Source: a virus
Length of the DNA: 40,299 bases
IMG/VR virus record: IMGVR_UViG_3300020123_000125
Coordinates: 1 to 40,299 of that record
Strand: one strand, 5' to 3'
The position numbers were made by a program, and so were the translations under genes. Below are positions 1 through 40,299 of the stretch, in pieces. Positions within the stretch are counted from its first letter, which is position 1; each line of letters starts with the position of its first letter. Under the pieces are notes generated by a model that was not told the DNA's origin, ran no database searches, and saw nothing but the letters and a program-made list of their open reading frames with translations.

Positions 1-105
1 GGCGGCGGCGGCGGCGTAGGCGGCGTTGGCGGCGGCGTAGGCGGCGGCGGCGGAGGCGGCGTAGGCGTCGGCGGCGGCGGCGTAGGCGTTGGCGGCGGCG
101 GCGGC
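1..105. repeat. GGC/GCC-rich low-complexity repeat (Ala-rich coding)
   Basis: A run of GGC triplets interrupted by GTAGGC, GTTGGC, GTCGGC and GGAGGC. On the - strand it reads Ala with interspersed Tyr, Asn, Asp and Ser. It reaches the window edge, so the true copy number is unknown; this may be where an assembly was cut or collapsed. Confidence 0.85.
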
Positions 106-564
106 TTCCCTTAGCTTCCTCCAATCGACTGCATCCTTGCTGCCATCAACTACTCCCTGATACGCGTCGGCGACATCCTGAATTGCCTTTTTGGATTTCT
201 CTTGCCTTGCGAACTGCAACACGCCCCATTTCTTATCGACTAGGAGCCATACGGCGAATTGCGGCCATACGAGCGAAAGATCAGCGCCTACTTTTATCGA
301 AGTAAGAAACTCTTCAGGCCATTTCTTTGAGCGTCCGCTGTCCAGTGCCTCGAAAATGCCGTCTTCTAGCCTCGCAAGAATGCTCGGAATTCCTAATTCA
401 CTCTCGTAGGCGGCATGATTGCCGGAATGAATCGTGCATCCCACCGCGCAGCCCTTGCCCTTCTCCCAGTATTTGCCGTGAATCAATTCATCGGCAGCGA
501 TGTGCGCTTGCACTCTCGCCAAATACTTCGCCTTGATCTCTTTATCGCCATGGTATGCGAGCAT
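1..564 (-). CDS. Ala-rich-tail phage protein, 3' end open at window edge
   Basis: This reading frame starts at an ATG that overlaps the stop of the upstream gene (TGATG) and runs off the window, with 188 residues visible. The first ~145 residues form an ordinary soluble domain with motifs HGKYWEKGKGCAVGC and HSGNHAAYE followed by GIPSILARLEDGIFE. I recognise this as a recurrent uncharacterised phage family of unknown function. From about residue 152 it becomes an Ala-rich tract punctuated by Tyr, Asn, Asp and Ser (AAANAYAAAADAYAA), encoded by GCC-rich repeats. It is the last visible gene of the leftward operon. If the window ends are joined, the frame closes after one Leu codon. A second unrelated protein with an Ala-rich repeat lies in the same operon at 5555-6265. 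The frame is clear; the function is unknown. Confidence 0.8.
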   Translation of the reverse strand, partial: MLAYHGDKEIKAKYLARVQAHIAADELIHGKYWEKGKGCAVGCTIHSGNHAAYESELGIPSILARLEDGIFEALDSGRSKKWPEEFLTSIKVGADLSLVWPQFAVWLLVDKKWGVLQFARQEKSKKAIQDVADAYQGVVDGSKDAVDWRKLREAAAAANAYAAAADAYAASAAAAYAAANAAYAAAAA

Positions 565-896
565 CATCGTCCTTGTTCCTTCTGGCGCTTCGCCACGGCC
601 TGCCTCTGCCGGGCAAGCGTTGATTGGCCCAAAATGGATTTCATCTGCTGGATGGAAACATCGCACATTCTGATAAATCCGAGCTCTTCTTCTGGCAGTC
701 GCATTAATTTTCTAATGGAATTACCTGCATAGCACTGCGGATGCTGGTAGTCTGGAACATTCCCAGCACATCGGGTGAGATTAACGCAAATCACTAACCG
801 GAGATCGTTTTCATCACGTTGAGGCCGATATATTCCTAACTCTCCACATTGCGAGCAAACCCTAAGCCTCCGCACGTCATGGGCAGTGATTATCAC
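564..896 (-). CDS. Small Cys-rich phage protein (110 aa)
   Basis: It uses a GTG start that overlaps the stop of the preceding RHH gene (GTGA), and its own stop overlaps the ATG of the Ala-rich gene, so three genes are translationally coupled. The N-terminal half holds CSQC, then a later ICVN..RC and a PQC, which could coordinate one zinc ion. The C-terminal half is helical and basic, ending in an RQRQAVAKRQK stretch. A phage-encoded zinc-binding adaptor is a reasonable guess, but I do not recognise the family. The coding call rests on the overlaps and normal amino-acid composition. Confidence 0.7.
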   Translation of the reverse strand: MIITAHDVRRLRVCSQCGELGIYRPQRDENDLRLVICVNLTRCAGNVPDYQHPQCYAGNSIRKLMRLPEEELGFIRMCDVSIQQMKSILGQSTLARQRQAVAKRQKEQGR

Positions 897-1057
897 TGGC
901 GCTTTCCCCTGGCTTGGATGGCAATCTTTTCAACGAAATAGATAGCTAAGGCTCTTTCGAAGATAGTTCCAATGAAACAACCGAGCTCCTTGGCTTCCTT
1001 GCGGGCTGCATCCACAGTCACTTTCGACAGCTTAACGCTTTCCGTTTTACGTGCCAT
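893..1057 (-). CDS. Ribbon-helix-helix-like DNA-binding protein (54 aa)
   Basis: A 54-residue basic protein. A short strand-like segment (ESVKLSKVTV) is followed by two helices (DAARKEAKELG and TIFERALAIYFVEK), the size and layout of Arc/MetJ/CopG ribbon-helix-helix repressors, which bind DNA as dimers through the strand. The start is fixed by a consensus promoter directly upstream: the -10 TAGTAT lies 6 bp before this ATG and there is no Shine-Dalgarno, so the message is probably leaderless. It heads a coupled three-gene unit and probably autoregulates. Fold assignment is by pattern only. Confidence 0.72.
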   Translation of the reverse strand: MARKTESVKLSKVTVDAARKEAKELGCFIGTIFERALAIYFVEKIAIQARGKRQ

Positions 1058-1063
1058 GGGCGC

Positions 1064-1091
1064 ATACTACCATAGTGGAAATCAGTGTCAA
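1064..1091 (-). promoter_or_regulatory. Sigma70-type promoter, leaderless layout
   Basis: On the - strand: TTGACA (1091-1086), a 16-bp spacer, TAGTAT (1069-1064) preceded by TGG, giving an extended -10. The gap to the RHH start codon is 6 bp, so the predicted transcription start is at or within a base or two of the ATG. The -35 is preceded by C (CTTGACA), as at four other promoters in this window. Confidence 0.7.
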
Positions 1092-1105
1092 GACCTAATT
1101 TGCGG

Positions 1106-2629
1106 TCACCGCACTTTAATTACATACACGTCGGTGCAGTTGGTGGGCGTCTGGAAGTTCGCCGGGCAGCCTGCCTTCGCATAAGCCATGTTGCTGTCGA
1201 AGGAAACGTACTTGCCGTCGCGGCTGATTGCAGCCTTGGGATTTGAGTTGAAGTCCTCGGCGCTGCGGGAGTAAGCGCGTGCGAGTCGGTACACGTTCGC
1301 AGGATTATTCTCTGCATCGATGCGCACAAGGATGATTTCGTCCTGATAGAGAAGCCAGTTCGCCGCTGTCGGTGCGGCATACGTCGGCGCGTTCGAGAAC
1401 CATTCGGGGCCGGGGGTCGAGTTGTCGAAGAACGAGAATGCAACCCACGGCTGATTCGGCCCCCCACCGCGATAACTCGTGTGCCATGCGGGCAGCGGAT
1501 GCGGCAGAACTTCATCCAGTAAGCAAACTGCTTTCGTGATGTCGTAGAGCTGGCGCACATCTAGGCCCCAGCCGCTTGCACAAGCATTCACATCGCCCGC
1601 TACAGTACCGCCATTGTTGAGGCCGATGAAAACCGGAACGCCATTGCGGTCTAGCCCGTTGTCGATATGGTTCGTGTAGTCCTGCACATGCGGCATCGGC
1701 AAGGTGCCGTTCCAAAGCTTCTGTCCTTGCTCCGGTCCAGGGCCATCGGGCGCAAAATCAATCAGCAAATCGTTCTTCACAGTTTGCGTAATCGAATGCA
1801 GGCAGGAATTATTCGGCCCGTTGATCAAGCCGGTACACGCGGTTGTGTAGACCGGCCCTTTTGTGTTCGTCGTGAAGTCGTAGCTGAAGGCATTCTCTGG
1901 ACTCTTGCCAGTATTGTCGCCGCCGACGATCACCACGTGCTTGCCGTCGTAGGAAACGTCCATCTTGTCCATGAAGTTTATGAACGGGTATTCGGTGAAC
2001 TGGTGCAGGACCGAGACGGCCACTGCTGGCGGCGCAATCGTGCCCTTCATCATGTAGTTCTGGAAGGTGTAGTAGAACACGGCGGGATTCGTCGCGTCCC
2101 AGGCAAACCAAGTATCGTTTGATCCATTCGCAATCGTGCAGGACTGCGAATTATTGCAGTTCGGCATCGCGGCGTATCCCACGACCATATTGCCCGCGAG
2201 GTCCGTGACGAAGTGCCCCGCCGATGAGCCGAGCATCAGGTAGGTGTCGTTCGCGTTGAACGGCGAGACCTGCGAATAGCCGTGGCTCTCAGGCAGATAC
2301 TTTGTGCCTGACCAGTCAAGTACGTCCCGCGAGGAATCGGTGATCCGCGTCACCGTGCAGCCAAACGTCGGGTCCACGTAGCTTTTGCCTTTCGCGGGCG
2401 GAACGAATGTGTCCCAATCGGCAGGAACGAGCGTTGTGCGGTTATTCGACTTGCCGCAGGTCGGCGTTGCAATCGAAGGCGCAGGCGGGGCGGAAACACC
2501 CGTCACGGTAATCGTCACGGTCTGTCCGGGAGCGACGGTAATGTTAATCGGAGTCTGCGCTAACGCGGCAACGGCAGCGACTACGATCAAAGCTATTGCG
2601 AGGATAAGCGAGCGTTTATTTCGTTTCAT
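1106..2629 (-). CDS. Exported beta-propeller-like protein (507 aa)
   Basis: The N-terminus MKRNKRSLILAIALIVVAA is a classical Sec signal peptide, with likely cleavage after Ala-Leu-Ala. A Thr/Val-rich linker follows (about residues 27-55). The body is rich in propeller-like blade motifs: HGYSQVSPFNANDTYLML, PFINFMDKMDVSYDGKHV and a final AAISRDGKYVSFDSNMAY, which resemble WD40/PD40-like blades of TolB or oligogalacturonate-lyase-type propellers. Several Cys pairs suggest oxidative folding outside the cytoplasm. It follows a 56-residue gene by 4 nt and is therefore co-transcribed with the replication arm, an odd place for a secreted protein. It could modify the host envelope or block a receptor, but no enzyme activity can be assigned. 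Confidence 0.75.
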   Translation of the reverse strand: MKRNKRSLILAIALIVVAAVAALAQTPINITVAPGQTVTITVTGVSAPPAPSIATPTCGKSNNRTTLVPADWDTFVPPAKGKSYVDPTFGCTVTRITDSSRDVLDWSGTKYLPESHGYSQVSPFNANDTYLMLGSSAGHFVTDLAGNMVVGYAAMPNCNNSQSCTIANGSNDTWFAWDATNPAVFYYTFQNYMMKGTIAPPAVAVSVLHQFTEYPFINFMDKMDVSYDGKHVVIVGGDNTGKSPENAFSYDFTTNTKGPVYTTACTGLINGPNNSCLHSITQTVKNDLLIDFAPDGPGPEQGQKLWNGTLPMPHVQDYTNHIDNGLDRNGVPVFIGLNNGGTVAGDVNACASGWGLDVRQLYDITKAVCLLDEVLPHPLPAWHTSYRGGGPNQPWVAFSFFDNSTPGPEWFSNAPTYAAPTAANWLLYQDEIILVRIDAENNPANVYRLARAYSRSAEDFNSNPKAAISRDGKYVSFDSNMAYAKAGCPANFQTPTNCTDVYVIKVR

Positions 2630-2633
2630 TGAG

Positions 2634-2804
2634 CTAGCCTTTCGTCCAATTCTTCTGATTCTCTGCCTGCCACCGACGAATAGCTCGTAATTCTTGTAAA
2701 ATTAGAAACAACGCATCTTCAACGCTCGAATCATGCGGTGATTGAATTTCACTGCGCAAACTTTGGCAAATGTTATCTAGCAATTCCAGCCTGTCATCGC
2801 TCAC
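2634..2804 (-). CDS. Small acidic protein (56 aa)
   Basis: Too short for most gene callers, but well supported: a GTG start preceded at 5 nt by the strong Shine-Dalgarno GGAGGTGAG, and a stop just 4 nt before the ATG of the exported propeller protein. The sequence is helical (SDDRLELLDNICQSLRSEI, then EDALFLILQELRAIRRWQ) and looks like a short coiled-coil or helix-turn-helix dimer. I see no family signature. Its coupling to the secreted protein suggests co-expression, not necessarily joint function. Confidence 0.68.
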   Translation of the reverse strand: MSDDRLELLDNICQSLRSEIQSPHDSSVEDALFLILQELRAIRRWQAENQKNWTKG

Positions 2805-2847
2805 GCCCTCACCTCCGGCCCTGCGCCTACATGGAGCGCCTTGCGCC

Positions 2848-3096
2848 TCAATGCCAATGTTCTTTTACCTCGCCGCAGATTGGGCAGGGGAATTTGCTGC
2901 TTACCGGGTAGCGCCCTGCCGCTCCGTGATGCCGTCCGCTTCCGCCTGTCTTTTTAGCTTCCGCCGTGCGCCATGAAATGCATTCAGCATTCATCCGCGA
3001 GATTCCATTCGGGCAACAGAAGCAAGATTTAGCGCCGCGCAATTCGTAGAAGTCGTCCAGCGCAACGCGTTCCATCGTTTCGCGCATCTCGCTCAT
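2848..3096 (-). CDS. Small Cys-rich protein (82 aa)
   Basis: The chosen start is the ATG that overlaps the preceding stop as ATGA (protein begins MSEMRETMERVALDDFYEL); an in-frame ATG seven codons upstream would lie inside the neighbouring gene. Two Cys clusters, SCFCCPNG and FPCPICGEVKEHWH, form a probable zinc ribbon with the terminal His. The middle is Gly/His/Lys rich. It is one of several small Cys-rich proteins in this arm. Function is unknown. Confidence 0.65.
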   Translation of the reverse strand: MSEMRETMERVALDDFYELRGAKSCFCCPNGISRMNAECISWRTAEAKKTGGSGRHHGAAGRYPVSSKFPCPICGEVKEHWH

Positions 3097-3515
3097 GCGG
3101 ATTTCTTTTTGCGGCAATCACAGAGAACTGCCCACTTTTGCCCATTTGCATTTGGTTTTTCTGTAAGTCTAAATCCTTCGCCTTTGCATATCTCGCAGTG
3201 CGAAGGTTCTATTTCGGGTATTTGTTCTGGCCGTCTTTCGGCGGGAGCCGATATAGTTACGGCATTCCTGATCTGCGCTGGTGTCGGCATGTATTCAGAA
3301 TGGTGCGCCAGAAGATACCTCGTAGCCCGGATAATCTGAAACCCTTCAAGACCATCAAGTCCGATTGCGTAGGCCATTACCCCGATCTCAGTGAGTTCGT
3401 GTCGGAAGGCTGCGCACAATAGGCGCAATGATTGGTCCAGTGCCTCCGAGAACTTTATGGATTGCGTCGGCTGATCGGTTGTCTCGTTCGATTGCTTTTG
3501 ATGCTCCATTCCCAT
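3093..3515 (-). CDS. Zinc-binding protein downstream of the replication initiator (140 aa)
   Basis: The N-terminal ~85 residues are helical (FSEALDQSLRLLCAAFRHE, then a segment ending MPTPAQIRNAV), resembling the helical domain of phage helicase-loader/inhibitor proteins that probe residual template structure. The C-terminus has a zinc module CEICKGEGFRL ... VLCDCRKKK. The start is preceded by GGAG. It overlaps the 3' end of the initiator gene by 128 nt, which is long but consistent with dense packing. The initiator-plus-loader order is common in temperate and lambdoid-like phages, so a helicase-loading accessory role is plausible. No ATPase motif is visible. Confidence 0.65.
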   Translation of the reverse strand: MGMEHQKQSNETTDQPTQSIKFSEALDQSLRLLCAAFRHELTEIGVMAYAIGLDGLEGFQIIRATRYLLAHHSEYMPTPAQIRNAVTISAPAERRPEQIPEIEPSHCEICKGEGFRLTEKPNANGQKWAVLCDCRKKKSA

Positions 3516-4155
3516 TTGCTCCGTTCATCGGAATTTTAATGCGGTCGAGCCAATTATTTGCAAACCTACCGAAGCTGCGGTAATTCCGGCGATTGGTCAC
3601 GAGCCATGAATCCATTTTCAAATATTCGCTACTAAAGTCGGCTCCTTCAAAAGCCTTGCTCATAACTTCGTGTTCCTCATTGGTGATCTTAAGTTTCTTT
3701 CCCTGGAAATATAATTGCCGGATGTTCGGTGCCGTTTCCCGAACTCCGGTATCTTTAGGACGGTTCTCTTCTAAGGTTAAAGGACGGTTTGGGTGCAATG
3801 GTTGCACCCCTGAATGGCGATTATTGCACCCCCCTATACGCTCATTTGCACCCGGTGCAATGGTTGCACCCGGTAGGGGTGCAGTATTTGCACCCGTTAG
3901 GAAATTAAGGCGGTAGCTGTTTGGTCTATCCCAAGTAGCGCCTTTTTCGATAGAAATTTGCTTTGAATCTCGAAGGGAAACTAGGCTTGCGCGAACGGTT
4001 CTTTCCGATAGGGAAGTTTTTTTGGAAATTAGCGAAACGGAGGGCCATGCATTTCGGCCATCATTATCGGCGTGATCGGCTAGAACGAGAAGGACAAGCT
4101 TATGGGAGCTTGGAAGGTCTAATTCAAAAACGGCCGCCATCCATTTTACGCTCAA
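3388..4155 (-). CDS. Replication initiator-like protein with N-terminal winged HTH (255 aa)
   Basis: The N-terminus reads SVKWMAAVFELDLPSSHKL, then LADHADNDGRNAWPSVSLIS and TSLSERTVRASLVSLRD, the classic HTH_36/winged-helix pattern of phage replication initiators (lambda O / DnaD-like). I place the start at a TTG 5 nt after GAGGGG, giving the usual family N-terminus; an ATG 24 codons upstream lies inside the predicted promoter and is unlikely. Residues ~105-145 are low-complexity because they are encoded by TTGCACCC iterons, as in lambda O. The C-terminal half (LYFQGKKLKITNEEHEVM) is helical. It would recognise the internal origin and recruit host helicase, consistent with the absence of a phage polymerase or helicase gene here. 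Confidence 0.72.
   Translation of the reverse strand: MSVKWMAAVFELDLPSSHKLVLLVLADHADNDGRNAWPSVSLISKKTSLSERTVRASLVSLRDSKQISIEKGATWDRPNSYRLNFLTGANTAPLPGATIAPGANERIGGCNNRHSGVQPLHPNRPLTLEENRPKDTGVRETAPNIRQLYFQGKKLKITNEEHEVMSKAFEGADFSSEYLKMDSWLVTNRRNYRSFGRFANNWLDRIKIPMNGANGNGASKAIERDNRSADAIHKVLGGTGPIIAPIVRSLPTRTH
3791..3895. other. Putative origin of replication (iteron array inside initiator gene)
   Basis: Five TTGCACCC copies in one orientation start at 3802, 3824, 3846, 3864 and 3888 (spacings 22, 22, 18, 24), with three copies or near-copies in the opposite orientation starting at 3791, 3854 and 3877. Two pairs form inverted repeats with TGG at the centre (3791-3809, 3854-3871). The copies fall in all three codon phases of the host gene, which argues for selection on DNA. 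AGGACGGTT is also repeated at 3757 and 3781, next to a more A/T-rich stretch. Confidence 0.6.
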
Positions 4156-4178
4156 GTCCACCCCTCGAAAGTGGTGGC

Positions 4179-4199
4179 GGGGGAGTTCGAGGCTCCCCC
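4179..4199. promoter_or_regulatory. GC-rich hairpin in initiator leader
   Basis: A perfect 7-bp stem, GGGGGAG with CTCCCCC, around a 7-nt loop. It lies 24 bp upstream of the chosen initiator start and downstream of the predicted promoter, so it would form in the 5' leader. There is no U-tract, so attenuation or translational control is as likely as termination. Confidence 0.4.
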
Positions 4200-4225
4200 A
4201 CCTGGAAAGCAGGACAGAGAATCGC

Positions 4226-4255
4226 ATCTTACGGAACTCACCCTATCTATGGCAA
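4226..4255 (-). promoter_or_regulatory. Possible promoter for the initiator gene
   Basis: On the - strand: TTGCCA (4255-4250), 18-bp spacer, TAAGAT (4231-4226). The predicted start near 4219 gives a leader of about 65 nt containing the hairpin above. The match is moderate and untested. Confidence 0.4.
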
Positions 4256-4304
4256 GGGAAATCTTGTAGGCGCGGCGAGGGAAGTAAAAACGGGGCAGGC
4301 GGGG

Positions 4305-5198
4305 CTAGGCTCTAAAGCATTTGGCAATATGTGAAGATAGAGGAAAGGGAATCTTGGCGATCATCGCCGAGGCGGCTTTGCGGGAATCGGATTTGGAACT
4401 GGTTGCCCGCTGTCCAATGCAGAGCCTTTTGCCGTCTGCATCGCGAGCCCGCCAATTTCCCTTGCTTCCATCCTCGCTTGCTCTAAATGCCTGTGCATTC
4501 GCTACATTCCATCCCGTTGTCCATTTACCGGACTTTCTGTCTTTACAGCGGTCGCCACATTTCACGCCGTTTTCATTTGGGTTTGTCCAATGGCCCGATG
4601 GCTTATGCGGAACCCCCTTGCGCCCGTCTGGATTCTGCGAATGTCCGCTTGCCGTGTTGTGTGCGACGGCGAACCGCGATCCTCCACCATTCTTAGTGGC
4701 ACGATAAGCCCGTACGCCAACATCACTTCCGAGTCTGCCGTTCAAAGCAATGACTCTGTTTCCGAGACGCCCTACATCGCCCCACAAATAGAAACTTCCG
4801 AAATTTGCGCGGGCTCTGCCAACCCACGGCTGCGCGCCCTTCACATTCTCAACGATGAGGGGAATGTACTTGCCGGCGGCTTCCGACGCTTCGCGCTGGA
4901 TGCGGAAGCACGCCTCAAATAGCTTGTTGTCTGGTGGCGGTAGAGCCTTAGCGCGTTTCCAAGGCATCGCGCGGTAACTGTAGGCTTGGCACGGCGGCGA
5001 GGCGACGATCACAGCGGCATTCTTGAATTGAGAGCCGTGGAGCGTCAGAACATCTTGCAAGACGAGTTGGCCCGGATAGCCTCCGGTGCCGTAGTCGTGG
5101 CGTTCAATATCGAAGCCGATCACGGTGTAGTCTTCGGCGAGAAAACCTTCAGCCCAGCCACCCAATCCGCAAAACAAATCTATGCATATCGGCCTCAT
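4305..5198 (-). CDS. DNA (cytosine-5)-methyltransferase
   Basis: A 297-residue C5-MTase that flips a cytosine and transfers a methyl group from S-adenosylmethionine. Motif I is DLFCGLGGW (residues 7-15), motif IV is ASPPCQAYS with catalytic Cys70, motif VI is IVENVKG (Glu117-Asn118-Val119), and the C-terminus has SAMIAKIPFPLSSHIA, the usual motif X-like end. Between them lies a variable Gly/Asn/Lys-rich region (about 165-255) expected to carry the target-recognition segment. Length is typical for phage orphan enzymes. It sits directly downstream of a VRR-NUC nuclease gene with a 40-nt gap. Probable role is protection of phage DNA from restriction; target sequence unknown. Confidence 0.9.
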   Translation of the reverse strand: MRPICIDLFCGLGGWAEGFLAEDYTVIGFDIERHDYGTGGYPGQLVLQDVLTLHGSQFKNAAVIVASPPCQAYSYRAMPWKRAKALPPPDNKLFEACFRIQREASEAAGKYIPLIVENVKGAQPWVGRARANFGSFYLWGDVGRLGNRVIALNGRLGSDVGVRAYRATKNGGGSRFAVAHNTASGHSQNPDGRKGVPHKPSGHWTNPNENGVKCGDRCKDRKSGKWTTGWNVANAQAFRASEDGSKGNWRARDADGKRLCIGQRATSSKSDSRKAASAMIAKIPFPLSSHIAKCFRA

Positions 5199-5238
5199 GC
5201 ACTCTCCGCGCGTTCAGGAGTTGGCATCGATGCGCGCA

Positions 5239-5568
5239 TCATTCAATCCCCTTGATCGCATCTTCCAGCGAATAGGCTAAAATGTAATGCCCTCCAGCGC
5301 GCGTGAACTCCACCGAGAACTCTATTTGCTTGGGGCTCTGCTCGCCGCTCGCTGCTTTTACTTCGATGCCATAGAGCGTGCCGTCGCGCAAAGCGAACAG
5401 ATCCGGCTGGCCTAAGCGCCCGAAGCGAACGAAGCGAGATTTACCGTTGTGCTTGGCATGCATCGCGCCCGTATTGGCTCGCCAGTAGAATATGCGGCGC
5501 ACCTTAAGCCAGTCGATTATCTGGCCTTGGATATCGCGCTCGCTGAGATCATAGTTAGGTTTTTTCAT
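5239..5568 (-). CDS. VRR-NUC domain nuclease (109 aa)
   Basis: A minimal PD-(D/E)XK nuclease of the VRR-NUC family, typically acting on branched DNA. Motifs in order: an N-terminal ERDIQGQIIDWLK helix with the conserved Glu/Gln, ANTGAMHAKHNG, then GQPDLFAL (Asp56), GIEVKA (Glu69, Lys71) and a following SPKQIEF with the conserved Gln. The full catalytic set is present and the length is normal for stand-alone phage copies. It overlaps the upstream Ala-rich gene by 14 nt. It may act as a Holliday-junction resolvase or debranching enzyme in recombination-dependent replication with the ERF protein. Confidence 0.85.
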   Translation of the reverse strand: MKKPNYDLSERDIQGQIIDWLKVRRIFYWRANTGAMHAKHNGKSRFVRFGRLGQPDLFALRDGTLYGIEVKAASGEQSPKQIEFSVEFTRAGGHYILAYSLEDAIKGIE

Positions 5569-6265
5569 CGGCCTTTAGCGCACACATCCGCTTAACAAGC
5601 TCAACCGCCGATAGTTGGAGTTCTTCTTTGGTTTTAGAGAGTTTTGCCCCCGCAGCGTCCCTCGCAGCGGCCCCCGCAGCGGCCCACGCAGCGGCCCCCG
5701 CAGCGGCCCCCGCAGCGGCCCCCGCAGCGTCCCACGCAGCGTCCCACGCAGCGGCCCCCGCAGCGTCCCCCGCAGCGTCCCCCGCAGCGGCCCCCGCAGC
5801 GTCCCACGCAGCATAAGCATCCTCTCTGACCGCTTCTATGGTTGGTTTAATTCCTGGAATTTGCGCCATTCCAGTTATTTCCGGCAATGAGGCCAGACGG
5901 TCAGCCTGAGTGTTCAGTCCGGCGAACCTAAGCCATGCAACGGTATGCGTGCGTACAAGCCAATCGGCGCACATGAGCGAGCGCCGTTCTTCTAGAGATT
6001 TATTTCTCGTATTGATAAGCATAGGAATCAAAGGCTTGAGAAGTCTATCTCTCTCCGTATCGGAAGGAAGCGCGTCATTCCACGAACGCATGAAAGCACC
6101 GATTACAGGGCAAGCACATTCCGGTGAATCGGACCATTTCTCGCCAGCAACAAAGGCCACCGCTTCCATCACGCAGAAAGTAGAATCAGGCTCATGACCT
6201 CCAGATTTCAGATTGAGCCCTTGCAACTTTTCCCACCGCTCCAATAGCATTTCAACTTTTGTCAT
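5555..6265 (-). CDS. Phage protein with Ala-rich tetrad repeat (236 aa)
   Basis: The start is preceded by GGAGGGAA and overlaps the previous stop (ATGA). Residues 1-145 form a conserved soluble domain with the motifs CVMEAVAFVAGE, CACPVIGAFMRSWND and DRLLKPLIPMLINTR, followed by SLMCADWLVRTH; I recognise this as a recurrent uncharacterised phage family. Residues ~155-207 are a tandem tetrad repeat of the form (G/W)(A/D)AA, which should form a long helix with a Gly/Trp stripe every four residues (GxxxG-like). A short charged helix closes the protein. Function unknown; the repeat could mediate helix packing or oligomerisation. Confidence 0.85.
   Translation of the reverse strand: MTKVEMLLERWEKLQGLNLKSGGHEPDSTFCVMEAVAFVAGEKWSDSPECACPVIGAFMRSWNDALPSDTERDRLLKPLIPMLINTRNKSLEERRSLMCADWLVRTHTVAWLRFAGLNTQADRLASLPEITGMAQIPGIKPTIEAVREDAYAAWDAAGAAAGDAAGDAAGAAAWDAAWDAAGAAAGAAAGAAAWAAAGAAARDAAGAKLSKTKEELQLSAVELVKRMCALKADEKT
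5651..5806. repeat. 13 x 12-bp tandem repeat (CGCAGCGKCCCM-type)
   Basis: Thirteen back-to-back 12-bp units of CGCAGCGgCCCc with limited variation at two or three positions (G/T and C/A/T). On the - strand each unit encodes four residues: GAAA, GDAA, WDAA or WAAA. The period is exact, so unit number could vary by slippage. Confidence 0.9.
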
Positions 6266-6462
6266 TTTCCCTCCGTTGCGGGTTCAAACAAACTGTAAAA
6301 ATCCTCCGGGTACATGATGCCAGCCTCTCTATCGCGGAATCCGCTGAGCGCCTCATACTCCACTGTGCGCAGGTTGGCCCGTGTCACCAGCACGCGCTTC
6401 TGCGGCTTTCCCTTGCGCTGCCACGTTGTGCCCACTTCTACGGTGATGGGGTTGTGGTTCAT
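6262..6462 (-). CDS. Small hypothetical protein (66 aa)
   Basis: The start overlaps the preceding stop as ATGA, giving MNHNPITVEVGTTWQRKGK; the longer upstream frame lies inside the neighbour and is not used. It is mostly beta-like (ITVEVGTTWQ, KRVLVTRAN, RTVEYEALSGFR) and ends with a YPEDFYSLFEP segment, resembling small SH3-like phage proteins. No function can be assigned. It is coupled to the Ala-rich gene downstream. Confidence 0.7.
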   Translation of the reverse strand: MNHNPITVEVGTTWQRKGKPQKRVLVTRANLRTVEYEALSGFRDREAGIMYPEDFYSLFEPATEGK

Positions 6463-6647
6463 CGCCAGATGCGATTCTTCACGGCGTCCTGGAAATCTCT
6501 GGCGGTCTCGCAAAGAGCGGAGAGCATCTCATCTTCGCAGCGCCGCTCATGCTCTTCGAGTATTCTGGCCGCGTTCACCCGGTTCTTGTGAATCTCATAT
6601 GCTTCGCCGCCCAACTTCTTTCCCCATCCCCACTTTTCATCGGGCAT
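6459..6647 (-). CDS. Small helical protein (62 aa)
   Basis: I start it at MPDEKWGWGKKLGGE, which overlaps the preceding gene by 11 nt; an ATG eight codons upstream is possible. The body is a charged helix (NAARILEEHERRCEDEML, then CETARDFQDAVK) of coiled-coil character. No family recognised. It is one link in a chain of overlapping small genes between ERF and the Ala-rich gene. Confidence 0.62.
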   Translation of the reverse strand: MPDEKWGWGKKLGGEAYEIHKNRVNAARILEEHERRCEDEMLSALCETARDFQDAVKNRIWR

Positions 6648-6966
6648 TGTCGGCACCCTCTTCGATTGCAAGCAATTTGTCGATCATCTGGTCCGAGAGG
6701 TACTTTTCCCACACTTTCCACATGTAATCCACAGCGATTGCCTTGACCTTGAACCGTTTCACGATTCTGTCTTTCTCGCGGTTCCATTCGATGTACAATT
6801 GCGGGTCATCCAACTCGATTTGAAAGCGCGTCTTTGGAGTTGGCCCGTCATTGGCAATTCGTGCCCGCTGTTCCTTCTGCACGTCGATCACATGCACGAC
6901 TTCATCGCCCCGCCCTTGTTCAACTTCATACTTCAACCAATCGATAGCAGCCAATTTGCTGGGCAA
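6637..6966 (-). CDS. Hypothetical protein (109 aa)
   Basis: It opens with TTG one base after the preceding stop (TAAATTG) and begins PSKLAAIDWLKYEVEQG. The middle is polar (RARIANDGPTPKTRFQIEL) and the C-terminal half is helical (VKRFKVKAIAVDYMWKVWEK). Nothing indicates an enzyme. Its presence in the recombination arm is the only contextual clue. Confidence 0.65.
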   Translation of the reverse strand: MPSKLAAIDWLKYEVEQGRGDEVVHVIDVQKEQRARIANDGPTPKTRFQIELDDPQLYIEWNREKDRIVKRFKVKAIAVDYMWKVWEKYLSDQMIDKLLAIEEGADNAR

Positions 6967-6967
6967 T

Positions 6968-7147
6968 TTACGGCCTCGGCGTCGAGAGTAGAACCTTCCA
7001 ATCAGGGTGTTTCTCGGTTCTCTTGTTCTTGTTCTCGAAGACCACGATGCGCTTCCCGTCGATGGTTCCGCTCATGTAGCGAACACCACTGGCCGACATT
7101 TTTTCCCAGAGTGCGCCGACTTCGTTTGGGTCTCTATCGTGTGGCAT
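6968..7147 (-). CDS. Small DUF736-like protein (59 aa)
   Basis: Short but convincing: ATG one base after the ERF stop (TAAGATG). The sequence has the pattern LWEKMSASGVRYMSG, then GKRIVVFENKNK and EKHPDWKVLLS, which resembles the small DUF736-like phage and plasmid proteins often found beside recombination genes. Probably a small beta-barrel-like accessory protein; no biochemical role is established. Confidence 0.72.
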   Translation of the reverse strand: MPHDRDPNEVGALWEKMSASGVRYMSGTIDGKRIVVFENKNKRTEKHPDWKVLLSTPRP

Positions 7148-7148
7148 C

Positions 7149-8015
7149 TTAGCTCGCTTTCAACGGACGGAAATTTACCTTGCGCTGCTCGAACTCATAC
7201 TTCAATGCTTCGAGGCCCTCGGCGTCAGTGCGGAACGCCTTAGCTTTGCTGTCCCATGCAGCCTTAGAATAGAGCAATTCTTTGGCTGCCATGAGCAAAT
7301 CGCGATCTCCGGTCACGTAGCCTTTTTGTTCTTCATCGGACCAGCTATAGAAGAGACATGCTTCCTTTTGGGGCTTCGCGGCTTCCATCTGCTTCTTGAT
7401 CTCTTCGACCTTGCGAGCGCCCACGGTCATTGCCGCTTTTGTTGAGCCCGGCTCGGCGGCCTGTCCAATCCCATTCGCGTCGTCATCTTCCTCGGCGGCG
7501 ACGCCTATAATGCTCTGATAGGAGTAACGACGGCTGTACGTTATTGCTATGCCAATCGTCTGCGCATCGAATTTTAGCTTCCAAATGAATGTGTTTCCGG
7601 CGTATTCTTTGAATTTGGCCGTAGCGGGCAAGAGGATTTCATTCTCAAGCCATTCGCCCGAACTGTGAGAGAGAAGCGAGCGCGTACCGGCCTCTTTGGT
7701 TTCAGGCTTCACGATTGGAGATTGGATTACGATTAGCCCATTCTCTGCTAGGGCCTTTTGTGTCGCCGCTATGACCGCAGCGAGATCGGCGTACATGGCC
7801 TTTTTCTTGTCGGTCGTATAGAAAGTGTTTTCGACTTTCTTGATGATCGGCTGAAACGATAGCTGGGCTTTCGCAAGGGCCTTGGTGATCTCGCCGAAAG
7901 TCTCCGAACGGCGAATAAAGGTCTCTCGCGCTGGGAATGTTACTGCTGGAGCTTCTGGGGCTGTTAGTGCGTTGACTTCATCTTCGGGGAACGGGTAGTG
8001 CTCGGCTGCGCTCAT
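7149..8015 (-). CDS. erf: ERF family single-strand annealing recombinase
   Basis: A 288-residue protein with the ERF superfamily pattern: TFGEITKALAKAQLSFQP, MYADLAAVIAATQKALAENG (the conserved YADL..V), SLLSHSSGEWLE, and the diagnostic IGIAITYSRRYSYQSIIG followed by an acidic AAEEDDDA. Erf proteins form rings on ssDNA and anneal complementary strands, supporting genome circularisation and recombination-dependent replication. The C-terminal 90 residues are a variable domain. It overlaps the HNH gene start-to-stop as ATGA and is followed one base later by a DUF736-like gene. Both sit in a recombination module with the VRR-NUC nuclease. Confidence 0.9.
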   Translation of the reverse strand: MSAAEHYPFPEDEVNALTAPEAPAVTFPARETFIRRSETFGEITKALAKAQLSFQPIIKKVENTFYTTDKKKAMYADLAAVIAATQKALAENGLIVIQSPIVKPETKEAGTRSLLSHSSGEWLENEILLPATAKFKEYAGNTFIWKLKFDAQTIGIAITYSRRYSYQSIIGVAAEEDDDANGIGQAAEPGSTKAAMTVGARKVEEIKKQMEAAKPQKEACLFYSWSDEEQKGYVTGDRDLLMAAKELLYSKAAWDSKAKAFRTDAEGLEALKYEFEQRKVNFRPLKAS

Positions 8016-8410
8016 TTGCTTTCCTCTTTTCCGTAAATTGCGTTAAAATCTTCGGCTGCCTGAATCTTCGCGCTGCGGATCTGCACATGTTGTGACGTGT
8101 GGCACTTGCGTCCCGTGATGCGCCCGCAGCGCCATTCGAGGTTGTCGATATCGTCTGAGCCGCCTTTGCCGCGCGGCAGCACGTGATGCACTTCGCCGTT
8201 ATCGCTTGAGAGCCATGCCTTGCACACTCGGCATCTACCTCCGTCGCGGTGAATCACGGCGTCTCTTTGGCGCGACATATCCGGGCCCTTGAGATACAAG
8301 TGCGGCACCAGGTCAATGCCGTGGCCGACAAACGAACGAGGGTCGAGCAATAGGCCATTAGCAAACAGGAGGCGCGTCATTGCAACGTCGATGCGGGCTG
8401 AGCGTGGCAT
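8012..8410 (-). CDS. HNH nuclease domain protein (132 aa)
   Basis: The HNH core is easy to read: a first zinc pair CRVCKAW, then EVHHVLPRGKGGSDD with catalytic His residues, IDNLEW, a Cys at WRCGR and a terminal KCHTSQHVQ. This is a beta-beta-alpha-metal nuclease fold. A basic N-terminal extension (about 45 residues) precedes it. It lies between a Cys-rich gene and erf, with an ATGA overlap to erf. Small HNH proteins here may nick during recombination or repair; a selfish origin is less likely because it is fully embedded in the operon. Confidence 0.85.
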   Translation of the reverse strand: MPRSARIDVAMTRLLFANGLLLDPRSFVGHGIDLVPHLYLKGPDMSRQRDAVIHRDGGRCRVCKAWLSSDNGEVHHVLPRGKGGSDDIDNLEWRCGRITGRKCHTSQHVQIRSAKIQAAEDFNAIYGKEESK

Positions 8411-8608
8411 CTACTTCACCTCCGCCAAGAACTCCTGAACGCGCTTGAGCACGCACTGCTCGCCGCAGTAGTCCTCGTCGCCTGTTTCGTACCTGCTACT
8501 ATGAATTACCAATCCGTCTACGCTTGTTGGTCCGATCACCCACCAGCGATTCGCCTCGCCTTTGACCTTGCCGCAGCCGTTGCAGATCGTCTTGACTTCT
8601 TTGGTCAT
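8411..8608 (-). CDS. Small zinc-ribbon-like protein (65 aa)
   Basis: The start MTKEVKTICNGCGK overlaps the preceding gene's stop (ATGA); longer in-frame starts fall inside upstream genes. It has a C-x2-C pair near the N-terminus and a second YCGEQCVLKR pair near the C-terminus, a spacing that fits one zinc ribbon (about residues 9-52). No further signature. It is adjacent to the HNH gene with no gap. Confidence 0.7.
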   Translation of the reverse strand: MTKEVKTICNGCGKVKGEANRWWVIGPTSVDGLVIHSSRYETGDEDYCGEQCVLKRVQEFLAEVK

Positions 8609-8865
8609 CGGCTCGGCACCCAAACGTAATTGCAGACGAAGTAGACCGAAACGAACGTTAGGGCGAGGTAGGCCAGCACGAACGCAGCGAGTCGCCAGCC
8701 TGTGAGCTTGTGCGCTTTCGTGAAACATCCGTAGCCGTCGCAGCCAGGGCAAGGCTTCAGTTCTTCGAGTCTGCCGTTCTTGCGGAGCCATAGGTAGCCT
8801 TCGCCTTTGCATGAATCGCAGGGCACGGTGGCGCTAATATCCCGCTCGGTGAGAGCCCGACTCAC
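8605..8865 (-). CDS. DnaJ-type zinc motif plus membrane anchor (86 aa)
   Basis: A GTG start overlaps the previous stop as GTGA, giving SRALTERDISATVPCDSC. Two CxxCxGxG motifs, CDSCKGEG and CPGCDGYG, separated by ~20 residues, match the DnaJ cysteine-rich zinc-finger type. A single transmembrane helix follows (RLAAFVLAYLALTFVSVYF) near the C-terminus. The zinc domain would face the cytoplasm if the N-terminus stays inside. A membrane-tethered zinc protein in a replication arm is unusual; it could recruit a chaperone or anchor a complex. Function unknown. Confidence 0.7.
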   Translation of the reverse strand: MSRALTERDISATVPCDSCKGEGYLWLRKNGRLEELKPCPGCDGYGCFTKAHKLTGWRLAAFVLAYLALTFVSVYFVCNYVWVPSR

Positions 8866-9143
8866 GAGTGATACCTTTCCTGTCCGATGATGCGGTCGGT
8901 GTCTTCGGCTGCGAGTTGCGCTTCCTCGCGCTGTTCGGCGTCCAACAGGGTTGCGCATGATTCGCAGTGGCGTTCTCGGTCCAATGAAAGCATCTGGCCG
9001 CAATAGTCGCATTCGCCCACATCGTAGAACATTCTCCATCCTAGTTGCTTTTTTGCTTGTCGTGCATCAAGGGCAATCTGCGCGTTCAAAATGCCTTCAA
9101 GCTGCGCTTCGATTCGGTCTATCTTGGCGTCGAGACGGCTCAT
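8862..9143 (-). CDS. Coiled-coil zinc-ribbon protein (93 aa)
   Basis: The start is preceded by AAGGAG with 9-nt spacing. Residues 1-33 form a coiled coil (RLDAKIDRIEAQLEGIL), followed by a treble-clef-like zinc site: CDYCGQ ... RHCESCATLL. The C-terminal 25 residues are acidic and Ala/Gln rich. A dimeric zinc-binding adaptor is plausible. Second gene of the leftward operon and coupled by overlap to the membrane-anchored zinc protein. Confidence 0.75.
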   Translation of the reverse strand: MSRLDAKIDRIEAQLEGILNAQIALDARQAKKQLGWRMFYDVGECDYCGQMLSLDRERHCESCATLLDAEQREEAQLAAEDTDRIIGQERYHS

Positions 9144-9179
9144 AGGGCTTTTCTCCTTCCTTATGGGAGTGAGGCTAGG

Positions 9180-9425
9180 CTAGCGCCAGTAAATAATTCT
9201 ATCCGGCTCAACTACAGAATGCCGGTGGGATTGGGTATATAGAACAATCCTACCTTCCTCCAATTCACTGCCAACGTCCCAAATTTCCCTGAATGCATAT
9301 AAGCCCGCTTCTTCTAGCTCGACTATCTTCAGGTGTGGCTCCATCCCTTGATCGATAGCCTCAGTGGCGGCATTTCTGGAATTAGGCCCAGCTTGGAAGT
9401 ATTCAAGGGCGGTTGAGGTTTTCAT
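9180..9425 (-). CDS. First gene of leftward operon, hypothetical (81 aa)
   Basis: The start (MKTSTALEYFQAGPNSRN) is chosen because it follows the strong Shine-Dalgarno GGAGGGA and the mapped promoter; a more upstream ATG would precede the -35. The protein is mixed alpha/beta with HLKIVELEEAGLYAFREIW and a C-terminal EPDRIIYWR. No family recognised. Being first from the strong leftward promoter, it should be among the earliest and most expressed proteins, so a host-takeover role is possible but unsupported by sequence. Confidence 0.75.
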   Translation of the reverse strand: MKTSTALEYFQAGPNSRNAATEAIDQGMEPHLKIVELEEAGLYAFREIWDVGSELEEGRIVLYTQSHRHSVVEPDRIIYWR

Positions 9426-9447
9426 TTGCGTTCCCTCCATGCACTGA

Positions 9448-9476
9448 ATACTAGCAAAGCCCAGAAGTGGTGTCAA
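9448..9476 (-). promoter_or_regulatory. Strong leftward (early) promoter
   Basis: TTGACA (9476-9471), 17-bp spacer, TAGTAT (9453-9448), with TGC just before the -10 (extended -10). The predicted start near 9441 gives a short leader with GGAGGGA before the ATG at 9425. It is the best candidate to drive the whole left arm. Confidence 0.8.
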
Positions 9477-9499
9477 GTGGTATTTTGTGTTTTTTGGGC

Positions 9500-9528
9500 T
9501 TGACAAGTTTTATCCTTTCTGGCACTAT
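9500..9528 (+). promoter_or_regulatory. Rightward promoter, leaderless layout
   Basis: TTGACA (9500-9505), 17-bp spacer, CACTAT (9523-9528) preceded by TGG (extended -10). The ATG is 7 bp downstream of the -10, so the transcript would start at or next to the ATG. The -35 sits inside the palindrome CTTGACAAG (9499-9507). Confidence 0.65.
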
Positions 9529-9535
9529 TTGGTGC

Positions 9536-9724
9536 ATGGCAACAAAGACACAGACCAAGATCGAGCGCAGTATCGTGCTAGAGGCGGCCACGGTAAATGA
9601 GCTTCAGCGCATCGCCAGCGAAGAGGGAACTAATATCTCCATTGTTATCAGGCAGTTGCTTAGACTTGGAATCTCTCAGCGCCAGCGCCGCAAAGTGCGT
9701 GAAGTGGAAAGCGTGACGGCGTGA
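9536..9724 (+). CDS. Ribbon-helix-helix regulator (62 aa)
   Basis: The start is taken at MATKTQTKIERSIVLEAATV, 7 bp after the -10 of its promoter; an upstream in-frame codon would lie inside the promoter. A strand (RSIVLEA), helix (TVNELQRIASEEG), then a turn and helix (NISIVIRQLLRLGISQRQ) give the Arc/CopG layout. It faces the leftward early operon across a 110-bp divergent control region, so it is the natural candidate to repress one or both promoters. Confidence 0.78.
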   Translation: MATKTQTKIERSIVLEAATVNELQRIASEEGTNISIVIRQLLRLGISQRQRRKVREVESVTA

Positions 9725-9948
9725 GGTTTCGCGGTGCAGATAAGAAATGGGAGGCGGTACTTGTTGAAAGCTGTGGCCAGCCTGGGTGCATAAGCGGCTA
9801 TATAATGCGCCCCATGAACGACCCGACCAATCCGCATGCACGCTGCAATTCCTGCAATGGCCGCGAGGCGCAAATTTCAGCCGCCCTCAAGCCATTCTTT
9901 GAGGAGATCCAGCAGATGCTCGACCTCGAGCGGAGTTACGGAGCATGA
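9721..9948 (+). CDS. Small Cys-containing protein (75 aa)
   Basis: A GTG start overlaps the RHH stop (GTGA). The N-terminus (RFRGADKKWEAVLVESC) is followed by GCISGYIM and ARCNSCNGREAQ, then a helical C-terminus (ALKPFFEEIQQMLDLERS). The two Cys pairs suggest a single zinc knuckle. The ATGA overlap with the next gene makes a three-gene rightward unit with the RHH regulator and an exported protein. Function unknown. Confidence 0.68.
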   Translation: MRFRGADKKWEAVLVESCGQPGCISGYIMRPMNDPTNPHARCNSCNGREAQISAALKPFFEEIQQMLDLERSYGA

Positions 9949-10349
9949 GAGCTAAGATTATTTCACTGGTAATTCTTCTCGCTTTAGCACCCTCTTTGCA
10001 GGCGCAAGGCCTACGCACGGCTTGGCACTACATCAAGACGCATAAAGAGCTTTTGGCCTCCGACGCTGTGATTATCGCGGCGTGGTCCGCCGATGCCGGT
10101 TCTAGTGTTAACACGCAAGTTCGCTGCCCAACCTGCTTTGAGGCTAACCCTCTTTTAGGCCACAGGCCCAAGCCCGCAGCTACCTGGACTGTATTAGTTG
10201 GAACGGGCGCAGCAGAAGTGACGGCCAGCCATTTATTCTGGCACTATCAGCCGCACTATCGGCATGTGATCTGGACGCAAACCGCAGCGGTTGCAATTGT
10301 GGATAATTTCGTCGTGCGCTCAAACGTAAGGCTTGCACAAAACCCTTGA
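9945..10349 (+). CDS. Predicted exported or membrane protein (134 aa)
   Basis: The N-terminus MRAKIISLVILLALAPSLQ is a Sec signal peptide with likely cleavage after LQA, leaving QGLRTAW. The rest has a CPTC pair (about residues 60-65) and hydrophobic stretches (ASDAVIIAAWSADAG, WTVLVGTGAAEVTASHLFW, TQTAAVAIVDNFVV) that may be further membrane segments. I associate this type with hypothetical proteins of soil bacteria. Expressed with the RHH regulator, it could alter the host envelope, for example superinfection exclusion; this is only contextual. Confidence 0.7.
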   Translation: MRAKIISLVILLALAPSLQAQGLRTAWHYIKTHKELLASDAVIIAAWSADAGSSVNTQVRCPTCFEANPLLGHRPKPAATWTVLVGTGAAEVTASHLFWHYQPHYRHVIWTQTAAVAIVDNFVVRSNVRLAQNP

Positions 10350-10374
10350 TTTTACTGTATTTTAGCGGTATAAA
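10346..10374 (+). promoter_or_regulatory. Promoter, leaderless layout
   Basis: TTGATT (10346-10351), 17-bp spacer, TATAAA (10369-10374), then 7 bp to an ATG at 10382. It overlaps the end of the exported-protein gene. Confidence 0.5.
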
Positions 10375-10381
10375 GGCTGTA

Positions 10382-10537
10382 ATGCAGGATGAATCAGAAC
10401 GCGCCTACCAGCAAGAATTCATGCGCCATCCAATCCAGCTATCTACATCAACGCCCGAAGAAGATGAGGAAATGGCCCTTCACGCTATTCTTTATCCACT
10501 TCTCCCTCACCAAGCGTCGTCGGCTCAACGTCTATGA
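10382..10537 (+). CDS. Small acidic hypothetical protein (51 aa)
   Basis: The start is the ATG placed 7 bp after a good -10 element. The peptide (QDESERAYQQEFMRHPIQL, then PEEDEEMALHAIL) is acidic and ends in a Ser/Ala/Gln tail. Its last 53 nt overlap the 3' end of the convergent small-terminase gene, which lowers confidence. There is no family signature; support comes mainly from the promoter. Confidence 0.45.
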   Translation: MQDESERAYQQEFMRHPIQLSTSTPEEDEEMALHAILYPLLPHQASSAQRL

Positions 10538-10946
10538 CGCCCTCAGGCAACAAAGCCCCTGTATTCGCTTCCAGCATCCCAAAGAATACTCCTACTTGCG
10601 CCTCCCCATTGCGCACAAATAAGTCCACGGTCTTCATCTTCCCTATCAACTCAGCTGCTTTCAAGTTGTCTGTATTCTTATCGTCTGCCGCTGTCTTCGT
10701 TATGCGATAAACGGCTAATTTCTTTAGCTCCTCAGGCCGCCACTCAGTTTCCATTGCCACCTTCGTGAAAGCTAAGTCTAAAGCCGGTACCCGTGATCTC
10801 AGTACAGCTTGTCCGTTGTTCGCTGAACTCTCAGCAAATCCAGCGTTTACCGCAGCTTGACGGAATGATACCCCTTCATGGATCACTTGACGAGCTACCG
10901 AAAAGTGGCGTTCTGTGGGCTTTGGTTTCTTTCCCATTCTTCCCAT
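10485..10946 (-). CDS. Probable terminase small subunit (153 aa)
   Basis: The N-terminal half is an HTH of the small-terminase type: ERHFSVARQVIHEGVSFRQ then AAVNAGFAESSANNGQAVL. The middle contains ITKTAADDKNTDNLKAAEL and IGKMKTVDLF, matching the common small-terminase sequence in which residues before a final 'GK..K..LF' segment pack the oligomer. The C-terminus is acidic. Small terminases bind packaging sites and regulate the large subunit. Here it is on the opposite strand, about 4 kb from the large-subunit gene, and has its own promoter with the -10 7 bp from the ATG. An RHH- or HTH-type regulator is the main alternative. Confidence 0.62.
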   Translation of the reverse strand: MGRMGKKPKPTERHFSVARQVIHEGVSFRQAAVNAGFAESSANNGQAVLRSRVPALDLAFTKVAMETEWRPEELKKLAVYRITKTAADDKNTDNLKAAELIGKMKTVDLFVRNGEAQVGVFFGMLEANTGALLPEGVIDVEPTTLGEGEVDKE

Positions 10947-10953
10947 GCGCGCG

Positions 10954-10982
10954 AGTATTCATCTTTGAATGATTGTCGTCAA
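10954..10982 (-). promoter_or_regulatory. Promoter of probable small terminase, leaderless layout
   Basis: On the - strand: TTGACG (10982-10977), 17-bp spacer, AATACT (10959-10954), then 7 bp to the ATG at 10946. The -10 is a weak match; the -35 is strong and is preceded by C as at the other promoters. Confidence 0.5.
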
Positions 10983-11144
10983 GTCTTTGTTGAAAGCAAA
11001 AGAGTTATTTGTGTGTTGCATCGAGCTTGTGATGGTGCTAAGGTACGCCTAGTGAGTAAGATCGCCCTCCGAAGTAAGTAGCATCCCACCCCAGGCATAT
11101 ACTAAGCGCATCGACTACATCGCCTACCGCACATTATGTTGCAT

Positions 11145-11161
11145 CGTGTACATTCTACACG
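11145..11161. promoter_or_regulatory. Operator-like dyad CGTGTA-N5-TACACG
   Basis: A perfect 6-bp inverted repeat around CATTC, 17 bp in all, inside the control region and immediately after the second TGTTGCATCG copy. Size and symmetry fit a dimeric repressor site. Confidence 0.4.
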
Positions 11162-11263
11162 CTTTAGATTGCTTTCCTAATCTTCTATCACCCTCGGATC
11201 ACCCCTCCGGCATGCTCAAACACTAGCTATGAGCAGCGTTCCGAAAATAAAAATATAAAACTC

Positions 11264-11292
11264 TTGCATCATTTAACGTCGTGTGACATAAA
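11264..11292 (+). promoter_or_regulatory. Promoter, leaderless layout
   Basis: TTGCAT (11264-11269), 17-bp spacer, CATAAA (11287-11292) preceded by TGA (extended -10), then 7 bp to the ATG at 11300. Confidence 0.5.
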
Positions 11293-11299
11293 GTGACGC

Positions 11300-11686
11300 A
11301 TGAAACGGAGGTTTCGCAATCCGGTGAAGTTGCAGGTGTATTTGGAGCGAGAGGAGCTGGATTGTTTGATGGGGGTTATCGGTGAGGGGAACGTTAGCCA
11401 GTGGGCGAGGGGAGTGCTGCTAAAGGCTGTGCCAGGTTCGAGTGTTTCTGGATGCATGGAAGGCTCCGGAGGTGGTGAATTGAATACTCGAGTCCAGCGA
11501 AAGGCAGTGAGGAATGCTAGGCAGAAACCGTCCATGGAAGATTTCAGTCTAGCCCAGGGAAGCACTGGAAAAGTTAGTGAGATGTTTGATAGGCCGCCAG
11601 TGGTAGAAGGCAAGACGTGCAGGCACGGGACGAAGGCGGGATGGAACTGCGGTCTTTGCGGGGGGATAGCGAAGGTGGGGGTATGA
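11300..11686 (+). CDS. RHH-like protein with C-terminal zinc motif (128 aa)
   Basis: The N-terminal ~48 residues (FRNPVKLQVYLEREELDCL then GNVSQWARGVLLKAV) have the strand-helix-helix layout of RHH regulators. A Gly/Ser/Arg linker (about 50-95) follows, and the C-terminus carries TCRHGTKAGWNCGLCGG, a C-x2-H...C-x2-C zinc motif. Fusion of these two modules is unusual. The start follows a promoter by 7 bp with no Shine-Dalgarno. It heads a coupled unit with the sugar-nucleotide gene. Base use (GGG, TTG, AGG codons) looks unlike the downstream late operon, by eye. Confidence 0.68.
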   Translation: MKRRFRNPVKLQVYLEREELDCLMGVIGEGNVSQWARGVLLKAVPGSSVSGCMEGSGGGELNTRVQRKAVRNARQKPSMEDFSLAQGSTGKVSEMFDRPPVVEGKTCRHGTKAGWNCGLCGGIAKVGV

Positions 11687-12630
11687 GGTATTTGGTGACG
11701 GGTGGGGCGGGGTTTATTGGGTCGCACTTGGTTGATGAGCTGGCGCAGGGTAGTGACGTCTTGGTTTTTGATGATTTCTCTACGGGGAGTCACAGGCACG
11801 AGAGTCCTAGGGTACAAAGGCAGGTAGCGTCTGTTTTGGAGTACTCGTTGGTTGAGAAGGCGATTCGGGAGTCTGATTTTGTGTTTCATTTGGCGGCATC
11901 GGTGGGGGTGCGGGAGATACTGCGGAGCAATATTCTGTCGATAAAGAATAACGTGGAGGGAACGAGTTGCGTGCTTGAGGCCGCGTCTGAGTCGAAAAAG
12001 CCCGTGCTGATCGCTTCGACTTCCGAGGTTTACGGGAAGAGCGAGGAGATTCCTTTCCTCGAGGATGCGGATTTAGTGCTTGGCCCAACGACGAAGGGGC
12101 GCTGGAGTTATGCGGCTTCGAAGGCGCTCGACGAGTTCATGGCGCTGGCCTACCACAAGGAGCGCGGACTTCCGGTGATTGTGGTGCGCCTGTTTAATAC
12201 GGTGGGGCCTCGCCAGGTGGGAAGCTATGGGATGGTACTTCCGGGGTTCATTAGTCAGGCCTTGGCGGGTGAGCCGATAACGGTTTACGGAAGCGGGGAG
12301 CAAAAAAGGTGCTTCTGTGACGTGCGCGACACGGTGAAGGCCATAATGCTTTTGTCGCAGAACCCCAAGGCCTTTGGGGAGGTTGTTAATATCGGCTCGG
12401 AGCGGGAAATTTCTATCAACGAACTGGCCGAAGTTGTGAAGGCAAGGACGGGAAGCAGTTCGCCCATCGTGCATATTCCCTACAGTGAGGCTTACGATCC
12501 GGGCTTTGAGGACATTGAGCGCCGCGTGCCGTGCCTGGACAAGCTAGTTTCGCTGACCGGCTTTAAACCCCAAACAAGCATCGAGGAGATTGTCGATCGC
12601 ATGGTAGAGCATATGGCGGTACCCGCGTGA
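11683..12630 (+). CDS. NAD-dependent sugar-nucleotide epimerase/dehydratase (extended SDR)
   Basis: A complete 315-residue extended short-chain dehydrogenase. The start is the ATG overlapping the previous stop (ATGA). The NAD site is TGGAGFIG (residues 6-13), the substrate region includes ASTSEVYGKS (Ser/Thr ~112-114) and the catalytic YAASK (Tyr143, Lys147), followed by VVRLFNTVGPRQ and AGEPITVYGSGEQKR. These fit the UDP-glucuronate decarboxylase, UDP-glucose 4-epimerase and dTDP-glucose 4,6-dehydratase group; the exact substrate cannot be fixed. Followed by glycosyltransferase- and methyltransferase-like genes with overlaps, it probably makes a modified sugar donor. Confidence 0.88.
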   Translation: MRYLVTGGAGFIGSHLVDELAQGSDVLVFDDFSTGSHRHESPRVQRQVASVLEYSLVEKAIRESDFVFHLAASVGVREILRSNILSIKNNVEGTSCVLEAASESKKPVLIASTSEVYGKSEEIPFLEDADLVLGPTTKGRWSYAASKALDEFMALAYHKERGLPVIVVRLFNTVGPRQVGSYGMVLPGFISQALAGEPITVYGSGEQKRCFCDVRDTVKAIMLLSQNPKAFGEVVNIGSEREISINELAEVVKARTGSSSPIVHIPYSEAYDPGFEDIERRVPCLDKLVSLTGFKPQTSIEEIVDRMVEHMAVPA

Positions 12631-13181
12631 TCGACGTTTTTATCCGCTCCTATACGCCGGACGCGGTTCGCAAGGGATTGGCCGACGCCTGTATCGCCCG
12701 CTGGCAGATGGAGCCCGATGCCCGCGTGCACGTTCTTGAATCCGACACCGATGAACTTTACGCGACCACCACGCTTAGGACGTTCTCCGAGCGGAACGCC
12801 ACTTCGGACCCTTATGTTTTTACCGACGACGACGTTATGATTCTTGGAAAGGATTGGCTGAAGATAGCCGAGAATGTCCTGAAGGAACCGTTCGGAGTTC
12901 TTTCGACACTTTCTATTGTTGAGGGAGAGAATTCCGCCAAAGCCCCATTCGATCTACCAGACAGGGCTGCTTACGAAATGCACGCGGTTGGCGCTCCGTC
13001 AATTATTCGCAAGGGAATTTTCACCGATCTGCCGCCCATGACTATCGGAAACGAATGCGGAACGCTGCACAAGATTTGCCTCGATAAAGGCTATCGCATG
13101 GGCCTAATCAAAGGACTTCGGCATTCGCACTTGGGCCATGGCCTGACAATTTATGAGCCTGGATTGAGGTGGGGAGTATGA
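12627..13181 (+). CDS. Glycosyltransferase-like protein (184 aa)
   Basis: A GTG start overlaps the epimerase stop (GTGA). The N-terminus IDVFIRSYTPDAVRKGLAD is a GT-A-type nucleotide-sugar fold start, and VFTDDDVMIL (Asp67-69) provides the metal-binding DxD motif. Residues GTLHKICLDKGYRMGLI and HSHLGHG toward the C-terminus fit the acceptor half of small GT-A enzymes. It is shorter than typical GT2 proteins, so it may have a minimal acceptor domain. With the upstream epimerase it would use or transfer a sugar. Acceptor unknown. Confidence 0.72.
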   Translation: MIDVFIRSYTPDAVRKGLADACIARWQMEPDARVHVLESDTDELYATTTLRTFSERNATSDPYVFTDDDVMILGKDWLKIAENVLKEPFGVLSTLSIVEGENSAKAPFDLPDRAAYEMHAVGAPSIIRKGIFTDLPPMTIGNECGTLHKICLDKGYRMGLIKGLRHSHLGHGLTIYEPGLRWGV

Positions 13182-13711
13182 GCGCCTGGTACTGGAATTA
13201 TGAGCACCTATCGGAGCCATTTGCCTACGGCCCCGATACGACCTATGAAGCGGCCGCAAAGTTTCTGGATGGAGGTCCGGTCGAGGATTGGGGCTGCGGA
13301 ACCGGCTACGCCAGGAAGTTCTTTCCCAAGGGGTATGTCGGTATCGATCTCGCTCCGCCATTCTCCGACGTGTGCACCGATATCAGGAATAGACTCTCTC
13401 TCAGCCATGTTCTTTTGAGGCATGTTCTTGAGCACAATGAAGACTGGGAGAGGATTCTTAAAAATGCTCTATTCTGGAAACGTGCTACCCAAGATTCAGC
13501 TCGGCGCAAGGTCGCCATCGTGATCTTCACGCCGTTCTCCGATCGCACGCACGTCATCGGCATGTCCCGGAAAGAAGGCTGCACGCCTGTTCCCGACATA
13601 TCATTTCGCAAGGAAGATTTGACCCGACATTTCCCGCAATACAAAGAGCAAGAGTTTGAAACCGGAATCGCCTACGGCAAGGAGACGCTGTTCTGCGTAA
13701 CTATTCCTTGA
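13178..13711 (+). CDS. Class I SAM-dependent methyltransferase (177 aa)
   Basis: The start MSAWYWNYEHLSEPF overlaps the upstream stop (ATGA). Motif I is VEDWGCGTGYAR (about residues 36-47), followed by YVGIDLAPPF for the ribose-binding acidic loop and LLRHVLEHN as the post-II/motif IV region, all typical of class I methyltransferases acting on small molecules or sugars. The C-terminal part (TPFSDRTHVIG) is consistent. It is the last gene of the sugar cluster; the late promoter lies across its stop codon. O- or N-methylation of a glycan is a reasonable inference, not proven. Confidence 0.78.
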   Translation: MSAWYWNYEHLSEPFAYGPDTTYEAAAKFLDGGPVEDWGCGTGYARKFFPKGYVGIDLAPPFSDVCTDIRNRLSLSHVLLRHVLEHNEDWERILKNALFWKRATQDSARRKVAIVIFTPFSDRTHVIGMSRKEGCTPVPDISFRKEDLTRHFPQYKEQEFETGIAYGKETLFCVTIP

Positions 13712-13736
13712 CACCCTACAGCGAACGCCTTATAAC
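13708..13736 (+). promoter_or_regulatory. Late-operon promoter
   Basis: TTGACA (13708-13713), 17-bp spacer, TATAAC (13731-13736), the best consensus match on the + strand. The -35 overlaps the stop codon of the methyltransferase. The predicted start near 13743 precedes the Shine-Dalgarno AGAGGTGA and the ATG at 13757. It should drive packaging and head genes. Confidence 0.75.
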
Positions 13737-13756
13737 TCATGGCCAGAGGTGAAGCC

Positions 13757-14011
13757 ATGGGCAGACAGTTTGCCGACGATGCAATGACCCCGGAGCCGAT
13801 CTCAGTCTCGCGGGATGCCGCAATGGATGAGATTCCCACCGATCGCCCCATGCACGAAAACACAACCCCTGGAGAATCGGGAGGTCTGTATCAGGGCTTG
13901 CACTATGCGAAAGACTTCAAATCCTACGGCGTAGAGGTTGCCTCGGTTGCTCCCTCGCGAGAAACGATGGACGTCAATGTTCACAAGGCCGACCGTGGCA
14001 GCGAATCTTAA
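13757..14011 (+). CDS. First late gene, hypothetical (84 aa)
   Basis: I use the ATG after AGAGGTGA; an earlier in-frame ATG at 13739 would be upstream of the predicted transcription start. The protein is polar and likely disordered (DDAMTPEPISVSRDAAMDE, then PMHENTTPGESGGLYQG). No family recognised. Its last 17 nt overlap the next gene. Confidence 0.6.
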   Translation: MGRQFADDAMTPEPISVSRDAAMDEIPTDRPMHENTTPGESGGLYQGLHYAKDFKSYGVEVASVAPSRETMDVNVHKADRGSES

Positions 14012-14132
14012 AGACGCCGAACTTGAGGCGATGAAAAAGCGCCTCGCCGGAGCCAAGACCAACAAAATGGCGAAGAAGCCTCCCCTACGCCAGCGCACCG
14101 TAATGAACTTCGGAAACAAGGCGGTGAAGTGA
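13995..14132 (+). CDS. Small basic protein (45 aa)
   Basis: GTG start inside the end of the previous gene; the stop overlaps the next ATG (ATGA). The sequence AANLKDAELEAMKKRLAG followed by NKMAKKPPLRQRTV is strongly basic and helical at its N-terminus. Such short basic proteins before the terminase may bind DNA or the capsid interior. The coding call rests on coupling to its neighbours. Confidence 0.5.
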   Translation: MAANLKDAELEAMKKRLAGAKTNKMAKKPPLRQRTVMNFGNKAVK

Positions 14133-14263
14133 TGAAAGCCATGCTCTCGGCCATGAAGAACCGGCTCTCGAATAAAGGCAAGATTTCTCCCGTTGCCGCT
14201 AGTGCCAAGGCGCACAAAACTTCCTGGGCCAAAAAAGGCGCAAGTTTCTCCGGTAAAAAGTAA
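14132..14263 (+). CDS. Small basic protein (43 aa)
   Basis: It starts at an ATGA overlap and ends in TAATG with the next gene. The sequence MKAMLSAMKNRLSNKGK and KAHKTSWAKKGASFSGKK is Lys/Ser rich with no acidic residues. Virion DNA-binding or a minor head protein is possible. No homology recognised. Confidence 0.52.
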   Translation: MKAMLSAMKNRLSNKGKISPVAASAKAHKTSWAKKGASFSGKK

Positions 14264-14754
14264 TGGGACAGATCAACACGCGCGAAGTCGTTCTGCTTAA
14301 CTCAACCGCCGTCACGACTAGCGGAACCGGGCCCGACATCAACGTAATCCAGGGATGGCAGGCGGCAATCGTCAGCGTCGTTTCGGCCAGCGTCTCCGGT
14401 ACTTCTCCGACCTTCGATGTCTATGTCCAGAAAAAGCTAGGCCAGCCTGCCGCCGCCGACACGACCGGAAATCCTCCTACCGGCACGGGAATCTACGACG
14501 ACATTCTGCACATCACGCAGATTACGACTAACGGCACGCGCATCACTCAGCTTTGCACCGGGCCTTTGTCTCCTTCGGCTAACGCCACTACCGTTACCAG
14601 CGCCGACTGGGCGCAATCGGATGCGGCCCTGACTGCCGGAGCTATTCGCGTCGGCCCTATCGGGGGCCTATGGCGAGTGAAGTATGTCGTGGGAGGAACC
14701 TCCCCTTCTTCGACGTTGCAAGTCACCGTTCAGCTCATACCGTTCAGCACCTAA
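14263..14754 (+). CDS. Predicted beta-rich virion protein, paralogue A (163 aa)
   Basis: Almost entirely beta-forming Thr/Ser/Val/Gly sequence: VVSASVSGTSPTFDVYVQKK early and WRVKYVVGGTSPSSTLQVTV at the end. The same two-motif layout recurs in the gene at 23149-23607 (VQTVSGTSPTMYVALA ... LRWVVGGTSPSFAFQVQV), so the two are probably paralogues. The fold is likely a single beta-sandwich. One copy precedes the terminase, the other follows the capsid; capsid decoration or head fibre is the most natural role. This is inferred from sequence character and position. Confidence 0.7.
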   Translation: MGQINTREVVLLNSTAVTTSGTGPDINVIQGWQAAIVSVVSASVSGTSPTFDVYVQKKLGQPAAADTTGNPPTGTGIYDDILHITQITTNGTRITQLCTGPLSPSANATTVTSADWAQSDAALTAGAIRVGPIGGLWRVKYVVGGTSPSSTLQVTVQLIPFST

Positions 14755-14757
14755 AAA

Positions 14758-16452
14758 GTGACCGAACGCACCATCACCGCAGAAGAAATCAAGAAAAAGC
14801 TGGATCACCTTCTCATTATCCGCCAGGCGGCGCGTACCGATCTTCTCTACCTCTGCAATAAAATACTGGAATACCCCGATGTAACCAAGGAAGTTCACGG
14901 CCCAATCATCGACCGGCTACAGAAATTCCATGGCGGAACTGAACATCTTTCAAGTATGGGCATCATCGGCTACAAGCCAAAAGTCCCAATTCATAAGCTC
15001 GCCAGAGTTCCGCACAAGGACAAGCTATTTCTCGATCCGCGCGGGAACCTTAAGACTACGGTTATCACCATCGCGCACTCGATCCAATGGATTCTGAATT
15101 ACCCGGATGTGCGTATCGCTCTTTCCATGGCGATTGGCGACCAGACCAAAAAAGTGATGACCGAGATTAAGGGGCACTTCCAGTACAACAAGACGTTTCG
15201 CATGGTCTTTCCAGACTACTGCCCACCGCCCAAGCGCGTGAACGATTGGGGCAACATGGAAGAGTTTACGGTCGCCATGCGCGAGAAGATGCGCAAGGAA
15301 CCTACGCTCTGCTTGATTACTATTGGTAAGGTCATCGCCGGTTCGCACTACGATGTAGTGAAGCACTCGGATTTGGTCGATGAGAATAACGTCAAGACTC
15401 CGAACCAGATCGCGGATGTCATATCGCACTTCGGACACATGGACCCGCTGATTGAGCGCTACCCCACAGATAATCCGGAAGAGCCTGCGCACGGCTGGCA
15501 GGATGTGGAAGGCACGCGCTATGACTTCGGCGATCTCTACGGAATGCTCTTGGATTCCAAGGAATGGGACTGCCATGTGCGGTCGGTGTACCGTCCCGAT
15601 GGAACGACGCTCGATATGCGGAGATTTCCTCCGGCGGAGGTTGACCGTATCCGGCGTAAGCCGGAAGTAACGCCGTACATCTTTTCTTGTCAGTATGAAA
15701 ATAATCCCATCCCGCCAGAGGGAGGCTTGTGTGACCCGAAAGATATCGTGTTCGTTCCTCGGCAATTCATTTCCAATATCCTTCCCGGCCTGCGGATCCA
15801 CTGCACAATCGACCTCCACGGCATGGAATCTTCATTGGGCGACAACGATTACACGGTGCTTACTGTGGCAGGTTTCGACCGCGACGGACGGATGTACGTC
15901 TTGGACGTTCGCCGAAAACGTTTTACTCCCGACCAAGTAATCGGAAACGTGTTCGATGTGTACGACAAGTGGAAGCCTATCGACTTCAAGATTGAAAAGG
16001 ATGCTCATGCGCGCGTGCTCCTACCGTTTCTGCACAGGGAAGCATCTAAGAGGCAGCGATTCCCCACGATGGTTCCTATTAAGCGCGACAATCGAACGTC
16101 GAAACAGCAAAGAATACGCGGTCTTCAGCCTTGGTTTAAGGCTGGGGTCATCCGTTTTGCTGACGACCTTCCGTGCAAGACCGACCTCATACGCGAGATT
16201 ATGCAGTTTCCTTCGCAGTCGTCCGGTGTACACGACGACATCTTGGACACATTAGCCGACCAGATGCAGAACCAGGAAGGCGGAGTAAACGACGACGTGG
16301 TAGCCGATATGTCGCCCGATCTTGCCTATCAGTTCGGCCTGCAGAAGCCGCGCGATAAGTTCCTGGGATTCAACGATGACGGCACCGAAAATTGGCTCTA
16401 TGGCGGGGACACGGGAAAAGGGGTATATTCCCCTACGGGATTTCTACAATAG
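14758..16452 (+). CDS. terL: Terminase large subunit (564 aa)
   Basis: The ATP-driven packaging motor with nuclease. The N-terminal ATPase has a Walker A-type DPRGNLKTT (about residues 93-101), and a Walker B-type region around DVVKHSDLVDEN (199-210). The RNase H-like nuclease has CTIDLHGM (Asp352), DNDYTVLTVAGFDRDG with Asp364 nearby, and HDDILDTLA (about 492-500) as the last acidic group. Length is typical. It uses a GTG start 3 nt after the previous stop and is followed directly by the portal gene. The probable small subunit is encoded on the other strand. Confidence 0.92.
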   Translation: MTERTITAEEIKKKLDHLLIIRQAARTDLLYLCNKILEYPDVTKEVHGPIIDRLQKFHGGTEHLSSMGIIGYKPKVPIHKLARVPHKDKLFLDPRGNLKTTVITIAHSIQWILNYPDVRIALSMAIGDQTKKVMTEIKGHFQYNKTFRMVFPDYCPPPKRVNDWGNMEEFTVAMREKMRKEPTLCLITIGKVIAGSHYDVVKHSDLVDENNVKTPNQIADVISHFGHMDPLIERYPTDNPEEPAHGWQDVEGTRYDFGDLYGMLLDSKEWDCHVRSVYRPDGTTLDMRRFPPAEVDRIRRKPEVTPYIFSCQYENNPIPPEGGLCDPKDIVFVPRQFISNILPGLRIHCTIDLHGMESSLGDNDYTVLTVAGFDRDGRMYVLDVRRKRFTPDQVIGNVFDVYDKWKPIDFKIEKDAHARVLLPFLHREASKRQRFPTMVPIKRDNRTSKQQRIRGLQPWFKAGVIRFADDLPCKTDLIREIMQFPSQSSGVHDDILDTLADQMQNQEGGVNDDVVADMSPDLAYQFGLQKPRDKFLGFNDDGTENWLYGGDTGKGVYSPTGFLQ

Positions 16453-18549
16453 ATGGCTTACGCAGATGCAGGCGTAATAGCAACACCTGAGAACGTTCCG
16501 CAGCTTCCCATAAAGAAGCCCGATGACAAGTGGACCGACGATTACGCCCGGCGCATCGTGCGTTCCGATTTCGCTTATGCCGAAGCCTACCGGACCAACG
16601 CTCACGATTGGAGATACAGGAACGCTTCCGAGCTTTATCTCGCCTGGAGCGGCCAGCGTTATTGGGATGGCACTCGCGTGCCGCGATCTTCCATCGGCAT
16701 CTACGTGGTATTTGAGCAGGTCGAGGCGATGCTCCCGAAAATTGTCGCGGCGCTCTGCGACCCCGATTCTCAGAACTTTTATGCGATGCGTTCGGACCAG
16801 AAGGACCACGCCCTTGCTTGGAGGCGGCTAGTTCAGGACCAGCTCGACGAAGTGAATTACCGCGAGCAGGTGCGCAGGATTTGCAAGTCTTCGCTAGTCT
16901 ACGGAAACGGTGTGGGTGAGGTCGGCATGGAGGATTATTACCAGGAAAACGTAGAGTTCTCGCGCTCTCACCGCGTGACTAAACTGGGCATCATTCCGCA
17001 TCCGGTTCTGGGGAATGTTCCCTTTCCGCTGGACATGGAAGAGAGTTTTTCTCGCAGCGTCACGCGCAGCAAGAAGTCCAGGCCCTATCTTCGGTATACC
17101 AGCCTGATCGATTTCTATGTGGACCCAAACTGCGAATCGACCTGCCTTCAGGATGCGCAGCACGTTGAAAAGCGCGTCTATAAGACGGTTGGTGAACTTC
17201 AGGCCTTGCGAGGGAATAAGAACTTCTCGATTCCCGACGATCAGACCTTAATGGAATATAGCAAGGCCAAAACCACGGCCAATCAAGACGTTACCAAGCT
17301 ATCGGCGGAATTGTTTCGTTTTAACATGTGGAACCCTTCACAGGACTATTCCTCCGACCCTTCGCAGAAACGAATTGAAGTCATAGAGTACACGACCAAA
17401 GAGCGCAAGGTGTGGCTGCTTAACCGAGACCATGTGGCCTATAACCAAAAAAACAAATATGGAGAAATCAACTATTTCTCGACTCATTACGCCGATGTTC
17501 TGGACCGCTGGCACGCGCTGGCAATTTCGGATGTAGCCGAAGGCGAGCAGCGGTTGCAACAAGCGATTATCAATGCCCGCCAGGATGAGTTGGCTCTTTC
17601 GATTCATCGCCCGATGGTTAAACGGCGCGGAGTTACCATCCCTCCCTACCAACTCAAAGTTAGGCCGGGAGTTGTGATTGAAACCGAAGCTCCCGAAGGC
17701 GATATCAAGCAACTTGAAGTTCAAAATATCACCCAGCAAGCCTTCGTTGAAGTGCAGGCCTCGGCGCAGCGCGTGCAGGCCATGACCGGAATTACCGACC
17801 TTGCCGCCATCGGAGCGCCATCGGCGGGAGGCAATTCAGCGAGTCGCACGGCAACCGGCGTCAACACGCAAGTAGGCGCAACCAATGACCGCGTGGGCTA
17901 TTACATTGAGAACGCCGAAAACAACTTAATGGAGCCAATCCTTAACGCCATCATCAAGTACGACAAAAAGTTTCTGGATATGAACTCGGCGGTAGCGTGG
18001 CTCAAGGCCGACCCGGACTTTAATCACCTGGACCCAGTAGAAGTAATGAATTGCGACGTGAAGGCCGAATGCAGGGCTTCGGTGCGCATGAAGGCCCGCA
18101 TGGGTTTCCTGCAAATCTTCCCGCAACTCTCACAGACCTATCTCAATCCGGAACTTCTCAGCCTGATGGCCCAGCAGCGGAAGAAGACACTCAACATCGA
18201 TGAGTGGACGGACATGGCGATGGATGCAATTCAGTACGCTCCGCGCAATCCGCTCTGGATCGATATGTCCGACGAGCAAAAGCAGGCAATGTCGCAACCT
18301 CCTCCGGAAGCAAAAGCCAAGATGGCGATGCAGCAACAGCAACTCGCCGCCGACAAGAACAAACATGACAATCAGAACATTACCAAGCTCCTTACAGTCG
18401 TGCTTAAGGAGTTGCTCCAGAAGCATACACAGACTCAGCAAATGGACGACGATCACTTACATGAACTTCTTTCAGCGCAGACGGCCCAACTTGGATCCGG
18501 AGAAGACGAGCCTGGAGCAGGTGAAGGAGATAGTGGACAAGGCGGCTAG
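16453..18549 (+). CDS. Portal protein (698 aa, podovirus type)
   Basis: Starts at the base after the terminase stop. Size and order fit a dodecameric portal of the P22/T7-like class: DVAEGEQRLQQAIINARQD and a helical QNITQQAFVEVQASAQRVQ stretch followed by MTGITDLAAIGAPSAGGN, the conserved region that precedes the barrel in podoviral portals. N-terminal residues 30-120 contain YRNASELYLAWSGQRYW and a PKIVAALCDPD segment typical of the clip/wing domain. The C-terminal 80 residues are Gln-rich and helical. It would form the DNA channel and bind the terminase and tail adaptor. Confidence 0.88.
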   Translation: MAYADAGVIATPENVPQLPIKKPDDKWTDDYARRIVRSDFAYAEAYRTNAHDWRYRNASELYLAWSGQRYWDGTRVPRSSIGIYVVFEQVEAMLPKIVAALCDPDSQNFYAMRSDQKDHALAWRRLVQDQLDEVNYREQVRRICKSSLVYGNGVGEVGMEDYYQENVEFSRSHRVTKLGIIPHPVLGNVPFPLDMEESFSRSVTRSKKSRPYLRYTSLIDFYVDPNCESTCLQDAQHVEKRVYKTVGELQALRGNKNFSIPDDQTLMEYSKAKTTANQDVTKLSAELFRFNMWNPSQDYSSDPSQKRIEVIEYTTKERKVWLLNRDHVAYNQKNKYGEINYFSTHYADVLDRWHALAISDVAEGEQRLQQAIINARQDELALSIHRPMVKRRGVTIPPYQLKVRPGVVIETEAPEGDIKQLEVQNITQQAFVEVQASAQRVQAMTGITDLAAIGAPSAGGNSASRTATGVNTQVGATNDRVGYYIENAENNLMEPILNAIIKYDKKFLDMNSAVAWLKADPDFNHLDPVEVMNCDVKAECRASVRMKARMGFLQIFPQLSQTYLNPELLSLMAQQRKKTLNIDEWTDMAMDAIQYAPRNPLWIDMSDEQKQAMSQPPPEAKAKMAMQQQQLAADKNKHDNQNITKLLTVVLKELLQKHTQTQQMDDDHLHELLSAQTAQLGSGEDEPGAGEGDSGQGG

Positions 18550-18808
18550 TTTTGACCGCCTGGTTCACGAATCCGGATGGGCGGAAATCGGTCTGTTCAT
18601 GGCGAACCAGATCAACACCGAACTAGCGAAGGCGACCGAGAAGCCGTTCGAGCCGGAAATGCAGCGCGTGCATGTAATCCGCTGGGACGCCATGCGCTCG
18701 TTGCTCGATTCGGCCACGGGATACATTGAAGGAATACAGAAGTCGCGGGATGAGATAGTCGCCCAGTTTGGGCCAAAGGAGAGTGAGCATGTCGAGTCAG
18801 CCGTTTGA
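18461..18808 (+). CDS. Hypothetical protein overlapping portal 3' end (115 aa)
   Basis: The ATG giving MNFFQRRRPNLDPEKTSLE lies 89 nt inside the portal gene; a later GTG after AAGGAG is also possible and would shorten it. The body is helical (QVKEIVDKAASFDRLV, TELAKATEKPF, DSATGYIEGIQKSRDEIV). It lies between portal and scaffold, where some podoviruses have small head-assembly proteins. Function unknown; the start is uncertain. Confidence 0.6.
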   Translation: MNFFQRRRPNLDPEKTSLEQVKEIVDKAASFDRLVHESGWAEIGLFMANQINTELAKATEKPFEPEMQRVHVIRWDAMRSLLDSATGYIEGIQKSRDEIVAQFGPKESEHVESAV

Positions 18809-19496
18809 GTTGCAACTGGAGGACGGAACTGTAGTTAAGGCTCCGAACATCGAAGAGGGCTTGAAGATTGTGGCTAAAATGAAAACAGATACCGCCGCCG
18901 CTCTCCGCGAAGAGCGCACCAAGCGCGAGGCCTTGGAACAACAGCAAACCGCCCTTGCCGCGCAGGTTGAGCAACTTCGCCAGCAAAGCCAGCCCAAGCC
19001 GCAGAATAACGGCGGCTACGACAAGGACCATTACTGGAAGCTAATGAATGAAGACCCGATGCTGGCGCAGAACTACCTGGACGCCCACCGCTTCGGAATC
19101 GAGAACCCCGAAGAAGTCCCGACCACCTTCCGCAGATTGCAAGAGGATGTGCAAAAGAATCGCGGCGATCAGCTTGGGACGCTGTTTATCCAGCAGCATT
19201 ACGAGGACTTCCCGGCAACGCCAGAGAGCGCCGACAAACTTGCCAAGCGCGTCAAGGAATTGAGCGACCAGGGCTATCCGCTGACACTCGACACGATGAA
19301 CCTTGCCTATTCCAAGCTCATTGACGAAGGTTCGATTAAGCCTCTTGAAACCAAGCCGCGCGAACAGGAAGAGCCCAATCCTTCCCTGGGAGGTTCCGGA
19401 GCTAGCGCCATCCCCGAAACCGAACTTGCCAAGGCCGAACAGATGCCCACCGATGAACTTGAGAAGTATCTGCGGGCCAAGGGGATGCTCGCCTAA
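18789..19496 (+). CDS. Head scaffolding-like protein (235 aa)
   Basis: Start at an ATG after AAAGGAGAG. The N-terminus is beta-like (FELQLEDGTVVKAPNIEEG), followed by a long coiled coil (AALREERTKREALEQQQ, then LAAQVEQLRQQSQPK; about residues 36-70), and an acidic, Pro-rich C-terminus (ETKPREQEEPNPSLGGSG). Position immediately upstream of the capsid block and this charged helical make-up are typical of scaffolds, which organise capsid subunits and then leave. Alternatively it is an internal head protein. Confidence 0.72.
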   Translation: MSSQPFELQLEDGTVVKAPNIEEGLKIVAKMKTDTAAALREERTKREALEQQQTALAAQVEQLRQQSQPKPQNNGGYDKDHYWKLMNEDPMLAQNYLDAHRFGIENPEEVPTTFRRLQEDVQKNRGDQLGTLFIQQHYEDFPATPESADKLAKRVKELSDQGYPLTLDTMNLAYSKLIDEGSIKPLETKPREQEEPNPSLGGSGASAIPETELAKAEQMPTDELEKYLRAKGMLA

Positions 19497-19723
19497 TGGC
19501 CGAAATCATCGCTAGGGGGATGCCGAAGGACGATAGGCGCATATCCTATGAGGCGGCTGGCTATATGGAGCTTGCGGAGGCCGAAAAGGACTCTGACTGC
19601 GCCAAGGTGTCTGTTCCCGGAGGAGTCAGTTCGGAACTCGGTTGCTGCAATTTTTATGAACCGCAGGCTAAGTTTACGAAATCTTTCAAGTGCGGCGTGT
19701 GCGATTACTTGGTGCTCAAATAA
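19496..19723 (+). CDS. Small Cys-containing head-operon protein (75 aa)
   Basis: Start overlaps the scaffold stop (TAATG). Residues DDRRISYEAAGYMELAEAE precede four to five Cys residues: DCAKV, GCCNFYEP and KCGVCDYLVL. The pattern recalls small Cys-rich proteins found in many phage head operons, sometimes compared with high-potential iron-sulfur proteins, but it is divergent here. Metal binding is likely; role unknown. Its stop overlaps the next ATG. Confidence 0.62.
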   Translation: MAEIIARGMPKDDRRISYEAAGYMELAEAEKDSDCAKVSVPGGVSSELGCCNFYEPQAKFTKSFKCGVCDYLVLK

Positions 19724-20154
19724 TGGAAATCTTCATCGCCTACACCAAGTTATCGAGCATTGACGATCTAGGTCAGACTATTGAATCCTGGGATGCTATT
19801 GAGGCTGCCGAGCCAGCGGCTATCGAAGTTCCGGTAAGCAAATACGAACTGTTCCGCAGGGTTTCGGCTGAGAACATTTCAACCGGAGACTACATCCTCT
19901 CCGATATCGGACATGTCCCTTCCAATCCGGATATTGTCTCGATCTGCGAGAAACTGCTTATTGAGAACAAAACCGTAGGCCTTTTTACCTTTGACGACAG
20001 CGTGCACCTGTGCCGCAAAGGAATCATCGAGAAGTGGCCCGAAAAGCAGTCCACCTACTACCTTTCCGAGCACAAGCAGGCGTACCGGCTGTCCGGATAC
20101 GGAGCGATTAGTTGCAAAGAGGAATTCATACGCCGTCTGGCAGCCTTCTCGTAA
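19723..20154 (+). CDS. Hypothetical protein (143 aa), possible glycan-related
   Basis: Start at the TAATG junction: MEIFIAYTKLSSIDDLGQT. Mixed alpha/beta, with VSKYELFRRVSAENISTGDYI, a LLIENKTVGLFTFDDSVH segment and a C-terminal SEHKQAYRLSGYGAISCKE. I do not recognise a catalytic signature. It lies between scaffold and a histidine phosphatase, followed by a GT-A enzyme, so it may belong to the same sugar-related group, on context alone. Confidence 0.62.
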   Translation: MEIFIAYTKLSSIDDLGQTIESWDAIEAAEPAAIEVPVSKYELFRRVSAENISTGDYILSDIGHVPSNPDIVSICEKLLIENKTVGLFTFDDSVHLCRKGIIEKWPEKQSTYYLSEHKQAYRLSGYGAISCKEEFIRRLAAFS

Positions 20155-20756
20155 TCGGGGTGCGTCACGGTTCGACCGAAGGAAACGCCAAGGGAGTACT
20201 GCGGGCATGGTCCGACATGTCGCTTGATGCGCACGGCAAGATCGATGCGCAGATGGCAGCAATGAAGATAGCTCCTTACAAGCCGAAGTTTATCTACTCT
20301 TCTGACTTAACCAGGGACTCACAGACCGCTGAGATTATCGGTCAGAAGTTTGGGCTTCCCTATGAAACAGATTTCGGATTGCGGACTGCCGACATGGGTG
20401 AGTGGACCGAGCAGCCGGAAGAGGAAGTTAAAGAATTAACCAAGGACTGGTACCAGCAAGGATTTGAACGGGCTGGTGGTGGGGGCGATACCTACATAGG
20501 ATTCTGCACCAGGTTCTTTCAGAGCTTCGATCAAAAACTCACGCAGGCTGAATGTGAATCGTTCCAGCCAACCGTGTGCTGTATGCACGGACGCAACTTT
20601 GCGGCGCTGCACTCTCGCTATTCAGGGGTCGCTCCTTGGGAGGCAAAGATGCCCCTGCCGGGAGGCGTGGCGCTGTTCCGCTACAATTGGCCGGACTTTC
20701 CGCCGATCACTATGGAGTTTATTTCCGAAACGGAGCCTATTTTAGATGACCGCTGA
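20112..20756 (+). CDS. Histidine phosphatase superfamily protein (214 aa)
   Basis: The N-terminus contains VIGVRHGSTEGN, the RHG phosphate pocket whose His becomes phosphorylated. Further motifs fit the phosphoglycerate-mutase/phosphatase branch: IYSSDLTRDSQTAEIIG, the acidic LRTADMGEWTEQ, and VCCMHGRNFAALH, supplying the second catalytic His. I start at a TTG 8 nt after GGAG, overlapping the previous gene by 43 nt. Such enzymes are rare in phage head operons. Next to glycosyltransferase genes it could remove phosphate from a sugar or act on a protein; substrate unknown. Confidence 0.85.
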   Translation: MQRGIHTPSGSLLVIGVRHGSTEGNAKGVLRAWSDMSLDAHGKIDAQMAAMKIAPYKPKFIYSSDLTRDSQTAEIIGQKFGLPYETDFGLRTADMGEWTEQPEEEVKELTKDWYQQGFERAGGGGDTYIGFCTRFFQSFDQKLTQAECESFQPTVCCMHGRNFAALHSRYSGVAPWEAKMPLPGGVALFRYNWPDFPPITMEFISETEPILDDR

Positions 20757-21483
20757 ACCAACCAAGATTTTGCTGGGCATACTGAGCACCTACGAGAGAA
20801 GCGGCTGGATTCATCCGGACATCTTGAAGTTCGTTGCCGACCTTTCTTTAATCCCCGGATACGCAACCCGTGTCGTGCCTCTGCATAACTTCGTTCCAGC
20901 CGCGGCTGGCAGGAATGTGTTTTGCCGGTCGTTCAAGGACGCCGACTGCGACTGGATTTGCATGATGGATAACGACATGGCCCCTCCTGCGAACCTATTC
21001 GATACCATCAAAGACGCTCCTAAGAATGCAGGTATCGTCGTACCGGCCTTTTTCATCTGGAATGGAACGAATGGAGAGCTTCAACTTTGCTGGGGAACCG
21101 ATAAAACCCCAGACAAGGACGGTAAGACCAGAAGCAACTTTTCTCCTGGATTCCATGAGCTAAACAAGTGCGGAACGGGAGTCATTTTCATTCGCCCGTG
21201 GGTTCTTAAGAAAATCTCCATGCCCTATTTTTGGTATATCTATAACTCCGACCAAGGCATGGACGGCACCGAAGACATTGCCTTTTGCAGCAAGGTGCGC
21301 GAGGCGGGCATTAAAATTTACGGGAATACGAAGGTGACCGTGGGTCATTACCACGCTGTCGATTTGAACCTTCTCTCCAAAGTTCTTGACAAGGCTAGGA
21401 AAGAGGGATTATCTTTTTCGCACAACGCTGAACGTCCTTCAGCGCCCGCAGAGGCAAGTCCTGCCGACGCGCTAATCGCATAA
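20746..21483 (+). CDS. Glycosyltransferase family 2-like protein (245 aa)
   Basis: The start overlaps the phosphatase end by 11 nt. KILLGILSTYERSGWIHPD opens a GT-A fold; CMMDNDMAPP (Asp75, Asp77) is the DxD metal motif, and GTGVIFIRPWVLKKI followed by QGMDGTEDIAFCSKVREAG matches the catalytic Glu-Asp acceptor region of GT2 enzymes. KVTVGHYHAVDL gives the C-terminal His common to this group. Length is normal for phage GT-A proteins. It precedes the capsid gene by 64 nt and is likely expressed with it, suggesting capsid or virion glycosylation. Confidence 0.82.
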   Translation: MTAEPTKILLGILSTYERSGWIHPDILKFVADLSLIPGYATRVVPLHNFVPAAAGRNVFCRSFKDADCDWICMMDNDMAPPANLFDTIKDAPKNAGIVVPAFFIWNGTNGELQLCWGTDKTPDKDGKTRSNFSPGFHELNKCGTGVIFIRPWVLKKISMPYFWYIYNSDQGMDGTEDIAFCSKVREAGIKIYGNTKVTVGHYHAVDLNLLSKVLDKARKEGLSFSHNAERPSAPAEASPADALIA

Positions 21484-21547
21484 CTCGCCGAAAGCGTGTC
21501 CCGCTTCCGACTGAGAAGTAATTCAATCTCAGGAGGATTCTCGTCCA

Positions 21548-22528
21548 ATGGCATATTCGCCAGCTGGAAATACAACGGCCAGTGCAGGCCTAGCTCATCT
21601 AGCCACAGTCTGGTACAACCGGCGCGGCCTCGATCAGCTTAAAAAGCGCTTCCGTTTTTATAACGCATGCGAGCCAGACATGGTTCCACGGCGCTCCGGA
21701 AAAACCGTTCAATGGTTCCGTTACAACTTGTTGGGAGCCAATACCACGCCTGCCCCAGAGGGCACAGTCGGTAACTCCAATACTCTTTCGAGCACCACCC
21801 TTTCCGGGACGGTTGCCGAATACTCCGACTTCATCACCGTCTCAACGCTTCTCGATGAAACCGCTATCGACCCCATCGTGCAGAACGGAGCCGAGCAGCT
21901 TGGGTACTCTGCCGGTCTTTCGGTCGATACGATCATCAAGGCGGCTTTTGACGGGCAGTCCGGAGCGGTTCTTTCACCGGCCACTTTGGGCACCTATGCG
22001 ACGGTTGACGATTTGCGCCGCTGCAAGGCGATTCTTGAAGGAGCCGATGTCAGGCCGAAGGATGATCGCTATTACTACGCGATTCTCCATCCCTACATCA
22101 TCTACGACATCAAGTCCGATTCAACTGCGGGCGGGTTCATCGACTTGATGAAGTGGGCCGACCCGAAGGTGTTCTTGGAACCGGCTAATCCATTCGATGA
22201 TCCGGTCGGGATTGTCGATAACGTCAAGATTTGGGCTACCACAAACGTGACTACGACTGGCTCGGCACCGAATGTACTCTACTCGTCTTACGTGGTAGGG
22301 CGCGGCGCGGCGGGAGCGGTTGATCTGCAAGGTTCTGGTCCGTCGAAGATTGAAGACCCGTCCAAGCAGGCTTTCCGCATCAACGTGATTCGCGGTGGTC
22401 CGCAGATCGCCGACCCGGCAGGAATGATTGGCGCGGCTGTCTCTTACCGTTACGTGTTCCTTGCTCAAATCCTCGATACGGTCAACTTGCGCTACAGGAT
22501 ATTCAAACCTGACGCAAGTTTGGTGTAA
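21548..22528 (+). CDS. Major capsid protein, N4-gp56 family (326 aa)
   Basis: The N-terminal TVWYNRRGLDQLKKRFRFY and VPRRSGKTVQWFRYN, then EYSDFITVSTLLDETAIDP and EQLGYSAGLSVDTIIKAAF, are the hallmark segments of N4 gp56-like HK97-fold major capsid proteins. Later parts (YYAILHPYIIYDIKSD, AFRINVIRGG) also fit, and the length is normal. A strong AGGAGG lies 11 nt upstream. A weak possible promoter (TTGACA at 21386) exists in the preceding gene. It assembles the head with the scaffold and portal products upstream. Confidence 0.88.
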   Translation: MAYSPAGNTTASAGLAHLATVWYNRRGLDQLKKRFRFYNACEPDMVPRRSGKTVQWFRYNLLGANTTPAPEGTVGNSNTLSSTTLSGTVAEYSDFITVSTLLDETAIDPIVQNGAEQLGYSAGLSVDTIIKAAFDGQSGAVLSPATLGTYATVDDLRRCKAILEGADVRPKDDRYYYAILHPYIIYDIKSDSTAGGFIDLMKWADPKVFLEPANPFDDPVGIVDNVKIWATTNVTTTGSAPNVLYSSYVVGRGAAGAVDLQGSGPSKIEDPSKQAFRINVIRGGPQIADPAGMIGAAVSYRYVFLAQILDTVNLRYRIFKPDASLV

Positions 22529-22543
22529 AGGAGATAACCGAAC

Positions 22544-23134
22544 ATGCCAAACGCAAGCACAGTATCCAGAATGGCTGGAGCGAACGCTCCGGCGCAAGGT
22601 TCCTTGGTTATCCCCTCGCTGACACTGGCAAGTAACACGGAGACGCTTTTTTCTGTACAGTCCGGTGGCGCTGCCATTCTCTATCCGCAACCTACCGGGC
22701 AAGTTGTGGGAGCGTCCACGGCCCCCAGCTTTGGTTCCGGCTACGATGGCTTTCCTTTCAAGCTTCGCGCAGCATTCAAGGTGACGACTGGAGGAACTTC
22801 TACCGCTATCATCTCGATCTATGCGAACCAGGTAGGAACAACCATCACCTCCGGAAACAAGGTGGCGACGATTACTTCGCAGTCCCTTGCCACTGCCTCG
22901 GCTTCGGGTTGGCTTGAAGCAACGCTGATTTGGGATTCGGTTGGCTTGAAGCTCTCTGGAGGACAGCAAGGTTCCTTTGGGACCACGGTTGTCACCGGAA
23001 ACGCAGCTCTTACCAATACCGCCATTTCCATTCCCGCGCTGACAAACCTCAACTTCTCGATCACGGCGAACCTAGGTTCCAACGTGAGCGGGTCGATATT
23101 TACGATCACGGAATTCGTGATCGATGAAGTGTAA
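22544..23134 (+). CDS. Predicted beta-sandwich virion protein (196 aa)
   Basis: Preceded by AAAGGAGA and located directly after the capsid gene. Sequence is Thr/Ser/Gly/Ala-rich beta: PFKLRAAFKVTTGGTSTAI, ISIYANQVGTTITSG, WLEATLIWDSVGLKLSGG and a terminal LNFSITANLGSNVSGSIF then FVIDEV. The gene at 32979-33512 shows the same plan (LxWD, then LGFTVTGTF, then FELG), so both may share a jelly-roll or sandwich fold. Head decoration is likely from position. Confidence 0.72.
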   Translation: MPNASTVSRMAGANAPAQGSLVIPSLTLASNTETLFSVQSGGAAILYPQPTGQVVGASTAPSFGSGYDGFPFKLRAAFKVTTGGTSTAIISIYANQVGTTITSGNKVATITSQSLATASASGWLEATLIWDSVGLKLSGGQQGSFGTTVVTGNAALTNTAISIPALTNLNFSITANLGSNVSGSIFTITEFVIDEV

Positions 23135-23148
23135 AGGGGGAAGAACAG

Positions 23149-23607
23149 ATGCCTAATTTTGGACAATTCCCGCAGACCTCAACGCTTCTTGCGCTCGCCA
23201 CGGTTACGACGAGCTCATCGAGTGCGGCGTTGACACTTCCTCCCGCTTCGAGCTACCGCGTCATCGTGCAGGTCCAGACCGTTTCCGGTACTTCGCCTAC
23301 GATGTACGTGGCCCTAGCTACTTCGCTTGATAACGGGACGACTTACAATGAGATTCTTTCGACCACCACGCTCAATACGAGCGGCGTTGGCGATCAACTT
23401 CTCATTCGCCCGTATCTTGGGCTTGGCGATGTGGCAGCGCGTGCGGCTACTTCCCTTCTGGGAACAGCCGACCTCGGAGCGAACGTCGTTAACAACGGTC
23501 CAATCAACCCGCAGCTGATTAAGTTGCGCTGGGTGGTTGGTGGAACCTCTCCTTCATTTGCTTTCCAAGTGCAAGTCTTGGCTCTTCCGCAGGACTTGTC
23601 CGACTAA
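23149..23607 (+). CDS. Predicted beta-rich virion protein, paralogue B (152 aa)
   Basis: Preceded by AAAGGGGGAAG. Shares VQTVSGTSPTMYVALA and LRWVVGGTSPSFAFQVQV with the 163-residue protein upstream of the terminase. Entirely beta-type sequence between these motifs, with LLGTADLGANVVNNGPIN in the middle. With its neighbour it follows the capsid gene, the usual position of decoration or head-fibre proteins. The paralogy is by eye. Confidence 0.72.
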   Translation: MPNFGQFPQTSTLLALATVTTSSSSAALTLPPASSYRVIVQVQTVSGTSPTMYVALATSLDNGTTYNEILSTTTLNTSGVGDQLLIRPYLGLGDVAARAATSLLGTADLGANVVNNGPINPQLIKLRWVVGGTSPSFAFQVQVLALPQDLSD

Positions 23608-23610
23608 GCG

Positions 23611-24219
23611 ATGCTGGGACTCGATACAGAGAAACATCTCTCGTGGCGCAGTGAGGCAGCCAAGGAAAAGGCCGCCGAACTGCGCCGCAAGGAGCTTGTG
23701 CATGAAATCATGTCGAATACGGTCACGGTCGAGGATGACGCAGGCCGTGACGTATCCGAACTCCTGGCGCAACTCGGTAAGCCCATGCCTAGCCAGGACG
23801 TTATAGCTAAGCTCAAGTTGTGCAATCCACGGCTCATTTTCATCAAGCACCCAACCTACGAGTTGTACGGAATCTACGTCAAGAAATTGGAGAGGAACCT
23901 AACTGGAAGCCTTGAGGAGCGCCAGATTCATGTGTGCGGCATGGAATCGGGAATCATGCCCGAGTTTAGCGTGCTCCACAAAACGACCAAGAACGTTCCC
24001 GATCCTGAACTCCTTGGGAACAAGACTCCGACTAGGGAAGTGAATTGGAAGCAGGTTCCGACCTTCCTTGCCGAAACCAGGGGATGGCGCACAGTTCTAG
24101 TCCGATTGCTTAAGGCTGGGCTGATTAGCGAAGGGCAAGTTCGGCAGTATTTTGGTTGGGAACCATCAAGACAGTCTCGCAAGTGGCACGAACGGGTATC
24201 ACAGAGGATCGCTCTTTAG
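23611..24219 (+). CDS. Hypothetical head-proximal protein (202 aa)
   Basis: The start lies 3 nt after the upstream stop. An N-terminal charged helix (KHLSWRSEAAKEKAAELR) is followed by EDDAGRDVSELLAQLGKPM and LCNPRLIFIKHPTYELYG, then GMESGIMPEFSVLHKTTK and a basic C-terminus (WKQVPTFLAETRGWRTVLV). I recognise proteins of this kind beside N4-type capsid genes but know no function. It may be a structural or head-maturation factor. Confidence 0.68.
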   Translation: MLGLDTEKHLSWRSEAAKEKAAELRRKELVHEIMSNTVTVEDDAGRDVSELLAQLGKPMPSQDVIAKLKLCNPRLIFIKHPTYELYGIYVKKLERNLTGSLEERQIHVCGMESGIMPEFSVLHKTTKNVPDPELLGNKTPTREVNWKQVPTFLAETRGWRTVLVRLLKAGLISEGQVRQYFGWEPSRQSRKWHERVSQRIAL

Positions 24220-24228
24220 GAGGAGCCA

Positions 24229-24744
24229 ATGTCGCAAGTAATGAGTATCACGCCGGAACAGTTACAGGAGATTTTGCGCACGGTGGTCGCTGAGTCCAAG
24301 CGCCTTAATCCCATCGAGCAAAAAGAGTTTGACGAAAAGATGAAGGCTGAAAAGCGCCGCTTGGAAATGGTTAAGACCATGGGGCAGATCGAAGAGCAGG
24401 CGCAGCGGAATAAGCGAAACGGATGCTCGCACATGCGCTATCCGGCAACGGCTGGGAAGCTATCGGGCATGTCGGCTCCTCGGGGGGGGCTTGGGGCCGA
24501 ATGGACGACCGGAGGTCAGGCCTATCAGGATGGAACGGCAGTCATCATTTGTACTAGGTGCTCGACAACTTGGAGATTCCGGCCCTCGGCCGATTATTAT
24601 GCCGTCATCCTTCAGAATGGGCTGGGAGGCTCACCGCCTCCGCCGCAAGAGGAAACGATCTGCGAGGGATGTTTCATGCTTAGGGCGCATTGCGACTGCG
24701 CTGAGAAAGTGGAAAAGCAGATGGAATCGGTAGCCTCTGCTTAA
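24229..24744 (+). CDS. Coiled-coil zinc-ribbon protein (171 aa)
   Basis: A strong TAGGAGGAG site precedes the ATG. Residues 1-70 are a long charged helix (EEILRTVVAESKR-type pattern; EFDEKMKAEKRRLEMVKTM). The C-terminal half has zinc-type Cys/His groups: GCSHMRYP, ICTRCSTTWRFRP and CEGCFMLRAHCDC. Found in some phage head operons as an uncharacterised gene. It could be a non-virion assembly helper. Function unknown. Confidence 0.72.
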   Translation: MSQVMSITPEQLQEILRTVVAESKRLNPIEQKEFDEKMKAEKRRLEMVKTMGQIEEQAQRNKRNGCSHMRYPATAGKLSGMSAPRGGLGAEWTTGGQAYQDGTAVIICTRCSTTWRFRPSADYYAVILQNGLGGSPPPPQEETICEGCFMLRAHCDCAEKVEKQMESVASA

Positions 24745-24755
24745 AAGGGGCTGAG

Positions 24756-25853
24756 TTGGCGTCAACTTATTCTCCGCAAGATGCGATCAACCTTGTCCAG
24801 AGCATGGTGCATGGGATACCAGTTGCAGCCGTGCAGGCCAACCTCTGCGACATCGTTAACAGTCTGATTTGGACCTACTATCCTTGGGGATGGTCGATCC
24901 AGTCTCTTACTCCAACCAACCTGAACCAGCAGCCCCCAGGCTCTGGTTCACCTCCCACCGGGGGGACGAACTTCACCGGAAACCAGCAGGATTATACGAT
25001 CACTGGAGCCTGGATTACATTTCCGATCACGCTTCAAGCTGGCGGCGTGACCAATAACAATTACGGCGGCGGATGGCCGATTCAGAAGACTCCTAATGGT
25101 CTATCTGAGTCCGGAACTACGGTAACGGTAAACACGCAGTATCCGCATAACCTCCCAACGGGAACGGCATTGGCAGGGCAATCGGCAACGATTGTGGGAG
25201 CTGATGTTTCAGGCTATAACGGGACGCTCACGATTACCAGTATCCCCTCTAACTTGCAGATCATCGGGACGATTGTGTCTTCTGGGCTTGCTGCTTCCGG
25301 AGGTTCTGGTAACCCTGGGATCCTTCGCCCCTTGAAGATGCGCATAGCGCGACTAGACTCGAATCCTCCTGAGTACAGGGAGCTTGCGGCTCTTGGTAAT
25401 CTTAGCCCTGAACTATCGCGCACGGCGGGTATCAATACCATGAAAGCTGTTGGTTGGTTTTCAAGTCAGAACTTCTTCCGCCTAGATGTTTCGCCGCAAG
25501 TGTCAAACGGACAGATCATCCAACTTCTAGGCGAATATCAGGTGTTGCCAACCAAGATCACAGAGAAAACACTCTCTACGGCATTCGCCTTCCCTGACGA
25601 ATACTTCAACGTTTTCGTGGAAGGCCTTAAATGGAAGATGTACCAACTATCGGACGACCAGAGGGCCGGTACGATTCAGGTCAGCAAGAATGGGTCGATG
25701 ATGAAGCAATATACAGGGCAGCTTGGCGTGTTTTATGAGGCGCTCATGCAAATGAGCCGCACCGAAGATTTGGGTTCGGGCGATGAGTTCTCTTATCCGG
25801 AAGAAGGCTTTGGCGTTGGTCGCAGCTATTATCCTGGGATATTCGGACTATAG
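24756..25853 (+). CDS. Putative head-tail adaptor/neck protein with Ig-like insertion (365 aa)
   Basis: A TTG start follows AAGGGG by 5 nt, giving ASTYSPQDAINLVQSMVHG. The outer parts are shared with podoviral neck proteins (IPVAAVQANLCDIVNSLIW; FPDEYFNVFVEGLKWKMY near residues 280-297). Between them (about residues 120-190) lies a small beta domain with PHNLPTGTALAGQSATIVG, VSGYNGTLTITSIPS and a Gly/Ser-rich end, a pattern common in tail fibre modules. So it appears to be a structural adaptor decorated by an inserted Ig-like domain. The assignment is inferential. Confidence 0.62.
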   Translation: MASTYSPQDAINLVQSMVHGIPVAAVQANLCDIVNSLIWTYYPWGWSIQSLTPTNLNQQPPGSGSPPTGGTNFTGNQQDYTITGAWITFPITLQAGGVTNNNYGGGWPIQKTPNGLSESGTTVTVNTQYPHNLPTGTALAGQSATIVGADVSGYNGTLTITSIPSNLQIIGTIVSSGLAASGGSGNPGILRPLKMRIARLDSNPPEYRELAALGNLSPELSRTAGINTMKAVGWFSSQNFFRLDVSPQVSNGQIIQLLGEYQVLPTKITEKTLSTAFAFPDEYFNVFVEGLKWKMYQLSDDQRAGTIQVSKNGSMMKQYTGQLGVFYEALMQMSRTEDLGSGDEFSYPEEGFGVGRSYYPGIFGL

Positions 25854-25855
25854 GA

Positions 25856-26650
25856 ATGGCGTCCCCCAAAACCATTACAAGCTCAGTAGCCTTCCAAGAC
25901 ACGCAGGGAACGGTTCTTGCCAATGGGTTTATCTCTTTCGACTTAAATTCTCCCTCGGAGATAGCCAGCGGTGGAGGGCAAGTAGTCCCTTCGCGCGTAT
26001 TTGTAAACCTGACCTCGGCAGGACTTATTCCCAATGGGACTACGATCTGGGCCAACGATCAACTAAACCCAACCAACACCCTTTATTCCGTCAGAATATT
26101 CAATTCAAATGGGTTACTTGTCAGCGGTCCACTTTTGTGGAGTGTTTCCGGGATAAGCCCGATTGATTTGAGCCAGGAGATACCCGTGTCCTCTTCTATT
26201 CTAAGTTTCCCCAGCCCTTCATTTCTTCTTAACGCCCAAGGAAACTCGTCGGCGATTGTGGGCACAGGGTCGGCAGTGGTTTTTTACACTTACACCATTC
26301 CAGCAAATGCAGTCTCCAATCTTAAGGCGATTAGGCTAAGGGCTGGTTGGACACACTCCACGGGGAGCGCGAGTGTTTCATATTCGGTGACTCTAAATGG
26401 ACAATCGGTTAACGTCCCATCTTCTTCTGTGGGAGGAACCCATGTGTATGAAAACGTTATCCTTAATACCGGGAGCACGACCGGCACCTTCGCTCCGGTA
26501 TTCATAACCAACAATGCCGTAAATACCGTTGGCTCGAATACCTTGACTGGACTCAACTGGGCTGCCCCGCAGGTATTGCAGATCACATTTAGTGTGGCCG
26601 CCACGGATCAAATCACTCCATTTATCTGGACGGTGGAGTTGATTCAATAG
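25856..26650 (+). CDS. Tail fibre-like structural protein (264 aa)
   Basis: Begins 2 nt after the previous stop. The N-terminal half follows a recurrent phage pattern: ITSSVAFQDTQGTVLANGF, TTIWANDQLNPTNTLYSVR, FNSNGLLVSGPLLWSVSG and ISPIDLSQEIPV, known from podoviral tail fibres. The C-terminal half is a beta sandwich (IRLRAGWTHSTGSASVSY, QVLQITFSVAATDQITPF). It is likely exposed at the tail. The name is by pattern; receptor unknown. Confidence 0.7.
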   Translation: MASPKTITSSVAFQDTQGTVLANGFISFDLNSPSEIASGGGQVVPSRVFVNLTSAGLIPNGTTIWANDQLNPTNTLYSVRIFNSNGLLVSGPLLWSVSGISPIDLSQEIPVSSSILSFPSPSFLLNAQGNSSAIVGTGSAVVFYTYTIPANAVSNLKAIRLRAGWTHSTGSASVSYSVTLNGQSVNVPSSSVGGTHVYENVILNTGSTTGTFAPVFITNNAVNTVGSNTLTGLNWAAPQVLQITFSVAATDQITPFIWTVELIQ

Positions 26651-26651
26651 A

Positions 26652-29042
26652 ATGCCGCAAGAGACCCAACTCGCGCACAGGAACATTCGGGACACTAACC
26701 TTGCGTACATAAGCAACCAGTCTCCTACTGTAACGGAACCCTGCTATGTTTCCGGGTCATCCGACATCCTGACAGGGATAAACGGTTATGCCCAACGCAG
26801 GCCTGGATTTTCCGATGCGGTAGAACGCACTCCGACTGTATTCAATAATCTGGTCAGGGAATTTACTTGGGACGACTTTTCGGGAAACTTCTACGTGATG
26901 GCTTGCAACGTCAATATTGCCAGCAATTCGGAAGTATATAAAATGCAGATCGGAGTGGATTCTTCCTTTGTGAAGCTCTACACCGACACATCTGGACCTA
27001 ATCCATTTGATTTTGTCGTTTCCAATAACACTTGCTATTTCGGAAATGGCGTTGTGATGAAGAAGTGGAATCCCACGATTGGCTTGCAGAACTGGGGAAT
27101 CGCCATCGGATCGGTGAATAACGCCATAGGGCCAAATCCGACAGGGGCGGGGGCAGATGGCGGCGGCTTCCCGTCAATAGGGAATCCAAACAACATCACG
27201 ACAAATAATCCTGCGACTCCAGCAACAGTTACGATAACCGATTCTATTTTCAATGCAGGAATAATTTACGCGAAGACATTCGGCTTCGCCATCCCTGCCA
27301 CGACTACCGTGACAGGAATCCAGGTCACGATTAGCGGTAGCCAGGATAATATCATAGGTCAGGCGCAAGTGTATTTGAGCGGAGATAATGGCGTAAGCAT
27401 AGTGGGCAGTTTTCGCAATGCAACCTTGCCCGCATCCAATGGAACAGTGACTCTCGGCGGAACTTCAGACACATGGAATGTCCCCGCATCTTCTCTAAGC
27501 AGCCTGCTTAATGGGAACTTCGCATTACGCATATATCTCTCAAACGTATCGTCTCCAGGAACGACGAACTTCCAAGTCTACTATGTTCAAGTGACTGTTT
27601 ACGGAGTTGGCGGACCTTCAATTGCAGTGAGCGGAAGCGCTGGAACCATGACGGCCACAGTGGGCTACGAATACGTATTCACCTACGGGAACTCCGTGAC
27701 CGGACATATCAGCAGTCCAACTCCCGCTTCGGCATCGACTGGGACATTCGCCAATAAGCTCAACGTGCAGGTTTCCCTGACTGCCTCAACCGATCCGCAG
27801 GTGAATCAGATTCACGTCTATCGCACGACCGATAGTGCAGGGCCGGGGGTCATTGGCGGGACATTCTTTGAGTTGCCTACTAGTCCCTATGCCAACTCCA
27901 CGACCAACATCACCGATAATGCCGCTGACACTGCGCTCAACGTAGCCTCAATTGCTCCATCGCCGGGGTTCAACGATCCTCCTCCGGCGTCTTTTGGATT
28001 TGTCTATTTTAGCGGTCGCATCTACATGATCGCCGGCAACAAGGTATGGTTTACGGGACTTGAGGAGATAACGGTTGGCGTACCGGAGGAGTCGGTTCCA
28101 TCGGGGGTGGCTGGAAACTTCTGGTCTTTCGATCAGAGTCCGAATGGCTTGGGTGTGGCGGGAACGGGAACTAATCAGACGGCGATAGTTTTCTGCGGAG
28201 GAAGACTCTACGGTATCAGTGGTAATACGCTAGATACGTTCCAGAGGTTCCTCATCTCGAATCGCCGTGGATGCCGAAACCGATCGGCGATCACCATGCT
28301 CGGCGGAATGGTTGCATGGCTCGATAGCGCAAATCAGATTTGGGCCACGGACGGTAAGAGCCTTGAAGAGTTGTCAATCCCTATACGTCCAGACCTTACT
28401 TCGATCGCGCAATCGGCGTGCAGTATGACTTTCCACACTGCGGGAAATTATCATTGGCTAGTCTTTTCAACGGGAACCAAGATGTTTATATATGACGTGG
28501 ATATGGAGCAGTGGATGCCTCCGTGGAGCTTTGCGGCTCGATACCTTTTCTCCGGGGAAGTCTCTGACGGTAATTATGTACTCATGGCATCGAACGCAAC
28601 CAAAGCGTTACAGCTTAATCCAAATAAGTTCAATGACAATGGCGCGACTTACTCGCCGCTAGCGCGAACCAACCTTTTCAGTGTCGTACCTGACTTTGGC
28701 AGGCGCTTCAGCTATCTTGCCTCTGGTAGCTACGATGAGCCATCTCGCACTGGCGTTCCTTGGTTCGTGCAAGTCGATACGAACAAAACGACATTAAGAG
28801 ACGTAGCAATAATTGCCGACGAAGACCCGACGACGGGGAACTTCACCTCTATCTTCAGCCAGGCGACAACCGTGCAGCAGGCATGGAACAGAAATCCAGG
28901 AACCAATATACAGCAAAATGTGTATAGTATGACGCAACCAGCCTCTCGCTGGATCGGCCTTCAGATCGCGCTGCAAAACGCCGACCAGCTTGACAAGATT
29001 TACGGGTTCTTCATGGCCTACAAGGCCCTAGGGGGGAAGTGA
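26652..29042 (+). CDS. Tail hub / tail tube-like protein (796 aa)
   Basis: A large beta-propeller-type tail protein. N-terminal residues (SPTVTEPCYVSGSSDILTG, INGYAQRRPGFSDAVER) match the common start of podoviral tail stabilisation (P22 gp10-like) proteins. Blades include NFYVMACNVNI, FVYFSGRIYMIAGNKVWFTG, CGGRLYGISGNTLDTFQRF and GGMVAWLDSANQIWATDG. An inserted sandwich occupies residues ~180-325 (GFAIPATTTVTGIQVTIS). The C-terminal region resembles the ending of tail hub proteins (QPASRWIGLQIALQNADQL). It would connect the portal to the tailspikes. Confidence 0.78.
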   Translation: MPQETQLAHRNIRDTNLAYISNQSPTVTEPCYVSGSSDILTGINGYAQRRPGFSDAVERTPTVFNNLVREFTWDDFSGNFYVMACNVNIASNSEVYKMQIGVDSSFVKLYTDTSGPNPFDFVVSNNTCYFGNGVVMKKWNPTIGLQNWGIAIGSVNNAIGPNPTGAGADGGGFPSIGNPNNITTNNPATPATVTITDSIFNAGIIYAKTFGFAIPATTTVTGIQVTISGSQDNIIGQAQVYLSGDNGVSIVGSFRNATLPASNGTVTLGGTSDTWNVPASSLSSLLNGNFALRIYLSNVSSPGTTNFQVYYVQVTVYGVGGPSIAVSGSAGTMTATVGYEYVFTYGNSVTGHISSPTPASASTGTFANKLNVQVSLTASTDPQVNQIHVYRTTDSAGPGVIGGTFFELPTSPYANSTTNITDNAADTALNVASIAPSPGFNDPPPASFGFVYFSGRIYMIAGNKVWFTGLEEITVGVPEESVPSGVAGNFWSFDQSPNGLGVAGTGTNQTAIVFCGGRLYGISGNTLDTFQRFLISNRRGCRNRSAITMLGGMVAWLDSANQIWATDGKSLEELSIPIRPDLTSIAQSACSMTFHTAGNYHWLVFSTGTKMFIYDVDMEQWMPPWSFAARYLFSGEVSDGNYVLMASNATKALQLNPNKFNDNGATYSPLARTNLFSVVPDFGRRFSYLASGSYDEPSRTGVPWFVQVDTNKTTLRDVAIIADEDPTTGNFTSIFSQATTVQQAWNRNPGTNIQQNVYSMTQPASRWIGLQIALQNADQLDKIYGFFMAYKALGGK

Positions 29043-29314
29043 TGGAAGATCAAAAGATACTCACTATTGAAAGCCCCCCGGAGCATAAAAGCACCATAAA
29101 GGACATGGCCTATCAAGGATGGGATGCGAGTCCGGTCCACGGACGAATGTTCCGGCTTGAAAGGGGATTCCCTTATCTGCGAAACGGCAAGCCTGTGGTA
29201 ACCGTGCCACAGTTTAAGGGACTAACGGTATATTCGCACACGATTGCGAACGCTCCAGCGCCGTTTCAGCAAACGGCTACGAATACGGCGGTTGCGTGGC
29301 CGAAGATACCATGA
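29042..29314 (+). CDS. Small tail-region protein (90 aa)
   Basis: I use the ATG overlapping the hub stop (TGATG); a GTG one codon earlier is possible. Sequence MEDQKILTIESPPEHKS ... GWDASPVHGRMFRLERGF and a Pro/Gln-rich C-terminus. No family recognised. Ends with an ATGA overlap to the next gene. Possibly a minor tail or adaptor subunit. Confidence 0.62.
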   Translation: MEDQKILTIESPPEHKSTIKDMAYQGWDASPVHGRMFRLERGFPYLRNGKPVVTVPQFKGLTVYSHTIANAPAPFQQTATNTAVAWPKIP

Positions 29315-29700
29315 GGCAGTTGAAACTAGAATTTGCGAGAGGAGAACACGCAGCGGAGTTGGCCGAATGGCTCAAAAGGACCAAGGGAAATCTATTCGAC
29401 CAGGATATTTTGAGTTATCCGAGCTTACGGGCGCTCAGAAGCTACGGGCCGGATGGTTCGGTAGCTTATCTGCCGATGCAGACGGTCTTGATGCTCGAAT
29501 CTCTGGCCGTTAAAGAAGGGATTGAACCGATGCAGGCGGCACAGGCATTTCGGGATTTAGTGAAGGGTGCGATGCTCACCGCTTCGGGAGACAGAATCAA
29601 GGAAATCTATTTTGTCTGTGAAGATGAAAACGTTTTGAAGGTTGCAGAGGGACACGGATTCGAGAGGCTTCCATGGGCCGTTACTCGCATAAAACTGTAA
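29311..29700 (+). CDS. GNAT-like acetyltransferase fold protein (129 aa)
   Basis: The ATG overlapping the upstream stop gives MRQLKLEFARGEHAAELAE. The C-terminus contains KEIYFVCEDENVLKVAEGH followed by GFERLP, the layout of a GNAT 'aeleV..GF' ending. The middle (LPMQTVLMLESLAVKEG; MQAAQAFRDLVKGAM) fits the core helices. Phage-tail regions often carry such GNAT-like proteins with no proven activity. Weak but consistent. Confidence 0.6.
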   Translation: MRQLKLEFARGEHAAELAEWLKRTKGNLFDQDILSYPSLRALRSYGPDGSVAYLPMQTVLMLESLAVKEGIEPMQAAQAFRDLVKGAMLTASGDRIKEIYFVCEDENVLKVAEGHGFERLPWAVTRIKL

Positions 29701-30302
29701 TCGATATCGAGACGGGAGCAATCCTGTCGGCGGAGTACTTCGAGTATGGAGGGCCGGTAGAGTTTTGCAAGGGTGGTAGCAGTCAGCAAGAGATGGACCG
29801 CGCCAATCAACTGCAAGACCAGCAACTTCAGATGCTCCAAAACCAGTTGAATATGGCGAATCCTTCGCTGAATAGCATCATTCAAAACGGCGGCATGACG
29901 CCGGAGCAAGAAGCGGCCATGAAGTCCATCGCCCTAAATAGCCTGCCGCAGACCTACAATAACGCCGTGGGGCAGATCAATAATGCGCTGGTAGCACGGG
30001 GCGTGACGGGCGGGAACATGGCAGGAGGCGGAGGAATCGCTAAGGGCTTTGAATCTCTTTTCCAGCAAGAAGGAAAGCAGCAGTCTGACTTGTTAAGCCA
30101 GATTCAGGTCGATAAGTCGCAAGGACTGAATCAGGCGCTCAGCATGGCCCTAGGACTTGCTCCCACGTTCAATCAAGGAGCTACGAGCGCCTTGCAGTCT
30201 GGGGTTACGGCGGCTGGCAATGTGGATGCCGCCAAGACCGGATTTTGGGGTTCTTTGATGGGAGCTATCGCAGCGCCGTTCAGTATCTCAAAGAGCATCT
30301 AA
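29673..30302 (+). CDS. Internal virion / ejection-type protein (209 aa)
   Basis: Starts MGRYSHKTVIDIETGAILS, then VEFCKGGSSQQEMDRANQL, a beginning shared by many podoviral proteins preceding the ejection genes. The rest is helical, Gln- and Asn-rich (QDQQLQMLQNQLNMANPSL) with a Gly-rich hinge (VTGGNMAGGGGIAKGF) and a hydrophobic end (WGSLMGAIAAPFSISK). Likely packaged in the head and delivered early in infection. The assignment is from position and sequence character. Confidence 0.7.
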   Translation: MGRYSHKTVIDIETGAILSAEYFEYGGPVEFCKGGSSQQEMDRANQLQDQQLQMLQNQLNMANPSLNSIIQNGGMTPEQEAAMKSIALNSLPQTYNNAVGQINNALVARGVTGGNMAGGGGIAKGFESLFQQEGKQQSDLLSQIQVDKSQGLNQALSMALGLAPTFNQGATSALQSGVTAAGNVDAAKTGFWGSLMGAIAAPFSISKSI

Positions 30303-31313
30303 ATGGCAGACGAACCAGTAATCACGCCCGACAATTCAGCGGCAATACCTCCTGGAGTCACGTCTGGGTCTCCTCCGTTACAGGTTCCGCAGATGCGCCC
30401 GGAGTTACCTGGAATCGTACAGTTGCTCGGATCGCTTCTAAAGCCTGCTACTGGACAGGTTCCACAGGGATTTGATCCGAACAATCCTAATGGTCCGCAA
30501 CTCTCTCGGCCATCGCGTTTGCCTGCCTTTGAGAACTTCCTGGGAACCTTCGTCAATTCGCTTGCCCAGGGAATGGCCGCATCGGGGCATGGGCCTGGGG
30601 CGAATGAGCGTGGCGCTTCAGCCGCTTTAATGGCTCCCTACAATCGCCAAGTCCAGAACTTCGAGATGCAGCAGCAGGCAGCGCAAAAACAGGCCCAAAT
30701 ACAGCAAGCGCAGGCTGAAACGCAAAAAGCTCAGGTTGAAACGCAACTAGCTCCGAAGCAACTCCAGATGCAGGAAGAGCTAAAGAATCTTCAGTTGCAA
30801 TATGAGAATGACTGGAGAACTTCGGCGCTTGCCAATCAGTCTCGTGGTCTAGATATTAAGCAGTCCCACGATCAGTGGGAGCAGCAAGTCTCCCAGAAGA
30901 AACTAGACATTGAGTCTGGGAAGCTAAACATTGCCAAGGAAATGGCGAAGTATAAGGGCATGGATACCGAGTCGCAGATTCAGTACCGCGCGGCGATTGC
31001 CCAATCCTTGAGCGATAAGGTAAACATCGCGGCCTCTCTTGCCGGGCAGATGAATCAGCTTCGCACGGCGCAGGCAGTAGAGGGCTACCAGAAGGCGAAT
31101 AATTATGTGAGTGTAATGGCTAACCTTGCCAAGTCGATTGGCGTTGCTCCGGGAATCGACCAGGTGATTTCGATGTTGCCGAATCCGATTACGCTGCCAA
31201 CCTCTGGCGGCGCAGCGAAGGTTTCACCGGCAGCTTCAGCAGTAGCAAAAGGAGTGAAGGGGGCGGCAGATAAAGTCGGCTCCCTGGTGGGAAAGTATGG
31301 CGGGACAAGGTAG
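30303..31313 (+). CDS. Coiled-coil internal virion protein (336 aa)
   Basis: Begins at the base after the previous stop. An N-terminal Pro-rich disordered region (about 1-75) is followed by a long Gln/Ala coiled coil (QNFEMQQQAAQKQAQIQQA, then AETQKAQVETQLAPKQL; about residues 118-215) and a C-terminal helical part (QLRTAQAVEGYQKANNYVS). Typical of ejection proteins that form a channel in the cell envelope. The 3' end overlaps the next gene by 17 nt. Confidence 0.68.
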   Translation: MADEPVITPDNSAAIPPGVTSGSPPLQVPQMRPELPGIVQLLGSLLKPATGQVPQGFDPNNPNGPQLSRPSRLPAFENFLGTFVNSLAQGMAASGHGPGANERGASAALMAPYNRQVQNFEMQQQAAQKQAQIQQAQAETQKAQVETQLAPKQLQMQEELKNLQLQYENDWRTSALANQSRGLDIKQSHDQWEQQVSQKKLDIESGKLNIAKEMAKYKGMDTESQIQYRAAIAQSLSDKVNIAASLAGQMNQLRTAQAVEGYQKANNYVSVMANLAKSIGVAPGIDQVISMLPNPITLPTSGGAAKVSPAASAVAKGVKGAADKVGSLVGKYGGTR

Positions 31314-32982
31314 CCCCGATGTTGTAGGGATGACGAGTGATCCGGACTTCCTCTCGCTTCCGGGCGAGCAGAAGAGGGATGCCCTGTTTCGCCTGACTAA
31401 AGACGCGTCGTTTAAGTCTCTCTCAAATAACGACACTGAGAGATTCATCTCCACGATTAGAGTTAGTTCCGGGAATACAAATCAGCCTGTAAGCCCCGCC
31501 GAACAACAGGCGGAAGAGGGCACACAGATTCCCAAGTATTACGGCTTTACGCCATCGAACATCGGCAAGAACATCCTTCAGTTCGGCAAGAACATCGGAG
31601 GCATGGCGAAGGATGTTATTCAAGCGACTGGCGTTCCGACCTTTGCTCCGGGAAGCCAGACTCCTCTTTCGCGCACGCCGATATTTGAAGGGCCTAATTC
31701 TCTCAAGGAAAAGTACGTCACCGGCCCCATGAAGTCGCAGTACGAGCAGGGCGTTAAAGAAGAAAGCTCCGGTAATAAGATCGTGGGACGCACCAATCAG
31801 GCACTTTCTGCTATCCCCATGGCTGGCCCTCTGGTCGGTTCTTTGATTGAGCAGGCTGGCAAAGGCGATGTGGGTGGCATGATAACGAATGCTGCACTGA
31901 ATTATGCGACGATGCGCGGCCCGAAAGACTTGCCGGAAGAGGCCCAAGCTGGGACGGTCGGCATGGCAAAGGGAGGGGCGGCGGCTGAGATTGAGCGTCT
32001 AGCAAATCGCATCCCTATCGTTTCAGGACCGCTTAAGGCGAAATACGCCCAGGTCACGGACTCTTTCCGCTCGGCAGTAGCCGATTCAGTTGAGAAGGCT
32101 GCAAATATAAAGGCTGATCCATCAGACGTAGTAGGTAGCCTAGGAAAAGGCGTTGAATCGCTCGACACGCAGGCCAAGGCTATGTATAAGCCTGTTGATG
32201 AGTACGTCGCCAAGAACTCGACGGGACTGGTAAGCCAGCTAGTTCAGACGCTTTCAGCCGATCCAGATAAGCTCCGCGAGCTTCCCCCGCAAACCTATCA
32301 GAACCCTATTTCTGGACTAAAGCAGTTTCGGGACAAACTTACTGGCAAAGGAGAATCTTTGCAGCGTGGCGGCAAGGGCTCGGAGGCTTTCGACTACTTC
32401 CGGCAGGCCGATAACGTACAGCAGGTCTTGGATAAAGTTACTTCGACTCTACCGGATGACGTTAAGGGCCAATACTTAAAGGCTCAGGCAACTTACGGTC
32501 GCGCAAGGGCCATGGAGGATATTCAAGAGATTTTCGGTAAGCAGGCAAGCGGGCTACCGCCAGCAAAGCAAGCTGCGGGAACCTTCAAGCGGCCAGTAGA
32601 TTTTGGCGGTCAGCAGATGGTTAAGGAATTAACGGATAGCCAGGGGCGGCTATCGCAGGCCTTTGATCCCGAAACGGCTAAGGGCATCATCGATCACGCC
32701 GACCGCATGGGAGTAGCACAGAACATTCGTGGCGGGGGCGGGGGAAGAGCAATTGGCGGAATGATGCTCGGAACGGGGATGCTCCTACAAGCCTTTCGCG
32801 GAAATCTAGCGTCGATTGGTCCGGAACTTGGAGGGATGTGGATACTCTCTAAAGTTCTCGCCACTCCGGAAGCCATGCCTCTCTATCGCAACATGCTTCG
32901 CTCAGAATCAGTTGCCCAGCAGCAGTATTGGGCTCGCCAAGCCGTACTGAAGGCTACAGGCGATAAAGGACCGGAACAATGA
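31297..32982 (+). CDS. Large internal virion / ejection protein (561 aa)
   Basis: Largest of the three putative ejection proteins. N-terminal DPDFLSLPGEQKRDALFRL; then several amphipathic and hydrophobic helices (ALSAIPMAGPLVGSLIEQ, about 170-190; GGMMLGTGMLLQAFRG, about 485-505); and helical domains (KAMYKPVDEYVAKNSTG, YLKAQATYGRARAMEDIQ). The glycine/hydrophobic segments suggest membrane interaction during DNA entry. No lytic transglycosylase motif is seen. Fits the usual podoviral trio following the tail hub. Confidence 0.68.
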   Translation: MAGQGSPDVVGMTSDPDFLSLPGEQKRDALFRLTKDASFKSLSNNDTERFISTIRVSSGNTNQPVSPAEQQAEEGTQIPKYYGFTPSNIGKNILQFGKNIGGMAKDVIQATGVPTFAPGSQTPLSRTPIFEGPNSLKEKYVTGPMKSQYEQGVKEESSGNKIVGRTNQALSAIPMAGPLVGSLIEQAGKGDVGGMITNAALNYATMRGPKDLPEEAQAGTVGMAKGGAAAEIERLANRIPIVSGPLKAKYAQVTDSFRSAVADSVEKAANIKADPSDVVGSLGKGVESLDTQAKAMYKPVDEYVAKNSTGLVSQLVQTLSADPDKLRELPPQTYQNPISGLKQFRDKLTGKGESLQRGGKGSEAFDYFRQADNVQQVLDKVTSTLPDDVKGQYLKAQATYGRARAMEDIQEIFGKQASGLPPAKQAAGTFKRPVDFGGQQMVKELTDSQGRLSQAFDPETAKGIIDHADRMGVAQNIRGGGGGRAIGGMMLGTGMLLQAFRGNLASIGPELGGMWILSKVLATPEAMPLYRNMLRSESVAQQQYWARQAVLKATGDKGPEQ

Positions 32983-33512
32983 CAACCGCAGCGACGTTTT
33001 ACCGGGCCGATTACATCCCCGGAGCAAATTTAGGAAACGTAACCAGCGAGACACAGTTCAAGAACTCGCAAGGCAATCTGCTTGTTCTTACGCTCCCATG
33101 GAACAACTCTCTTTCAAATGCCAATTTCTACGTGAGAGTTTCGGGGCGCGTAATCAGCACCGTTTCTCTGAATTTCTCCGTAGCCCTGTACTTCGGAAGG
33201 TCTGCAACGATTGCTAGCAACACACAGGTCTACGCTTCGGGATTGGTAACAACGAACGGTTCGTCTAACTGGAACATTCAGACGAATCTCTATTGGGACG
33301 CCACGAGCAATGCGATCAATGGAGACGGGCAAGGGCAGATTGCCAATAGCTTTCTGGGGCGTTCGTCCATAGCGAATGTTCCTTCGGCAAGCCCTTCGCA
33401 GGCGAGCACGGCGGCGCTCACGCAGCTTGGCTTCACCGTAACGGGCACGTTCGACACGTCATCGGCAGGGAATCAGGCTTTCGTTGACAACTTTGAATTG
33501 GGGCTGCTATGA
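32979..33512 (+). CDS. Predicted beta-sandwich virion protein (177 aa)
   Basis: Overlaps the previous stop (ATGA). Beta-rich with NFYVRVSGRVISTVSLNFS, VALYFGRSATIASNTQVYA, LYWDATSNAINGDGQG, LGFTVTGTFDTSSAGN and a final VDNFELGLL. The plan is similar to the 196-residue protein next to the capsid. Located right before the tailspike, so a tail or spike adaptor is plausible. Function inferred only from position and fold type. Confidence 0.7.
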   Translation: MTTAATFYRADYIPGANLGNVTSETQFKNSQGNLLVLTLPWNNSLSNANFYVRVSGRVISTVSLNFSVALYFGRSATIASNTQVYASGLVTTNGSSNWNIQTNLYWDATSNAINGDGQGQIANSFLGRSSIANVPSASPSQASTAALTQLGFTVTGTFDTSSAGNQAFVDNFELGLL

Positions 33513-35545
33513 AAAAAATTTACCTACTGTTCCAGATTATGTTTCTTTGCGCGGTGGCGACGCACGGCCAGTCCGGCTCTGCCACTGAGATTAGGCACGG
33601 AGCCACGAACCCGGCAACCTGTTCCACTTCTCAGGGCTGGCTTTTCTGGAACACTACGACATTGCAGATGCTTACCTGTGTAGCTGCCAATACTTGGGGC
33701 AGTACGGGAGCGTCCATCACCTCCAACTCTCCCTATGTGTTCAACGTGCGCAACCCGACGTACGGTGCAAAGGGCGATGCTAAGTTCAGTAAGAATTGCT
33801 CGATTACCCAAAACGCATCCGTAATCAACGATACGACGGATAATCCTTGGACTTCTGCGGACGTCGGTAAAAAGATTTTCGTGACTTATACTCCCAGTGG
33901 GGCCAATGGGATACAGGGAGGAGGGGTAGCAACCATATCAGCACTAAATTCAGTGTCCCAAGTTAGCATTTCTCCCTCTACGATCATCGGCGGCATCGGC
34001 ACGATAACTGGGCCATGTCTTTGGTATACGCAAGATGATTCAGTGGCGTTTAAGGCAGCCTATAACGCGGCCCACGCTTCAACTGCGGCCCTCTTGCCTG
34101 GATATCAAACCCCTACATTCAATCTTCAAAGCACAGTCTATTGTCCTCCTGGGAACTATGCCATGAGCAAGACGATGTTTAATGAACAGGAGAGTGCCTC
34201 AAATACACTTGGAGTGTCTCTGGTTGGAGATGATTGCCATATTTTCCTGACTCCAGATTTTGCTCAGGATTCTTCTGGGATAGGATTGATTTATTCAAGC
34301 AACGTCTCCAAGCAGGTGATATCCGGTCTCGCAATACACGGAATGAGTTTAACTTTCGGTGTTGGCAGTGGTGTATCTAACGGATTCTCTGGCAATGCTT
34401 CATTGGTATTGTGTAGCAATTGTAGTTTTTATGACTATGAAAATATCTTAGCGGAAAACTTCGGAAGTAACTGCAGCGCTACTTCTGGCGCTGCATTTCT
34501 GAATATCACCACACCCGGCGCAACTGGAAGGGTGGCTAACTCTTCATTTCAGAATGCTCCGCCCGGAAGCACTCTGGCAAGTCTAGTTTGCAACGGGTGT
34601 TCATCGGCAGCGAAGTTCGACAACGATCTGTTCTCCAACGCTTTTGTAACTGCCTACATTACTAATGGAGGAGGAAGGACTGCAAACGGAGGTCCTCCGT
34701 TATTCCACAACGTGCAATTGGATGAATGCGGAAATAATACTGTGGGCTGCACGCAACTTGTGGGCGCGGCGGCCATATTTGAGGGAGGCTATATCTTCGG
34801 AGACACAGGACAGCCAGCCCTTTCTGTGGATGCAACGAGCGAAGCAGATATGTCTTTTGAAAACGTTGGAGCCTTCAGTTCCGGCGGGAACGTCTGCGCG
34901 GCTACCATGGCCGCCGGGGCTAGGATTTACACCACAAATACAACTTGGCGCGGGAACGGGACCAGCGCAGCATTCTGCGGACCGGGGTCAGGTACGGCTA
35001 ACGTTTACGACTTGAGTGGAAATCCGATTCAGAATTGGACCAGCACGACATGTAATAACTCAACGCCTGCAGATCCGCTAGATTGCAATGGCAAGCCCGC
35101 GATAACTGCGGCGCTGCTTTCTAGCGGCAATGTGACTATCTCATTCCCTGTCATGCTGAATGCCACTTCCCAGCTTGGTGGCACCCAGGTCGTAAACGGT
35201 ACGGCCCCTACATGTACATTTACGAGCGGAGGCGGTACATCCCCGTCCTGCACGCTTGACACTGGCAGCACCAACGCTGCGGGAATCATTATTTTGACAA
35301 CGGGAACCGGAGCACCAGCAGCCTCAGGCACAATTACGCTGACGTTTGCAGGGAGCATCGGTACCAATAAACCAAGTTGCATCCTAACGGCTAGCCAGAA
35401 CGGTGCCGGGCAATGGAACGCGCGCGCCAGCTTTCTGGATAACACCCCAGCCGTGGCAAGTGATCTCGTAAACTGGGACAACAACGGCGTGGCACTGTCT
35501 ACGTCAACGGCATATCGGGTAAATTTTGGTTGCTATGGGAAGTGA
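33509..35545 (+). CDS. Tailspike with pectate-lyase-type beta-helix and N-terminal signal peptide (678 aa)
   Basis: Residues 1-21 (MKKIYLLFQIMFLCAVATHG) look like a Sec signal peptide. A short module follows (EIRHGATNPATCSTSQGWL, WNTTTLQMLTCVAANTW). VFNVRNPTYGAKGDAKFSK is the classic entry strand of phage beta-helix spikes ('YGAKGD'), and residues 120-480 show irregular helix-like rungs with Asn/Gly turns and many Cys residues. The C-terminus (ITLTFAGSIGTNKPSC, FLDNTPAVASDLVNWD) resembles a trimerisation or carbohydrate-binding end. It should bind or degrade a surface polysaccharide. The presence of a signal peptide on a virion spike is unexpected. Confidence 0.78.
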   Translation: MKKIYLLFQIMFLCAVATHGQSGSATEIRHGATNPATCSTSQGWLFWNTTTLQMLTCVAANTWGSTGASITSNSPYVFNVRNPTYGAKGDAKFSKNCSITQNASVINDTTDNPWTSADVGKKIFVTYTPSGANGIQGGGVATISALNSVSQVSISPSTIIGGIGTITGPCLWYTQDDSVAFKAAYNAAHASTAALLPGYQTPTFNLQSTVYCPPGNYAMSKTMFNEQESASNTLGVSLVGDDCHIFLTPDFAQDSSGIGLIYSSNVSKQVISGLAIHGMSLTFGVGSGVSNGFSGNASLVLCSNCSFYDYENILAENFGSNCSATSGAAFLNITTPGATGRVANSSFQNAPPGSTLASLVCNGCSSAAKFDNDLFSNAFVTAYITNGGGRTANGGPPLFHNVQLDECGNNTVGCTQLVGAAAIFEGGYIFGDTGQPALSVDATSEADMSFENVGAFSSGGNVCAATMAAGARIYTTNTTWRGNGTSAAFCGPGSGTANVYDLSGNPIQNWTSTTCNNSTPADPLDCNGKPAITAALLSSGNVTISFPVMLNATSQLGGTQVVNGTAPTCTFTSGGGTSPSCTLDTGSTNAAGIIILTTGTGAPAASGTITLTFAGSIGTNKPSCILTASQNGAGQWNARASFLDNTPAVASDLVNWDNNGVALSTSTAYRVNFGCYGK

Positions 35546-35561
35546 TAGAGTGGTTAATATA

Positions 35562-36080
35562 TCACTTGGTAAAGTTGAGAGTGGCAAAGTCCCCATGGTG
35601 GATAATAGCCGCGTTATCGTAGGCACGTGCCGCATCCTCTTTTGCTTCATAAAACCTAAGATGGATGGGACGTTGATGTATCTTAATCTGAGCCTGCCAT
35701 TTCTTGTTGGATTTGGACCAAGAAACTCCGCGAAATCCGCTCGTATTAACAGAAATCCTCATATTGCAAGCATTTTGCGACCGCGACGCTTTACGAAGAT
35801 TTTCCTTTCGATTGTCGAGAGAATCGTGGTTTATATGGTCGCCTTCCTCTCCTTTTCCGCATTTGAGAATCATTCGATGCATCCAGAGTTTGCTGTCGCT
35901 GCGCTGCGCATAAAAGCTTTTGGTGCATTTGTTCCAATAGGCGTGCCAGTTCCAATCCATAAGAGATTCGTAATCTTCGGCATCGACCATGGCAACTTGG
36001 CCTTGCGTCAGCGGGATAAGCTTGTAAGATTCATCGAGCGGCTGAACAACAGACATCCGGTCCTTCCGGCGTTTGGGCAT
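35562..36080 (-). CDS. HNH homing endonuclease with AP2 domain (172 aa)
   Basis: A free-standing homing endonuclease on the opposite strand to the tailspike. The nuclease core is LWMHRMILKCGKGEEGDHINHDSLDN split across EGDHINHDS (catalytic His-Asn-His) and NRKENLRKASRSQNACN; an AP2 DNA-binding domain follows (SGFRGVSWSKSNKKWQA, AARAYDNAAIIHHG). A strong Shine-Dalgarno GGAGGTAGG precedes the ATG, and its own promoter is visible. Its stop lies 16 bp from the tailspike stop. It is a mobile gene; whether it targets the spike region of related phages is inference. Confidence 0.88.
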   Translation of the reverse strand: MPKRRKDRMSVVQPLDESYKLIPLTQGQVAMVDAEDYESLMDWNWHAYWNKCTKSFYAQRSDSKLWMHRMILKCGKGEEGDHINHDSLDNRKENLRKASRSQNACNMRISVNTSGFRGVSWSKSNKKWQAQIKIHQRPIHLRFYEAKEDAARAYDNAAIIHHGDFATLNFTK

Positions 36081-36116
36081 GTTCCTACCTCCATAGGAAT
36101 GTGCAGTTCAGCCGCT

Positions 36117-36125
36117 ATTTTAGCA
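36117..36125 (-). promoter_or_regulatory. Extended -10 promoter for the homing endonuclease
   Basis: On the - strand: TGC directly followed by TAAAAT. A clear -35 is missing, as expected of extended -10 promoters. The start would lie near 36110, ahead of GGAGGTAGG and the ATG at 36080. Confidence 0.45.
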
Positions 36126-36142
36126 TAGGGAAGGATTCGCAG

Positions 36143-36415
36143 ATGCCATTAACTGACCCTCGCGGTGGTGCAGCATGGAGCGTGACGCCTTCGATTAGCG
36201 GAGTTCTATTATCTTTGGGCCAGGCAACTGACACGGTGAATGTTCCGGGGGCAAGGGTTGGAATGCCAGTTCTTGTTGCGCCAAATACTTTCCCAGGTGT
36301 CGGCGTGTTTTGGTGGGGCTATGTGAGTGCCGATGACACAGTGACTGTAGTAGTCGCTGCCCTTGTCGGTATCACCCTGACGGCTTCGACGTACAACGTG
36401 CTCGTAATCATCTAA
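36143..36415 (+). CDS. Small beta-rich virion-like protein (90 aa)
   Basis: The ATG after AAGGATTCGC is used, because upstream residues would come from the inserted endonuclease flank. Pattern: PLTDPRGGAAWSVTPSISG, VNVPGARVGMPVLVAPNTF, then GVFWWGYVSADDTVTVVVA. The type is known from phage tail or fibre regions as small beta proteins. Exact role unknown. Confidence 0.65.
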   Translation: MPLTDPRGGAAWSVTPSISGVLLSLGQATDTVNVPGARVGMPVLVAPNTFPGVGVFWWGYVSADDTVTVVVAALVGITLTASTYNVLVII

Positions 36416-36425
36416 GGGAGACACC

Positions 36426-36806
36426 ATGAAACGAATTTTGCTCGTGATTGCATTGCTGGCCTTTGGCGGCGCGGCGAAGGCTCAAAGTGGGCATACAGCT
36501 ACCGTCACATGGGGAGCTTCAACGCCTGGGCCGGGCTGCCCGGTTACGCCCACAATAGCCTATAACGTGTTTCGTGGCACGGCATCGGGATCAGAGAACG
36601 CGACGCCGATCAATCCTTCGCCGATCACAACATTGAACTTCGTGGATGGCACGGTTTCTGCGGGCATTACCTATTTCTATCAAATTCAGGCGGTGGAGAC
36701 TTGCGGCACGTTCGCTCCTCTTTTGAGCGCAATGTCCGTTGAAGTCTCGGGTTCGTTTCCGGCCAATCCCGGAGCCCCCACCACCCCAAAAGTCGCCTTG
36801 CAGTAA
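36426..36806 (+). CDS. Exported fibronectin type III-like protein (126 aa)
   Basis: AGGGAG precedes the ATG. MKRILLVIALLAFGGAAKA is a Sec signal peptide, cleaved before QSG. The mature part has a single Fn3-like domain: HTATVTWGASTPG, IAYNVFRGTASGSENATP, then AGITYFYQIQAVETCG and a Pro/Ala-rich tail. Fn3 domains are common in phage surface proteins, but the signal peptide points to the host envelope. It could be an adhesion or receptor-masking protein; function unknown. Confidence 0.75.
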   Translation: MKRILLVIALLAFGGAAKAQSGHTATVTWGASTPGPGCPVTPTIAYNVFRGTASGSENATPINPSPITTLNFVDGTVSAGITYFYQIQAVETCGTFAPLLSAMSVEVSGSFPANPGAPTTPKVALQ

Positions 36807-36848
36807 TTGGCCTTGGTGGATTCGTTGGCTAATTCGAGTGTTGGGGAA

Positions 36849-37046
36849 ATGCCAATGACGAAGCGTAAGCTGATTGCTGGAATGCTTGCAGAAGGGCAGA
36901 CCAATAAAGAAATTGCTGCGGCCCTTCACATATCTGTACGAACCGTTAAATGGTATTTGGCTGACTTTCGTTTTCGTCTTGGATTATATGGAAACGCCGA
37001 TGAGCGAAGGCTGGTCGTAGCGGCAGTGCAAGGGAAGTTGGTCTAG
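36849..37046 (+). CDS. Small LuxR-type HTH protein (65 aa)
   Basis: The core LIAGMLAEGQTNKEIAAAL then HISVRTVKWYLADFRFRLG is a canonical GerE/LuxR helix-turn-helix (consensus NKEIA...S..TVK). There is no receiver or ligand domain, so it is a stand-alone DNA-binding module. Alternative starts: a TTG at 36807 directly after the previous stop, or ATG at 36855; GGGG before the ATGs favours these. Lying between the virion-like genes and the membrane-protein cassette, it may control late or lysis genes, or act on host promoters. Confidence 0.78.
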   Translation: MPMTKRKLIAGMLAEGQTNKEIAAALHISVRTVKWYLADFRFRLGLYGNADERRLVVAAVQGKLV

Positions 37047-37179
37047 GCGCAGCGGAGCGGCCTCAAATCTCTCTCGGATTCGACCGCTCCTCTCTGCTTA
37101 GTAGGGGCCTAGTTTAGTGTAGGGTAGGACCAGCAGATGGTGCAATACATGACATCAGTTAGCGCGAAAGGGGTGGATC
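37047..37179. terminator. Intergenic region with inverted repeat (possible terminator)
   Basis: GGAGCGG (37054-37060) pairs with CCGCTCC (37084-37090) around a 23-nt loop that itself contains AATC/GATT. No U-tract follows, so a terminator is only possible. The remainder has no convincing gene or consensus promoter. Confidence 0.35.
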
Positions 37180-37443
37180 ATGCATCAAGTGAACTGGTGG
37201 ATAGAGCTTGGACTTAGAATATGCGTGGGTTGCTCAATCGCGCATAACTTCCTACCTCCTTGGGATTTTTTGGATGATCTGCCAACGGCTCAGAAGTATT
37301 ACAAGGCTCTCGTGTACATAATCGGCTACATCGCACTCAACGGTCGAAGCACGGTTTATCGCTCGATCAGCACGAGTAATCCAGAAGGGCCGAACGCTAA
37401 TCAAGTTACACTTGATTCTAGTCCTGTTATCGTGAAGCCATGA
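37180..37443 (+). CDS. Small membrane-associated protein (87 aa)
   Basis: AAAGGGGTGG precedes the ATG. MHQVNWWIELGLRICVGCS and YYKALVYIIGYIALNGRST are two hydrophobic stretches separated by FLPPWDFLDDLPTAQ, a layout I have seen in phage genes close to lysis loci. The C-terminus is polar (SISTSNPEGPNANQVTL). It may be a holin-like or spanin-accessory protein. Overlaps the next gene by ATGA. Confidence 0.68.
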   Translation: MHQVNWWIELGLRICVGCSIAHNFLPPWDFLDDLPTAQKYYKALVYIIGYIALNGRSTVYRSISTSNPEGPNANQVTLDSSPVIVKP

Positions 37444-37661
37444 GGTTTGACGCAACAATCAGCCTGGGCAACATCCTCACCTTTGGAAGCATTTTCTTTC
37501 TGGCGGTGGCTTTCTGGATACGGCAGGATGAGCGGATTAAGACTATCCAGAAATGGATCGAAATACACGAGCACGAAGCGGAGGGACGCGAAAAACTCCT
37601 GATTGAGATGGGCAAGGCCATTGTGGAACTTAAGACTTTGATAAAATTGACACGAAAATGA
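37440..37661 (+). CDS. Single-TM coiled-coil protein (73 aa)
   Basis: The N-terminal helix GNILTFGSIFFLAVAFWI (about residues 10-27) would span the membrane, followed by a charged coiled coil (EIHEHEAEGREKLLIEMGK). Shape and size match small phage lysis or membrane regulators (holin-, antiholin- or spanin-like). Coupled to both neighbours by ATGA overlaps. Confidence 0.68.
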   Translation: MRFDATISLGNILTFGSIFFLAVAFWIRQDERIKTIQKWIEIHEHEAEGREKLLIEMGKAIVELKTLIKLTRK

Positions 37662-37825
37662 GGACTGCCGTGCAACATCTGCTCGCAGCGATCAATGAAA
37701 TGGAGGAGAAGGTGTCCTCCGGGCATATCTCGCGCGAAGATGCCGACGCGGCCATCCAGAACCTACGCAACCTTCATGAGCGCCTTAATCGTATAGAGGA
37801 AAAGCTCAATGTCAGAGATCAGTGA
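37658..37825 (+). CDS. Small coiled-coil protein (55 aa)
   Basis: A short gene starting at an ATGA overlap and ending 17 nt into the next gene. The peptide is one amphipathic helical hairpin (VQHLLAAINEMEEKVSSGH; IQNLRNLHERLNRIEEKLN). It is soluble, with no membrane segment. It probably pairs with the coiled coils of its neighbours. The call relies on tight coupling. Confidence 0.62.
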   Translation: MRTAVQHLLAAINEMEEKVSSGHISREDADAAIQNLRNLHERLNRIEEKLNVRDQ

Positions 37826-38042
37826 ATTGTCCTGGGAGCAGTATCGCTACTTCCTTACGCGCGAGCTTGAGCGCACAGCGGAAAGCCTCGACAGGATACT
37901 TGAGAAGGTCAGCGCAATTGAAGAAAAGCAGAACGCGGCTGAGTTCAGGATCAAGCTCATGGGCACCATCTTCGGAGCCTGCGGAGCAGCGGTTCTGGAA
38001 GTTATCGTCCGCGTGGGAGAAGGCATGTTTTGGAGGCACTGA
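37809..38042 (+). CDS. Coiled coil plus C-terminal TM protein (77 aa)
   Basis: GAGGAAAAG precedes the ATG. A helical N-terminal part (EQYRYFLTRELERTAESLD, RILEKVSAIEEKQNAAEF) is followed by a membrane helix (IKLMGTIFGACGAAVLEVIV). Similar to XhlA-type small phage hemolysin/holin accessory proteins, which have a cytoplasmic coiled coil and a C-terminal anchor. The C-terminal WRH ends in the TGATG overlap to the next gene. Confidence 0.68.
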   Translation: MSEISELSWEQYRYFLTRELERTAESLDRILEKVSAIEEKQNAAEFRIKLMGTIFGACGAAVLEVIVRVGEGMFWRH

Positions 38043-38326
38043 TGATCGCCGATCCGCAGCCTACGACTGCCGATAGTTGGGTCAAGAGCCTGCTTTTTAT
38101 TGCTGGCACCGGCGTCGGGTTGCTATATAATGCGCTGCGATTCGCCATCAAAGGAACATTCGATTTGGGCCGCGATTATCAAGGCCTCAAAGCATATGGG
38201 CAAGATGTCGAACAGCTTAAGATCGGACACAAAGAGATCATGCTTCGCCTGGAAAGAATTGATGAGAACCTGAAAACTCTGCACAAAAGTTTCAATAAAA
38301 TCCGCTACCGCGAAGGAGAAAACTGA
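38042..38326 (+). CDS. TM plus coiled-coil protein (94 aa)
   Basis: Start overlaps the previous stop. A membrane helix (SWVKSLLFIAGTGVGLLYNA) precedes a coiled coil (EQLKIGHKEIMLRLERIDENL). Inverted arrangement relative to the gene upstream, so the pair could interact from the same membrane face. Reminiscent of small lysis or membrane-scaffold proteins. Function unknown. Confidence 0.66.
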   Translation: MIADPQPTTADSWVKSLLFIAGTGVGLLYNALRFAIKGTFDLGRDYQGLKAYGQDVEQLKIGHKEIMLRLERIDENLKTLHKSFNKIRYREGEN

Positions 38327-38505
38327 TGACGCTTCCCGTACCCCTGCCCCCTGGAGCTTCACTCAAGCCTAGCCACGACATTGACTGCCATGTGCGCTGG
38401 TCGGAATATGACACGCCCGCCGAGAATCGCATTGTGCAAGTTAAGACTGCCAATGGCAAGCTGGTTGAAGTGAATCAGACGACCGGCGAAGTCTCATCTA
38501 CTTGA
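38326..38505 (+). CDS. Small hypothetical protein (59 aa)
   Basis: Start overlaps the previous stop (TGATG). The protein TLPVPLPPGASLKPSHDID, then VRWSEYDTPAENRIVQVKT, and a C-terminal GKLVEVNQTTGEVSST is beta-like with a Pro-rich N-terminus and no membrane segment. Unrecognised; the coding call rests on the coupling pattern. Confidence 0.62.
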   Translation: MTLPVPLPPGASLKPSHDIDCHVRWSEYDTPAENRIVQVKTANGKLVEVNQTTGEVSST

Positions 38506-38506
38506 T

Positions 38507-39079
38507 TTGCTGCGGGCCGCTCTAAGCGTTCTTGTCCTGGGATGGTGCTGCGTTCGCCCTTCGACTGAACGCTTGCGCCTGTATTTCTCTTCTCTCCTCA
38601 TCGCTACGCTTGCCTGTTCGCTCGGGCTTTTCTTCGGAGAATCCTCGCAGGCTTATCTCATAACCTACTCTGCATGCACGGCCGTAGTCTGGATTCCCAT
38701 GATCGTGCTCGCATGGGATTCGCTCTCTAATTATCCAGTGCCGCTTTTAGGCGTAGCGATAGGGATCCTCTGCGCCGTAGCCATCTACCTGGGCGGAGTG
38801 AACTGCTCATTCAAAGTATATGATTACGTGAATCTGATCGACGCATCGGTGGCAATGGCCTGCGGGGTGTGTTGCGGGCTAGGAGCGGCCTATTTGCCAC
38901 GCCCCTATAAGGCCGTAGCACTGACGCTGATGTGCTGCTGGCTATCCTCCGCGTGCTTTGCGGTGGGCTTTACGGCGCACGTATGGCAGCCGAAGTGGAT
39001 GACGGCTAACGAGTACGTGCCTACGGCAATACTGCTCATTTCCTCGCTGAATATCTCTCGGATTGTGAATCAGAAATGA
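38507..39079 (+). CDS. Multi-pass membrane protein (190 aa)
   Basis: A TTG start 1 nt after the preceding stop. Five or six hydrophobic helices: YFSSLLIATLACSLGLFFG, AYLITYSACTAVVWIPMIV, LLGVAIGILCAVAIYLGG, SVAMACGVCCGLGAAYL, AVALTLMCCWLSSACFAVG and a final TAILLISSLNISRIV. Unusually rich in Cys (CC pairs in helices). No known holin family assigned. Last gene before a strong hairpin, hence the end of the late transcript; may form a pore or block envelope processes. Confidence 0.72.
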   Translation: MLRAALSVLVLGWCCVRPSTERLRLYFSSLLIATLACSLGLFFGESSQAYLITYSACTAVVWIPMIVLAWDSLSNYPVPLLGVAIGILCAVAIYLGGVNCSFKVYDYVNLIDASVAMACGVCCGLGAAYLPRPYKAVALTLMCCWLSSACFAVGFTAHVWQPKWMTANEYVPTAILLISSLNISRIVNQK

Positions 39080-39227
39080 AGCATTATAACGACCAAACGC
39101 CGGGGAGGCACCCCCGGCGTAGGCCTAGCAGCGGGAAGAGATGTAAAGAGATGCTGGTCCCGACAACCCCATCCTAAGTCGCCTCGGTGTTATCCGTCAA
39201 TCCCAAAATCATAGAGATGCCCTAAGT
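39080..39227. terminator. Convergent gap with GC-rich hairpin terminator
   Basis: CGCCGGGG (39098-39105) pairs perfectly with CCCCGGCG (39112-39119), a 6-nt loop between. It follows the last rightward gene by 18 bp. No U-tract, so it may be Rho-assisted or bidirectional. The rest of the gap (39120-39227) holds nothing recognisable. Confidence 0.55.
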
Positions 39228-39689
39228 TTACTGTCCCGGATTGAGCGTGAGCGTCGAACTAACCGCCGTCGAAGCAATCACCGTCAGAACATCGCTCGCC
39301 GGGAGGTTGCCACTATCGCTAGCCGAGATGGTCGCCGTGCCAGCCGAAACATAGGCAAGCTGTCCGGTCGCAGCATCGACTGTCGCAACCGCAGCATTGT
39401 CGCTGGCATAAGCTACTGTCCCTGTTGGCGGAACTTTGTTGCCGGTTCCGTTTGCTGCATCGAACTCCTGATATACCGCTTTCCCTGGCTTGTCGTTCAC
39501 ATGCACTGTCAATGGCATTGAGGTCGCTCCGTTTCCTGTGATGAATTTTAGTGTCGCCGATCGCGCGTGATGCGGGCGCAGAATGCGTAGCAGCTCCCAT
39601 ATCCCGCGCTCAATCTCGTGAAGTTCGTGCGCGATTTGCTTCTTGAACTGCCGAAACTCCTCGCGCATCTCGTGTTCCCAAGAGCCCAT
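39228..39689 (-). CDS. Coiled-coil and Ig-like (Big_2-type) protein (153 aa)
   Basis: AAAGGAAAC precedes the ATG. N-terminal helical part (FRQFKKQIAHELHEIERGI) followed by a basic linker (LRPHHARSATLKF) and a C-terminal bacterial Ig-like domain: VAYASDNAAVATVDAATGQ and GTATISASDSGNLPASD, the hallmark 'SdN..VAtVda.tG' pattern. Big_2 domains in phages mediate weak surface adhesion. On the strand of the early arm, it would be expressed with it if the molecule is circular. A virion-bound accessory is also possible. Confidence 0.75.
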   Translation of the reverse strand: MGSWEHEMREEFRQFKKQIAHELHEIERGIWELLRILRPHHARSATLKFITGNGATSMPLTVHVNDKPGKAVYQEFDAANGTGNKVPPTGTVAYASDNAAVATVDAATGQLAYVSAGTATISASDSGNLPASDVLTVIASTAVSSTLTLNPGQ

Positions 39690-39895
39690 ACGGTTTCCTT
39701 TGTAAGCTGTCTTAAGGCAAAGCGCAATCGGGTTTTACACGTAGCGCGGTATTTTCATCTGGGAGAAATGAAGAGCGGTCGCTACAACAAAAGTTGGGGG
39801 CCGCTCTTCGTTGCGCAGACCCACCCTGCGCTACAACGTCAAAGTGAACCTGCTCCTATGCGGCTCCCATCGTAGCAGGTGTCGGATGGGCCTCG
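39690..39895. other. Structured intergenic region
   Basis: Contains the hairpin GAAGAGCGG (39770-39778) with CCGCTCTTC (39801-39809), nesting CAAC-AAAA-GTTG (39785-39796). CGCTACAAC is repeated at 39780 and 39829, and GTAGCG occurs at 39741. No convincing gene. It may be a terminator, mRNA processing site or small RNA. Confidence 0.5.
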
Positions 39896-40108
39896 CTATT
39901 CTGAGCCGGCTGTCTTGGTAGCTGCGATGCATTTGACGCTAGAGGGGCTGTGGTTAACATTGTCCATATAAGAATCATAGTTAGATTCCAAAACCCAACC
40001 CTTAGGGCATTCAAAAGTCGGGGCATTAAATATTCCCATACCAGAGGCGTATAACGCTTCGCAACCAGAGACACATTTCGGCTCAGGTGCTTTTTTATCA
40101 AGTGGCAT
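39896..40108 (-). CDS. Small Cys-containing hypothetical protein (70 aa)
   Basis: ATG after a GGGGG run with short spacing. The peptide (LDKKAPEPKCVSGCEALY, then FECPKGWVLESNYDSYMD and VKCIAATKTAG) has four Cys and balanced composition. A competing overlapping frame (39856-40101) has poor composition. It could be a small secreted or zinc protein lacking an evident signal. Moderate confidence. Confidence 0.5.
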   Translation of the reverse strand: MPLDKKAPEPKCVSGCEALYASGMGIFNAPTFECPKGWVLESNYDSYMDNVNHSPSSVKCIAATKTAGSE

Positions 40109-40299
40109 CACCCCCGTTTCTAGCTGTGGCTACAACATCAATCTGCGGTATAGGGCGGGTGCGGCAACGGCAGATCAGGCCATACAATGAATCTCATCAC
40201 TTTTTCTCCTTTCATTTTCCTACGCAGAATGCTTCCTGCCCACTGGACAGCATAAAGCTTCCATGCCCATCTCCAGTCGAGACTTCACAGGTGTCATAA
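40109..40299. other. Right end of window, possible very small - strand genes
   Basis: AAAGGAG (near 40206-40212) precedes GTGATGAG, which opens only a 19-20 residue peptide (MRFIVWPDLPLPHPP). From 40297 a 25-codon frame (MTPVKSRLEMGMEALCC) ends at 40220; its ATG overlaps the TGA that would terminate the Ala-rich gene if the ends are joined. Neither is supported well enough to call a gene. Confidence 0.35.

Follow-up and report, generated by a model that had tools for sequence, protein, structure and literature searches.

The DNA analysed here, referred to as the window, is a contig of 40,299 nucleotides from an uncultured soil phage, a podovirus with a major capsid protein (MCP) of the N4-gp56 type. 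A DNA-level similarity search against known phages gave no match, and neither did a prophage-based host search in which 84,980 genomes were scanned for the MCP. The contigs and records compared with the window include L002, L122, L124 and L106; close relatives were delimited by the MCP, and the gene cassette described below was counted on those contigs that extend back from the MCP gene.

All genes considered lie on the plus strand. The packaging and head module comprises the terminase large subunit (TerL; 14758–16452; phrog_38, 5.8e-65), the portal protein (16453–18549; phrog_1216, 1.9e-24), a probable scaffold protein (18789–19496) and the MCP (21548–22528; TIGR04387, 2.7e-25, 89.3 bits against a cut-off of 60). 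The scaffold protein was assigned from its position between portal and cassette, which is conserved in the relatives; its open reading frame reaches 18768, and the ATG at 18789 is preceded by a ribosome-binding-like site. Matches to PF00300 (3.8e-28) and PHROG 1574 (5.9e-9), together with the confirmed MCP, bear out the first-pass annotation in placing a histidine phosphatase and a GT2-like glycosyltransferase between scaffold and capsid. The genes it listed are present and intact, but a third member of this cassette had been overlooked. The three genes are denoted X (19723–20154), HP (20112–20756) and GT (20746–21483).

A variable slot upstream of the terminase gene

The three genes reported ahead of TerL were also recovered. 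The first encodes an extended SDR nucleotide-sugar enzyme (11683–12630; PF01370, Epimerase, 1.2e-51) that carries the motifs TGGAGFIG and YAASK. It aligned with PDB entry 4lk3 (7.8e-49), including the TSE and YxxxK motifs, and its nearest solved relatives are UDP-glucuronate decarboxylases, whose core (extended SDR, TSE, YxxxK) it shares, as do other extended SDRs. All NCBIfam matches fell below their cut-offs, among them the curated cut-off for one SDR specificity, and a single specificity was rejected because TSE and YxxxK are not discriminating. The SDR gene was present in three genomes in all, and in two of the six related records searched.

The second gene encodes a small GT-A-like protein with a TDDD motif (12627–13181), which could not be placed in any Pfam, PHROG or NCBIfam family. 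Its homologs lie at 1327–1908 in L122 and 3717–4253 in L106, and in each of the three genomes that carry it the GT-A gene adjoins a methyltransferase gene. The third, a class I methyltransferase-like protein (13169–13711), gave only sub-threshold matches in Pfam, to Methyltransf_23/11 (0.003–0.04), and had no homolog in the relatives searched; different methyltransferase-like genes occupy the adjoining position in L122 and L106, and the slot of L122 also holds a radical SAM gene. The end of the slot is marked by a small conserved protein (13739–14011), whose homologs in L002, L122 and L124 sit between slot and TerL. A late promoter had been proposed to follow the three upstream genes. None stands out: our scan yielded three promoter-like sites where seven were expected by chance, and none of them fell within 13711–14758.

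The three genes between scaffold and capsid

X, the first gene of the cassette, encodes a shortened, degenerate GT-A relative, assigned from a structure model and an HMM match. The model (pLDDT 86.5) gave fold matches of GT-A type, including the PBCV-1 capsid glycosyltransferase (E 7e-4), and reciprocal HMM matches link X with the upstream GT-A family as remote homologs; a search against PDB sequences returned no credible match. Despite its GT-A-like fold, X lacks the DXD motif and the full acceptor half of such enzymes. A single acidic residue occupies the motif site, and even this is absent in L122 and L124, in which X is truncated to ∼90 amino acids.

HP belongs to branch 1 of the histidine phosphatases: the Arg-His pair, the second Arg and the second His are kept in ten of ten HP copies, although one relative reads RHA. 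The usual catalytic Glu is replaced by Thr in all ten, giving the motif RT-(x)-(D/N)-(x)-G where solved relatives have RE, so that the Glu of RExxxG is missing throughout. The claim that all key motifs are intact is therefore too strong for HP. Since the position of the acid varies within the histidine phosphatase superfamily, HP may nevertheless be active. HP homologs also occur after the MCP gene in sister phages with no detectable glycosyltransferase nearby (L008, and a degenerate copy in L006), which, together with the absence of the canonical Glu, suggests that HP may have a separate role.

GT was assigned as a GT-A glycosyltransferase from its alignment, a structure model and PHROG matches. 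Besides PHROG 1574, it matched PHROG 34859, annotated as ‘glycosyltransferase’ (3e-4), and weakly PF00535 (0.018); the GT alignment itself gave no Pfam match at 0.01. The motifs DND, TED and GHxH are invariant across all complete GTs of the lineage alignment. The model (pLDDT 72.5) predicts a GT-A fold, and its best match in the PDB was STIV A197 (E 3.2e-10, target TM 0.67); GT accordingly combines this fold with a DXD motif and an acidic catalytic motif. Values of dN were 0.2–0.4, with dS saturated or high. A single-sequence search of phages and viral contigs gave no match, whereas a search with a two-sequence GT alignment gave 297. Profile comparison revealed no significant link of GT with the upstream GT-A, X or the glycosyltransferase of phage ctQWt234.

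A glycosyltransferase next to a histidine phosphatase could also point to modification of a metabolite or host protein, such as glucosylglycerate-like synthesis, and indeed the nearest solved relative of HP is a glucosyl-3-phosphoglycerate phosphatase. That match is modest (∼3e-15 at profile level), however, and a general phosphatase scores equally; HP lacks the canonical Glu, and no glucosyl-3-phosphoglycerate synthase appeared among the best 50 fold matches of GT. Such a pathway would moreover give no reason for the tight linkage to the MCP gene described below, and we regard it as improbable.

Conservation of the cassette and its linkage to head genes

The order scaffold–X–HP–GT–MCP was found in nine of the nine lineage genomes whose contigs extend back from the MCP gene; a tenth also carries the cassette, on a contig that stops short of the MCP. 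The genes overlap end to start, X into HP and HP into GT. Genes, gene order, conservation, predicted folds and motifs are direct observations, and the conservation of the cassette goes far beyond chance, while the upstream three genes are a variable set. Two blocks need separating, a fixed X-HP-GT core and a variable SDR/GT-A/methyltransferase slot. Position likely reflects co-expression and does not reveal the acceptor, and other reasons could also gather late cargo genes near head genes.

Members of the wider GT family, found by sequence alone, have an MCP or portal gene as neighbour in about nine unrelated contexts of head genes. One MCP family lies directly upstream of the family member in 65 of 72 distant loci; other MCP families lie beside it in L003, L009 and L028, and a portal gene in L052. 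Annotated MCP neighbours occur in ctvy9321, ctyzp037, ct2t2046, ctkAd229 and Microcystis phage Mel-JY34, the last of which is a cultured isolate. Other members of PHROG 1574/34859 also adjoin MCP genes; the GT of the window lineage forms a branch divergent from these and has X and HP as additional partners. Some members of the family are found in other surroundings, beside replication genes in LS06 and baseplate genes in S-SSM7.

Phage glycosyltransferases often modify the host surface. The cassette might accordingly be late-expressed cargo that alters host surface polysaccharide, blocking re-adsorption or freeing new virions. Phage enzymes frequently act in this way (PMC12619734), sets of SDR, glycosyltransferase and methyltransferase also make host surface glycans, and related GTs are classed under host takeover in PHROG. 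Against this, none of SDR, GT-A, methyltransferase, X, HP and GT contains a hydrophobic span (19-residue maxima ≤1.2), and the cassette enzymes include neither a membrane glycosyltransferase nor a flippase of the GtrABC type (GtrA/GtrB). Expression alongside head genes would also be late, and the GT family is associated with MCP genes in phages that are unrelated. We consider this reading doubtful.

The same placement, among head rather than replication genes, speaks against DNA hypermodification, in which GT would glycosylate hydroxylated bases of the phage genome. Virus glycosyltransferases that act on DNA have been described (Pyle 2024 in PMC12619734), and the window contains a C5-cytosine methyltransferase gene. 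That gene is unmatched in related contigs, in which GT is universal, and no base hydroxylase or hydroxymethylase was found among the window genes scanned, which makes this the least credible of the alternatives and a very improbable one.

Comparison with other viruses

The arrangement had been called unusual, which is only partly right. In Corndog, an O-methyltransferase and glycosyltransferases lie between the portal and the protease/capsid genes (PMC4351075). Glycosylation of its virion has been reported, and gp38 is described as essential for it (PMC4351075, PMC12363180). We compared this gene order through the Corndog relative Firecracker (gp33–gp36, corresponding to Corndog gp35–gp38). 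Like these cluster O mycobacteriophages, the window has a glycosyltransferase in its late head module and a methyltransferase in the region. The methyltransferase precedes TerL in the window, whereas in the Corndog type it follows the portal; the latter phages are siphoviruses with another capsid family. Their glycosyltransferases show no detectable sequence kinship to GT, and X and HP have no match among them. The GT profile matched no Firecracker protein, and this comparison revealed no homology to a proven capsid glycosyltransferase. A head module holding methyltransferase and glycosyltransferases is thus already known, and by analogy the window can be regarded as a variant of it.

Che8 gp110 is likewise described as essential for capsid glycosylation (PMC12363180). 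The Che8 glycosyltransferases gp108–gp110 form a cluster at the genome end rather than between portal and capsid. They matched a broad GT profile weakly (gp108, 7.7e-4; gp110, 3.6e-3), and profile comparison of GT with gp109 and gp110 gave no significant link except a short local alignment around the DXD region. STIV A197 is an essential glycosyltransferase proposed to act on the STIV coat protein, with donor and acceptor not settled (PMC10551542). Although it is the best fold match of GT, the two share 16% identity, and STIV is a tailless archaeal virus. Podovirus ctQWt234 (MW202801) has a related MCP (25%), closely followed by genes for radical SAM, GT2, PhyH, methyltransferase, NodB and GT4 proteins; these are other enzymes, they lie after rather than before the MCP gene, and neither X nor HP has a match there.

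A proposed role in virion glycosylation

Given that the cassette precedes the capsid gene in all detectable close relatives and that many unrelated phages have a member of the GT family next to their capsid genes, this phage lineage probably coats its own particles with sugar. Soluble enzymes, overlapping genes, conservation and the repeated occurrence of the GT family next to head genes best support a cytosolic reaction that glycosylates a virion protein while the head is assembled, a reading that we favour with some reserve. The first-pass annotation had proposed that all five genes it named could jointly synthesise, transfer and methylate such a sugar. Its target agrees with ours, but the five do not form one conserved pathway, as only X-HP-GT is fixed.

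The following account of enzymatic activity, sugar and acceptor, and of what X and HP do, is inferred from these observations. X-HP-GT would be a soluble glycosylation unit made together with the head proteins. GT would hold a nucleotide sugar through DND and a metal ion and, in the cytosol, attach its sugar to a virion protein at an exposed position. X, probably non-catalytic, would probably be a partner of GT or of the acceptor. HP, the least certain part, would probably strip phosphate from a sugar-phosphate intermediate or a phosphorylated glycan. The upstream slot could supply tailoring, with the SDR altering the nucleotide sugar, the second GT-A extending the glycan and the methyltransferase capping it.

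This last step conflicts with an alternative that otherwise fits the core of our proposal, namely that the virion is the target of X-HP-GT, and that the slot consists of swapped genes with a different one. The core is universal and the slot variable, and the slot of L122 holds the radical SAM gene. X and the upstream GT-A belong to the same remote family, however, which suggests one glycan system, and Corndog keeps methyltransferase and glycosyltransferases together in the head module; we judge separate cargo sets to be possible, though rather unlikely.

Sugar-coated particles have so far been proven in a few phages only. More tentatively, GT may represent a widespread, unnamed family of capsid-adjacent glycosyltransferases by which many unrelated, uncultured tailed phages have their heads decorated. 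In this soil lineage it would then act in a fixed unit of three, alongside a degenerate glycosyltransferase and an unusual phosphatase. If so, virion glycosylation would be common among environmental tailed phages and predictable from gene order. This would also matter for the way in which phages adjust their stability, adsorption and recognition, and it would place a conserved phosphatase and a degenerate glycosyltransferase in a new setting.

The acceptor of GT would most likely be the MCP or a Ser/Thr-rich protein encoded just after it. Two small head or decoration protein candidates (22544–23134 and 23149–23607) have a conserved position after the MCP gene and are possible glycan acceptors; their Ser+Thr contents are 26% and 23%, respectively, compared with ∼9–15% for most other proteins encoded from SDR to MCP.

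Results and Discussion

Relatives of the window were collected by a capsid-protein scan, independent of the sugar genes, which yielded nine contigs at 81–91% capsid identity and one at 40%. In all eight of the nine contigs that reach the scaffold gene, the capsid gene (MCP) is preceded, in the same order, by X (19723-20154), a histidine phosphatase (HP, 20112-20756) and a GT-A glycosyltransferase (GT, 20746-21483), whose reading frames overlap. The ninth contig starts just before GT and retains it; an extra contig, found via X, covers scaffold, X and HP and breaks off within GT. No cassette was detectable in the 40% relative. Local identities to the window copies, for the pairs measured, are about 44–66% for GT, 32–47% for HP and 26–40% for X, which argues that the three genes are old in the lineage rather than recent cargo. 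GT dN values of 0.2–0.4, against synonymous sites close to saturation, are consistent with purifying selection. Three relatives carry homing-endonuclease-like ORFs between GT and MCP, apparently of at least two kinds (L019, 10653-11132, minus strand; L020, 9897-10439; L123, 9461-9982). TerL of L123 (877-3327) is split by a ~250-residue insert with intein-like features: a Cys start, a LAGLIDADG-like LSGLFDGEGS and an Asn-Ser end.

The window (40,299 bases of a virus record, 53% G+C) is placed as a podovirus-like phage by its TerL, portal and N4-gp56-family capsid protein. Its TerL-portal DNA matched no known phage, and a host or prophage search found none. The nearest isolate by capsid protein (27%) is Tunturiibacter phage Tunturi_3, a podovirus of Acidobacteriota (PMC11924767), which has a GNAT acetyltransferase gene (5821-6246) directly before MCP, where the window lineage carries X-HP-GT. 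The capsid protein (21548-22528) is 81–91% conserved across the lineage, far above TerL and portal (about 50–65%). Two proteins on the minus strand, at 5555-6265 and at the left end (1-420, cut off by the contig end), contain long, degenerate repeats rich in Ala (AAWDAAGAAAG-like, AAYAAA-like).

The first-pass annotation had joined HP and GT with an SDR (11683-12630), a GT-A-like protein (12627-13181) and a methyltransferase-like protein (13169-13711) into one unusual set that could glycosylate the virion. All five reading frames are open with the named motifs present; the feature is real and its likely purpose was guessed, but a fixed core was lumped with a variable set, and the unusualness was overrated. 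X, between scaffold and HP, is an addition to the set, and a consensus scan gave no support for the late promoter proposed before TerL. The methyltransferase and upstream GT-A are identified by weak or remote evidence. Besides the window, two of the six further records searched contain the SDR. The upstream GT-A is present in the window and two other viral contigs (L122 and L106), each time adjoining a methyltransferase-like gene; L122 has an additional radical SAM gene. These genes precede the same small gene (13739 in the window) and packaging genes in the window, L002, L122 and L106. They form a variable slot, as opposed to the fixed X-HP-GT core.

DND, TED and GHxH are invariant in the GT alignment. 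The GT model (pLDDT 72.5) has a GT-A fold, with A197 of the archaeal virus STIV as best solved match, followed by Mimivirus R699, lysyl hydroxylase LH3 and collagen galactosyltransferase; several of the fold matches are protein-modifying enzymes. The X model (pLDDT 86.5) is GT-A-like; its top matches include, at modest E-values, WrtF and the PBCV-1 capsid GT. Searched against 11,200 frames, the X profile recovers L106's upstream GT-A (9.9e-6); conversely, X of L123 is recovered with the upstream GT-A profile (2.3e-4). X is without a full DXD, and its copies in L122 and L124 are truncated, at about 90 residues. HP retains four core residues, with the canonical Glu replaced by Thr in 10 of 10 copies. 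HP homologs follow MCP in the sister podoviruses L008 (17537-18205) and L006 (17981-18550; degenerate-looking) with no X or GT detectable nearby, so HP may have a head-related role of its own.

Seventy-seven distant GT homologs were collected by GT sequence alone. A gene directly upstream was detectable for 72 of them, and for 65 of these it belongs to a single family, identified in two representatives as a major head protein (phrog_2263); in a representative of the group a head-tail adaptor follows. The 65 loci are from related phages and were counted as one context. Elsewhere GT accompanies MCP phrog_9953 (L003), MCP phrog_371 and then two GT4-like genes (L009), MCP phrog_267 (L028), portal phrog_12 (L052) or an annotated MCP neighbour (ctvy9321/ctyzp037/ct2t2046, Mel-JY34, ctkAd229). 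About nine of 16 distinguishable contexts, window lineage included, are head-linked; three (LS06, S-SSM7, L023/L024) clearly lie in other places or next to other genes, and four were left unassigned. A rough binomial estimate of 6e-5 to 1.5e-3, with an assumed background of 10–20% and contexts delimited by eye, serves as a guide only. We found no paper in the openly licensed literature on a family-wide GT-capsid gene association. This wider family, testable in a cultured phage, is a more interesting outcome than the window cassette. In the unrelated phage L009, TerL and portal are separated by a methyltransferase-like gene (5250-5852), and three GT-like genes come after MCP (11011-13674), an order that reads as another Corndog-like layout.

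No membrane span was found in the cassette and slot enzymes, so the acceptor is probably cytosolic; modification of the host surface is weakened as an explanation by a set without membrane proteins. No base hydroxylase turned up among the window genes scanned, and the window's C5 methyltransferase is not common to its relatives, so glycosylation of DNA by GT is unlikely. A small-molecule pathway would explain why GT adjoins a phosphatase, but leaves the MCP linkage unexplained. We favour a virion protein as acceptor on three grounds: the head-gene placement, the recurrence of the MCP association in different phages, and the precedent of the mycobacteriophage Corndog, which carries a methyltransferase and GTs between its portal and protease genes. 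For Corndog, modification of the capsid was suggested by the authors (PMC4351075), and glycosylation was reported later (PMC12363180); the window cassette is a variation on a kind of system already known. The acceptor, the sugar and the roles that X and HP would play are all inferred. Ser/Thr-rich proteins encoded after MCP are acceptor candidates only.

A further Ser/Thr-rich protein is encoded before TerL (14263-14754). Its resemblance to the head-module protein at 23149-23607 is seen by way of relatives, the same L002 regions being matched by both; the two are likely a duplicated decoration protein.
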